From positions 7,504,501 through 7,568,500 of the forward strand of contig AP031353.1 in the NCBI GenBank assembly GCA_037833965.1: a stretch of 64,000 bases of DNA. Reading direction: 5' to 3'. This DNA comes from Marchantia polymorpha subsp. ruderalis. Taxonomy: Eukaryota; Streptophyta; Marchantiopsida; Marchantiales; Marchantiaceae. A program made the position numbers and the translations under genes. Every line of letters starts with the position of its first letter. Position 1 is the first letter of the stretch. Below the pieces are notes generated by a model. It worked only from the letters and a program-made list of their open reading frames with translations, was not told the DNA's origin and made no database searches. Positions 1 through 64,000 of the stretch are shown here, piece after piece.

Positions 1-1550
1 CCCCTTACGATAACCACCCCTAACACCAATCGATTTGTCAAGAAATGTTCAATCACACGCCTGGAAACGAATCGCTGAGCTCAACCTGATCCAATTCTAA
101 AACTTCTCCGGAATCTAAATCCGCCCGACTCTCTCCTCGAAGTCCTCCAATTTGAGCTGCTAGCTGCTGGTCTTCTATACATGAATCCGAACTATCGACC
201 TTAATCCAGCGAGGTCACGAATTTGGGCCCTCCGGAGTGGGAACTACAGTCTATGCAGAACCTGCGAGAAAGAGGGAAAAGCAAGGCAGAAACAGGAATG
301 ATAATTTCTGGATTAATCCTGTAAGAGGTCGATGTGTCTAGAAAGATCTCGCCCCTACATTAAGAGGAGTCTAACTTTAGACCTCGCTACACTTGTCCTT
401 CGATCCGCCCCTGCCTCTAGCTCTACTAAACTACGGCTCATCGTAGTTCTCTGCTTTTCGATTGTGTCTACAACTACTGCAGTTAGAGGAGATCATCGCA
501 GTTATTCCTATTAGTGGAGTGACTCCTCGTACTCAAAGCGCAAACATGAAACACATTATATGCGAACAATATTGCCTCCTTGATGGCTCCCCATCGCTAT
601 CCCATGAATCTTCACTTTCAGCTTATTACTCCAATTATTTACTCTAGTTCTTGTTCTGGTTATGGATCATAGGCGTGACCATTTGTGAGTGATTAAGAAT
701 CAAGACTTATTGATGTGTACTGTAAGATGGAAATATTATACACTCATAACAATGTGCGATGACATGGGTATTGACATCTTCAACAAATCATATAATATCT
801 TTCCATCAACCTTCCATCATAACATTAACCTTTTTTAATCATCTATATATAACATCAATGAACAAGAGAGTAATCTTATACTTCTTTATAAGTTTCTGGC
901 ATGCGTAGAAAATGCAATTTGAATATTTTACATTTAATAGATGTAATATAATTTCCAGTGTGATGTTACAGAGGAATTACGGTGTCAAAGGAAGTGGTTT
1001 TGGAGCTATAAAATTTCAGTTTTTTGTCACGGAGACTAACAACCACTAACACATAGTGGGAGAGATCTCTCCAATCCTACTTCAGATAGCCAAAGTGACT
1101 CTAAAGGTTTAGAGATGATTATTTCATCAATGAATCACATGTGATTTCACCATCCAATATGTCATTCTCACCTATTGAAGAATATCAATGGAAGAACTGA
1201 TAAATCCATAAATATTTGATAATGTTCAACAAAGAAGCATGTGGCAAAAGATATCATACGGATATGTCTGTGTGAATCAGAATCCTGCATTGAGCTTCAA
1301 AACTTTACCCATACCCATGAATGTATCAACTGTATCCATCCATCTAATATTGGAGGCACAAAGATTTCTCTTGAGACATGCCCATTGTGCCTTTTAAGCT
1401 CTAAAGGCATGCCTCATGTACTTGGACATGCATGTATGAATATACGAAAAATTATACATACATGCATTCTTCAAGTTGTTCTACACAAATAAAAACTTAA
1501 ATTTATATAAAATCATTTCTTTACATTTTCAAGAAAATAAATTGTCAACA
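1..1550. other. Unassigned AT-rich sequence
   Basis: I see no recognisable gene. Short open frames (for example 332-514 and 1241-1492) have no familiar motifs, domain order or codon pattern and look like chance frames. This stretch lies beyond the 3' side of the hAT transposase relic that begins near 1553, so part of it could be that transposon's outer flank. I could not identify terminal inverted repeats. Confidence 0.4.
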
Positions 1551-1552
1551 TT

Positions 1553-3606
1553 TCAATCTTCCCCATCTACCACTTCTATCCAAATCTTCATTGTTGTTTC
1601 GTTTAGATGTGGAGATGACGCTTGTCTAAATCTAACAAAATCAAAATACATGTCAAAATCTTGATGACAATCATCATCATCATCACAAGTAAAATCTAGA
1701 TTTTTCAAACTCAATTCATCGATTGTTATTATATTGAGATCTTCATCTTCTTCAAGTGCTAAATTAAATGAAATTTCTTGCTCTTGTGCTAACAATGAAG
1801 AAGATGTTGAAATCGATTTTGAATGTAAGTTAAGATTTAATCTAACAATGATAAACATCTTCATGCGTTCAACTAACATGCGATTGCAAATTTTTGTATT
1901 TGATAATGAGAGCTGTGAAAGCAATCTTTCCACTGCCGCATTATGAGAAGCAATATAAAATATTTTCATTGCAAAAATTTTCACGCGAAGCATTTGCATC
2001 AACGAGTGTTGCCAAAAATTCATTACACAATCTTTGTTTTGACTGTTTGTGAAAACATTACTTCGATTGATGTACTCGTTCAAATCCGCCAGAAATGATA
2101 TTGTATCCGTCTTGATGAATCTCCATCCTTTTGCAAGATTTGCAATATCTTTTCGAATGTTGTTGTATGTCTTCTTTCTGGAGATGGCAACAGATAGATA
2201 TAGAGTATTCAAAAGAGAGCTACAAAATAGACTTGATATTTAAATTCAAAAGATTTTTATCAAATAATCTTGATCGTGTGATCTTCAAAATAGCTGCAGT
2301 TCTTGATAACGTCAATATCTTTTACAATTGTGTATAATTTGATGAGTTTTGCAAAAATCTGATATAATGTGGTTGAATTCTCCTCAAGACAAGCTATACT
2401 ATCAACTATGAGCTTAATAAGTTTACAAATTTCCTCGTTAATTGCAAAATGATAATCATACTCCACCAACTTGAAAATATCTTTGTTGATGTGAGTCTCA
2501 TTACTAGCTTTGATTTTTTGATACAATGTTGAAATCCTTTGAAAGTATGCAACATCAAGACATACAAGTACGGCTGAATACCATAGTGTTTTGCAAAACC
2601 TCGACAGAAACTTACAAATATTGTTCTCTCCACCCCATGTTTTGAGATATATAGTATAATAATGAAAACTTGTAAAAAAAATTAATCAACCTGCAGTTTC
2701 TTTTGAATAACTGCTTCATGATATCATGAGATGACACATCTTTTGTGATAAGATTCAATTGATGAAGAGCACATCGCAAGTGAACAATTCTTGGATTTGA
2801 GCTTGCCAAGTTGTTTCTTAATCTTATCATAGTAGTTGGACTATCAAACATAAAACAACAATTGATATCAATGAAAGAAGTCTTTTTGTTGGTTGACATT
2901 ATTAGTTGTTGCTGCAATGCATTCGCTGTTGAACCCCAAACCCTTGATCTTAGACATTGTGCATTTCACAAAACTCACAATGTCTAAGATCCATTGTTTT
3001 ACACTTGTGATGGTCATCACAATATAAATCAAACTTTTTGACACATCTTCCCACCCATAGTTATTGTCACATCGTTGGAATATTTCAACTCTGCCCCAAC
3101 TCCAGTAGGCACTGGTTGTAATATTTTTGTAACAATCTATCTGAGACCATCTTTCTAGAAGGAAGAGTGTAGTTGGGATTGATTCCCCGAATGAACATTC
3201 CCAGCTCTTTATTGCAACATTCATTGAAAGCACTGTTGGAAGTCATCAGAAAGTCTACAAACCTCAAATGATGGTTCTCTTGTATATGTACATTCATCGA
3301 AAGACTAAAGTATTTAGGCAATTGTTGTTGGTAATGTGAGGAAGAAATAATTTGCTATGACTCAAAACCTAATTGAGATCTAATTGAAATATGTGCCAAA
3401 ATATGTCTTCCTTTAAAAAGTCGTTCTACAATGCGAATATATTCAACTCTACTTACAGAAGCCAGAGTACAACGATGTAGTATATGAAACTCCAATTTAT
3501 CAGGTTTACCATCAAGCACATGTCCACAATATACACACTTTGCACGATACCCATTTCCACTAATCTTCTCATAAGAACAATAAAAACAGTGACATCTCAG
3601 ATTCAT
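1553..3606 (-). pseudogene. hAT-family transposase relic (BED finger, DUF659-like core, hATC tail)
   Basis: A cut-and-paste DNA transposase, now broken into at least six minus-strand frames. Read from right to left: a BED-type zinc finger at 3355-3606 (C-x2-C followed by an H-x3-HRC cluster); the hAT segment 'NPNYTLPSRKMVSDRLL' near 3120-3200; the core segment with 'CALHQLNLI' near 2745-2770; and the C-terminal dimerisation helix 'AAVERLLSQLSLSNTKICNR' near 1860-1940. The last matches the hATC signature in which an A-A-x-E-R core is followed by N-R-L-x-x-E-R. Frames change repeatedly between 2212 and 3355, and the frame at 1553-2212 carries an acidic D-rich tail. The normal length would be about 650-750 aa in one ORF, so this copy cannot make transposase. 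Family assignment is firm; exact ends are not resolved and no TIR or 8-bp duplication was found. Confidence 0.82.
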
Positions 3607-3747
3607 AACCTCATCAGATTTTTTCTATCCACGTGGTATTTCCATTCTCTGTATTCAGGTTGATTAAGAATCCATAACTACGTTGTCAATTTTTGCTTCG
3701 AGAATATCAGGTTGATTAAGTGGAAATGAATTTATCGACATCTTAGA

Positions 3748-4155
3748 ACCTGCACACATTAGATCATCAAGGTATTAAACACTCAATAATAAAATCTGTC
3801 ACGCACTAAAGTACACAACTTGAACATGCACACATTAAAGAATAACAGTGTCACTCATGCACTAAAGCATACATCCAAAATATGAAACACTAAATAGAAG
3901 TCACTCACTCATTAAAGCACACAACCTAAACATGTACACATTAGATAATCAAAATATAAAACACATAATAGGGATCACTCACTCATTGAAACACACAACT
4001 TGAACATGCACACATTAGATAATCAAAATATTAAACACATAATAAGAGTCACTCACTTATTGAAGCACACAACCTGAACATGCACACATTAGATAATCAA
4101 AATATAAAACACAGAATAGGAATCAGTCACGCGCTAAAGCGAACAACATGAACAC
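3748..4155. repeat. 74-bp tandem repeat array
   Basis: Five to six diverged copies of a unit that reads approximately CACAACCTGAACATGCACAC followed by ATTAGATAATCAAAATAT and a TCACTCACTCATTAAAG segment. The anchor CACAAC(C/T) occurs at 3920, 3994 and 4068, giving an exact 74-bp period; the copies before 3900 are shortened. The array lies between the 5' side of the minus-strand hAT transposase and the gypsy insertion at 4241. It may be a subterminal repeat of the hAT element, because many hAT ends carry such repeats, or an independent minisatellite. Confidence 0.75.
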
Positions 4156-4235
4156 AAGAGCTTGATTATATTACAAGGGATATTTCACCACACAGTGTTG
4201 AGTGCAAGCTTTTCAATGAATTGATATGAATCCGG

Positions 4236-4240
4236 CATTT
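4236..4240. repeat. Target-site duplication CATTT (left, gypsy)
   Basis: CATTT directly abuts the outer edge of the left LTR and is repeated at 11095-11099 beyond the right LTR. It proves that 4241-11094 is one insertion with both original ends preserved. Confidence 0.9.
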
Positions 4241-4653
4241 TATAACACTAGGGTTTAAAGAGAAGCTCACTCGAAGATAGAATCGTAAACTCCGAAGATG
4301 AGAGATACCAACAATGGTTCTCCTCTCCCTTATATAGCTCTCACCAACAAGTATAAGGATATAAGATCTAATCCCCACCATCCATCCCACTACTAGTGGA
4401 TGGATGACTTGGCGGATAACCCTAACAAGCACACGGATCGCTGACGTGGCGCACCCAACTAACACACTCAATCCTTACCTACAAGCACACGGATTGCTGA
4501 CGTGGCACTGTCAACTAACACATCCACTTTGTACTACCACTATCAAGTGCGCGGATCGTTGACGTGGCAGCTATGACTAGTGCACACTAAAGTATCTACA
4601 TCAATATTTAGAGTAACCTCTACTTTAGTTCTAACTAACTAAAGATGGTTACA
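4241..4653 (-). repeat. 3' LTR of gypsy element
   Basis: 413 bp, nearly identical to 10682-11094. In element orientation it starts TGTAACC. It carries three GCCACGTCA motifs (plus-strand TGACGTGGC at about 4442, 4498 and 4560) and a TATATAAGG box (plus-strand ending near 4336). It is preceded on the internal side by the polypurine tract. Confidence 0.92.
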
Positions 4654-4669
4654 AAACTCCCTCCTTTTA
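4654..4669 (-). other. Polypurine tract of gypsy element
   Basis: The minus strand reads AAAAGGAGGGAGTTT immediately before the 3' LTR, which is the expected position and composition for the plus-strand DNA primer of an LTR retrotransposon. Confidence 0.8.
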
Positions 4670-5356
4670 AGATGCAACGTCCTCGTTGCACATACATTCA
4701 AACTCCTGAACTATCAAAGGTGCATTTGCTAAATTTTTAGCTGATTCCCAAGTTGATTCATACGATGGATAGCCTTTCCATTGAAACAAATACTCTACTT
4801 TGGGATATTTATGACCTCGAATACGTTTCTTGAGTATCTTTTCTACTTCAAACTCCTCATAATCTGCTATCAAGGTTGGAAGAGGAGGTGGTGCTGGTTG
4901 GTTGGTGAATTGTTTTGGTCGTGGTACATGTTTTTGCAATCGTGACACATGAAATACTAGATGTATTTTCATATGTGACGGAAGTTCCAACTTGTATGAC
5001 ATTTCACCAACACGCTTCAAAACAAAAAATGGACCAATGAAACTAGGGTTCAACTTTGGTGTTCCTACAAGAGACAAATTTGTTGTAGATAACCAAACAT
5101 GATCTCCAACCTCAAAAACCACTTCTGTACAATGAGCATCGGCATGCTGCTTTTGCCGATTTTGAGCTATCACCAACTTTTCCTTGGCCTGATGTAGTAC
5201 TCGGTGAATATACTCCACAAATTCATTGACTGCTGCAACTTTGGTCGAAAACTCCTCTACTTTGGGAAGTCTCATCAAACTTGAAGGAGTTATAGGATGA
5301 GCTCCATACATAACTAAAAATGGATACACTTTTGTGGATGCATTAACAGAATGCAA
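4667..5356 (-). mobile_element. Gypsy integrase C-terminus plus chromodomain
   Basis: Open frame of 229 residues. The first part is the C-terminal integrase region, with the GPF-type module ('IGPFFVLKRVGEMSYKLELP') and the 'LVFHVSRLQKHVP' segment typical of plant gypsy integrases. The last 55 residues form a chromodomain: an acidic start ('YEEFEVEKIL'), the aromatic-rich 'YLFQWKGYPSYESTWE' strand, and a terminal helix. The chromodomain places the element in the chromovirus clade of Ty3/gypsy. Confidence 0.9.
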
Positions 5357-5988
5357 TTATTATATGCAAATTCCACAAGTGTCAAAAGGTTGTCCCACTC
5401 TTCTTGCTCTTCTAATGTGAATGCTCGTAGCATATCCTCTATGGTTCTATTTGCCCTCTCAGTTTGTCCATCAGTTTGAGGGTGATAGGCCGTTGACATT
5501 GCTAGTTTTGTTTTGAAAAAATTAAACAAAGTTTTCCAAAATAAACTAGTGAAGTGAGTAACTCTATCCGTGATTAACACTAAGCTTAAGCCATGATTCA
5601 CAAAAACTACATCTAGATACAATTGAGCTAGTTGTGAAGCTGTTACTGTTTTTGTGGTTGACATAATGTGAATCATCTTGCTCAATTTGTACTCAAAAAC
5701 CACCACTAAATCATGTACTAACGAAGTCCTTGGTAACTCACATACAAGATCCATGGTGACATGTTCCCACCGTTGTTCGGGAATAGGAAGAGGTTGTAAT
5801 AAACCCGCTGGTTTTTGATCACTTGCCTTGTTTTGTTGACAAGCAACACAACATCGAACATAAGACTCCACATCCTCACGTATTTTGGGCCAATAGTACA
5901 CTCGTTGTATACTCTCCACGGTTTTCTCCACTCCCACATGACCTGCAATGGCTTTATCATGACTTTCAGCCAAAATCATTGTGCGCAA
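5314..5988 (-). mobile_element. Gypsy integrase zinc finger and catalytic core
   Basis: Integrase inserts the cDNA into the genome. The HHCC finger is visible (H-x-G-x-x-KT...YYWP...C-x-x-C-QQNK) near 5830-5940, followed by the catalytic core with 'MDLVCELP', 'LITDRVTHFTSLFW' and 'YHPQTDGQTERANR'. Its far end overlaps the chromodomain-bearing segment. Part of the fossil gypsy at 4241-11094. Confidence 0.9.
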
Positions 5989-5989
5989 A

Positions 5990-6460
5990 TTGTGGTCTTG
6001 TGGAATCCATATACACTAATTGTAAAACGCCAAACCTCAAGATTTCTCGGCCTTTCCAGTTTGTAGTGCCCGAGTGATCTCTTCATACTCCTTTGTGGCT
6101 TGTGACATCTTGCTCCACCAATCCGCTTGAATTTTCATTTCTGCAACATGATTCAAACAAGACATGAGTGTGAGAGCATCTGCAAGTTGCTTCTTTCCCT
6201 CCACTTACACAATCTTCATGTTGAAGCGTTGACGCCACTCTGCCCATTGAATTTGTCGTTTGGACAGATCCTTCTAAGTTTCCAAATAAACCAATGATTT
6301 ATGATCAGTCTTCACCACAAACTCCTTATTACCCAAGTAATGCTTCCAATGTTTGGTTGCGAACATGATGGCTAACTCCTCACGTTCTGTCGTGTGATAA
6401 TTTTGTTCCGCCGCCACCAACTTTCGAGAATAGAAAGCAACTGAATGCCATCCATCCTTT
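5990..6460 (-). mobile_element. Gypsy RNase H and connection region, degraded
   Basis: This interval lies between the RT and integrase segments, where the RNase H of Ty3/gypsy pol is expected. Short matches on the minus strand (for instance around 6290-6420, the region of the acidic active-site motif and 'TEREELAIM'-type sequence) support this. It is not one clean reading frame in this copy. Confidence 0.65.
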
Positions 6461-7338
6461 CATTCTTGTTGAAGTATGCCACCTACTGTTGTACCTGATG
6501 CGTCAGTGGCCAACTTGATAGAACGGTTAGGATCATACCACTTGAGAATAGGTGTGTGTAACAAAGCATCTTTCAATGCTTGAAAAGCTAACTCTTGAGT
6601 TGTTTTCCATCTCCAATTTTGACATTTCCTTAACATGGAAGTCAAGGCCTGAGCTTGGCGAGCAAAACCTTTCACAAATCTACGATAGAATCCAGTGAGC
6701 CCTAGAAAACTCTTCAATTGAGTTTGATCCGTAGGTGCTATCCATTTTTGAATGGCATCTATCTTCTCATTCATCACTTGGATTCGTGTAGCAGTAACTC
6801 TATGACCCAAGTAATCTACTTCTAACTTGCCAAATTCACATTTTGAAGCTTTGGTATACAATTGATTGTTTCTTAAAACTTGAAGTACCTCTCGTAAATG
6901 ACTTCTATGATCACTCAAAGTTTTGTTATACACCAATATATCATCTAGAAAAACAATGACAGATTTATCTAGATAAGGGCGAAAGATATCGTTCATCAAT
7001 CCCATGAATGCAGCTGGTGCATTAGTGTGACCAAAAGGCATCACTAGATACTCAAAGTTTCCATACCTAGTACGAAAAGCTGTCTTGTGAACATCTTCAT
7101 ATGCAATTTGAAATTGATTGTAGCCGCTTATCAAATCTAGCTTGGTGAAGTACTTCGCTCCTTGAAGTTGATCAAACAAATCATCCATACGAGGTAATGG
7201 ATATTTGTTTTTCACCGTTTGCTGATTCAACCCGCGATAATCGATACATAGTTTCATGGATCCATCATTCTTCTTCACGAAGAGTACTGGAGCTCCATAA
7301 GGTGAAACACTTGGTTGAATGAATCCTTTTCTCAACAT
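6460..7338 (-). mobile_element. Gypsy reverse transcriptase
   Basis: 292-residue open frame containing the full fingers-palm order of Ty3/gypsy RT: '[16 protein letters not shown]', '[20 protein letters not shown]', '[10 protein letters not shown]', 'FEYLVMPFG', the catalytic 'FLDDILVY' at about residues 130-137, then 'LGHRV' and '[11 protein letters not shown]'. It copies the element RNA into DNA. This is the best-preserved part of the element. Confidence 0.93.
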
Positions 7339-8100
7339 CTACTCCACTTGAGCTTTGCATTCTTCCAATTTGTTTGGAGCCAAACAATATGGAGCTTTGC
7401 AAGTTGGTGTACTTCCAGGTATCACCTCGATCTTGTGATCTACTCGCCTCTTTGATGGTAATCCTGCAGGTAGATCATCTGGAAAAACATCTTTATACTC
7501 CATAAAAATGTCGTTCAGGTACTGCGGGATGTAAGGTTTGTCCGTGGACCCAATATCTCTTATAAGTCCAAGGAAACATACATCATCTCTAGAATTGGAT
7601 GCTGTACCCATCACAAAGAGGGATAAATTACTATTCTGAAATCTAATTCTATTTCCATAGATCTTACATCCATTAATTGTAATCACTTTTCTTCTCCAAC
7701 CTACCTTCGGATTATATTGCTCCATCCATGACATTCCAAGGATGACATCATATCGAGCTAAACGAATTATTTTCCATTCAATGCTCTCCTTGTATCTACC
7801 TATGGATAATTCTACACTCAATGGTAGTGTTTCTACCACTTCAATTTGCCCGTTTGGCAATTCAACTTTTTCACTCACGTTCTTCATCAACATCAAACCT
7901 AACTTCATAGCAACACTCCTTGATAGATAATTCTTAGTTGCTCCAGGATCAATTAAAACTCTCACCTTGTGTCCTTCCATGAAACCATCAGTGACAATGA
8001 GTTGAGCTTGCTTCTTACTCCTTCCATGAGCTCCCAACCATTGCCTTCTTCCAACCTCGCCTTTTCTTCGCTTTGTAGAACCAATAAGGCCGCGAGGCAA
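7339..8100 (-). mobile_element. Gypsy aspartic protease and linker to RT
   Basis: The retropepsin-like segment includes the active-site strand 'VLIDPGATKNYLS' near 7917-7956, with hydrophobic residues around the D-x-G-A-T core, followed by 'DVILGMSWM', which is characteristic of plant gypsy proteases. The end of the frame runs toward the RT fingers. It would cleave the Gag-Pol polyprotein. Confidence 0.87.
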
Positions 8101-8105
8101 GATTA

Positions 8106-8330
8106 CTAGTGATCTTCGTTTCTCGAAATTGCTTCCTCCATCTCTTCATACTCTATCCCCTCCATATCGTTGAACGGTCGTCGCTGCATGAGCCGTCCTC
8201 CTTGTTGTGTCGGCCGAACTCGACAAAACTTGGCTATGTGATCCATTCGTCCACATGCATAGCATTGACGATTGTCACGAACTCCAGCTCCTCCTCGAAC
8301 CATTCCGTTATTTGCATAACCTTCTTGCAA
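8106..8330 (-). mobile_element. Gypsy gag nucleocapsid zinc knuckle
   Basis: A CCHC knuckle, 'CYACGRMDHIAKFC', lies at about 8220-8264. It binds RNA in the Gag particle. The sequence is arginine- and glycine-rich around it, as in plant gypsy nucleocapsids. Confidence 0.85.
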
Positions 8331-8441
8331 ATTTGGAACTCCTAGTCGCCGAATCTCACCTCCAAATCTTGGTGGTGGTCCTCTTGTTGGTGCAAAACCT
8401 TCTCTACGTCAAAGGTTTCCCAACTCCATCGGTGTTGGACC

Positions 8442-9212
8442 TGTAAGACCAAATATTGCATGTGTGAAATAAAACTAGAATTAGCCAAGGAGTTAATCAT
8501 GGTTATGATAGTTATGACTAAATCTAGCTAGTTATTACTAAAGCTAGCTAGTTTAGCTATAATGTCTATACTTGGCGAAATAACTAGAGAAGTTCTAGAA
8601 GATTTGAGTGAGCACTTCTATTTTGTCTTGTACAAAAGTCTACATTCCAAGAGAAAAGACTTTTGAACTTCATGTTTAGTTTTGATTGGTTTGACTAAAG
8701 TAAGGAGTATTCCATTGGTTAGACTAAGTCTAATGTTGACTTAGTGGAAAGTGGAAGTTCTAGAAGTTGGAAAGGCACAAATGGCATGTCGCCACCTCAA
8801 TCTAGGTATTAGTAAACATCTAGAAGGTCTAGGGGGCCAATGGCATGTTGCCACATATTGATAACTAGTCAACCTTACTATGGTTTATCTTCGTAAAAGT
8901 AAATTAGATAGAAATTACCATTTGTTACTTTGGTAAATTCTCAAGTAGTATATATAGAGAGGTAGGGAAGAGCCTCTCAAGGAAGTTTGGAGAGTTTATA
9001 TGTAGAGACTTGTTTCATATATGAAAGAGTGACGAATTTTCAGTACCTTGGAGTGTCGATGAGTGTATGAGTTAGAGTGATACATTGAGAGATTGTGTGA
9101 GAGGGTGTTTAGGTTATGAGTATGATGCGAAATCCTAGTCTTCTAGAATCATGATGAGCTACTGAAAAGCCATCTGAGGTAAACCTGAGTGAGAGTCAGC
9201 CCGGAGGTTGCA
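8442..9212 (+). repeat. Solo LTR copy A (GNNC family), nested in gypsy gag
   Basis: 771 bp from TGTAAGACC to GGAGGTTGCA, with 4-bp duplications GACC at 8438-8441 and 9213-9216. An internal TATATATAGAGAGG core promoter lies near 8948. No primer site, coding sequence or second LTR is adjacent, so this is a solo LTR left by LTR-LTR recombination. It splits the gag of a gypsy element whose own LTRs are about 99% identical, so it must be very recent. Confidence 0.9.
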
Positions 9213-9224
9213 GACCGATGGATC

Positions 9225-10036
9225 TCAAAAATTGCTCACTAGTTCACCGTGTGTGACACCAAAAGCAGTTGAAATTCGTTGAGCAATTGCGATTGCTTCA
9301 TTCACATTAGATGTATTGCTTACCATCACCTCCTTTTGAATTCGATCCTTCAAGCCTAGTTTGAACACGTCCAAGTCTTCAGCTCCACTCATATCCATGA
9401 TAGATACTTGAAGATCACGAAATTCTTCAATATACTCATGAATATCTCCCTTCTGCTTCAAATCCCACAACTTCATTCAGGCCGTTTGAAAAGAATCCAC
9501 TGTTTGAAAATTGTGCAGAAGTACTTCCTGCATTCCACTCCACGAAATGGTAGCACCTCGTTCTGAAAGCATTCTCTCCCATATTGTATACCATGTGAGA
9601 GCCTTATCCGTAAGATAAAATCTCATGAACATTCCTGCAATATAATCAGAAACATGAAAATGAGATAAATGAATATTCATCCTCATAATCCATCCCTCTA
9701 ACACTTCCATTGCTCTACTTCCTTTGTAAGCTTCCACCTTACAGTATTTTCCCATTCGAAGCAAAAGATTTGTTTGATCTTCAATCTCTTGAAGACGTCT
9801 CCTATTTGCCTCTGCTGCATCAATAGGAGTTGGTTCTGGCTGAACTTGGGAAGCTTGAACTTGAGGTTCAACTTCCATCTCTCCAACTCTCTCTCTACTT
9901 TCTCACTCTTCAATGCGAAGATTTTATCTTCCATGGCTTGCTGCTTAGTGTGCCCATCCACTATTGCTTTTCTCAACTCCTTCATCTCCGCCATGATTGC
10001 ATTGAGAACCTCACCCATATCAATTGATGTCCCCAT
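9225..10036 (-). mobile_element. Gypsy gag (capsid) region
   Basis: Several minus-strand frames cover the retrotransposon gag domain. They include 'FRDLQVSIMDMSGAEDLDVF' and, further upstream, the segment around 9500-9700 with 'WERMLSERG' and 'ALTWYTIW', the usual plant Gag core. A predicted coiled-coil or charged N-terminus begins with 'MGTSIDMGEVLNAIMAEM' near 10036. Part of the fossil at 4241-11094. Confidence 0.82.
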
Positions 10037-10039
10037 GCT

Positions 10040-10669
10040 TTCTCACACTCCCTCTAATACAAAGTGAGTATAATCACTATGTGACCTCTCAACAAAGGAG
10101 TCACAAAAGGTGCAGGTGATTCTATCACAGCTCTATAGTACTCCTCTCCATAATTCCTCACAAGAAAATCTCTCCATATCCTCTTCTGTCTATATACTGT
10201 TCTAATCTCTACATAAGTGCTGAATCAAACCGGTACAAGTGGTTCGCGATTCAAATCCATGAAACATTCAGTATATAATGTATATAGTACAATCCCAAGT
10301 CTCTTCATAAGTAATTATTGGAAGAATCAGTGGCACTCTTGACTCCATCAGTCTAGTCATAAAATCTGCACCCCAACAAGCCACAAGGTAAATCCGAAAA
10401 TGATGTTTCTCCATGTAAGGAAGGTGAATATCAAATATGTTAGGAATTGGCCAGTGCGGTACTAGATTCTTGTCAATACCGTACATATTTGCAAAACCAC
10501 AATTTCCCCCTTCCACCTCTCTCTACATGCAGATGAATGACCTTTGCCAGCCTCTATACACTCTCAAGACTACACTCCATCATCACTCACTTGCTATTCC
10601 ATACACTCCATCATCACTCACTTGCTATTCCATGAGGGGTAATCCACACTCAAGGAAAGAGCAAGTTCG
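10040..10669 (-). mobile_element. Gypsy untranslated leader with a 31-bp tandem duplication
   Basis: The leader between primer site and gag has no convincing ORF. It contains two perfect, adjacent copies of a 31-bp unit (10572-10602 and 10603-10633) that read ACACTCCATCATCACTCACT plus TGCTATTCCAT. Confidence 0.7.
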
Positions 10670-10681
10670 CTCTGATACCAT
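10670..10681 (-). other. Primer-binding site, initiator tRNA-Met type
   Basis: On the minus strand, the sequence immediately inside the 5' LTR reads A-TGGTATCAGAGC, the classic plant LTR-retrotransposon primer site complementary to the 3' end of initiator tRNA-Met. Confidence 0.88.
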
Positions 10682-11094
10682 TGTAATACTATGGTTTAAA
10701 GAGAAGCTCACTCGAAGATAGAATCGTAAACTCCGAAGATGAGAGATACCAACAATGGTTCTCCTCTCTCTTATATAGCTCTCACCAACAAGTATAAGGA
10801 TATAAGATCTAATCCCCACCATCCATCCCACTACTAGTGGATGGATGACTTGGCGGATAACCCTAACAAGCACACGGATCGCTGACGTGGCGCACCCAAC
10901 TAACACACTCAATCCTTACCTACAAGCACACGGATTGCTGACGTGGCACTGTCAACTAACACATCCACTTTGTACTACCACTATCAAGTGCGCGGATCGT
11001 TGACGTGGCAGCTATGACTAGTGCACACTAAAGTATCTACATCAATATTTAGAGTAACCTCTACTTTAGTTCTAACTAACTAAAGATGGTTACA
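10682..11094 (-). repeat. 5' LTR of gypsy element
   Basis: 413 bp. In element orientation it runs TGTAACCATC...TATTACA. U3 holds three direct copies of a roughly 20-bp block centred on GCCACGTCA (plus-strand TGACGTGGC at about 10883, 10939 and 11001), upstream of a TATATAAG box whose plus-strand complement is at about 10771-10777. GCCACGTCA and ACGTGGC are ACGT-core sites of the kind bound by plant bZIP factors. Confidence 0.92.
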
Positions 11095-11099
11095 CATTT
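11095..11099. repeat. Target-site duplication CATTT (right, gypsy)
   Basis: Matches CATTT at 4236-4240. Confidence 0.9.
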
Positions 11100-11192
11100 G
11101 TATCACTTGAATGATCCAAAAGTTATAAGGGAAGTATGCATGTCATGAAGGAGTCGCCGATGTTGTGTTATCTCCCATAGTCCTCGGATGTG

Positions 11193-11214
11193 CACCTGGA
11201 TCTTGATCCAGGTG
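11193..11214. repeat. Short perfect palindrome with a nearby partial repeat
   Basis: CACCTGGATC-TT-GATCCAGGTG: 10-bp arms with a 2-bp spacer. The half-site CCACCTGGATCTTGG recurs at about 11236. It lies just outside the 3' side of the second hAT transposase relic, where subterminal repeats of a hAT element could be expected. Nearby ACTCATACCCATG repeats (about 11370-11420) fit the same idea. Confidence 0.45.
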
Positions 11215-11539
11215 TGTATTATGTGATTGATGCCCACCTGGATCTTGGATTGAGGTATGTTCTTGAGCATGTATCCGTGACCTCGCCCCGTGACATGCCT
11301 CTTGAGAGTGTGACTTCAACTCTACACCAACTTTTCTATATCCATTATCTATCCATTATCCATGAGTTCATACCTAACTCATACCCATGAGAGTATCGTT
11401 CATATCCAACTCATACCCATGGATCTATCATCAAAATAAGTTACTTAAGAGCATTTAAAGTATTTTTTTTTATAAAGATGCGCCAATGATTTATTTGAAA
11501 TAGTTACATACAAATGTCATGATTGATGCATGAACATGA

Positions 11540-13213
11540 GGTTGTTTATCGTTTGAGTCTTCAGTTGATTGTGCTTTTTTATCAATGTGTTATCGGCGCC
11601 CAAGAAGTTGGTCACGAACATGGCGCTGGATGCCGGAATGTACAAGGTGGATTGCACGACCTCGCGCTACTATCGGAAACAGGTCATTATTCTTGCTTCT
11701 CCACCATAACAAATTGTGAAACTCACCGCTAACGTCATCATCGACGCACTGCCTCATCTTTTCATCGGTGACCTTGTGCTTCATGAACGTTTTGTACTAT
11801 TTGTTGACTCTTGCGTTGAGGGCGGCGTCGTCGGGACCTTGAGCATGAGTAACTTTGTCTTCCTTATTGTCGTCGTTGAGCATCCATTCAAACATCAAAA
11901 TCAATGAGCGCAATTTCTTCCAGACCTGTGATTAAGCACGCAGAATGCTTTCTTCTTTGGCGTTCAAGGACGAGTACTTGATCATCACATCCTTTAGATT
12001 ATCCTTGGCTTGCTTCAAAGGCACATATGACATGTCATCACCTCAAATTAGAGATTAAAAAACATCTAGAAGATTTAAGAGTCTAATGGCATGTTGCCAC
12101 GTATTGATAACTAGTCAAATTTACTATGGTCTATCTTTGTAAAAATAAGTTAAAAAAAAGAATTACCATTTGTTATCATAGTACATTCTCAAGTAGTATA
12201 TATAGAGAGGTAAGGAAGAGACTCTCAAAAAAGTTTGAAGAGTTCATGTGTATAGACTTGTTTCATATATGAAAGAGTGACGATTTTCAATATTTTGGAG
12301 TGTCGATGTGTGTGATACATTGAGGGATTGTGTGACAGTGTTAGAACTATGAGTGTGAGAAACAATCCTAGATTTCTAGAACCATGATGAGTTATCGCAA
12401 AGCCGTCTGAGGTAAACTCGAGTGAGAGTCAGCCTAGAGTTTGCAGTACATGTTTGTCATTACCTTAAACACAGCCAGACCTTTACTGAACTACTCCATG
12501 ATCAACTTCGCCGTGTGGCTAGCTTCCTCAATAGGCTTTACATGCAGCGTGCGGGCGTGTAGATTGAACATCTCATTGATGTAATGAATGGTGATGGACA
12601 TGTACGAGTTTTTCTTGATCGCATCCGTTCACAAGTCGAGAGTACACGTCATGTTCAAGCCTGAGTTGTAGTGCTTCTATAAAACGAGGATGAGCTTCTC
12701 TCGGCCATTCCTAGCACGTAAATCAACGTTACGGCTGATCGTCGTTGGGTTGGCGAGCAGCTCGTCAATTGTGATTCGGCCAATGCTACTCAATTTGATG
12801 TCAAGTGCTGTCTGGATGAGCGCCTTGAGGATCAATCCACTCAGAGACTCAAACAGATGCATGTAGATCGTGTAGTGGTTTATCACCGATGTCGTCATCA
12901 TCTTCTTTTCTTGCTTTGTGACGAAGTGCTTCTTAGAGACCACATTTGCAGCGGCTAACTCGAAGGAGGGAACTACACATTTGTGCTTTGAGATTGTAGC
13001 CGTGTTGGTATTGGTTTTGAAGATATAAACTTTGTTGCATGACTTGCAAGCATCATAATTTAGCTTTACGTTGTGGCGATCGTAGACGATGTGGAATGCT
13101 TGCCAAAAAACCGACTTCTTGCCTAGCTCATTGTTGCGAATCACGTATTTTTCCCCATTAATCTTTGGGTTATGTTCAATTTGCTGAAGCAACGTCATGG
13201 CCTGCATCAACAC
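11540..13213 (-). pseudogene. Second hAT transposase relic (ZBED-like), split by solo-LTR fragment F
   Basis: The minus strand, read right to left. A BED finger in the 178-residue frame at 12677-13213 ('DACKSCNKVYIF...ISKHKC') is followed by a hAT N-terminal domain, 'SGLILKALIQTALDIKL' and 'LLANPTTISRNVD'. The segment at 12470-12676 resembles the DNA-nicking core ('IKKNSYMSITIHYINEMFNL'). After the LTR fragment at about 12013-12445, the hATC dimerisation region appears at about 11540-11780 ('LLWWRSKNNDLFPIVAR', then 'IPASSA' in a neighbouring frame). Stops and at least two frame changes disrupt it. It belongs to a different hAT subgroup from the relic at 1553-3606. Confidence 0.78.
12013..12445 (+). 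repeat. Solo LTR fragment F (GNNC family), 5'-truncated
   Basis: Matches the 3' half of copy A, from about the 'GGCACAAATGGCATGTC' region through the TATATATAGAGAGG box to a TTTGCA terminus, followed by the 4-bp flank GTAC. The 5' half is missing. It interrupts the hAT transposase relic. Confidence 0.8.
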
Positions 13214-13489
13214 TGAATCATATGAACACTAACCATGCATTGAATCATGTCCAAAGTAGAGGATTATAAGATTATGCTTATAAACCAAACAACGTCTGCA
13301 CGTAACTCAAACGTGCAGAAGTACAATTTCAGAATCTATTTCAAAAAGTCACGAAAATCATGGAAACATCACACTTAGCATCGTATACTTTTCAGATTCT
13401 GAATTAAAATGAACTCACAATTACAACCGTTGAACATAAGACTTGAAGTAGCAATAATTTAACATGCATTTAATCACATCCAAAGTATT
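13214..13489. other. Unassigned spacer
   Basis: No gene or repeat recognised between the hAT N-terminus and the GC-rich copia leader. Confidence 0.4.
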
Positions 13490-14839
13490 TTCCTCTCCAC
13501 GGCCTTAACCGCGACCTGCCTTCGCGGTGGAGTATACTCGTTTGCTATCTCGATGGCGTGGATAAATCCGCGACCTGCCTTTGCGGTGGGGTGTACTTTG
13601 CGGTTGAGGTTCCTACTTCACAATTATTACCTTCTTTAAATCCCCTCAAAATCCCTAACCGCGCGGGGCGAGGGGGAGGGTAGAGAAAATTCTGCTACCA
13701 TCTGCGCGGGGGCCGCTCGGTACTTTTTCATAAATTACTCCTGCCACCGCCGCAGGGCCGCTTCGCTCCTATGCGGGGGACCTTTCCTCCTGCTGCCATC
13801 TACACATGGCTGCTCCTCTCCTGCGCGAAAAGGGGGGGGGGGGGAGGGGGCTGACCCTAACCGCAAGGGGGCTCCTGCCAACTGCGGCCTGCGCAAAATT
13901 ACTTTCGATAATTACTTCTGCACAAGTGCAGCTTGTGGGGCTTCTCTCCTTCAACCTTACTATGCCGGGGGCCTTCGACTACCTTCTTCTCCTTCGCTCC
14001 TCGGCGCTCAAATGTCATAGTCACGGAGTCGTCGATGCCAGACGTAACACCAAAAATCCTCGCTCCTATTACTGAAAAAACTCATCAATTAACTTCCATA
14101 AAAGGTAAAAAGAAAAAACCTTGTCACTGGAAAAGCCCGTCAGATTTTGATAGTAAAAACAATAACTGAAAATATCCCTCAGATTTTGACAGAAAAAAAC
14201 TGTCATTGAAAATACCCGAAAGATTTTGAGAGACTTTTGTAAGTGAAGAAAGTGCCAAACACCAAAAAACCTGGAAAAACAGAAAAAAAAATCACAATTC
14301 CAAAGACACTGAACCGCTGAAAAAAATGTCATTACTTAGAAAAAAAATGTCACTAAATCTCATCTCATAAAACTTATGTCAGATCACCCTCAACGGAAAC
14401 ACAATCCTCTGACAAAACCGTGAGTAGACACAAACTAAATCAATTTACTGACTACAGACTCAAAACAAAAACCTGAAAAAACACTCAATTTCAAAACTGA
14501 AAAAACGTGAAACCAGTATCAGAAAAAATTCTATGACACGGAGTGTGAACTGGAACCGGCTCTGATACCAATTGTAAACGTTAAAACTGAGAACCACTCA
14601 TCATTCAGTCACACCTCCACCAAAGACGTATAACGTGGTTCACCCTTAAGGGCTACGTCCACGGGGAGAAGAGCACTAGGGAGTTTATTGCTTCAATGCT
14701 TATAGTGATATTCTTCTTATCACCCTCACGGTATATATATCCAAGGTAGTCAACAATTCTAAGCTATAAATAGCTACATATGTGTTTAATCTCAGTTAAC
14801 TAACATGAGTTAACTCCTTAACTAGAGTTAACATCAACA
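13490..14839 (-). mobile_element. Copia element 5' end: LTR, primer site, leader, GC-rich repeat segment
   Basis: A truncated minus-strand Ty1/copia element. LTR at 14573-14839 (267 bp, TGTTGATG...GTTTACA in element orientation), then the primer site ATTGGTATCAGAGCC at about 14558-14572, an A-rich leader at 14080-14557, and a GC-rich, internally repetitive block at 13490-14060. That block includes two copies, 61 bp apart, of CCGCGACCTGCCTTCGCGGT-like sequence (about 13509 and 13570; the second is slightly changed) and a G-run near 13832. The same leader-then-GC-block order is found in the copia elements at 29851-37449 and 42932-51186. Gag-pol of this copy is absent. Confidence 0.75.
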
Positions 14840-17170
14840 GAGGGCAAAATTGTCTACCTACGACGATGATACATTCAATAGCATAATGTGAGTATTGTGA
14901 TTTTATATTTGCTACTTTTCATTTTGAAACATATGAATGAGTATGACAAGTATACTCTACTATTTAAGATTACTAAGCAAGGATTTTATCTCAAAGAGTT
15001 GTCAAAAAAACTATATGTTTCCTTGAAGCTCATGAGCTTCAAGATGAAAGATTCTAATATGAAGATTCAATATTACATCAATGCATTTTGTGATCTTATC
15101 TTGACATTCAAAATCTTGGAAGAGGAAATTGTTAATGAGAAAAAATCTCTCCATCTTTTAAGTGCATTCCATATCTTCCATCAATCTTTGTCATGTATCT
15201 TTCTTTATTGTTATAGGCAAACAATCACTTATAACAAGGTAGGAAGTGCTCTGTTAACTGATGATTTAAAATAAAAGTTGATGATATCATTTTCTTAATC
15301 ATATTCTTCCGGTATGTTACTAAATAAGCTTTGGATTTGTTCTTTTTCTTGAAAGAACAAGAATGACAAATGTTTTGTATACAAGATTAAATTTAGAATG
15401 AAATCTAGACTCTGATATAAGATCAAATAGAAACGTTCACTCTAATTTTCTAAAACATCCCTAGTTAATTTTTCCAAGTTTGGACATTATAGCTAAACAT
15501 AGTCATAACTTGATAAATTTAGTTATAACTAGCTAGTCTTAATCATACCTAGTTAGACTTAGTTAAATCTAAATTAATCATGATCAACTCCTTGGCAATT
15601 TCTATTCCTACTTCACATATATAAAAACGGCTCTTACATGCCAAAAATAGCTAGTTAATAGATTGCTGAGATCATTATATGGTATAAAACAAGATCATAA
15701 ATATAAAAATGTGAAATTTGATGAGTTCATGTAAGCAAAAGATTTTTCACAAAATATGTATGATTCTTGTATATTCATGAAGAATGTGAATAATGAGATC
15801 TTCAATCTTATTATTCAAGCGCTTTACATGAATGTCATACTCATCTTGGCAAAGTATTAATCCGACGTTGACAGATGCAAGAACCAACTAAAGTCTGCAT
15901 TTAAGATGAAAGATTTGGATAAGTCCAAAACTATATTCAAGATGAATGTTCATAGAGATTTGATGAAGAATAAATCATGATTGATTCAAGAGAAGTACGT
16001 TTTAATGTGTGCTTGATATGTTTAACATGACAGACTGTAAAGTGATATGAGTTATTTAAGAAGTAAACTTCAAACGTTTTGCAGCTCAATGTCCAATTGA
16101 TGTCATTGAGAAGTAAAAGTTGTCATCTCTTTTCTCTGACAAAGCTTTGGGCATATTCATGTATTTGATGGTGTTCACCAGCCTTGATATTGCTTTAACT
16201 ATAGGCAAGGTGAGCAAGTATATCCCAAGTTCAAGTAAGTTGCATTAGAAACTAATGACATGAATTTTTATGTACTATAAGAGTACTAAGGATTATGATT
16301 TATTGTTTGATCGTTTATTACATGATGTCAAAATTTTTATCCGACTACGTTGATGCTAACAAGATCTGGACAAGAGTAAATCCACAATTAGGTAGATGTT
16401 TACACTTGGTGGTGGATGCAATAGTTGGAGATCGATCTTGCAAAAATGTGTAGCTTAGTTTACAACAAAATCGGAATATGTAACAGCAGCAAAAAAACTA
16501 TTTGATTGAATATGCTTATTATTGAAATGGGATTGAAACATGAAGTTGTCAATTTTCACTATGATAGACAAACTGTATTACATCTTGTTGCAAATAAAAT
16601 GATGGATAGTACAGTGAAACACATTGACATCAAATATGTCTTGTAGTTTTTGATTAAAGAAATGAACTAGTCACAATTGATAGTAAGTTCAATCCACCTC
16701 ATGTGTTGACCAAAGTTATTTTGTTAGAGTGTTTTAGGAGACATTGTGCTACTTTGCAGTTATCGCATGAGTAGCACAAGTAGAGTTTACTAGTAATTTT
16801 AGTTACCTCTATATTTTTACTCTATCTTGTTTTGATTAGGGCTGAGTTCTAGTTTGAAAAGGTGCCATTGTTAGATTTACTTGTAGGATTCACGCCGCTG
16901 AATAACTATCTCCTTTACATGAGTTAAAGGTGAGATTGTTAGAATTCAACTCACAGTTGATTGATAGGATAGGATTAGATCTGTCGATCGATTAGGGTTT
17001 GGTCGGTTGGATGTGACAACTAAGAAAACAAGAACTTGCTCGTTTATTAGTAAAGGTTGTGTTACTTGAAAGTAACTAAGTGCCAAATCACGTTACATTT
17101 TGTTTCAATCTTTTCTTTATTGTTGTTTGTGATTTCCTTGTGTGTTCCTAATCATTCGTGGTAGAATGCA
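14840..17170 (+). mobile_element. Decayed plus-strand copia fragment with LTR remnant
   Basis: The gag-like frame at 14888-15274 carries the copia UBN2 pattern ('LYVSLKLMSFKMKDSNMKIQ' and 'NEKKSLHLLSAF'). After a nested LTR fragment (15395-15638) come RT pieces (about 15690-15990, 'YDSCIFMKN' region) and an RNase H/tail region (about 16440-16790) matching the copia at 42932-51186. A 3' LTR remnant probably begins at 16939 (TGTTAGAATTC) and contains a CACGTTACAT box near 17090. Most of pol is missing and the rest carries many breaks; it is an old fossil. Confidence 0.7.
15395..15638 (-). repeat. Solo LTR fragment G (GNNC family)
   Basis: Minus-orientation 5' portion of the family, ending on the plus strand at CTCTTACA (LTR start TGTAAGAG). 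The 4-bp flank in LTR orientation is GGCA. It lies inside the decayed copia fragment and is strongly diverged, hence old. Confidence 0.7.
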
Positions 17171-17183
17171 TCACTTACTTACT

Positions 17184-17209
17184 TATATATATATATATAT
17201 ATATATATG
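17184..17209. repeat. (TA)n microsatellite
   Basis: About 12 uninterrupted TA units at the downstream edge of the copia fragment, within very AT-rich sequence. Confidence 0.85.
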
Positions 17210-18190
17210 TATAAAATTTTAGGATTCCTCTTTATAATATTGAATAAATCTACGTTTTAAAGATAAAAATTTAACAATATGACATATATACATGATGTCT
17301 AAATTTTTTTAATTCAATTTATATATATATTTTTTAAATATCAATTTAAATAATAATTATTTATATATAAGTGTTTTCATAAAAAAAATTTTAATCTTCA
17401 TTCAACATCTAATCACCATCAATTGAAAATTTCATTTTTATATTCAACTTTGATGAAAATAGTCAATGAATTTTCTCAACTCATTTTCTAAAAATACATA
17501 TAAGAGTAAATAAAAAAAATCATAACACTGAAAAAGAATCTTATTCAGTGTAAATTTAGAAATATTTTTTATGTATAATTGAGAATTAGGACAGAAAAAA
17601 TGATATATTATTTTTAGTTTACATTTGATTTCTATCTTATGAGTTCATGTTTGTGTCTACATAAGAGATATTTTGCGTTAATCTGGACAAAAATCGAGCA
17701 TGAAATCTAATAGATATATGGAAAAATATGATTTTCAGGATATCAAAACTTGAATTCTGTTATTTACACCTATGATTAGCATGTATAGCTATGAAAATAT
17801 GCATATTAAATTACACTTGATTATAATACCATGATGTCATACATTTATCACAAAGTATATTAGAAAATTGTATTAAGATATACATTTTATGAAGAGACTA
17901 TTCAATATTTGATACATGATCTTATATTTTATTTATATGTTATTGATGAACATGAAATACAACAATAGTAGAATTTGTAAATATAACCAGGTAAAAAAAA
18001 CTAAATAAAGTAACAGAGCTTCTATTCCTCTCTACAACAAGGTATACGAGTAAGGATTCAGATCTTCATTTGACTGATACGAAGTGATATGTTCGCTAGA
18101 GATACAGGACATGTTCGTTCAAACCCGTGAGCTGCTCGTGAGAGTTATGGTGGTCGTAACCTGGATGAGAATTCTGAGTCGCTAGAAATA
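17210..18190. other. AT-rich intergenic sequence
   Basis: Long A/T tracts with no open frame of note and no recognisable motif. Confidence 0.5.
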
Positions 18191-18194
18191 CCCA

Positions 18195-18653
18195 CTATGG
18201 CTGACTGGATTGTCGGCCCATTCTGCTCGCCCATGTCCTGTCGACAAGGAACTGGAATTTTGGTCCAAATATGTCACTTTGTGGTCCGTTGAGCGTGAAC
18301 GTCGTCGATTTCTGCTCCACCTTCCAAGTTCCACCCTTTGTACAGTTCTGTTCTTGTCTTGACATCCGTCGTTCCTCAGGCTTCAGCAGGTCCGAGTTTC
18401 CTGTGCCCGAGACTTCCTGCGAATTCTGCGTTGTCCCACCACCAGGCACTTCCCGTCTTTCGCTGGTCCCCCTTATGATCAACGGGTCCAAGACGCTAAC
18501 AAATGATTGAAATGGGATTTTCATCCAGTGCACCAAGAAATATTCTTGTACCACATTCTGTAACTCACGAAGCACATGTCGGAGTGTCGAAGGCACACAA
18601 GTCACATGCAGGACAGCATACTCTACCACACTCCAACTCGTGTCAGCACACAA
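18195..18653 (-). other. Unrecognised 152-codon open frame
   Basis: This minus-strand frame stays open for 459 bp in sequence of about 50% GC, unlike its AT-rich surroundings. The product has no familiar motif; its middle is rich in G, S, T, E and R. No signal peptide or membrane segment is obvious. An overlapping 79-codon frame exists on the plus strand. It could be a lineage-specific gene, an exon of a spliced gene, or chance; I lean to chance or a gene fragment. Confidence 0.2.
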
Positions 18654-18659
18654 TCGCTA

Positions 18660-21600
18660 CACGGTGAACGCAATACGTATGGTGCCTTAGTTACAGCAAG
18701 TATCACCGTGACGACGAAGTGTGAATCAGCACAATCCAAGTACATAATAGGAGGAGCATATTGATGTCGAAAATGCAAACATGCACATTGCATGGAATCA
18801 TCTACCGTCTTTGTCAGTGCAAATAAAACGTACAAAGCAACGACCTTGATGTCCTAGAAACTATTGTACTTCCTTACGTTGAAAGAGGAACAAGCCTTTG
18901 ACACGTTAAACTGCATCCAAGGAAGTAGTGGAAGCTTACTATGTCACAATTTACGTGGAGTGAAATTTACGTGGAGTGGAATGAGACTAGAGATGACTGT
19001 CACATGAGGAAACTCAACGCTCGTACTGAAACCATCAAATTCTACTGTGTACTTACCAAAGGATTCAAAGTGGCTCCAGGAGCCCTTGTCATCTTCTAGT
19101 CCACAAGGCATGTGACCTTCCTTGTTCAATACGACTCCGTCGTAGACATATCTTCAATACTGTACGAAGACTGTCTCGATCACCATAGAAGAAGATTAAT
19201 TTCCTCTCTTGACAAAGTGCAATTTTAGAGAGGTAACAAATCATCAACAACCTTTGTTTACATGAAATGTGCTTCATTGAAGGTTTCGACTTTATTCAAT
19301 TGAATATCGACTTCTACTATCATCGTATGATCTTCAGTAGTCCAGTTTTACTCTTTTTGTATATAGATTTGAGGATAAGTCGTGTAATATAGTCTTCAAG
19401 GGGTGTAAATCTTCACAATTGTAAAAGTCATTCTGTTAAGTGTAATCGAGGCAGAATATGATCAAGAAAGAAAAATCTTTTTTCTTGATAATTTTATTGA
19501 TTTATATATATTTCATTAAATTCGTTGTTGACGTCGAATATATGTATATAAACTACCAATTTCATTCTCACTGAAAGTCCAAAAACATGCACACTTTAAG
19601 GACGAGGATTCTGATAATATGTATACTTACTTCTTTGATTGCTAAAATCTGTCTCACAGTAGAGAAAGTCTCTCTAGTTAAAAATTAATGAAAATTCTGT
19701 GCAAAGTTATGCTTCACTAATCCAGGATTATGTAGATTTACAGTAACTATTTTTTTTCTCTGTCCTGATACTTTGAGAAAATATCTACCAAGCTTCACTG
19801 CAGAAGACACGTATGATTTTGTGCTTAGATTCTGTGTATGAGTAAAGAAAAGATACTGTTCGCTGACTTATATTCCAATCGTTTAACGCATGACTCTCAC
19901 ACTTTATGCGCAACAATCAGAAGTAAAGCAACATGAAGAGCAAATTTTTGTGCGCAGAAGGTCAAGTGCGCAGTACATTTTTGACCTTCGAGTTTTGATT
20001 ACATTCTTGACGGATGTAGTCAAAAGTCGAGCCGAGCAAATTACTAAAATAAAAGTGCTACAACTTCCAAGCGCTAGGACTCCAATTTTCTGCTGTATTC
20101 TTTACGCGGTCGTTGTTGGAACAGTGCAGTCAAGTTTACACGAAGCTACTTTACATCCGTACAGGATGCGGAGGAAGAAAAGCTTCTCGTGCTAGCGCAC
20201 AGGTGTGTCACTTCAGTTCCCATCCGACTTCATGCTTGACTTGCATATGCACGCATGGAAACTGGCAGGAAGTACTATATGAGTATTCAGTCCAAAATTA
20301 AGGCTAATTGCGAGAAGGTGCTGGCTGACGTTAAGGTGCGTAGGGTATACCTTTCCACAGGACGTGTAGAAGATGTGGACGAATGTGGAGAATCTACACC
20401 TTCTCGCCGGTAATCTCACAAACTAACCCGGTGGTAACAGGAGAGGAGTAATAGGTTTGCGGTAGATACCAATGAGGAGTTTGGAACTCCCCTGTCCCTC
20501 TTTAGGCTGTTAGAGTCCACCTTCCCTCATATGCTCCTTAGGACCCAATTCCATTGCTCTACGTGAGGTACGCATTGGCTGCTACTGTAGGTCATTGACC
20601 GACTTATGGCTTATTTGAAGATCTTTCTTGAGTAGCTAACTTCGTTTTGAAATTACAGAAATCATTCACCGTAGAAAGGATCTTTCGTGTTTTAGATTAT
20701 AAGTTTCCCAACATGCTTGTGGTTGTTGGCAAGGGGATACTTCAACAAATGCAGGACGCATTTGTGTATTTACTCATGTAATTTTGAAACTCCAGCCCAC
20801 GTCATCTGCTGGTCAGTTCTCCTCGATTTCATTCGTGTTGTGTTTTCTTGTTCTTTTATGGGATATAGGGCTGGAGACATGGAACAGGATCCCCGTTCGC
20901 AACAACTTTCACCTTCAACAGTTTTGATCACCCCCTTCCCACTCTAAGCAGCTGACTTTACACTTCTTTCTCCTCTTCTTTGTGGTCACAAATAGAATCA
21001 CAGTGTTCAAAGAGGATTGAAAATGTCTGCTCTCACGAGCAAAATCAATCGCTCACTATTGAGCAAAGGCCATGATGAAAAGTGAAGGATCGATAACATA
21101 ATTAATTTTACATATGTTTCATGTACAAACGGACTTAGCGAACAGCTGAGCTAAATAGGCAACGAATCGCGCAAGTGGGCAGAGCACTATATGGTGCAGG
21201 TGTTCCTCACTGCGAGGTTCTTGCGTGCTGTAAAAGATATGTCAAGAAAATCCCTGTACTGTAGTTTTCTAGCTAAGAGAAAAATCTGCATGTTTCGCCG
21301 ATCGAGTAATTCCGTTAAGGGCTCCTCCTCTTATATGGCTCAGAACTACAACAAAACAATGCGTTGCATTAATGGATGGCTAAAAAAACTTCAAGCCTAA
21401 CTGAACTACTGCTGGACCCTCGGAGTGCCCCCACAATATCTAGAACAGATCATTAGGTCAAGTGTGCCAACAATGGAACACAGTTGTGTTCCTTGAAGAC
21501 GAACACATGCCTCTGTTTAGCATCTTTATATACTGAAAGAGTGACAGCACGAGTTCAAGGCCAACAAATGAAACCGATTAATATCACGTGTGTGTGTTTT

Positions 21601-23790
21601 TATTGTTATTTTCGTTTCTATCATGGGTGGCAGATCATGTACTCTATATTGATCGTATATTTTAAGAAGTGGTTTCGCTTACCTTGAAGTTTACTTGATC
21701 CAATATCAAGTTTTTTTCACCTCAATCAGTAAACATTTGTATGAAAAAGTTAAACTAAAAAAAGTAAATAACAGTTTATGACATTCATGTAGATTATGAA
21801 ATTTCTTCTAATATGTTATTTAATAAAAAGTAAAAAATTATTCAATTCAACCATTTCATTAAAATTATTATATATAGCTAAATATATATAAAAATATAAT
21901 AAAGAGTAGAATATGTAATACATACAATTTTTTTCATGATGTTGAACAAAAATCGAATGTTTTATGATATCCTTGAATCAGCAAAATGTTACCAAAGAGA
22001 AAATGTTAGACTTATTGAAATAAATAGATGTTAATATTTCCATCTCAACATCTTGAAGAAAATATACTTGTCATAATTTTATCTTGCTTGAAGTTTTTCC
22101 AAAAAAATAATGTGACATGTATTTCTTTTTGACATACTGAATAATTCCGCATATTATTGATATGGATTAAGCATTTTATCTCGTTGGTAACGTGATGAAT
22201 GTAGTTTTTCACAAATCTTGAGCAGAACTTCTTGGTACAGCTAGGAGCCGTTGACTTGACTTAAACTATCGTCCATGTAAGAAATAAGTCAATGATTTTC
22301 AGTTCTTTGCTTTACAAGTGGGCTAGATAATTGTTTTCTTGGATACTTCAAGTTGATCACCAGACAGAATAATTGCTTTCTCTTCAAGACTTTGAAGACT
22401 GTAAGGAGGTATTGGATTTAATTTAATAACCTAGATAAAACTACAGCGACATAACACATTAAAGTCAAAGACATGTTAAGTTATGAACTGTTGTTATAGA
22501 AAAACCTCGTGTATATGCATCCCCGTTGCTCTAGAACTAGACATCGTGCCCGATGCTGTTGTCCATCATGAAGGGATCGAGATCAATAACAAGCTTAAAA
22601 GTCCAGAGCATACAAAACCCCCCAAACGAAACGGAATGTAAGAAATCTAGACATCGTTCAAAAGATGTGGCAGACGCTCTAAGGGAGCAAAAGGCGGGAA
22701 ACAAAGAAACGTTGCAGCTTTTCAGGTTCCAGTGCGCTTGGAACCTGTAAATTTTAGGAAGTAAAGCAACATTCAACCTTGTGTAACACCTGCCGTTGGA
22801 AAGATCTGTAACTCTTGCCGTTTGAGCCTTGAAGTGGCAATGGACTTGGAAGGTGGAGAACTTGCACATTTGGGAGCAATAACATCAAGGTGGATGCAGA
22901 GTTTAGCATTTAATTGTTGATTTTCCAAATACTCTGGAGAGTGTCTCTTGGTTCTGATGTGATTGCTGTCGGGGATGTCTAACAATTGTGTTTTTGGTAA
23001 GAGGATCAACGTGGCTTATATTCTTACTATTTTGGAGACTCAGACCTGTCTGATCATTATTTTCAAAGAACATGTTTCAACCGTCATGCGAAGATATTAT
23101 TCCAACTGTCGACTTGTCAAAATCACGAGGGCATAATATGGCGGGGTGTATGGTTCTTACAGAGAAAGATTATTTAAACCGTCTTTCTGCAGATTTTCGC
23201 TAGAAGTCATAGTGTCTGTTGTTTCTACTGATTTAAAAATAAATTAGTAAATGATCAATCTTTTTTCTTCCACTCAAGTATATTCGTCTACAGCCAAAGT
23301 ACACAAGAATGGACGTCATATTTGTTTCTGCTTCTACGAATTTGAGCTTTCACAAGGATTCTCTTTAGTTTTAAGTTTTAGAAGATGAAAAATATTGGGG
23401 CCCAACTGCAGTCGAAGGCGTGCACCTGGATTCCCATCCATACTCAAGGCTGAATATTGATTCACTATGCTGAAAAATATTGTGGAGAGGTTCTTTCAAA
23501 CCCTTCGTCTTCCATAAAATCGTACTCCCTCCAGAATTCGTACGTACATTCCTGTTCCGTCGGTGTCTCTTATTTTCAATTTAGGCGGTGGATCCCGATG
23601 AAATGAAGGAAAACGAACCGTGGTAGGAAGACATATATTCACAGAGAAGACGAGAATGTTTCTCATACCCACACCGTCAGCCATAATAATGCGATGGAAA
23701 GGAGGGCAGTTGCGCATTATTCGAGAAAGATGAAGAAAATCGATCGAACGGGGAGAGGTAAGACAGAGTAAGAAGTCAACGGAAAAGGTG
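18660..23790. other. Intergenic sequence without recognisable genes
   Basis: Mixed composition: about 45% GC at 18.7-21.6 kb and AT-rich at 21.7-22.5 kb. All frames are short (under about 110 codons) and unfamiliar. There are no LTRs, transposase motifs or RNA genes I could recognise. Single-copy host intergenic DNA is the most economical reading. Confidence 0.45.
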
Positions 23791-23799
23791 CGGGATGGT

Positions 23800-24543
23800 G
23801 GCCGGACGGACGGATAAAAATAGGCGGAAGGCGAAGCTGTGACGTCAGGGGAGATAAAGCAGAAGACCTCCGCGGGGCGTCCCGGGATCGCAGATGGGCG
23901 AACGGAGGGTCCAGCTGGGACGGGGTGCCAGCTGGCCTATGGCGGCTGGGCTCCGTGAGGCGAGTCCCGTCGGCGCTTATGTGGTACATAAGGTGCAGCT
24001 GCGGGGAGCGGGAGCGGGAGCTGGGTCGAGCGCGAGGTCGATGACTCCGCGGATGCTCCCGGCGAAAGAGAAAGGCTCTCCCGCTCGCGTGCCGGCGGTA
24101 CGTGGTGGCGACACCGCGGGTATGGCGAGCAGCGCCTCAGCTGCTTCTGGCCGATGCTGGTCGTAGCCCACATCCGCCTGGGGACGAGAACGAGCAGGCA
24201 GGCGGGCGTGACAAAAATAAAATTGCAATTGCGGTCGCTTGTGGCCGAGCTCGGTCGTCTCGCCTCGTCTCGATTTCGCGCATGCTATTTCTATCCTCGC
24301 ACGCTCGACAAACTTTGCGGCCCGTGCAACGACAATCGGGCAAAACCGAGTGAAAACCCGTGAATTTAATTTACTGCGGAGACTTCGTCAGAAGATAGAG
24401 CTAGAGCAGCAGAAGCAGCAGCAGGGGGAAGGTCAGTGGCAGGAGCAGAACGAGCGCAATTTTTTTCCAGCTCGAAGGGACCGTTCGGGTCAGGGCTAGT
24501 GACAGAAGAAGCAGCAGCTGCAGAAGGAGCAGCCACGGAGGAC
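23800..24543 (+). promoter_or_regulatory. GC-rich promoter and leader region of the DUF7796-type gene
   Basis: Composition rises sharply to GC- and CpG-rich between about 23800 and 24330, directly upstream of the host gene. It then becomes a purine-rich AGCAGCAGAAGCAGCAGCAGG-type tract near 24404-24428. No clear TATA box was seen. The frame immediately upstream of the ATG is open back to a GTG at 24436 but has no ATG, which supports translation starting at 24544. Confidence 0.4.
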
Positions 24544-26733
24544 ATGGCGTCGTCGAGATCGTTGAGAATCCATTGGGAGCGATGGTTCATATTCGTGATG
24601 CTGTGCTTCTTCGTAGGAATGCTCTACTGGGTGTCTCCCGTCAGAGAACTGCGTCAGTTGAGATGGAGAGTTGTTGGGTTGCATTACGACCAATCTATGG
24701 TTCCGTATAACGATTTTCCGCTCCTTCGTCCGGTACGTTCCTGTCCTTGCCTGCATCACAGTGGTGGCAGTGTGCTAAAAAATGAATGGTCGTCCTATTC
24801 CGCAGTGGAATGCTTTTTTCTCTGGCACTCAGAGCTTACTCAGGCTTCTTCGCATGAGCAGAATCATTTGCTTCGGGGCCTTCCAGGGCTTCATGACTGC
24901 AGCTTTTGCTCGAGCGATGAGGTGATTAGATAATTAAGTGGTTCGTAAGCAAATTTTATGTTAGTCCCGGAGATTGTTTAGCGATTCTAAGCTGAGACAT
25001 TTTGTGGGCGGTGCAGTCGGACAAGAAGAGAGTGGCAATCTGTTTGGTCGGGGGCGCGAGGGCGTTCGAGTTGACCGGCCCGAGTATCAAGCAGTACCTG
25101 TTGGACCCTTACGAGGATGCGGACGTGTTCGTGCATTCACCAGTCGACAAGGACGTGCATAAATTGACCTTGCTCGATGGCTTTCCTCATCTCGCAGCTA
25201 TACGGCTTTTCCACCCGAAGAGGATCAACGAGACCAAGATTGCCAGGGAGGTTCTGACTGCTCGAGGATCCCCCAATGGAATTCAGGTACAGATTCTTCG
25301 CCCTGTCTCCGTAGTCTGAATTTTCTCGTCTTATCAGGCCGGATGACAGGTCGGGGGTGCTCAGTCGTTCTGATCCTAAATTGCCTCTGTACTCCCGAGT
25401 TTGGCTTCGAAACGATGTGTCGGTGACATATTTCTTACAACAGTGGGACGTTCTACGCCCAAATTGCTCCGGGCTTTGTGGTAATGAATAGCTCTACCTT
25501 GCAGAGTAGTTGTACTCTGAAGCGTAATCCGCGGCATGATGACGCTGGCGCGTCATTCTCGTGCACCATGTCACACATATGCGTAGTCTTCACACTTCCG
25601 CGTGGCCATTTCGGTTTGCAAGAGCGAATCGAAGGATTTCGGTAGCTTTCTCATGATTCCACGAAACATATCCAATCGCGTCATTTTTTTTGATACGATT
25701 CGGACGTGCGGGTTTGCCCAGGCATTCATTCCTTGTTTGTCATGTTTTAGCTGGATTGCTAATACCCGAAAGCTTGGCCATGCTTTCGAGCATGATATCA
25801 TTGATCCAAGTTTTGAACTGAGCTGATACAGAAGACAGTTTGCCAGGGCTGCATTCGGTCGATGAGATGGCAAGTTCTACATAAGCTGTGGTCGCGCAGG
25901 TTGTTAGAAATTCACCCAACTCATGCTGATGAATGTTTGCAATTTTTCAACAGGGTCTCCTTCAGTACTTCCAGTTGGTGGAAGGTTGTCTCGACATGAT
26001 TCAGGCATACGAGCGTCTTCACGGATTCATGTACGCCTGGGTCATCAGGACGAGGGTGGATGGTTACTGGAACGCGGCCATGCCTCAGGTGGAATCCCTC
26101 GACAAGTCCTACTACTACGTGCCTCACGGATCCGGATACGGTGGCCTGAATGACAGATTGGGCGTGGGCACTCGCGAATTGAGTGCAATTGCGTTATCGA
26201 GGATGTCCCTGCTCCCGAAAATTCACGCTCTTGGCTACAGAGGGCTGTACTCGGAAACGGCCTTTCAGGCCCAGTTCACGTCCAGCAATGTGGAGGTGAA
26301 ATTCAGCACGTTCCCGTTCTGTGTCCTGAGCACTCGCAAGTACCCCTGGCCTCCGAAGGTTTACGGCGTGCCCGTCCTGTCCATAGGGAGCAAAGGGCCT
26401 CTAAATGGCGCCAAGTGCAGACCCTGCACGCCTTTGGCCGTCGGTCGACATGCCAGGGCCATTGTCAACGCCAGTAACAGATCTGTGGCTTGGGTCGGTC
26501 CCACGGAGGACCCCCAACTCTGCGACGCCAGAGACGATTGGGAAGGTCGGTGGGAAGGGATATTCGATGATATTTCAGGGCCCGACGCAGCTGACGCTCG
26601 GAAAAAAATCAGTTCCAGGACCTTCGACCAGTGTGTACAGGATGTAGAAGATTTTCAGCAGCAGTGGGAGGTGTGGGATGCCCCGTCGGCCGAAATTCTC
26701 TGTAGAGACATCGGCAAAGAGTCGAAAAGTTAA
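24544..26733 (+). CDS. Plant type II membrane protein, DUF7796 type (glycosyltransferase-like), three exons
   Basis: Exons 24544-24732, 25017-25286 and 25954-26733 join in phase 0 at GT-AG introns into 412 codons. Residues 1-12 are basic and cytosolic; residues 13-31 ('[20 protein letters not shown]') form a signal anchor, suggesting a Golgi or ER lumenal protein. The lumenal part has '[20 protein letters not shown]' at about 67-87, 'DVFVHSPVD' after it, and '[10 protein letters not shown]' at 183-192, a possible acidic metal or nucleotide-sugar site. A cysteine-containing C-terminal half follows ('[19 protein letters not shown]', '[10 protein letters not shown]'). I recognise the family as a plant domain of unknown function (DUF7796); a glycosyltransferase role is inferred from topology and motifs, not shown. 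The ATG at 24544 is the first in frame. Intact: no stops or odd splice sites. Confidence 0.88.
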
Positions 26734-28100
26734 ATGAGTAGGAGGAGGAAGAGGAGCAATATGTGGACACGCATCCTGGCAATTTTGTCCCTCTGAGTCG
26801 AAGTGTCCGACGCCTTTCTCTGTCGGACTGAGACTACAACTTCTATGAGGGCGCGATGCTTAATACTCAATTTCCGAGGTGCGGATTTGCGGTGGAAGGT
26901 GTGGGGCAACCGCCAGATGTAAATTTAAGTGAACTGGATTGGTTGTGCTCGCCAGCACCTGCTCGTAACCATGATTCTGAAGGTGTCGTGAAGAGCAGGT
27001 ATCGACCAACACGCCACGCAACGAACTGAAACTGAACGATAAATGAGCACATTTCGAGAGAACGAGGCTCGCAGCGTTTTTCAATAACCCAAAGATTGCT
27101 GCCTGTGTCCAAATCAACTTTTTCCTAGATCATTTCTCGGCCTGACAATTCACCGCTACATAGCTCCATGGGAGGATCAAGCGGGCCTAAACTAGTAGCT
27201 TTAGCTGTTACATATCTGTGCATAATGAGAGATGAGATATAATGAGAGAAAAGGCGAGAATTGATCAGTGCATATACATATGGGTGCGTCCTACGTGCTC
27301 TACTCATCCCGGGCATGTGAAAGTATGGTCGAAATTTCATCACCTGGATGCCCACTTTGGAGCAAGACGAGGATATAGTTAGCAACGAGAAACCGAAATT
27401 GGACCCAAAAGAGGCAAGTATAGCCACCGAGCCAGACCAGACCTGACTTGGAGACGATGATCTCCGTCTACTTCTCCAAAAATGATACCTGAGCATTGTC
27501 CTAGGTTGTCGGTGACGATGTATTCCCACCATTACAGTTGAGACAGGAAGGTGTGAATGCCCACTGCATGAAACAGGGGTGGAAATCGAGAGACTCAGGA
27601 GTGTTACATCACTAAACACCTGGTTTTCAATTACAGATTCGGCATAGATAGCTGAGTCCAGGCGCGAATATGGTATCAACACATGAGGGCAGATTATATC
27701 ACATAGATTGAAGTGGAGGAATTGTGTCAAGGAGTCTTCTACATACACGTGAATAAAATCTAGGACAAGAAGCTAACACAGCTGTTACATATCAAGGACG
27801 GTTTCTGTGTTGCTCAGTGGTGCTTGACAATGAGCGTCATTTGGTTTCCTGGCCTGACAGCGGGAGCTCGGTATGTGGTAAGTGGGCTCAAGATGCTGTA
27901 CAGAATGTTGTCAATTTGGTTCGATGCGTCGGTTGATGTGCAACCAGCACTGGCAAGTTGTGGTTAGATTTTTCCTGGTCAAGTTCACGTGACCAGCTGC
28001 ACAAACTAACTACCCTGTCCCCGACATTAATTGTCTCGTCTGTTTGTACTGAGGGGATTTGGATGTAAAGGCTTGAAGCAGGTACGTGCATGGCCTTTCT
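26734..28100. other. 3' flank of the DUF7796-type gene, with an unrecognised antisense frame
   Basis: An open frame of 207 codons lies on the minus strand at 27125-27748, and a 67-codon frame at 27888-28091. Neither shows a known motif; the longer one is Ser/His/Arg-rich and is probably a chance frame opposite the 3' flank of the gene. Nothing else is recognised. Confidence 0.3.
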
Positions 28101-29667
28101 ACAGTAAAATAATATTCGTACTTTACAATTGAACTATAATTCGGATCTTTGTCCACCCATAATCGGGTTTTCCCACCGTACATACAAGTGCGTTATTCCA
28201 TAATGTCATCTTTCGGAAGGCACAAGCAGGGAAACAAGTACAGGCAACATGAAACATGAAACCTACACATCTTCATACGGGTTCTTGGTTTGATGACACT
28301 TGAGATTGCATGGATTGACGAACGACCGAAACATTCCTCTTTTAAATGCTCATGCAAATTGTACTTTATCAGCGCGCAGAAGGTTTTCTATTCAATTTCA
28401 TGTGATTTTTAAAATTACTACTGGAATTTTTTTGCCTTATGATCACTGGTTCTAAATGGATCTACTAGCAGGTCAAGCCATAAGTTGTTGTTGGCATATA
28501 TGTAATTTTCACATTTGTGCATATATATACATCCAGAGTGTGTGTACATGAAGATCACTCTCTCAAGTTTTGCAATTTTCTCTACCAGATTACCAAGTTT
28601 CTTTTAATAATTCAAATTCCACAGAGTTTGTGTAAATTTCTGAGGTAAATTTTACTCTCACGCAAATTTTACTAAAAAGTTATTTTCAATATTTTTTGAA
28701 TTCTTGCTAAATTCTGTAACCATTCAGTTTATCAGAAAATGACATGCAACACTTTTGTGCAAACCTCATAGAATTTTTAAATATAATCAATCAAAAACTT
28801 GAGATGTGATATGTTCATTCACAATCTAATCCCAAAGATATGTATTAAGATAATTATTGAATATTGGTTTCATAGCTATTGTGTCAATTCTCTTGCAATT
28901 TGTTACAATGTTGTAGTACCTTGAAGCTAGTAAGTTGAAAATGATTGATTCAAAATAGTGTAAATTTTTTTCAACAAAAGAAAAATAACTTCTAAGATTT
29001 TTTTATATTCAAAACACTCACAATGCTCTTGAATTCCTTCAAAAGTAATTTTTTTGTAAAAAATCACAACAGTAAATTGAATTCTAACTTTGTTTCAACT
29101 TAATTGTATTAATTTACATTCAAAATCAAAAAAAAAAATTAAATTTCATTTCAAATAAAAATTTGTATCTTAATGATATCTAAAAATTATAAAAATGCAT
29201 AAAAATTCACAATTATTTAATTTTTTTTTTAGGTTTAAAATTAAACACTAACTTGATAATCAATATTTTTACATTTTTTGATAGAAATTCAAGTTTTTTT
29301 GTGTTTATTATGGATTTTTACTTTTACTTCTAATGTTAAGTTTTTTTCCTCTTTGAATTGCGAGAGTAATTTATTACAATAGTGAAGAAATGAATGCAAC
29401 ATTAAAAAAAGACATTTCAAATTCTATATAGGAATCACAAGGTGTTGTATAATCCAATTGCAAACACATTACACATCTAAAGAAGATAAATATGAATGAG
29501 TAAAAGTGTTATACTAATGTTGGTAGAAAAAATAAATCTAAAGTGATGAAGAGATCTGAAGAATTGAGAGTATGCTTGTTCAAAATTTGAACTTCAAAAG
29601 AACTCATGCATTGAGCTAAAGTATCAAAAAATAATCTTTAGATTTCAAAAAACACAAACAAAATTAA
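28100..29667. other. AT-rich intergenic sequence
   Basis: Very AT-rich with long T and A runs, no long frames, and no recognised elements before the old LTR fragment H. Confidence 0.5.
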
Positions 29668-29850
29668 ATCAAAATGACATTTGAGACCTTTAAAATTCTA
29701 AAACCTCCACTTGACTCTAAGTCAACTTTGGATTTAGTCTAATCAATGAAGTTTTTATTACTTAGTCAAAACAATCCAAAGTGTCATATAATCAAAGTCT
29801 TATAAACTTTGATAAAAGACAAAATGAAGTGTTCACTCAAATGTTCAAGA
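29668..29850 (-). repeat. Old solo LTR H (GNNC family), left part
   Basis: Diverged minus-orientation match to the middle of the family: the AAGTCAAC...TTAGTCTAATCAAT block, then the GATAAAAGACAAAATGAAGTG block. The LTR resumes at 37450-37610 beyond the copia insertion, so the copia element at 29851-37449 landed inside this LTR. The left boundary is uncertain. Confidence 0.7.
29846..29850. repeat. Target-site duplication AAGAG (left, copia)
   Basis: AAGAG here and at 37450-37454 flanks the copia element exactly at its LTR edges. Confidence 0.88.
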
Positions 29851-30100
29851 GTGTAAATGCAAAACACGCAAGAATCATCATGACACATTCAACAAACAAC
29901 GCAATCAACACGAGAGACCAAAGTATAACGTGATTCACCCTCAAGACCTACGTCCACGAGAAAATAACATTGTGATAGTATACTGTGAGTTATGTCTGGT
30001 AATACACAGACCCTTGGTATATATATCCAACACCAGTGACCAATTTCAATTATAAATAGCTAAATGTGAGATTACTCATTATCTGGAGTTATACTCAACA
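29851..30100 (-). repeat. 3' LTR of copia 29851-37449
   Basis: 250 bp, pairing with 37202-37449. It contains the plus-strand TATATATATCC core-promoter complement near 30020 and the conserved ACGTGATTCACCCTCAAGAC-CTACGTCCACG block at about 29928-29960. Confidence 0.85.
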
Positions 30101-30790
30101 TCTCCTTCTTAACTTGTGTTAAAAAATCTCAGTAAACTCTCTAATCTATATCATCACTCCGCAGAAAGTTTGAACGGAAATTTGACACAAGGTCACTCCC
30201 TAAACGAGAGTTAACTAGAACTAAGACGTAGCCATAATGGGTCAGAGTGTAACATATAGAGATAACTCAACACTCTTTCTCTTAACTTGAAAAGGAATCT
30301 CAGTAAACTCTCTAACCTATATTATTACTTAGCAGAAAGTTCTAGATGAAAACCAAATACAAGGTTCCTCTTGAAACGAGAGTTAACTAGAATTAAGTTG
30401 TAGCCATAACATGATAGAATAATAACATATAGAGATAACTCAAAAATCTACTCCTTAACACGTGATAAGAAATCTCAGTAAACTCTCTAACCTATATTAT
30501 TATTCCGCAGAAAGTTCTAGACGAAAAACTAACACAAGATCCCTCTTTACACAAGAGTTAACTAGAACTAAGTCGTAGCAATAACATGATAGAGTAATAA
30601 CATAAAGAGTTAACTAAAAGCATGCTAGCATAGAGGTAACATAAACATTGTCTCCTATATAATTACTCCGCGGGAAGTTCTAGAAAAAAATCTAATACAA
30701 GGCTTCTCTTTGAACCAGACTTAACTAGAACTAGTCATAACTATCATGGGATTGAGTAATTATGTAAAGATATAACTTAAGATATTATGC
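30101..30790. repeat. 170-175 bp tandem repeats in the copia 3' region
   Basis: Four diverged copies. The anchor CTCAGTAAACTCTCTAA occurs at about 30128, 30299 and 30474 (spacings 171 and 175 bp); a fourth unit without the anchor runs from about 30640. Each contains a CCGC(A/G)GGAAGTTCTAG-like segment and an AGAGTTAACTAGAACTAAG-like segment. A one-to-two-copy version occupies the same place (43194-43520) in the copia at 42932-51186, so this belongs to the element's 3' untranslated region. Confidence 0.8.
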
Positions 30791-30839
30791 TAGCAAACTC
30801 TACATGCGCTCCCATGCACAAATTGCATATTAGAATAGT

Positions 30840-30960
30840 GTCACCTGATAACTATCCTAAGAAACAACTTTGGTTAACACATCAGTTGGATTGAGTTTAC
30901 CGTCCATCTTGATTAGCTCAATCATGCTTTCAAGAATTCCACCAATATTTATGTTCTTTC
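30840..30960 (-). mobile_element. Copia pol C-terminal remnant
   Basis: On the minus strand the sequence encodes the end of copia RNase H ('IELIKMDGKLNPTDVLTK'-type), matching the better preserved copy at about 43580-43680. Confidence 0.7.
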
Positions 30961-30963
30961 TTG

Positions 30964-31135
30964 ATCTTTAATCATATAATGATCAAACTCTTCCACAACT
31001 ATATACCGTTGCTCAATTTGATCATTAATCATATAATGATCAAACTCTTCCACAACTATATACCGTTGCTCAATTTGATCATTAATCACTTAATGATCAT
31101 ACTTCTCCACAACTATATTCGTGAACAAAAATTTT
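30964..31135. repeat. 57-bp tandem repeat, about three copies
   Basis: The unit begins ATCATATAATGATCAAACTC and continues TTCCACAACTATATACCGTTGCTCAATTTG. Copies start at 30971, 31028 and 31085, an exact 57-bp period; the third is diverged. It corresponds to a single-copy segment near 46130-46160 in the other copia element, so the amplification happened within this copy or its lineage. Confidence 0.85.
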
Positions 31136-31259
31136 CATTTGTCAATATGGACACATGAGAAATATCTCCCTCTTTTAATGATTTGGAATCAATGAAAGAC
31201 TCATCTATACTGAAAAATACTTTACACTCTCAATCTATAACACTACTTTTGCCAAAGCA

Positions 31260-31527
31260 CTAGTCTGCACGTCACATGTAACCCACACTTGCGACCATGA
31301 CTCGCAAGTAATTGTGTCCGCGACTAATTGTCACACGTGACTACTCACCTTTTGATTGACTGTCATCCGTGATTGATTCTTCACCGTTGCCCGCAACTAA
31401 CTACGTTCGCAACTCACTATCATCGTCGTTCGACACTAACAACGCCCGCAACTAAGTGTCGACCGCGATCGTTGCCCGCAACTTAGCATCGCTAGTGACC
31501 GGTCATCACCGTCGCCCGCAATTGACC
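31260..31527. repeat. Degenerate GC-rich minisatellite in copia leader (left part)
   Basis: Irregular repeats of a CGTCGCCCGCAACTAAC-like word, interrupted by solo LTR B and continuing at 32329-32640. Similar irregular repeats occupy the equivalent place in the copia at 42932-51186 (48610-48830). Confidence 0.7.
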
Positions 31528-32328
31528 TGTAAGACCGGATATTGCATGTGTGAAATAAAACTAGAATTAGCCAAGGATTTAATCATGGTTATGATAGTTA
31601 TAACTAAATGTAGTTAGTTATGACTAAGTCTAGCTAGTTTAGCTATAATGTCTATACTTGGCGGAATAACTAGAGAAGTTTTAGAAGATTTGAGTGAGCA
31701 CTTCTATTTTATCTTGTACAAAAGTCTAGATTCCAAGAGAAAAGACTTTTTGATTTCATTTTTAGTTTTGATTGGTTTGACTAAGTAAATAGTACTCCAT
31801 TGGTTAGACTAAGTCTTATTTTGACTTACTGGATAGTGAAAGTTCTAGAAGTTGGAAAGGCACAAATGGCATGTCGCCACCTCAATCTAGGGATTAGTAA
31901 ACATCTAGAAGGTTTAGGAGGCCAATAGCACATATTGATAACTAGTCAACCTTATTATGGTTTATCTTTGTAAAAGTAAGTTAGATAGGAATTACCATTT
32001 TTTACTATGGTAAATTTTCAAGTAGTTTATATAGAGGGGTAGGGAAGAGCCTCTGAAGCAAGTTTGGAGAGTCATGTGTGAGGACTTGTTTCATGAACGA
32101 AGGAGTGAAGTTTTTGAGTATCTTGGAGTATCGACGTGTGTTTGAGTTTATGTGAATATAGTGATGTGAGGAGAGTTTGTGTGTGAGTTGGAGTGATATA
32201 TGGAGAGTTTGTGAGAGAATATGTTTGGGACATGAGTGTGAGGATGAATCCTAGTCTTCTAGAACCATGATGCGCTACCGCAAAGCCATCCGAGGTAAAC
32301 CTGAGTGAGAGTCAGCCCGGAGGTTGAA
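31528..32328 (+). repeat. Solo LTR copy B (GNNC family)
   Basis: 801 bp, TGTAAGACCGG...GGAGGTTGAA, flanked by GACC at 31524-31527 and 32329-32332. Closest to copy A. Inserted in the GC-rich repeat block of the copia element. Confidence 0.9.
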
Positions 32329-33085
32329 GACCGTCATCATCTCTCGCGATTGACCGTCTCCATGCCTACAACTATTGCCCGCGACTAGCCGTCACAATCG
32401 CCCGCAACAGTTGATTGCAACTTACTATCATCGTCAAATGCATGTTAATCTCGGTTGCTTTGCCTATCGTGGTTGCTCAATCGACCGCGGTTGCAACACA
32501 TACCTTGATTCTTTAGAACAACTATGATTGCACTTCTGCGCTTGCATTGTCTACCGCAATTCGCACAACCGATTATGATTACCCGCCTTCCACAATTACC
32601 CATCCAACTGTGGTTGCGCCATCACTGCTGTTGCCTACTGCAACCACGTTTAATATGAGGAATCACCATGCGATCTTACGTCTTGCGATCGACGGTCTCT
32701 CCGGTTTGATAATGCTTGGCCGCCTTGCCATTCGGGGACTGGCCACTTGATACTATTCCAGACACCGTCCGGTTTTGACGTTTGAGGGTTTGGCTCTCGG
32801 CCGCTTTGGTCTTCGCTCTTCCGTGTCACTTGGCCGCTCTGGTTGATCCTGCTGCGACCGCCGGCTGCCGCTTTCACTTAGCTGGAACTCTCTCCACATG
32901 CAGTGCGATAATTCCAGCTATTACCTCCGTTTCACAGGAAAGAGAGAGTGTCTACGGCTCTCTTTCTTCAAGAACTCTTAGCATTCAATTTATTGCTTCT
33001 GTAAATTGTGGAACTAGAACCTATCCACTATTTTCATAGCCCAATTGGACTTCAAGTAAATTTTAAATCTTTGCGATTTGCAAAG
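32329..33085. repeat. Degenerate GC-rich minisatellite (right part) and copia leader
   Basis: Continues the CCGCAACT/GGTTGC-type irregular repeats to about 32640, then GGCCGCTTTG and CCGCTCTGG words to about 32880. Sequence from 32900 to 33085 lacks features and abuts the CAAAG duplication of the 33086-35400 unit. Confidence 0.55.
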
Positions 33086-33219
33086 TGTAATAACCCACCA
33101 AAGGCTAAAACTGCAGTATGGTGGTAAAAAGATCGAACCCACAGGGACAGAGGCAACACACAGAGTAAAAAGTGTCACGTTTAACAGACTTTTGTAGAGT
33201 TTGAATTCTCAGGCGACTG

Positions 33220-34086
33220 TCACTCCCATTTCCGCTTTCGCGGAGCGCGCTCACTTCGACGTTCTTCTGCTGCTCTTGCTGGAGGCGGAGCCGGAGTTGG
33301 ACTGGCAGGTGCCTCGTCCGGATCCGTGTCTACTTTGGCCACCCGCAAGTATCTACCTGGATAACTCCGGGTCAGCAGCGGAAACCGTGTCCGCTCTGAA
33401 TTTGTCAAACATCCCATCGCCCGATAAAACACAATCAGGTAAGGCGAAAGATGATTGAGGGTTCCTCCTCTCTCTTCTTGCGCATGTTGGCGCGTCACCT
33501 TCCACAGGAGCCGTGCCCAATGAACTGGAGCTCCTGACAACACTAGCTCCACAAATCCTACTTGCCAACCATGCATGTAAGCGGTCTTGGTCGGCTGCAA
33601 TATCTGCAGCAATGCAGTCGCGACATTTCTCCTCAATCGATCTTTGTAATCCCGTGTCCGGAAACCGTTCTTGGGATGCATGGCAACTTTGAAAAGATCA
33701 TTGTAGGAGATTTCTTCCTCCTTGGACACCTTCACGCTATCGGCCTCGAAGAGGAGAAACCCTTCCTCGCCGGCACACCTGCCCAACACCTGCGCCCAGT
33801 CACAAATGTCCCACCTCTCTGGATGTGGGCGGAATCCGCGCGAGGACTTGTGTCTCTCCTGCAGATACTCGCGCACCATCTCCGGACATGTCCAGTTCCA
33901 TCCCCACAAGAGGAAATCGAGCTTCAGCCTTGTTAGCACATCTTGGAATGCGCGCAGACCAATCTGCGGCACTTTAAGTGGAGACACTCGCAGCTGGGGG
34001 ACCTTCGACATTGCGTTCCCTGCACACACAGACGTTCTCCCTTCCGCTCGCTCTCTCACAATCGCCGCTGCGCGTCGGCCGCTCAA
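33220..34086 (-). CDS. TE-borne protein of unknown function, intact ORF
   Basis: 288 codons from the first Met, or 263 from the inner Met at 34011 (start 'MSKVPQLRVSPLK'), which I prefer because the first 25 residues look like leader sequence. Order: a hydrophobic and aromatic N-terminal region ('LDFLLWGWNWTCPEMVREYL'), a charged middle ('RHKSSRGFRPHPERWDICDW'), a helical core ('RRNVATALLQILQPTKTAYM' and 'HWARLLWKVTRQHAQEERGG'), 'HLSPYLIVFYRAMGCLT', and a disordered Pro/Arg tail ending in the NLS-like 'APRKRKW'. No catalytic motif is evident. I recall many similar hypothetical proteins in liverwort gene sets, which fits a repeated, element-carried gene; this is unverified. No break seen. Function unknown; it might bind DNA or RNA given its basic tail. 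Confidence 0.7.
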   Translation of the reverse strand: MSGRRAAAIVRERAEGRTSVCAGNAMSKVPQLRVSPLKVPQIGLRAFQDVLTRLKLDFLLWGWNWTCPEMVREYLQERHKSSRGFRPHPERWDICDWAQVLGRCAGEEGFLLFEADSVKVSKEEEISYNDLFKVAMHPKNGFRTRDYKDRLRRNVATALLQILQPTKTAYMHGWQVGFVELVLSGAPVHWARLLWKVTRQHAQEERGGTLNHLSPYLIVFYRAMGCLTNSERTRFPLLTRSYPGRYLRVAKVDTDPDEAPASPTPAPPPARAAEERRSERAPRKRKWE

Positions 34087-34519
34087 ACACTGAATGCAAT
34101 CGCTCTCTCTTCTCTTGCGCGCTCAAGTTCGCTACTCGCAAATTCTCTGCAAGGTCTGTCAAGATCCTTGCGCAACTCGTCTCCGCACTCTCTCCTCTCA
34201 CTGCAGGTCTCTCCGCCCATGCGCGTAATCTTGGAAGCTGGAAATCGCAAAATCAAGAATGAGAGAATGAGACTGGAGAGCAGTCTTTTCTTCTCCGAAT
34301 TCAAGATCGTCCAACGTTCTTACTGGTTACAATTACGCAGCCGGCTATACGGCCTAACGGTTCGCCCTCGCATGCTCGAATTCACGTCTCCGCACTGCGC
34401 GCATTCGCATGCGTGAATGTTGAATTCTCCCGCCGCCATCGTCTTCCGAACTCGAGTTTCGGCGCCGTCTTCCGGACTCGAGTTCGCCGCAGTGTATGCG
34501 TCGACTATGTTGTCTTTTC

Positions 34520-35250
34520 CTAACCTGACCATCGCCGGAGGCGTATCGCCGCTGGCGTATTCCTTCTCCGTCGGTGCCTTGCTGGAGGCGCACATCAAGT
34601 CGGCGCGAATTACGCCGGCGCGTATTCGTACCACTTGTTTTGTCCGTTCTGCCCCGTCTATTGCTGACGGCGCATATCCCGCCGGCGCAAATCATGCCAG
34701 CGCATCCGCCTATCCGCGCCACGTCGGAGGCGTACATCCGGCCGGCGCTTCTCTTCCGTTGCGCAGCCGCCAAAGGCGCTTCCGCCTCTGAGTTGATTTC
34801 CTCCCATGAGCGCGTGGTTCCGCCGAAGGCGCATCGCCGAAGGCGTACGGGAGTCCTTTCCGACGGTGAACCCTAGCGCGAACGGCGCATGTCCGGATAC
34901 GAGTTTTCCAATGCTCATAACTTCTTCGTCCTTGATCCATATCCGGCGCTATTGGGCTCGTCAGAACAAGCGTCCCGAGCTCTTTCCAATGCAACCTCAA
35001 CTAACTGGAATTACCGTGTATCCTGATCGTTATGAAGGTTTTCCTCCCGCGCTAGCGGCGCATCGCCGAAGGCGCACTCATGGTCGGAAGCCTTCAGAGG
35101 TCCTTGCCAGCTTCTGACGTCTTTAGCGAGATTTCCTCCGGAGGTGTCTGCGCCGGAAGCGTACCTTCCCTAAACGCTGGAAGCGCGTGAGTAGAGACAT
35201 CTCAGCAAAGGAGATCTTGCCGAAGGCGCCAAAGACATTTGGCGCTGGTA
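34520..35250. repeat. Field of GCCGNNGGCG(C/T)A interrupted palindromes
   Basis: About 15-20 occurrences of a 10-12 bp word such as GCCGAAGGCGCA, GCCGGAGGCGTA and GCCGCTGGCGTA, often in back-to-back pairs (near 34529, 34827 and 35067). They are dispersed, not in a fixed tandem period, and confined to the region upstream of the ORF in the 2.3-kb unit. They could be binding sites for the encoded protein or cis signals of the element. Confidence 0.7.
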
Positions 35251-35405
35251 CGTCCAACTTCGCGCTTCTTCGTTACCTCGTGACGATCTCCTCAATCCAC
35301 TCTATTTAACGTACCATTTCATAACCACAGACACTGCTTCGGTACTTGTTTTCTAAAATTGTTTAAATTCTGCAAAAAAAACAAAAAGTGTGTTACCACA
35401 CAAAG

Positions 35406-36905
35406 ATTGGAATGGCAATAAGTTGCTCCGCCCTCTCCATCTTGAAAAAACCCTCGTTGATTGAAAGATTCCTCCTTCCACTGACCTTCATCACTTTGAC
35501 TCACGTCATTCAGAAGCCTCACCTATTGAGAAATAGAAGTCAATCTGGTTCTCAATCCAGTATAAAAAATGTGGCGAACTGTATTACAGAACCATTTGCC
35601 TTTCGTACCTCATTCGGCTAACAAGATCCTTGCCAGAAGCCACGATTGGAGACTTATCTCCGATGATAGTATTTTGGAGGGCAATCTCACATGCTAGTGT
35701 AGAGTTTTAAAGAAATACCAGAAAGATCTTGTTGTGGCTATAACAAGTGCTAATGCTCAAACAAACAATCAATGATGTTTTATCAATCAATAGTCATTTG
35801 ACTATAGAAAAATTGGAATATGAATACTCTTTGACAGATGTGACTCACTAAGTATTCCGTTCACATCCATAAAAATTGTTAGATACGATTTCATCATAGT
35901 ACATCATATTACATGACTAATACCGGTAATAAACAATGTCAGCTTGAGAAATCTCCGAAGAAGGATTCAGCTTGAGACTTATTCTTTTGGCTTCTTCAAT
36001 CTGCGCATTCTCAACTTCATCCGCGACACATGGTAGAAATGATGTTTGTTGAGGTTGAACCCAAAGAAGCAGCCGGAGCAGATGTTGCTCCGAACAAAGA
36101 CCCTCTAAGTTTTGCATTTGAATCGTTTGAACCTTTGTACAATCTTTCTTCTATAATTTGTCCACCGTTCACTTGATCATCATGGTTTCCACCAATATGT
36201 AGTTTGCGGAGGTGATACTTCATAGCATAGAGTTATGGGATGGTTGAAGATGAAAAAGAAATCAAAGTAGGGAGGGAGGAAGTAAGCTAACAAAAGACTT
36301 GAACAATTTTGAGAATTTGTTCTGTATATTTTCCCTCTTTAGACACTTTACTTCACCGCCCTAACTTCTCCCCTCTTGAAGTGAAAGCCTTGTGAATCAG
36401 CTCTGTTTCCACGAGCGTAATGTTGAGTTAACTGATATGTGACCTGTATGGTATGGTATTCCAATCGATAATTAGCGCAAACAAGGCCTTGGCATGATGA
36501 TCTCCTCCGTGGTGTGTCTCTCTTTGAGCAAATAGTCCCAAAACGATGAACATGTCTGAATCAATCGCCATCACTTTGGGGAAGAAGTCTTCGGTTTCCA
36601 AGTAAGTGGCTAAGACAAATGCGAAGGCATTAGGATTCAAAGTCAAAAGAGTTGGAGACTATAAGGCCATCGTCAGAGGTTGGTGACACATGCAAAATTT
36701 TTATCTGCTTCTGCATCTTCCTTTTCGCCGTCTTGTGCACCCGCACGCAATTTGGTATGCTCGCTCTATCTGTGCAGTGCGACCCACAAGCTGCCTTGCG
36801 TCGAATCAGCTTCCACTCCCTGGAAAGTGATCTCTCAGACCCAGTTCAGATCTCAGATCCTGTTGTGATTGTCATGTCATGTCACGGATGTCTACAGAGG
36901 TAAGT
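35406..36905. other. Unrecognised sequence inside the copia element
   Basis: 1.5 kb of mixed composition with short minus-strand frames at 36017-36223 (68 codons) and 36428-36646 (72 codons). I recognise no copia leader, gag or pol here and no boundaries of another element. It might be an additional old insertion, captured host DNA, or diverged leader. Confidence 0.35.
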
Positions 36906-37201
36906 CCAAATACTCAACCCCGATTGCTCAACCCAATCGACCTCGCAGCTCACGCTCTCCTATGTGTTGCTTAGATCATTTTCTATAACTTGCCTCAAAA
37001 AACCTATCACAATTTTTTGAAACAATAAACATGTCAAACTTGTGATCCAACCTTCCACCTTGATTGAAATTTCACAAAATTTCTCAACTCTCAAACTTCT
37101 TGAAATCAAAACTTTCATCTCGTTTCCAACAATTGTCACTTAATCCGTCATTGTCAAAAGTTTGATATAGACACTGAATTGAAACCATCTTTGATACCAA
37201 T
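36906..37201 (-). mobile_element. Copia leader and primer-binding site
   Basis: A/C-rich leader resembling that at 49940-50110, ending with CTTTGATACCAAT on the plus strand; read on the minus strand this is ATTGGTATCAAAG, next to the LTR: a methionine-initiator-type primer site with one difference from the gypsy version. Confidence 0.7.
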
Positions 37202-37449
37202 TGTAAATGCAAAACACGCAAGAATCATCATGACACACCCAACAAACAAAGCCATCAACACGAAAGACCAGCGTGTAACATGATTCATTTCAAGATCTAC
37301 GTCCACGGGGAAATATCATCGTGATAGTATACTGTGTGTTCTATCTGGTAATACATAGACATTGGATATATATACTCAAAACGTATGATCAATCTCAGCT
37401 ATAAATAACTAACTGTGAGTATTCTTCTTAGCCGGAGTTTACCTCAACA
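37202..37449 (-). repeat. 5' LTR of copia 29851-37449
   Basis: 248 bp TG...CA, pairing with 29851-30100. Contains the ACATGATTCATTTCAAGATC-TACGTCCACGG block and a TATATATA core promoter complement near 37366. Confidence 0.85.
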
Positions 37450-37610
37450 AAGAGCTATTATGATTATTTTGCCAAATATAGACATCATAACTAAACATAA
37501 TTATATAAACTTAGTTATAATTAGCTAGATTTAGTTAATTTTAAACTTTCCATGATCAATTTTTTGACTAATACTATTACTATTTTATACATACAACAAT
37601 TAGTAATACA
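37450..37610 (-). repeat. Old solo LTR H (GNNC family), right part
   Basis: Continuation of the LTR interrupted at 29850: GCCAAATATAGACATCATAAC, the repeated TTAGTTATAA/TAGCTAG core, and an end at AGTAATACA (LTR start TGTATTACT), with the flank GACA in LTR orientation. Confidence 0.7.
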
Positions 37611-37619
37611 TGTCAAAAT

Positions 37620-40600
37620 TATATCTTATGCAATTAATCAAAAGTTGTTGATGATGTATGTATTTTAGATATTATTTGATCCTATATATATATATATGTT
37701 TAGAGAATATTTTTGTACTATTTCAATATCAAACATAATAGTTCTTTTGAAGAATGATCAACATGTAATATTAAGGATATTGAATATGATAAGATTTAAA
37801 TGTTTGATGCAATTCAACGTACATTGATTCCAATTAAGTTTTTAACTCATACGGAAAAGAGTTTGAAATTTCTTGGAATGTTAGATTCAAAAGTCCTTGA
37901 ATTGAGCTTTAAGAAAGGAGTGCTTATGGTTAAAATACATGATGGGATTATCTTTTGAGTTCATAAGCATAACAATCTATATTTGCTAGAGTATACTATC
38001 ATAAGTGAGAAAGTTAGCTATACTAAATCTCAAGTTGAGATGTTTTATATGTGACGTTCTAGACTAGAACACATGAGTAATAGCTACATGTTTATCCTAA
38101 GTAAGACAAAGTTGTCACTTGACATTGCTTTAGTTGATTTAGAGTTTGCAAAAATTGTATCATGCACAAACATCATGACAAACCTTTGATGCTGGAACCC
38201 ACAGTTTCAAGGAGTTTCTTGAGTATAATCATAGTGACGTCCTCTTTCAAAGCCTTCATCTCTAAGAGGTTTTACTATGTATCATTTACCGATGATTATT
38301 CAAGATTTGATTGTGCTACTTTCCTCACACAAGTTTGAGGTGTGTAACTTTCAAAGATTAAAAAGCTCAACTTACAACTCAGAGTGGACACAATGCGAGA
38401 TATATAAATACATGTCATTTAGATGCAGATAGTGGCAAAAATTATAACACTAAAGATTTTTGAAGTTATTACAAAAATAATAAGATTATTCGTCATTTTA
38501 GCACAATTTATATTTTGCAACACAATGATGATTTTACCAGTCTCACTTGATTAATGTTGGTGAATTTACCTAATATGTTGAACCAATCTAAATTATCATA
38601 TGAATTTTGAGCTGAAATTATTACCGCAATGTTTCTAGTATGCTTTTATCCTTCAAGAGTAGTCAATTTTTTTAACACCGTTTAAACATGGCCACTAATC
38701 AATGACAGATTATAATCATTTGAGAATTTTTGATAATACATCTTATCCTTTTATACTTAAGAAAAATAAGACCAAGATAGATACTACATCCAAAAAGTGT
38801 GGTTTTTTTAATTATGCTAGTGGTGTGAAGAGTTATAGGTTAGAGTATCAAATAGCATGTAGAATTATTGTCCGTAGGGATGTGATTTTTAATAAGTCCA
38901 AATTACTGAAAGAGAGTGTGTAATTGTCAAGCTTTGCGTACTAACAAGAAAAAATCTCCACTCACGGATGTTGTTGAGCGGAAGATTGATCATCATGTGA
39001 TTAATAATAAACACAAGGAAAAACTTAGTTGTAGATAGAGCAAATGACTGAACAACAACAATATGAGAAGAAGATTATTGTTTATGAAACTCAAGTTTTT
39101 GCATCAAACAATATAGATCAACTAGAATATTCAACTAGGAGATAATAGAATCTAAATATCAAAAATCATGCAAAGTATGGATATAGGTTGATTAATCTAT
39201 TTTTGAAGATCATGATATTGATATGAAATATGACGATGACATTGCACTAATCTTGGAAGAGAAAAAACCTTATTTTTGTAACAAAGCTTAAATTTTTGTC
39301 AATAAATTTGTTGAAATGCTACTATGAAGCGTGAGATAGAGTTGCTTGCAAATAACAAGACTTGAGTGTTAGTGAAACTTCATAGAATTCTAGCTTTTAT
39401 TGATTACAAGTGGGTGTACAAGCCAACAAACAATCCAACTGATGACAAAAAAATATCTTCTAAGTCAAGTTGATGGCTAAATGTTTTATACAATAGAAAG
39501 ATGTGGACTGCAACAATGATTTTTCATTTGTAGCAAAGTATGTTACAATTGTTCTAGTATGTATATTTGCTCGAATATATAATCTTGTTATGGATCACAT
39601 GAACGTAGTTACAAATTTTTTTTATGGATATTTAGAGGAAAAAATATACATGAAACAACTAGTTGGCATTGAAAAAAAGGGTTCCAAAGAAACTGGTTTG
39701 TAAATTGTTGAGATTGTTACATGGATTGAAGCAAACTCCTAGACAATGAAATGCAAGATTTGATGAGTTCATGACAGCACAAGGAATAAACATGATTCTA
39801 ATTTATATCTAAAAAAGATAAATAATGAGAATTTCAATCTCATACTTCTAGTACTCTATATGAATGACATGCTCATATTGGCCAAAAATCAATCTAACAT
39901 CAACAAATGCAAAAACTACTTGAAGTTTTCATGTAAGATGAAGGATTTGGATAAGTCTTAGAGTATATTAGGAATAAGTATTCATAAAAATTTGTTAAAA
40001 AAGAGACTATAGTTTAGTCAAGTCAAGTACATTCAAATGTGCGTGAGTCCCAAGGAATATGGACTTCTTTGACAGCACATTTCAAACCTTCTGCACCTCA
40101 ATGTCCAACTAATGCTATTGAAAAAGAAAAAATGTCATTTTTTCCCTATGACAAAGCTGTGTATACCCTCATGTATCTGATGATGTGCACAAGGCGAGAT
40201 ATTGTTCTAGCAATGAACAAGATGTTTTAGTAGGTACATGTTAATTTCAAAAAATGTGCATTGAAAAGCTGTGGAATAAATTTTCAAATAACTGAAAAGT
40301 ATAATGGCTATTATATTAAGGATCATGATTATTAAACAGAGTCAATTTCTTGCTAGACTATGTTGATGCTAACAAATGGACAAGATCTTGACTAAAGAAA
40401 ATTTATAAGTTGGTATGTGTTTACACTTATTGATGGAAGCATTAATTAAAAATATATCTTGCAAAAATGCGTACCTCAGTCTACAATAAAAGCTGGGTAT
40501 ATATGGGCAGCAAGTTCAACGAAGTAAACTATTTGAATGAGTAAGCTCATCACTAAGATGAGATTGAAACAAAAGGTTGTCAATCTTCATTGTGATAGCC

Positions 40601-42090
40601 AAAGTGCATTACATCTTGCTGCAAATTAAGTGATGCACAATAGAGTGAAACACATCACATACCACTTAATCAAACATGCAAATTTTTATAATATTATTAA
40701 GCTAGTTAAGATTAACGTTAAATTCAATTTAGCTAATGTGTTGATCAAAGTTATTTCTTTAGAGGATTTTAGGAGTCATTGTTATACTATGCGACTTTTG
40801 CATGAAAAAGTAGAATTTAGTTAACTCTATATAATTTTTCTATATCATGTTTTGGCTACAGCTTAGTTTTGGTTAGCTCTAGTTAAAAAGTAACATTTGT
40901 TAGATTTCCTTCTAGAACTTTTCGCGGAGTAATATAAAGGTTGATGAGATTGATGTTATCTTTACATGTGTTAAAGAAAGATTGTTAGAATTGATTCATG
41001 TCTAGGGTACTTATGACTTTAGATTTTCGTCTATACTCTACTTTAGGATTTTGACCTGCAACCTCCGGGCTGACTCTCACTCAGGTCTACCTCTGATGGC
41101 TTTGTGGTAGCGCATCATGGTTCTAGAAGACTAGGATTCATACTCTCACTCATGTCACAAACACCTTCTCTCACAAACTCTCATGTATCACTCCAACTCA
41201 CACACAAACTCTCCTCACATCACCCTCTTCACATAAACGCAAACACACGTCGATACTCCAAGATACTCAAAAACTTCACTCCTTCATTACTGAAACAAGT
41301 CCTCACACATGACTCTCCAAATTTGCTTGAGAGGTGCTACTCTACCTCTCTATTTATACTACTTGAGAAGTTACCATAGTAACATGTGGTAATTTCTCCT
41401 AACTTACTTTTACCTAGGTAAGTTTGAGTAACCTTCTCTACGTGGCAACATGCCATTGGCCTACCTAAACCTTCTAGAAGCTTCCGGAATCCAAGGTTGA
41501 GGTGGCGACATGCCATTGGAAGCTTTTAAACTTCTACAAGCTTCCTAGCCATTAAGTCAACATTAGACTTAGTCTAGCCAATCATCTTTCATACATTTAG
41601 TCAAACCAATCAAATCCATGCTTCTAGTCAAATATCTAATCCCTTGGAATCTAGAACTTTTGTATAAGACAAAATAGAAGTGCTCACTCCTTGTAAAGGA
41701 CAAAATAGAAGTGCTCACTCCATTCTTCTAGAACTCCGCTAATTATTCCGCCAACTATAGACATTGTAGCTCAACTTAGTCATGACTAGATAAACTTAGT
41801 TATAACTAACTAGTTTAGTCATAACTAGCTAGTCTTAGCTATGCCTTGGCTAATCATCCTTATTCCCTTGACCACTTCTAAGACTTAGTACATATGTGCA
41901 ACACCCGGTATTACAGACCAGAGTAAACAGTCCACTGATTTAGTCTACTAATTAGCGCAACGAGAAAATTCGTCACACTAAACATTATCTCTAAAACACC
42001 ATAGTTTTTATGGACGTAGCCTACATGTCGAACCACATATCTTGTGTTGTATCAAGTGAATCAGTATGATTGCTTGTTAGTTGCCGCAAA
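37620..42090 (+). mobile_element. Old plus-strand copia element, heavily decayed
   Basis: Ordered copia parts on the plus strand: protease tail and pre-integrase region (about 37640-38060, 'LKFLGMLDSKVLELSFKKGV'), integrase (38200-38930; 'LRIFDNTSYPFILKKNKTK' near 38720), RT (39380-40230; 'VNKKMKDLDKS'-type and 'YLMMCTRRDIVLAMNK' at the end), and RNase H/tail (40440-40824, 'LVKINVKFNLANVLIKV'). A probable 3' LTR starts at 40984 (TGTTAGAATTG), is interrupted by solo LTR D (41057-41915), and resumes at 41916, with the GGACGTAGCC...GAACCACAT block near 42012-42040. Gag and the 5' LTR are not seen. Very many breaks, clearly the oldest copia here. Confidence 0.78.
41057..41915 (-). repeat. Solo LTR copy D (GNNC family)
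   Basis: 859 bp in minus orientation, TGCAACCTCC...GGTATTACA on the plus strand. GACC flanks both sides (41053-41056 and 41916-41919), reading GGTC in LTR orientation. It shares a roughly 28-bp local duplication (GGACAAAATAGAAGTGCTCA region, about 41670-41720) with copy C, defining a C/D subfamily. Confidence 0.9.
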
Positions 42091-42329
42091 CACAATCTAT
42101 TTCTACAAAAAAAGTTCACAAGGTGAAATATATGACAAGCTTAAATTTTAAATAGATTATTTCTAAGAGTGGTTTGATTATCCAATAGTAAAATAAAGAT
42201 GCAATTGCAAAATTAATTAAGAAGTCATATTTAACAATTTGAAAAATTCAAAAAACAGTAAGATAATATTTTATTGAGATTAATTTCAATTAAGTAATTA
42301 CCTTGGATCCTAGCTAAATATAGCTAGGA

Positions 42330-42572
42330 CGGTCGCTTGGACTGGGGATAAATATCTTGGCTTCAAATATACAAAGCGACTCTTTTCCTAGTGAAAGATA
42401 TGGAGTAAAGGTGCTCATGTTTTTGGTGGACGTAGCCCTAATCCCAAGGATGAACCACATTATTTCTGTTTTGTATGTTGGTTATTTGACTGACGGGTTT
42501 CACTGTTTTGTGTCACTCATGATTCTTGTGTTCGTTGAGTGTGTCATTGATGATTCTTGTGTTTTACATTTA
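42330..42572 (+). repeat. Copia LTR remnant
   Basis: The right edge reads GTGTTTTACATTTACA, the plus-orientation equivalent of the copia LTR end seen at 37202. A GTGGACGTAGCCCTAATCCC-AAGGATGAACCACATT block lies near 42428-42465. No primer site follows, so it is a 3' or solo LTR. The left edge is unclear. Confidence 0.6.
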
Positions 42573-42931
42573 CATTCTTTTCAATTTGTTTTAACTCAAA
42601 AAAACATTTATAATATTTTGTGTTGAATTCAAGTTTAAATTGAATAATATTAATTTGAGAAGCAATTTGGTTGTCTAAACTTAATAAAAATGTAAAATTG
42701 CAATAATAATTTAACAATTAAATTTTGAAAAGAAAATTCAAACATTTTAAGAATGTCACAAATTTTGAATCAAAAAAGATTTGCCAAAAAAATTGCATGT
42801 GGTTTGTATTAAACCTTAAGTTTCAAGTGAATAGTTTGAGTTGTGAAAAAAAATTTAGCTATTAAATGAAAAAAAATTTTGTATCAAAAATCATTATAAG
42901 AAAAATAGAAAAATAGAAAAAAAAAATTTTA

Positions 42932-43085
42932 TCTTAACGTAAAACCAAGAATCACTCAAGCCAAGTACGACGACATGAAACACTCATATAATGTGGTTCA
43001 TCTTCAAGAGCTACGTCCACGGTTGGAACACTCAAAAGGTTTACTGATCACTGAATACACGATGCATCACGAATAGAAGTCTTGG

Positions 43086-43120
<35 letters not shown>

Positions 43121-43193
43121 CAACGTCAGCAACACATCTAGCTATAACTAGCTATGACCTGAGGTTACTCCTTAACCGGAGTTAGCCTCAACA
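42932..43193 (-). repeat. 3' LTR of copia 42932-51186
   Basis: 262 bp; starts TGTTGAGG and ends GTTAAGA in element orientation, so the inner end is GA rather than CA in both LTRs. It contains a (TA)n run at 43089-43116 at the position of the core promoter. Confidence 0.8.
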
Positions 43194-43520
43194 ATCTCTT
43201 TCTTTACTTGTGTTAAAGAAACAATAACATTTGTAACCTATATTTTTACTCAGCGGAAAGTACTAGACTAAAACATAACGCAAGGCTTCTTTTTACACAA
43301 GAGTTAACTAGAATCAAATCGTAGCCATAATAGGATAGAATAATTACATAAAGAGTTAATTATGAAACCTGCTTGCTTAGAAGGATCAGAGGTCTCGTAG
43401 TCTACATAATTACTCCGTGGGAAGTTCTTGAAAGAAACTTAGAACTTAGAGTTAACTAGTTACTCACCGTATCCATCAAGATAGAGTAAATTTATAAAGA
43501 GATAACAGAGTTTACTATGT
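43194..43520. repeat. Copia 3'-region repeat units
   Basis: One full and one partial copy of the same 170-bp unit that is amplified at 30101-30790 (AACCTATATTTTTACTCAGC, GGAAAGT, then AGAGTTAACTAGAATC). Confidence 0.7.
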
Positions 43521-43531
43521 TAGAGAAACTT

Positions 43532-43909
43532 CTATATTTGCTCATCATGCATAACTTGCATGGTAGCCAAGTGTCGTCTGAAACTCTCCAAAAGAATAAC
43601 TTTGGTCAAAGCATCAGCTGGATTGAGTTTACCATTGATCTTGACTAGCTCAATCGTTTTCTCAAACATTGCTTGTCTAATAAAGTGATACCTGATATCA
43701 ATGTGCTTCACTCTACTACCCATGACCTGGTTCGCAGCTAAATGTAAAGCACTCTGGCAATTACAATGCAGATTAACCACGCCCTGTTTCAATCCCATTT
43801 CTATGATTAGCTTATCCAACCAAATAGCTTTCTTTGCCGTTTCTGCTGGCGCCACATATTCATCTTTCGTTGTTGACTGAGCTACGCATTTTGCAAGGTA
43901 GACCTCCAA
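43532..43909 (-). mobile_element. Copia RNase H and C-terminal tail
   Basis: 'KCVAQSTTKDEYVAPAETAK' with the RNase H pattern of copia elements, then 'LHCNCQSALHLAANQVMGSR', 'HIDIRYHFIRQ' and the terminal 'VKINGKLNPADALTKV'. Part of the copia at 42932-51186. Confidence 0.9.
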
Positions 43910-44127
43910 CTAATGCTTTCACCTCCAAGTGTAAACACATACACAGTTGTAGATCTCCTTTTATTTAGATACTATCCGTAGTCGGCATCAACATAACCAA
44001 ACAAGTATTTGACATTGTCTAATTGACCATCAAACAATAAGTCATAATCCAAAGTACTCTTCATATATCTCATAATTCATTTCACTACTTCCCAGTGAAC
44101 TTTCCCTTGATTTGACATGTACCTGCT

Positions 44128-44906
44128 TTCAACCTCCGGGTTGACTCTCATCCAAGTTTACCTCAGATGGCTTGCGGTAGCGCATCATGGTTCTAGAAGA
44201 ATATGTTCATCCTCACACTCATAGCCCAAACACTCACTCACACAATCACTCAAGGTAGCACTCCAACTCACATACACATCGACACTCCAAGGTATTGAAA
44301 ATCGTCACTCTTTCATATATGAAACAAGTCCTCACACATGACTCTCCAAACTTGCTTGAGAGGCTCTTCCCTACCTCTCTATTTATAATTCTTGAGAAGT
44401 CACCATAGTAACATGTGGTAATTTCTCCTAACTCACTTATACCTAGGTAAGTCTGACTAACCCACTATACGTGACAACATGCCATTGACCTAGCTAAACC
44501 TTCTAGAAGTTTTCGGAATCCGAGATTGAGGTGGCGACATGCCATTGGAAGCTTTTAAACTTCTACAAGCTTCTTAGCCACTAAGTCAACATTGGACTTA
44601 GTCTAGACTTCTAGTCATATATTTAGTCAAACCAATCAAATCCAAGCTTCTAGTCAAATATCTAATCCCTTGAAATCTAGACCTTTGTAAAAGACAAAAA
44701 TAGAAGTCCTCACTCCACTCTTCTAGAACTCCGCTAACTATTCCGCCAACTATAGACAAAGTAACTAAACTTAGTCATGACTAGATAATCTTAGTCATAA
44801 CTAACTAGTTTAGTCATAACTAGATTTAGTTATGCCTTGGCTAATCATCCTTAATCACTTGACCACTTCTAAGACTTAGTACATATGTGCAACATCCCGT
44901 CTTACA
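44128..44906 (-). repeat. Solo LTR copy E (GNNC family), nested in copia pol
   Basis: About 779 bp, minus orientation, between RT and RNase H. The flanks GCTT/GCTC (AAGC and GAGC in LTR orientation) are a 4-bp duplication with one change. It interrupts the conserved copia 'AFAVSKVS' region at a codon boundary. Confidence 0.87.
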
Positions 44907-45800
44907 GCTCACCTTGCTCACCGCAAAAGCAATGTCCGGTCTAGTGCACACCATCAAATACATGAGGCTGCTTACGGCTTTTTCATAGAGAACACATGAC
45001 ATTCTTTCTTTCTCTATAGCATCGGTAGGACATTGAGCTGCAGAGAGTTTAAAATGTGTTGCCAAAGGAGTCCATACTCCTTTGAAATCGACCATGTTGA
45101 ACCTGTCAAGTATACGACGAACATAATTGCCTTGATTCAATCATAATCTCTTATGTTCAAGATTTTTATGAATCTCCATGCATTGTATTCTCTTTGAATT
45201 CCCCATATCCTTCATCTTAAATGCAGGCTTCAACTTACTCTTGCATTCATCAACATTGGATTGATTTTTTGCCAGGATAAACATGTCAGCAACGTAAAAT
45301 ACTAGAATGATGATATTGAACGTCTCATTATTTACCTTCTTCATATACACACAAGAATCATACACGCTCTGTAAAAAATCTTGTGCCTTCATGAACTCAT
45401 CAAATCGCGTGTTCCACTGCCTAGGAGCTTGTTAAAGTCCATACAATGATTTCAATAATCTACAAACCAACTTTTCTTTGCCTTTGACCTCAAAGCCAAC
45501 AAATTGTCTCATGTAGATCTCATACTCTAAATATCCATAGAGAAAGGCTGTAACCACATCCATCTGATCCATAACAAGATCAAATATCGTCTAGTGCACA
45601 TACCAGACAAATTGTAGCATACTTAGCTACAGGTAAGAAAAATTTAGTGTTCACACTTTTCTCTTGTGTGAAATCTCTAGCCACCAGTCTAGCTTTGAAG
45701 ATTCTTGCCTCGTCTTCTGCTGGATTGTATTTCAGCTTGTACACCCACTTGGAGTCAATCAACATCTGATCCGAAGGAAACTCAACCAGCTCTCAAGTCT
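44907..45800 (-). mobile_element. Copia reverse transcriptase segments
   Basis: Includes 'DSKWVYKLKYNPAEDEARIF', 'KARLVARDFTQ', 'YDSCVYMKKVNNETFNIIIL', 'KMKDMGNSKRI' and 'YLMVCTRPDIAFAVSKVS', the standard copia RT order, spread over several minus-strand frames. Confidence 0.88.
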
Positions 45801-46111
45801 TATTGTCAATTAGGGATTTCATCTCCCACCCATAGCAGCATTTCACTCAAGCTTGTTAACCAAAGCTTGAGCTTCCAGGTATGAAGAAGGTTCACTTTCT
45901 TCCAAAATCAATGAGATATCATCTCCATCTTCGACATTGAAATCATCAACTTTGAGAATGGACGAATTTGCCCATACATCAGGAGTTGTACTAGCAGAAT
46001 GTGATCTCCTAGTAGACGTTTCCTGTTGATCTCTATCATATGAAACTATTGCATAGGCTCATCAATGATAACTTGCTCCTGTTTCTCCTGTTCTTGATGC
46101 ACAAGTGCTCC

Positions 46112-47090
46112 TTATTGTGACAAATTGTTAGTGATATAATGATCAAACTTCCCCACAACAACATCCGTGATTGGAGATTTTTCCTTGTCAGAACTAGGAG
46201 CCTTACAGTTCTCCCCCTCTTTCAATAAGCCAAGCTCATTGAAAGAAACATCCCTACTGACAATCAGCTTACAGGCTAATGGATCACATAGCCTGTAACC
46301 TTTCACGCCACTAGCATATTCAAGAAAATGACATCTCTTGGACGTATGATGTAACTTAGTCCTTTGCTTCTTTAATGTGAGAGTATAAGCAATAGAACCA
46401 AATACTCTCAAGCAAGTATAATCCGCCATCCGTTTATGCTTGAGATCCAACGGTGTGGATAAACTAATTGCACTAGAAGAAAAAAGATGTACCAAATAAA
46501 TTGCGGTGTTGACGGCTTCGGCCCAAAGTTCTCTTAGTATATCGGATTTGCCTAGCATACTTCGCACCTTCTCCAACACTGTTCTGTTGAGTCTCTCAGA
46601 AACAGCGTTTTGTTGTGGAGTGTAAACTGTTGTGAAATGGTGAGTCATCCCCTCCTCTGTACAATGCCTCTGAAACTCCTCAAAAGTATATTCGCCGCCA
46701 TTATTTGATCATAAATATTTTACCCTTTGTCCAGCGTGAGTTTCAACTTGTATGCACCAAGTTTTGAAGGTGGAAAACATCTCAGACTTGTGGGTAGAAA
46801 ATATATCCACACATACCTGAAGTTATCATCTATAAAAAATACATAGTAGAGATTTTGTGAGAATGATGCAATAAGAGATTACCCCCACACATCACTATGT
46901 ATATACTTCAGTATCTCCGTGGAACTATGAGTTCAAACACTAAAAGCTCGCCTATGCTATTTACCCATGATGCAATGTTCACAAAATTTCAAGTCAACTT
47001 TACCCAAAGCCGGTAACATCTTCTTATCAAGAAGAGACACATACCTATCACTCATATGACCTAGGCAAGAATGTCATACATGAGACATAT
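46112..47090 (-). mobile_element. Copia integrase
   Basis: The 46112-46648 frame holds the C-terminal core ('YTPQQNAVSERLNRTVLEKV', 'LWAEAVNTAIYL', 'LRVFGSIAY') and the 'CHFLEYASGVKGYRL' segment. The N-terminal core lies at about 46650-47090 and is degraded. Confidence 0.88.
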
Positions 47091-47094
47091 CAAC

Positions 47095-48480
47095 TCAAGA
47101 TCTGGTAAAGTGAACTTCTCCACAAATAGTGGTGACCTCTAACAAGTACATATTATTGTGCTTGTATTTCCTAAGTACAACCTTCTTATCACTCAAGTTG
47201 ACATATAACACACCATGCATAGAGCTCCACTCTAAGCCATATGAGTTTAACATTTCAAGAGAGATCAAGTTCTTTCTCATGTTAGGTATAAAGCTAACGT
47301 GTGTCAGTGTACGGTTGACACCATCAAACATGCGGATCTTTACTCATCCAACATCCTCAATCTTACAAGGTTGGTCATTTAACATAGGAACTAAACCGTT
47401 TGATCTTGAGAAAGTACAGAAGAACTCTCTAATGTAACAAATGTGATAAGATCAAGCATTATCCAAAATCCATACATCATCAACAACTTTTGATGAACTA
47501 TTGAGGGCATATTTATGGCATCATAGACCGTCGGCAAACACATCTTCCTCTTCAAAGTGAAGATGCTCCGCAACATTAGTCACTTGAGGGAGATTCGTAT
47601 CTCTTATCGTCATCTGGTAGTCCTTCTTGATGTGGTCATTCTTGCCACATCGCCAACATACCAAGTTCCTCTTGTGAGGGGATGGAACTTGAAACTGAAC
47701 TCTACTTCAATTAGGGATTTGGATTTCTGCCGTTTGAATCTTGTACGCTGCAAATTTTCCAAACCTGACGTTTGTGACTGATCCCGGATCACAATAACTG
47801 CAGTACTTGAAGTGAGTGGCCGAGAGAATGACAACATCTCATAATTTATCTCGTCCGCCAGGAGAGCACTTACAATTTTGTTGTAAGTTACAACCTTGTT
47901 ATCACGATGAAGGAGAATCTTTGACAGCGTATGGTAGGAGGAAACAATGAGTGGAGTAGATGCATAGCTTTTTTTACATCTGAAAGCTCCTCTCTCATAC
48001 TCTGAAGATCTACCAACAAATCTCCGTAGGCGTGAATGTGATGCTGAATTCTTGATCCCGGCCTCATCTTGAAGTTCAATAACGTCATGTAGATCACATG
48101 TGATAGTTACTTCTAATGATACTGTCTCTGTAGCACATCAAAAAGCCGTGTAACCTCAGAATACTCCTCACCTTGCTTCATAACCAAAGGATCTAGATGA
48201 CCCATCATAATGTAGACTGCTTGCTCTGGTGATCTATGTCGATAATGTGCATTGGTTTTTCTCTAACCACATTAGCGAGATCCATAAATCTTAGCTTGTC
48301 TTTCAACTATTTTTTCCAAAGAAGATAATCACCTCGGCCATCAAGAGGAATAATTTTGTACGCTGATATTCCAACTTGTCTCGATGTCATCTCAGTTCGA
48401 CAAAAACTAGAGACAACATCTGCCTCCGCGTCAATTTTGTCCTTCACATGTATTTTTAGCTTTTGAAAAGTGTTAAGAGC
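47095..48480 (-). mobile_element. Copia gag, zinc knuckle, protease and pre-integrase region
   Basis: Gag UBN2-like core at 47888-48097 ('LNFKMRPGSRIQHHIHAYGD', 'KKAMHLLHSLFP') with upstream gag sequence to about 48480. A CCHC-type knuckle remnant lies near 47620-47690, the protease around 47390-47600, and the pre-integrase domain at 47095-47331 ('VSFIPNMRKNLISLEMLNSY'). Confidence 0.8.
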
Positions 48481-48599
48481 TTTTCAACGATACCCAATTT
48501 CACTATATTCGGACAGAGAGTGTTTCGAATGAAATATGCACAAAGAGAATATTTCCTTGATAGAATAGAATATTTTGAGAAACAAAATCTTCATGACAA

Positions 48600-49165
48600 A
48601 ATTGGTCTGGCTTGAACCACCCGTGTGTGAGCGAATTCCGCCCGTAATCACCGTCACCCACGATACTACGGGTGACGGTGGTCACCCCCGACTTATGTCA
48701 GCCGCAATTGGAATATCTGTCACTCGCAACTTGCGTCGCCTGTGACTAGCGTCATCTGCGAATGCAATTACCGCCATCCGCAACTCCCGTCGCCTGCGAC
48801 TACAACATCTGTCACTGTCATTACCACCGTCGACCACATTTTTTGCTGATCACAGTTGCGCTCATTTGGACATAATCCATCACAATTATTTGGCTCTCTT
48901 CGTGACACGCTCATGCCGCGGGTTTGGTCCGCTTTGTGACAGGGGATTCCCGCCGCTTGGGCCCTGTCCGTGATCTGCCCTACTTGTGCGAGGGGTAGGA
49001 GGTTGCACTCAGGCTGCTGCCCGCTGCCTGAACTTGGTTGCTGCTCAAAGTCCGCGGGGATTGCTCAAGGCCGCACTTTGCCGCTGCCCAAACTCTCCGC
49101 AACCGCCGCAGCCCAAACTCCGCACCCGCTGCCCAAAGTCCGTGAAGGAGGGAGGGGGGGACACC
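48600..49165. repeat. GC-rich degenerate repeats between leader and gag of copia
   Basis: 48610-48830 contains CGTCACCCGCAACT-like irregular repeats; 48900-49165 contains CCGCTGCCCAAACTCCGC-like repeats. The same arrangement is seen in two other copia elements in the window. Confidence 0.7.
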
Positions 49166-49479
49166 TCGTTTTTGTCAAGTAGAAACACAAGTCTGCTTAT
49201 AGGTTACGTTGGTATCGAGACCCAGGATCTCATATGTAAACTTCGTGAAGCCGTAATGAAAGAAACGCAAAATAAAGACGGTCATGCGCAGGAGAGAAAC
49301 GAATGAAAGTGGGAAGTATTGATTGAAGTACAAATAAATTACTGTAAATCCAACCGCATGTGAATCAGGTCTAATAATCCTCAAATCAGCTGCAATTGAC
49401 TGTCAATTGAGAAAGTGAGATCATCCCCGTGCTTATAGATACAAATCGAATGCACTCTCACGCTTTCCCAACACACTCA

Positions 49480-49499
49480 GCTCTCTCTCTCTCTCTCTA
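49480..49499. repeat. (CT)n microsatellite
   Basis: CTCTCTCTCT run in the copia leader. Confidence 0.85.
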
Positions 49500-50198
49500 A
49501 CAGAGAGGAACTGTGGACAAAAATTGGGAGGGAAAAAACATTCGTGCGCTTAAGTAGGTACGTGGGTATCAAGTAAGCCTAAAAGCAGGATAAAATAATT
49601 GAATTGATTATCTATCATGCAGGACCAATGACAGACTACACAAATTCCTATCTCATTGATAATATCAACGATTGTTCATGAGAGCCATGAGCTGTAAAGT
49701 TAGCCAAACAATGCATGTGATCGATGAATGATTTGGTTCCTTTGTGGCTCCTTCTAGTCCAATAGACTCAGGATATAACTCGTGGACTTAACCCACACAA
49801 GGACATCAATGGATCGGCAATGCCAAAACTGAGAATTCCACTCTCTCGTATGATGGATTTCCGAACTCCACACAAAACCAAGAGAAATATTTTGACCTAT
49901 AGACAAAGTTATGTTCTCATAGCACAAAGCCAAGCTCTATCACACCAACACAATACATCTTAGTCCATTTCAGTCAAATTTCTGTCACAATCTCTATCGG
50001 GAAAAAAACTGTCAGCGTCTATCTGTACCTCTCAAAAAACCATCACTAAACACAAACTAAAGCAATTTACTGACACCATACTCCGAACCCCAAACCGGCT
50101 TTGATACTAATTCTTACCGTAAAACCAAGAATCATTCAAGCCAAGTACAAAAACACAAGACACTCATATAACGTGGTTCACCCTCAAGGTCTACGTCC

Positions 50199-51061
50199 TG
50201 TAAGACCGGGTGTTGCACATATGTACTAAGTCCTAGAAGTGGTCAAGTGATTAAGTGCGATTAGCCAAGGCATAGCTAAGTCTAGCAAGTTATGACTAAA
50301 CTAGTTAGTTATAACTAAAATTATCTAGTCATGACTAAGTTTGGCTACAATGTCTATAGTTGGCGGATTAAGTAGCGGAGTTCTAGAAGAGTGGAGTGAG
50401 CACTTCTATTTTGTCTTTTACAAGGAGTGAGCACTTCTATTTTGTCTTATACAAAAGTTCTAGATTCCAAGGGATTAGATATTTGACTTAAAGCTTGGAT
50501 TTTGATTGGTTAGACTAAAATGTATGAAAGATGATTGGCTAGACTAAGTCCAGTGTTGACTTAGTGGCTAAGAAGCTTGTAGAAGTTTAAAAGTTTCTAA
50601 TGGCATGTTGTCACCTCAACCTTGGATTCCGGAAATTTCTAGAAGGTTTAGCTAGGCCAATGGCATGTTGCCACATAGAGAGGGTTAATCAAACTTACCT
50701 ACGTAAAAGTAAGTTAGGAGAAATTACCACATGTTACTATGGTAACTTCTCAAGTAATATAAATAGAGAGGTAGAGTAGCACCTCTCAAGCAAGTTTTGG
50801 AGAGTCATGTGTGAGTACTTGTTTCAGTAATGAAGGAGTGAAGTTTTTGAGTATCTTGGAGTATCGACGTGTGTTTGCGTTTATATGAAGAGAGTGATGA
50901 GAGGAGAGTTTGTGTGTGAGTTGGAGTGATACATGGAGAGTTTGTGAGAGAATCTGTTTGGGACATGAGTGAGAGGATGAATCCTAGTCTTCTAGAACCA
51001 TGATGCGCTACCGCAAAGCCATCAGAGGTAAACCTGAGTGAGAGTCAGCCCGGAGGTTGCA
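50199..51061 (+). repeat. Solo LTR copy C (GNNC family), nested in the copia 5' LTR
   Basis: 863 bp, TGTAAGACCGGGTG...GGAGGTTGCA; GTCC at 50195-50198 and 51062-51065. The disrupted site is the conserved CTAC-GTCC-ACGG word of the copia LTR, which is intact in sister LTRs and so proves the 4-bp duplication. Confidence 0.93.
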
Positions 51062-53389
51062 GTCCACGGCTGGAACATTTGAAAGGTTTATTGATCACTA
51101 AATGCACAATGCATCCGGAGTAGAAGTCTTGGAGGTATATATATACCAGACGCCAACGACACATCTACCTATAAACAATTATAACCTGTTAATGTCAAAT
51201 TTTTTTTAGTATAATTTCTTTTTTCAATTAAATTATAATGTCATATTTTGGTAAAATTTAAAATTGGTTATAATTATGTATTTGACCTTTTTTAATTAAA
51301 TAAAAATTGAAATAATGATTATTTAAGATGAAAAAAAATTTGACTTGATTTGCACTGAATTATCTATAATTATCATGTTAGCAATTTGTGTGCTAGATAG
51401 ATGTATTTGCCATGCCATAAGATTGTAATGAATGATGGAGGTGAAATTTTACTTGATGATATAATCTATATAATAAAAAAGGAAGCATTTTAGATGAATT
51501 ACATCTTCAAAAATTTTGTTTCAATTTTGTTCAATTTTGTTTCAATAATGAAGTTTTTCTTTCATATGACTTCATGTCATTGGAAAGCATCATAATAGAT
51601 GTACATTGTTGTTTGGATTGTAGGATTTATAACTCAATTGATGAACAAAAAGATGTCATTGATACTTTTGTGAATTAATTACTGAAAGATATCAAATTGC
51701 ATAATTTATAATATAGATTGTATATTTCATGATTTTCAGTCTTACATCATTCACTCCAACTAGATTGCACACACGTATGTAGAAACTAGAATAATAACTA
51801 ATATAAAATAATATGAATTTATCTTGACTAACAATTGGGAGAAAGTTGTATTAACATCAATTTTATTTTTGTGATGTTTATTTTGGGTGCTTGAATAGTA
51901 ATCATATTTATTTTAAATTAGAGTATATGATAGAAATAATGGGAATTCAATTGAATATGATTGAGATTTTAGATATGATCATGAATTGCATAAAAGATAA
52001 AAAATTGTAAAATAATATATAAAGCAGCAAATCATGAAAGATAATTTTTCTTTTATCAAAAACAAAATCAATTAAAAAGAAGATCTTTCACTAAATTGAT
52101 GAAGTAAAATATGTCATTGATAATTTTGAGAATTTGTTATTGAAAAATATCAAACTAAAAAAATTTAAATTTCTTTGGGATAATTATGGAATCACACACA
52201 ATGAACTGTCAAATAATGTTTCATTATGTCCAACATCAATGAAGTTAAAAAAGCTTCAAAGTAGGGAAGGTCATAACCTTCCCTACATTGAAAAGAATCA
52301 CCATTAATGTTTGGAAGAATAATGTATTGATCATTGATTTTAAATCTTAAAAAAGATATGCAAATAATTTAATGGCCTGACAAAGAGCAAGAGTTACTGA
52401 AAATTATCACCGTCATGCATGTAGGAAGATATGTTACATTCTCAACTTTTGTTAAATTTGATCAAAATCACCAAAAAAATTAATGCATCAACAATCTTTC
52501 AATAATATGGAGAACATTGAATACAAAAAAATGATAAAATTGTTTTGAGTATCAAAGATCACTAGTTTATTTGCATTGTAACTTCACTAAATCTATAAAA
52601 TGAAAAAAATACAAGGTTGAAAAGACATAATGATTGGGAGCTTATGAAACAAGCTATTGACAAGTCCAATTGATTTTCAAAGGTAAGATGATGAAAGAAC
52701 AAAATATGAGAGTTTTCATTGATCTTAGAATAACAAAAAGAAATTTTTGACGATTAAAATTGACATTGATGAAGAACGAAAATGAAAAAATTAAACTTTC
52801 AAATACATAAATAAAAGCAAGAAATATATCATGAACAACCTGAATGCAAAAATTATATTGCCAAATTGACAAACTGAAAAAATAAAGATATTATTACAAA
52901 ATGGTAAATCTTTTATCGATATAACATTTTAAATGTACAAACATATGCTTAGTTCAATATGATGCCAACCTAAATATATCATCAATGGAGTATTATAATT
53001 CAAAATAAATTGAAATAGGAAAATGATAAAAAATGATGATTGAAATATTTACTAAGGTAGATTAGAATTTAGACTAAAAAACTAACTATCTTTGTGATTG
53101 ATAAAACATACCATTTATATCTTACAAATATTTTTTTCAAATTTAAAAAATAATATTGTTGGATCCAAAAACAAACTTTATTTTCTAAGTATCTTAAATG
53201 ATAAATCTATATAATATAAAAATGAGTCTTTAGATAATCTATAAATATGAATACCATCAAATAGGTTTTTGGATCACAAGATTGAGGTGATAATTAAAAT
53301 TTTTGAATATTTATATAGTTTGATTTCAAACCATTTAGAAGAATGAAAAGTTCAAATGAAGTAAGTGCTAAGAAAAAAATCTATACATC

Positions 53390-53560
53390 CATATGTTTCA
53401 GTATACGGAGCACTGATTATATTTGTGAACAAGAAAGATTTCTGAAATTCTGCATAGATTATTGTGGATTGAATTAATAAAAGATGACAAATAATTTATT
53501 ATTTCACATGAACTACTTGTTTGAATAGGTTCAAGAAAAGAAGTATTTCAACAAAATGAT
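53390..53560 (+). mobile_element. Ty3/gypsy RT relic, very old
   Basis: Plus-strand similarity to the RT fingers motif S-x-Y-G-A-x-x-x-F-V-x-K-K-D and the following I-D-Y-x-x-x-N block. Numerous breaks; no LTRs found. Confidence 0.55.
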
Positions 53561-53878
53561 CATGAGAAGAGATTATAGTTAATTTTAAATTGTGGATGAA
53601 GATCTTCACAAGACATACCTTCATAACTAAGTATGTTCATCTTGATTATATATTGATGCTTTTTGATCTCATTAATACACTTATTACTTTCAATAATTGT
53701 AAATTTTTTTAATCTTATTCTCAAATTTATAATAAATTTTGAATGATAAATTGACTATTTGACATTTATTTTTTTAGATATTCAGAAGTAATGAAAAATG
53801 TAGTAAAGTTTCAAATGTGAATTTGGAAAGTAAAAAATATATTTTTTGAACCATAAAACTATAGAAACCTTTTATCTT

Positions 53879-53921
53879 TTTTAACTTTATGGGGTTTTTA
53901 ACTAACCCCATAAAGTTAAAA
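53879..53921. repeat. Perfect 18-bp inverted repeat with 7-nt loop
   Basis: TTTTAACTTTATGGGGTT, loop TTTAACT, then the exact reverse complement AACCCCATAAAGTTAAAA. It is perfect despite lying in degraded sequence, so it is recent or maintained. Confidence 0.9.
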
Positions 53922-54833
53922 GGTTGTGCAACAATTATATTCTATTATAAACGGAGTGAGATTTGTAATAATATGTAGTTTGGTAGAACTAATGTAGATA
54001 TTAGGTTAAAGATAACATTTACATTTTGTAAATTATCTATAGTTGACATGTTCATGATACGAAAGTGGTTCCTAGATAAAAGTTAAATCTATATACTAGA
54101 CTTAGTTTTTGTTAAAAACAAATACATGCTGTACTTTTGAAGGGTTATGAAGACCTTGTGATATGTATGCCAAATTTCTGGAGAAAAAGATGTGGAACTT
54201 TTTGCATAACATTCGTACTTTTTGTTTTTCGCTTTGCTCTTTTCCCAACATAAGGACGAAAACCCGCCCGGAAACCAAGAAATAATAACTGATTAAAAGC
54301 CAAAAGAGATCCTTTGGGGGGTAAATTGACCCAAATATTGACGAATCTCACATATTATTAAGAAAATAGTACCTATAATACATGAGATTGAGATAGATAG
54401 TTCTTTCAAACACTCGCAAGTTTATTCGAATGCGGCTCAAGCAACGAAGAGGTTAGCCCCGGATCTAATTGTTTAATTTTTGAATTCTATAACCCTATAT
54501 CTAAAATGATGATTTCACCTCTCCCTGGGATCGAGATCCTAAGCCCTATATTTGTCAGTTTTCGGTCAGGTTTTTTCTTTTTTTTAAAGAAAATAACAGT
54601 CTTTTTTTGTCTGACAGTCCCCTGGGACCTTTGCTTTGATGGACAGGATTTTGGTTTTTTGCTCTCCGACAAAACAAAGTCCAGGTTGCCTAGGACCTCT
54701 TCCTAGAGTCAAAAGTGAAACAGATTTTTTTTTTTAATGATTATAGAACAGATTTTTTTCCAAAGAGCCGGCTGACGAAGAAGGCAAGTAAAACATCTGT
54801 GGGTACTTGAAAAGCTACCCTTAGTTCTATGGA

Positions 54834-54841
54834 CTACCAAC
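54834..54841. repeat. 8-bp target-site duplication CTACCAAC (left)
   Basis: Identical to 55075-55082; length and position are diagnostic of hAT insertion. Confidence 0.9.
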
Positions 54842-55074
54842 CAGAGGCCGACATTTTACATCAAATCTGCACCCATACCAGACCATGACCATCAGCACCG
54901 ACCTAAGCCCATCCATAGCATTACCTGTGCCCCCATGCTATTCAAATTACACCAATTCTCGGTTGTATCTAGACAACCGCTGTCCTTAGCATTACTTGTG
55001 CCCACCCATGGAAAAATAATGTTACCCAAAACCCATGGGTAGGTTTGGGCATGGGCACCCAATGTTGGGCTCTG
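54842..55074. mobile_element. Non-autonomous hAT MITE, 233 bp
   Basis: Terminal inverted repeats CAGAGGCCGACATT and (opposite end, reverse complement) CAGAGCCCAACATT match at 12 of 14 positions, and CTACCAAC is duplicated on both sides. Subterminal words such as CCCATG and GGGCATGGGC recur. No coding capacity. It would have been mobilised by a hAT transposase supplied in trans. It lies about 620 bp upstream of the polyamine oxidase start codon. Confidence 0.88.
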
Positions 55075-55628
55075 CTACCAACACGATTTGTTTAAACTTC
55101 CTAAAGAACCTAAATTATAAATAGAATAGATTCACGGAAAACGCGAAATAATTTGTATAGGGAACGAGTGCGTTTCTTACTCGTGTTTTGGAACTGATAT
55201 TTGGCAACTTATATCAGTTACAACGATTCATATTATTAGTAACTACTAGTTAGTATTTAGGTGGAACAGTTACAGTACGTAAACTATCCTCTGACGCCCC
55301 TATTCAAAAGAGAGTGCAATAAACTGTCATACAAGCAAGGAGCCGGACTGCTTGGGAGACTATCACTGATCATGTCCCACGCCGTACGGCTCCTTGCTTG
55401 CACTCAGATGGAAAATTATTACGACTTAAAGACACGTTGTGTTTCTCATCATCGATTTGAAACATCCCTGTTAACTGTTTTTTGCATGGACACTTTAGCA
55501 TATCCCTATCATAACAACCGGGCAAAGATACTTTATCTTATTTTATTATTTTATTTTCGGCTTTTTGCCCTTTCCTTATCGTACACGAGAGACTTGTGTA
55601 TAATCGAAACCGAGCCATGAGGTGCGCG

Positions 55629-55634
55629 TATAAG
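55629..55634 (+). promoter_or_regulatory. Possible TATA box of the polyamine oxidase gene
   Basis: TATAAG in GCGTATAAGAGGC lies 66 bp upstream of the ATG, which would give a start site near 55660 and a short 5' leader. There is no independent support. Confidence 0.35.
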
Positions 55635-55699
55635 AGGCAAAGATATCCGATAGTCTCGGCACAAGAGAAGACCAACACTCGGAGCGACAGTTCGGAACA

Positions 55700-58600
55700 A
55701 TGGTGACTGCGGTGTATGTGGTGCTCTTCCTGAGCGCGGTTGCCTTCCATGCCTTGGCTGCAGAAGACGTCAACGTCGATGTGATCATCATCGGAGCTGG
55801 AATGGCAGGTATTTATCTTCCATCTCTTCGTATTGACACGATATGGTAATGAGGCGGCCAGTCCATGATCTGGTCAAAGCGTGCAAAAATTTTTCGAACA
55901 TCCTCAGAAGACAAACTCTGGCGAGGACTGCCCCGGAGATTAGGCTTCGCATGAAGTATGATCTGCGAGGTTGAAGCTGCTGCTGAAGCAGTTCTGACTG
56001 AACTGACAGAACTGCAGCTTGTCCGGATGCTGTCCAGCACTCTAAACACCCGGAGTCAAGATTTGCATTCAGATCTGCATACTGGGCCTAACGTCGCTCG
56101 GTCACACGCGTGAGAGTTTTCTTACGTCCTCCTCATCTGATTATAGCTCAGCACTAAAACCGAAATACAGGTTTATCCCAAATCTTGAAGAACAATCTGT
56201 ACCAGTTCACCATACACGGCACATGTTCACAAGCGATTAAAGATTCGTCCAGTGGCCATTGCTAATTTAAAGCGCCACATTGTCATCTATTACTTCGTCA
56301 ATCTGATTCCGAAGAGATAGATCTGAGATATTAAGAGACCGATGCTGCACTCGTTCTCGTCTCTTACATTCTTGTCGATGGTAGCCCTCGTTGGTGTTTC
56401 CTCGTCCTCCTTGAGCATACGAGGTTATTCTGTCAGAGAAGTCTTGAGAATATGCCAAATATTTGCCATGCAGAGAGCCGGACGTGAGATCATAAACTAT
56501 ATTTTTGGTTCCAAGTGAGTCGACACGAGAGAATATGAAAAGCCTAAAAAACTTCTAGTGGTCTAGTATTATTGTCCGATCATTCAGAGAGGTTACGGAG
56601 ATCGCTCAGAAATACTTTGGTACTCTGCAGTATGAGCTTGAGGTGTGCATGTGTCCTGACAAATAATGTGGCAATAACGTGGAGCTGTGCACGCAATGTT
56701 GTGTCCTGACAGGAATCGCCGCCGGCCGGACCTTGACAGAAATGGGAATCACGAACTTCGTCATATTAGAAGCCACAGACCGAGTCGGAGGCCGAATCAG
56801 AAACACCGACTTCGCCGGCATGAAAGTCGAGATGGGAGCAAACTGGGTGGAAGGTGTAAACGGGAAGGAGCTGAATCCTGTTTGGGATCTAGCTAAACAA
56901 GTCAATCTGCGCACTATTTTGACAGACACCTCGAATCTCAGCAGCAACGTCTACGACGCTTCGTAAATATCTCACTTTCTCCTGACCTGCAGCCTCTCAC
57001 AAAATTTGGTCGAACACTTAGCTAGCATTATGATGTTAAGATCAATAAGCGATAAGCGGACGAGTCCTTTCTGCACGGAGGTCATGAGTCTCGATTCTAG
57101 AGACCTCTCACCGAGAGCGAGATAGCAAGGCTGGAAGAGAGTCACGTACAGTCAGTACATTGTTTCGGACGATGAAAAGTCACGTGAATTTGATTCTCAT
57201 AATGCCTAGAAGCTCCAGTTAATGCAGCTGCCGGCGAAGGTGAGATCCGATAGCGAAGTGTGTCCTTCTGCAGAACATCGGATGCACGCGTGATTCGCTT
57301 CGTTACATCTGTGAGCGAGGGGCGCGATGCTCTCGACGACGATTCGTCACAAATCGCGAGTATCTCGTGCATGGTACATCCACGTTGCCCCGAATCCCTG
57401 GAGCTGCACCCAACGAACTCCGCAGTTCCAGATCCGAGTCCAGTTGGGGTTGATCCAGTCACCAGATTCCGGGTCCTTGTACCTCCCCTCCCCCTTCCCT
57501 CCCATCTCCTCTCCCGCCGCCGCCCTCAGACTGCCTTGAATGCAGATGCTGGTTTATGGACACTCGAGATTATCAGTCCCATTCCAGTACCTCTCAGTTT
57601 CACCGACTGTCCTCCGGATAACTCGATGCTCCACTCCGAGTGTAGATCTGTGGAGAAGATCGAGCCTTGAGATCTACGTGCGGTTTTCTACGGCGAAGAG
57701 CTCAGACGAGGCAACGATTCCTCCGTCGCTGCGGTCCCCCCCACCTGTCGGAATGATGTTAGTGCTACTCGTACATTCTGTCAGACTGGCACTGGCGTTA
57801 CTGGCGAATCCTGTCATATTAATAATGGCGTTATCGCAAAAGAGACGCTTGTATTCTCGGACATCTGCTTTTAGTAAGGTCAAATTCAGAGGTCGGGAAA
57901 ATGTCATCGAGTCTGACGAGAAAGAAAGAACCGGCTGACGCAGTTGTCGTCATGCATTTATGTGTTGTGTGACTTTAGGGTTGGTCTAAACATGATGCCC
58001 TAAACATTGGGGGGAGGGATTTATTTGGTAGAGAAGCGGAATCCTTGAATTTCGTTCAGTGATGGACTTCTGTTGTATGCAATCAGGGGTGCTCTGCCGC
58101 CACAGATTCAAGCTCAGGCTATGGCAACGGCTCAAAATGAATACGTCAATAGCTTGAGCGCGACTTTGACGGCTAACAACGATGACGACGTCTCGGTCTT
58201 GACGGCGCAGCGTCTGTTCGGAAGGTACACTCGCTAAACCCTCCAGAGATTTTGTTTAGTGCCCCTTTCGAGGAAATGCACTTTGGCAGTTTGTCCATGC
58301 CATTCGTGCGTCGTTCAAGCTGCAGCTATATTGGGACATGAGCAAATGGCGGATATACAGATTATTCAGACCGCAATGGACACATCGCCAAGCTCGAGTA
58401 AGAATTCTTAGGACCTGAATACTGGACTGTGAAGTGGTAGCAGCAGAGAGCAGTCTACGAGATAGAGGGCAATGTTAAGAGCGGCATATTTGGTTTCCTT
58501 TCTCTTCGACGTGCGGGCAATGCAGCTGCTCGTGATGATCCAGGCGTCGCCTGGATCCAAGATTATGGTGGTTGTCGTTGTTCATGTTACTCACAGACTG

Positions 58601-61338
58601 TTTGCATTTCCAGTGTTGCAAGCACTCCAGTGGAGATGGCCCTCGACTATCAGCTCTACGATGGAGAGTTTGCAGGTACGTGGCCTGCAGCCATAAAACA
58701 CATCCAAGCAGCCATTGACCGACACAGGCAGATGACTTAAATTCTGGATTCTTAAATTTAGTACTTTATGCTGAACTTCCGCGAACATAAGCAACTATTT
58801 GCGGCAGTCACATACTTCCTGCATACTCCAGATATTGAAATCGGGCCTTGATATTTGCTTGGTCTTGTAGAGCCACCGAGAGTGACAAGTCTGAAGAATA
58901 CTCAGCCACTGCCCACTTTTGAGAACTTCGGGGAGGACAGCTACTTTGCAGCAGACCCTCGGGGATTTGCCACCATCATTCAACCCGTGGCATCCTACCT
59001 CAAGAACACAAACGGGACTATCGAGGATCCTCGTCTCATGTTGAACAAAGTTAGTTCACCTCTCTTCGTCATTTGTGTTTTACTCTGCATTCTTCAAACC
59101 AGATATAAGCTACATTGTATGCAGCTCCCGAAAACCAAGAGACCCCATGTCGCTCGTTACCACATTTGCCTGACTCAGACAGAATTTGAATTCCAGTCTC
59201 GCTCAGTTCCAAGCAGGGCGGTGCCAGGGGATGGACTGGGCTGAGGCTGCATCCTACTCCATCTGTGCCTCGTCCTACCGAGACCTCCTGTTTCTTTTCC
59301 ATGGTGATAATCAGAGCTCCGGAAATCATGATATCAGAGTCCATCATATTGACTTTAAGTGACTGACTGCCACTTCTTGTACATGCACTGCCAGGTCGTG
59401 AACAAGATTGCATACGGAGATTGGGGGGTTTCTGTTTCCACAGAAGATGGAGCTACTTACACTGCCAAGGCAGCTATCGCTACCGTCAGCTTGGGAGTGT
59501 TGCAAAGCAAACTGATCAACTTCGAGCCTGACCTACCCGTAAGCGTTGAATCGAGTTTTTTTCAGACAAAAACACTTTATTGCTTTGAAGAGGCCAAGTT
59601 CTTTGATCCAAGAATTGTACTTTGTGGACTTGATAAACCCAGTGTCTCTAAGTATTTAAGAGTCACGTATATTCTTACCCCACTGATTTAACTAATGTGA
59701 TCTTTGCAGTTCTGGAAACTTGAAGCCATTTTTGAGTTCAACATGGCCATCTACACCAAAATCTTCTTGAAGTTTCCAAGCAAGTTTTGGCGCACAGATC
59801 CAGGAACCGAGTTCTTCTTATACGCTGATGATAGCAGAGGATACTACCCAGTGTGGCAGGTACGCTTTCTTGAGATTCTCTGTCGTTAAGAAGTGCCACT
59901 CATTTTCAATCATAGAAAATTTGTGAAAGATCTCTGTCTCACATCTGAGCTCGAGTCTTGTCTGCTTACCTCCATCATCTTGAGAAAACTGGAGCGCAAG
60001 TTTCAGACGATTATTGCTGCAGTGCACTGACCGATTATACTGGATTTGCGCAGCATTTGGAAAGGGAATTCCCTGGTTCCAACATCATTTTTGTTACTGT
60101 TACTGATGACGAGTCCCGAAGAATCGAGCAGCAATCCGACAACCAAACATTGTCTGAAATTATGGACGTGTTAAGGAAAATGTATGGCCCAACCATTCCT
60201 ATGGCCGAAGAGATTTTGATCCCCAGGTGGTGGAGTAACAGATTCTTTAAGGGCACCTTCTCTAACTGGCCTATTGGTGTAACCAGCCGCGAGTTTGCAG
60301 AACTCCAGGTTTGTTTTGCCATCACTCGCATTTGATGATTCAGTCGGAATATAAAAGCTTTCTTTCGTTTTGGAGTCTCTCGAGTGCTCACAACATGACA
60401 ACAGTACGCATTGCAATTTTATCCTTATTTTAGTACTCTGGAGGGTAGCTCTCTTGTCGATCTCCTGCATGCATGGCATCACACGGTTGTGCCATAGAGC
60501 GCTAGGTAGCAACAGTGGACAGCCTCAAGACTTGAGCTCGTTATGCATGGGGAGTTGGGTCAGATCGAAATTGGTTGCAGGAAGTTGGAAGCTTCGACAT
60601 CAAAAACCTCTTCACATGGATTTCTCAACGTCTTTTCGTTTGTTGCTGCAGGCACCCATTGACCGACTCTACTTTGCGGGAGAACACACCAGTGCTGATT
60701 ACAATGGATACATCCATGGAGCTTATTTCACAGGTAGATCAAGTCACAGCTCTTGCAAGGTTGAGAGCACCAGGCAGAACTCCTTCATCATAATTTAAGA
60801 ACTGTTTTACACATTTCTTCTTCTCACTCCACACATTCTTACATCAAATGCAGGTATAGATGCTGCCAAGTCCGTAGCCACGTGCTTGAAGCAAGGCCAG
60901 TGCGTGTCTGGTTCAACTAAGCAGAAAAATAAGACGAAGGGTAAGAAGCTGATGGAGGCATCAGTGTGCGCTGCACCAATCAAGGAGGTACGTACAATTC
61001 TCAAACTCATATTGACCTGGGAGAATCGAGAAATGTCTACTTCATATGCATTTGATATTACTTCAGAAAATGAACCTTACAATCCAGGACGGGTAAACAA
61101 GATCGAGGATCAAATAGTCTATTCACATCATTATGAAATCATTCCTAACAAAATGTGATCCCCCCTGCACATTGAGCTTTAGATTTTCTAGATTGTTGAC
61201 CGTGTGCACAGCTAGCTAATATGAAGCTTTGCCTTGCCTTGCCTTGCCAATCGTGAACAGGAACTAGACGCACAGAGACAACACTGGGTAAAGAAGGTTA
61301 AACTCGTCGAGGAAGCTCTAGCTGCAAAATGCGCTTAA
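55700..61338 (+). CDS. PAO: FAD-dependent polyamine oxidase, secreted type, eleven exons
   Basis: Exons 55700-55808, 56713-56962, 58087-58224, 58614-58675, 58871-59049, 59395-59538, 59710-59859, 60054-60308, 60652-60733, 60854-60987 and 61261-61338, all GT-AG, give 526 codons without a break. It oxidises spermine/spermidine to an aldehyde, a diamine and H2O2. Seen: signal peptide about 1-21, the FAD loop 'IIIGAGMAG' (29-37), 'VEMGANWVEGVNG' (75-87) with Glu83, 'FAEPPRV' with Glu187, 'IYTKIFLKFP' with Tyr309 and Lys311, and the C-terminal FAD motif 'YFAGEHTSADYNGY'. Known from maize PAO: equivalents of these Glu, Tyr and Lys residues line the active site. Similarity to the apoplastic maize enzyme is strong ('VTDDESRRIEQQSDNQT'). 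Odd: a Lys-rich tail of about 60 residues after the catalytic domain ('KQKNKTKGKKLMEA'), longer than in maize. Secretion is inferred. Confidence 0.95.
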
Positions 61339-61819
61339 TCGTGCTCATGGCCCAGTGAACATTGGGAACGCTGTCTCTAGCTGCAAGATTTTTTTAGTGG
61401 AGCATGCTGTCAAGAATGAATAATAGGAAGTGTAGATGCATCCCTTTCTACGGAAGTTGTCGACCCTCTCTGTAGAGAACCGTGCGGATGCTTTCTCCTC
61501 CCCGAAATTTGTAATCTGCCTTCTTCATTCTGCCTCCACGGATTGTTGGAGATTACATAAAGTGAGATGGGATCCAGTATCTGCCCTCATCTGATCAAGA
61601 TAATTGAATCTGTGTACTTTGTCTTTCTAGATGTGCGGCATTGAGAGTAATTTCTGGATCATCAAAAATATGCTCGATCTGAATTTTTCTATGCTCCTCT
61701 TCAACATTTTCTCGCAGTAATAAAGAAAAGTTGGAAAAACAAAAAGTCCACACAACCAGCAGGATGACAAGCAAGAAGAAAATCTTTCAAAGTTGCATGA
61801 CTTTGAAAACCAAAAGTTG

Positions 61820-62345
<526 letters not shown>

Positions 62346-62870
62346 TTTTATACTCCTTGTGTACGACACAAGGAACCAGATTTGTGCAGTATGTACCACA
62401 GCTGCTGCACTTAAAGCTCTCCACTCCTACCCCAGGGCCTTCCAGCTAAACCCTTCGTTTGCCTCCTTTCACTTTCTGCGAGCTGAATACTCCGCTCAAC
62501 AGCACTCCTTGTAATGGTTATGGTAAATTGTGCTCTGTCCCCTCCGACTCTGAAAAGTCCCTCGACGTTGTTGTTAAATATCCCCCGATTACATAACTCT
62601 TCATCTGCCCGTCTGTCCATGCACCTGGAGCTCTTCGCCTTGGGCTCCGGACTCGGGTTTTGACTGTTCATGGAAGGTACTGTCTGCGCAGAAATCAACC
62701 CTTCCCCTTGTGCTCGTATGTACGACCCCTTCGTACGACCAATTTCTGGAATCCTGCCTGGGACTGGTTGGCTCTGATTCACATGTCGGTCACTCGCTAG
62801 CGATTAAATGTCCCAACGGAAAAGCAGAAAGAGAGAAGCACAGCGGCAGGATAAGGCTATTTGGTAGCAT
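62346..62870. other. Unassigned spacer
   Basis: No recognisable gene; the LDH similarity fades after about 62345. Confidence 0.4.
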
Positions 62871-63960
62871 GCAATCACAAGGCTATGACCCATCATTTGT
62901 CGAAGACCGCGCTTAGATGCTCTTTTTCGCACACACGTGACGAATGAAGTCAAGGTCATCTCTTAATTGCAGATGAGTTTTTCGTTTTCCACATGCTGGA
63001 CGAAAAGAAAAGTTCACTTCAAATACCTTAAAGAAAGGAGGTATTCACTTGATGGACTTCTAAGTTGAGGTTTTCATATAGGACCCCACTCACCATACAC
63101 GTAAAGTGTGTTCTAGTTTCAACAGACAGCGAGACTTTCATCATGTGATTGAACTCATCGCACATCATTGAATCTCTCATATCTCCACTTAGTGCAATCA
63201 CACATTACACTTTTTCGTCCCAAATTTCCCATTGCACCAAAATGCTAAAATTAATTAACACTCGAATTCACAAGTATTCCACAAGTTTACTTTTGCTCAC
63301 CGGATACGAATTTTCGATAACTCAAAGCGTTTGTGCACTTGTGACAATGTCTGTTACATTTCATCCTTTTACGTTTTGCTACCGCACAGATCCATTGAAA
63401 CCCGCATCATATGTATACAGAGATACATTATAGAAGTTCGCGACGGTATGCCCTCGGTGGGGTCCATTGGACAAATCAAGGAAATAACTCTCACCGAAAG
63501 TCTACCGTGCCTTTCTCCTACACTAAGAATGATCTTAACTGTGGGACTTACAGTAGTCGAGATTCAAAAGGAGATAGTGTCATTAATTTGAGCCATCAAT
63601 TGTCGAAAATCACGTTCAGATGCTCTTTTCTGCACATACGGTACGACTGAAATCAAGGAGTATTGAGCACGGTCTATCTCTCAATTGCACCTGAGCTTTT
63701 CGTTTCCCACATGTTGGAGGAAAAGAGTTCACTTCAAATACCTTCACCAAACGGCTACCCTGCCTATCTCCTACTCCAGGAATGATCTTTAACTGTGTGA
63801 CATACAGTAGTCGAGATAGTGTCATTGCTATGAGCCATCGATTGTCGAAAATCGACTGTCGACTGTCGATACATACAGAAGTCGAGATTCAAAAGGAGAT
63901 CGTGTTTGTAATAGCAGCAGATTTGAGAACACAGCGAACATTTTACAATTTTAATCATTC
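62871..63960. repeat. Diverged duplicated modules
   Basis: A block of about 155 bp (anchor CATCATTTGTCGAAGACC, ... CTTCAAATACCTT) at about 62884-63030 recurs at about 63590-63743 (anchor CATCAATTGTCGAAAATC). A neighbouring block (TCTCCTAC...AATGATCTTAACTG, ACAGTAGTCGAGAT) at about 63498-63595 recurs at about 63743-63850. Short CGACTGT repeats follow at 63853-63868. No coding content recognised. Confidence 0.65.
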
Positions 63961-64000
63961 TGGTTAGAAATTGAATCTTTCGTGTCATATTTTGAGAAGT

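What the first reader, a model, noticed from the sequence alone, without database searches (positions are those of the whole stretch)
33081..35405. A 2.3-kb retroviral-type insertion unit carrying only one antisense ORF
Seen: TG...CA ends, imperfect terminal inverted repeats (TGTAATAACCCAC against TGTGGTAACACAC), and CAAAG duplicated at 33081-33085 and 35401-35405. Inside are one intact 263-288 aa ORF and a palindrome-rich region, but no gag, pol or LTR pair. Such ends and a 5-bp duplication imply integrase-mediated insertion. A solo LTR that encodes a conserved protein, or a small non-autonomous element with its own gene, would be unusual. The protein resembles a family I recall as abundant in liverwort predictions (unverified), so the unit may be the vehicle that spreads it.
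Basis: partly seen in the sequence, partly recalled or inferred. Interest (0 to 1): 0.88.

Follow-up and report, generated by a model that had tools for sequence, protein, structure and literature searches.

The report
Retrotransposon LTR that carries a gene
In what is likely a Marchantia liverwort, this 2.3-kb unit is a shortened solo LTR (end repeat) of a Gypsy retrotransposon whose 4.9-kb LTRs can each hold a whole, selectively conserved 851-codon gene of no known family, predicted to make a helper protein for the element.

Summary
In detail: 33086-35400 has TG...CA ends and an exact 5-bp duplication (CAAAG). It is a solo LTR that has lost about 2.6 kb at a 5-bp microhomology; that junction occurs once in the genome. 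Intact LTRs are about 4.9 kb. Of 20 relatives checked, 15 showed the far end, and 14 of those are solo LTRs with exact 5-bp duplications. A complete element (15,539 bp) has two identical 4,870-bp LTRs around gag and pol. The ORF is antisense only to the window's + strand: it runs in the gag-pol sense, lies wholly inside the LTR, and has 851 codons when whole; the window keeps 263. It behaves as a gene: N-terminal dN/dS between subfamilies is 0.09-0.11 in six copies, against 1.7-2.4 in shifted frames. A relative 42-43% identical also sits inside a 5.3-kb LTR. Of 90 profile hits, 81 are named, all Marchantia polymorpha 'hypothetical proteins'; no significant Pfam or fold match was found. By position the nearest precedent is sag of MMTV (recalled); in the passages I read, plant accessory ORFs lie in the internal region. 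Expression and function are untested; I infer a nuclear accessory factor.

The parts
33081..33085 (.). Target-site duplication CAAAG, left copy
   Evidence: Read; 14 of 15 relatives with a readable far end have an exact 5-bp duplication at the same ends
33086..35400 (-). Solo LTR with a private internal deletion of about 2.6 kb (sense of the element is the minus strand)
   Evidence: Aligns to positions 1-142 and 2727-4870 of the 4,870-bp LTR of C1:377831-393369; junction found once in the genome
33086..33228 (-). 3' end of the LTR in the sense of the element
   Evidence: 97.9% identical to LTR 1-142 of the complete element
33224..33228 (.). Deletion junction: 5-bp microhomology TCCCA
   Evidence: Present at both breakpoints in intact LTRs
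33220..34011 (-). Truncated LTR ORF, 263 aa plus stop: N-terminal part of an 851-codon gene
   Evidence: 89% identical to residues 1-268 of the complete ORF; dN/dS of the domain about 0.12 over 29 copies
34012..35400 (-). LTR leader upstream of the ORF
   Evidence: Differs by 0.12-0.14 per site from the LTR of L032 in the seven copies compared
34533..35230 (+). Array of six CGCCGAAGGCGCA-like motifs, possibly binding sites (inferred)
   Evidence: 6 of 6 matches in the whole window lie here, 0.30 expected; 4 of the 6 matches in L032 lie in its leader
35302..35309 (-). TATA-like box TTAAATAG, a possible start for the ORF transcript (inferred)
   Evidence: CTAAATAG at the matching position (92) of the LTR of L032
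35401..35405 (.). Target-site duplication CAAAG, right copy
   Evidence: Read

Best explanation
The unit is a solo LTR, shortened by one private 2.6-kb deletion, of a Gypsy LTR retrotransposon whose intact LTRs contain an entire selectively conserved gene in the gag-pol sense, predicted to encode a nuclear accessory protein that acts for the element. Shown: the LTR structure, the target duplications, the gene inside the LTR, coding selection on it, and the same layout in a relative whose LTR protein is 42-43% identical. Inferred: a full element inserted by its integrase; LTR-LTR recombination removed gag-pol and left one LTR; a microhomology deletion then removed the middle and C-terminal parts of the gene. 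Inferred: a TATA-like box 33 nt after the ORF stop would start the gag-pol RNA downstream of the ORF, which would place the ORF in U3. It would then be read from an upstream promoter in an LTR, or as the last ORF before the 3' end of the RNA, as with sag of MMTV (recalled). Weakest inferred step: basic clusters, a coiled-coil-like C-terminus and a conserved motif array in the leader suggest a nuclear DNA- or chromatin-binding factor (transactivator or anti-silencing).
For: Complete element with two identical LTRs, TSD CGTCC, and gag and pol on the same strand as the LTR ORF. 118 of 144 scored ORF hits lie in 59 same-strand pairs 8.9-11.1 kb apart, 55 of the pairs at 10.5-10.7 kb. 14 of 15 readable relatives are solo LTRs with exact duplications. 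dN/dS 0.116 over 29 copies and 0.091-0.113 in six copies, against 1.66-2.42 in shifted frames. The relative in L057 lies in a 3' LTR right after pol, with TSD AAAAC and its empty site present in L056. Unique deletion junction with microhomology.
Against: No transcript, protein or localisation data. 7 of the 29 copies have a stop in the N-terminal domain, and the L055 and L057 ORFs are broken, so many copies are dead. No Pfam, PDB or fold match supports any function, and the structure models are poor (pLDDT 53 and 58). The promoter boxes are by eye. Two of the six motif matches in L032 lie outside the leader. The copy L002 has no matching duplication. The far end was not seen in 5 of 20 copies checked.
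Confidence: 0.7

Rival explanations
1. Same element, but the LTR protein is a structural or envelope-like product that works in particles or transport, not a nuclear regulator.
For: Read from the 3' LTR it would be the last ORF after pol in the sense orientation, the place of plant env-like ORFs (PMC7264820, passages seen). Long coiled-coil-like region.
Against: gag with zinc knuckles is present separately. By eye I saw no signal peptide or membrane span, but ran no predictor. The basic clusters point to the nucleus or to nucleic acid.
Confidence: 0.25
2. The ORF is a captured host gene or an accidental long frame in GC-rich LTR sequence, without function for the element.
For: The middle part is low-complexity with weaker constraint (dN/dS 0.32-0.40). 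No known domain.
Against: N-terminal dN/dS 0.09-0.11, with shifted frames at 1.66-2.42. 134 of the 144 best-scoring frames have at least 862 codons. A relative 42-43% identical also lies in an LTR. The named homologues found are Marchantia polymorpha proteins only, with no wider host family.
Confidence: 0.05
3. A 2.3-kb non-autonomous element that moves as such and spreads the 263-aa ORF.
For: Clean ends and target duplication.
Against: The junction occurs once in the genome; 34 of 34 other near-full-length matches continue into LTR sequence missing here.
Confidence: 0.02

Closest known systems
Ty3/Gypsy LTR retrotransposons and their solo LTRs
   Same: TG...CA LTRs, 5-bp target duplication, polypurine tract, gag, RT-RNase H-integrase order, solo LTRs.
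   Different: The LTR is 4.9 kb and contains an entire 851-codon gene.
Plant LTR retrotransposons with additional ORFs (aORF or eORF: Grande, RIRE2, Retand, Ogre, Athila, SIRE)
   Same: A third, lineage-specific ORF of unknown function besides gag-pol (PMC7264820 and PMC6317226, passages seen).
   Different: In the passages seen those ORFs are upstream or downstream of gag-pol in the internal region; here the ORF is inside the LTR, hence present twice per element and once per solo LTR.
sag of mouse mammary tumour virus (recalled, no call)
   Same: A protein-coding ORF within an LTR, in the sense of gag-pol.
   Different: No sequence relation seen (no such Pfam match); different host and presumably different role; whether this ORF lies in U3 is inferred.
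Athila/Tat (OTA) clade of plant Gypsy elements
   Same: No chromodomain match in pol; large element with an extra ORF; a stretch after the 5' LTR that resembles primer-binding regions I recall from that group.
   Different: No second RNase H listed by Pfam; the PBS-like stretch starts 22 nt after the LTR; no tree was built, so membership is open.

Membership tests
LTR retrotransposon, Ty3/Gypsy type | Two direct LTRs with TG...CA ends and a target-site duplication | tested here: met
   C1:377831-393369: two 4,870-bp LTRs with 0 differences, CGTCC on both sides
LTR retrotransposon, Ty3/Gypsy type | gag plus pol in the order protease, RT, RNase H, integrase | tested here: met
   RT, RNase H, integrase and zinc knuckles above Pfam cut-offs; the protease match is just below its cut-off, and 732 of 945 aa of gag were scanned
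LTR retrotransposon, Ty3/Gypsy type | Polypurine tract and tRNA primer-binding site | tested here: inconclusive
   GAGGAGGGGGGCA adjoins the 3' LTR; a TGGCGCCGCTGCCGGGGA stretch begins 22 nt after the 5' LTR and was not compared with tRNAs
Solo LTR | Both LTR ends within one target duplication, no internal region | tested here: met
   Window unit; the LTR is internally deleted
Plant additional ORF (aORF/eORF) of the internal region | ORF lies between the LTRs | tested here: not met
   The ORF lies at sense positions 1357-3909 of the 4,870-bp LTR
OTA (Athila/Tat) clade | Place in an RT-integrase tree; additional RNase H for Tat | tested here: inconclusive
   No tree built; no second RNase H listed by Pfam
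LTR-encoded accessory gene of the MMTV sag type (works like) | ORF in U3, expressed | not testable with these tools
   The U3/R border needs RNA start sites; a TATAAA at sense LTR 3946 follows the ORF
Small non-autonomous element | Several copies with the same short structure | tested here: not met
   Junction pattern found once in the genome

The most novel reading that the evidence does not exclude
The LTR is a stand-alone gene cassette: the accessory gene sits in the LTR so that it survives LTR-LTR recombination, and the solo LTRs are not all fossils but a genome-wide stock of helper genes that keep the family active in trans, for example by countering silencing at the motif array in the leader.
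Probability: 0.15. Interest if true: 0.85.

Novelty: new variant of a known kind. Interest (0 to 1): 0.62.

Why it matters
LTRs are generally treated as non-coding and solo LTRs as dead remnants. Here about half of the LTR is a gene that selection has kept while its relatives diverged to 42-43% identity; it is carried twice by a full element and can persist in a solo LTR. That makes it testable whether solo LTRs can support their family in trans. It would also mean that at least 81 annotated 'hypothetical proteins' of Marchantia polymorpha are relatives of a retrotransposon LTR gene, and probably not host genes.

Tried and rejected
Small non-autonomous mobile unit: rejected by the unique junction. 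Antisense accessory ORF as in Retand or Grande: rejected, since gag-pol is on the same strand. TIR DNA transposon: rejected, since the ends are those of paired LTRs around gag-pol. Marchantia polymorpha as the host: not supported; a window protein (25933-26733) is 91% identical to Marchantia paleacea, 69% to two Riccia species and 57% to the best M. polymorpha hit listed (120 of 526 hits listed), so I call the host only a likely Marchantia. My note named M. polymorpha and is superseded. Two AlphaFold models (pLDDT 53 and 58) were poor; the better one gave no fold match at E <= 0.001, which says little. The PDB sequence search gave two weak coiled-coil hits. Genome searches with the divergent relatives P0011 and P0004 did not complete; L055-L057 served instead.

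Literature: four searches asked for ORFs inside LTRs (one search found 0 papers), one for additional ORFs, three for Marchantia elements. In the listings I saw no paper on a gene inside plant LTRs, but phrase searching of open-access text cannot exclude one. Read by passages only: PMC7264820, PMC6317226, PMC9985172, PMC10714607, PMC8775202; in PMC11963269 none of the terms I looked for occurred.

Full report
Observation. The unit at 33086-35400 starts TGTAATAACCCAC and ends GTGTTACCACA, between two CAAAG copies. One long minus-strand ORF (33220-34122 stop to stop; 263 aa from the ATG) and a region of repeated, palindrome-like motifs are there.

What it is. A search of the host genome (241.5 Mb, 9 contigs) with the unit gave 49 matches (3,680 candidates, 40 scored). 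Only the window's own copy matched from 1 to 2315. The 34 other near-full-length matches begin at unit position 132-139, and 31 of them reach the right end at 2315 (two stop at 2313, one at 2202). To the left of position 139 the 29 that I hold run on, and most share a common sequence that the window lacks. The left-end 33-mer and the right-end 39-mer occur 6,389 and 1,200 times (up to 3 mismatches; reversed controls 0). On C1 they recur as a left-right pair spanning 4,870 bp, twice, with starts 10,669 bp apart. Reading C1:377831-393369 shows a complete element of 15,539 bp: two 4,870-bp LTRs with 0 differences, CGTCC on both sides, and 5,799 bp between them with gag (945 aa) and pol (946 aa) frames on the minus strand. 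Pfam finds zinc knuckles, reverse transcriptase, RNase H and integrase above cut-off, and an aspartyl protease just below it (732 of 945 aa of gag scanned). A polypurine tract adjoins the LTR start in the sense direction. The window's unit aligns to LTR 1-142 and 2727-4870 of this copy at 98% and 86%.

The window copy is a private deletion. Its breakpoints share TCCCA, and the junction pattern occurs once in the genome with up to 3 mismatches. I fetched the expected far end of 20 of the 29 other loci. It was visible in 15, and 14 of these have an exact 5-bp duplication at both LTR ends, so they are solo LTRs. The fifteenth (L026) adjoins the PBS side of an internal region. In 5 (L003, L008, L012, L013, L024) the end was not in the 800 bases fetched. 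L002, looked at separately, has a left end but no matching duplication.

The gene. In the complete LTR the ORF spans sense positions 1357-3909 (851 codons from the ATG; the frame is open for 951), wholly within the LTR and in the sense of gag-pol. Residues 236-560 are rich in R, A, T, P and S, and 561-780 look like coiled coil by eye. The window keeps the N-terminal part (89% identical over residues 1-268). A protein search of the genome scored 144 of 8,143 candidates, the best ones. 144 of 144 have no stop in the 265-residue query region, and 134 of 144 have frames of at least 862 codons. 118 of the 144 lie in 59 same-strand pairs 8.9-11.1 kb apart, 55 of the pairs at 10.5-10.7 kb, as both LTRs of full elements would.

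Selection. I compared 29 copies of the window's subfamily, the window included, with L032 (of 34 rows, two hits in L019, the duplicate L034 and the identical L033 were dropped). Mean dN/dS over 265 codons is 0.116 (0.090-0.140); among the 29 copies the ratio is 0.286. A fixed-versus-variable contrast points the same way (fixed 42 synonymous to 21 nonsynonymous; variable 102 to 125; P = 0.003), but the copies are related, so that P is not to be leaned on. In a second test of 10 copies, six had frames of at least 300 codons: N-terminal ratios 0.091-0.113, shifted-frame controls 1.66-2.42, third codon positions with 53-57 of 75-82 differences. The middle part gives 0.32-0.40 (six copies, two of them partial), and the C-terminal part 0.25-0.34 (four copies). 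Three copies had shorter frames and one gave no start by the motif used. Against the reading: 7 of the 29 copies have a stop in the N-terminal domain.

Depth of the layout. In L057 an internally deleted element has TSD AAAAC, and its empty target is present in L056. Its 3' LTR of about 5.3 kb follows pol and a polypurine tract directly, and carries a relative of the ORF that is 42-43% identical and broken into frames of 813 and 147 codons. Its pol fragment is 86-90% identical to that of L032, so the LTR gene and pol have different histories or rates. L055 holds another solo LTR (4,902 bp, TSD CACAC) with a broken ORF.

Homologues. A search with residues 1-260 gave 14 proteins, all Marchantia polymorpha 'hypothetical proteins'. 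A profile search gave 90, of which 81 are named Marchantia polymorpha and 9 come from unnamed contigs (only the 7,996 candidates sharing most words were scored). No Pfam family matches the ORF significantly; among 45 members scanned the matches are weak and scattered. PDB sequence and fold searches gave nothing significant, the latter on a model of low confidence. The host is probably a Marchantia other than M. polymorpha: a conserved window protein is 91% identical to M. paleacea.

How it may work. Shown: anatomy, insertion, deletion, selection. Inferred: a TATAAA 33 nt after the ORF stop, kept in the L002/L031 copy, would start the gag-pol RNA downstream of the ORF and put the ORF in U3; a second TATA-like box at position 92 could serve the ORF itself. 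The leader, with its motif array, differs less between subfamilies (0.12-0.14 per site in seven copies) than synonymous sites do (dS about 0.42), which suggests that it too is constrained or exchanged. Basic clusters (RKRKW, PKQ-AR) and the coiled-coil-like part suggest a nuclear, self-associating factor; this is a reading of composition, not a test.

Known and new. Extra ORFs in plant LTR retrotransposons are well described, but in the passages I read they lie in the internal region. A gene within an LTR is known for MMTV (recalled). Four literature searches for ORFs inside LTRs listed no paper on such a gene in plant LTRs, which is weak evidence of absence. I file it as a new variant of a known kind.

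Noticed in passing
window 4667-8145 (-): Fragments of another Gypsy element with protease, RT, integrase zinc finger and a chromodomain; its pol is about 30% identical to that of the LTR-gene element.
   Followed up: partly
window 46112-46708 (-): Retroviral polymerase SH3-like domain and a piece of integrase, probably a Copia-type remnant.
   Followed up: no
window 25933-26733 (+): Conserved plant gene (DUF7796), 91% identical to Marchantia paleacea but 57% to the best listed M. polymorpha hit; useful for placing the host.
   Followed up: partly
L057:1838-9508: pol 86-90% identical to the C1 element but LTR protein only 42-43% identical: possible exchange of LTR gene and gag-pol between families.
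   Followed up: partly
G000, whole genome: The left-end motif (3' LTR end in sense) is about five times as frequent as the right-end motif (6,389 against 1,200, up to 3 mismatches), so further families may share that end.
   Followed up: no
G000:C1, about 2.2-3.2 Mb: The same series of left-end hits recurs at offsets of about 393 kb and 366 kb: large tandem duplications or an assembly artefact.
   Followed up: no
window 34012-35400; leader in L032: The non-coding leader of the LTR is less diverged between subfamilies than synonymous sites of the ORF.
   Followed up: partly
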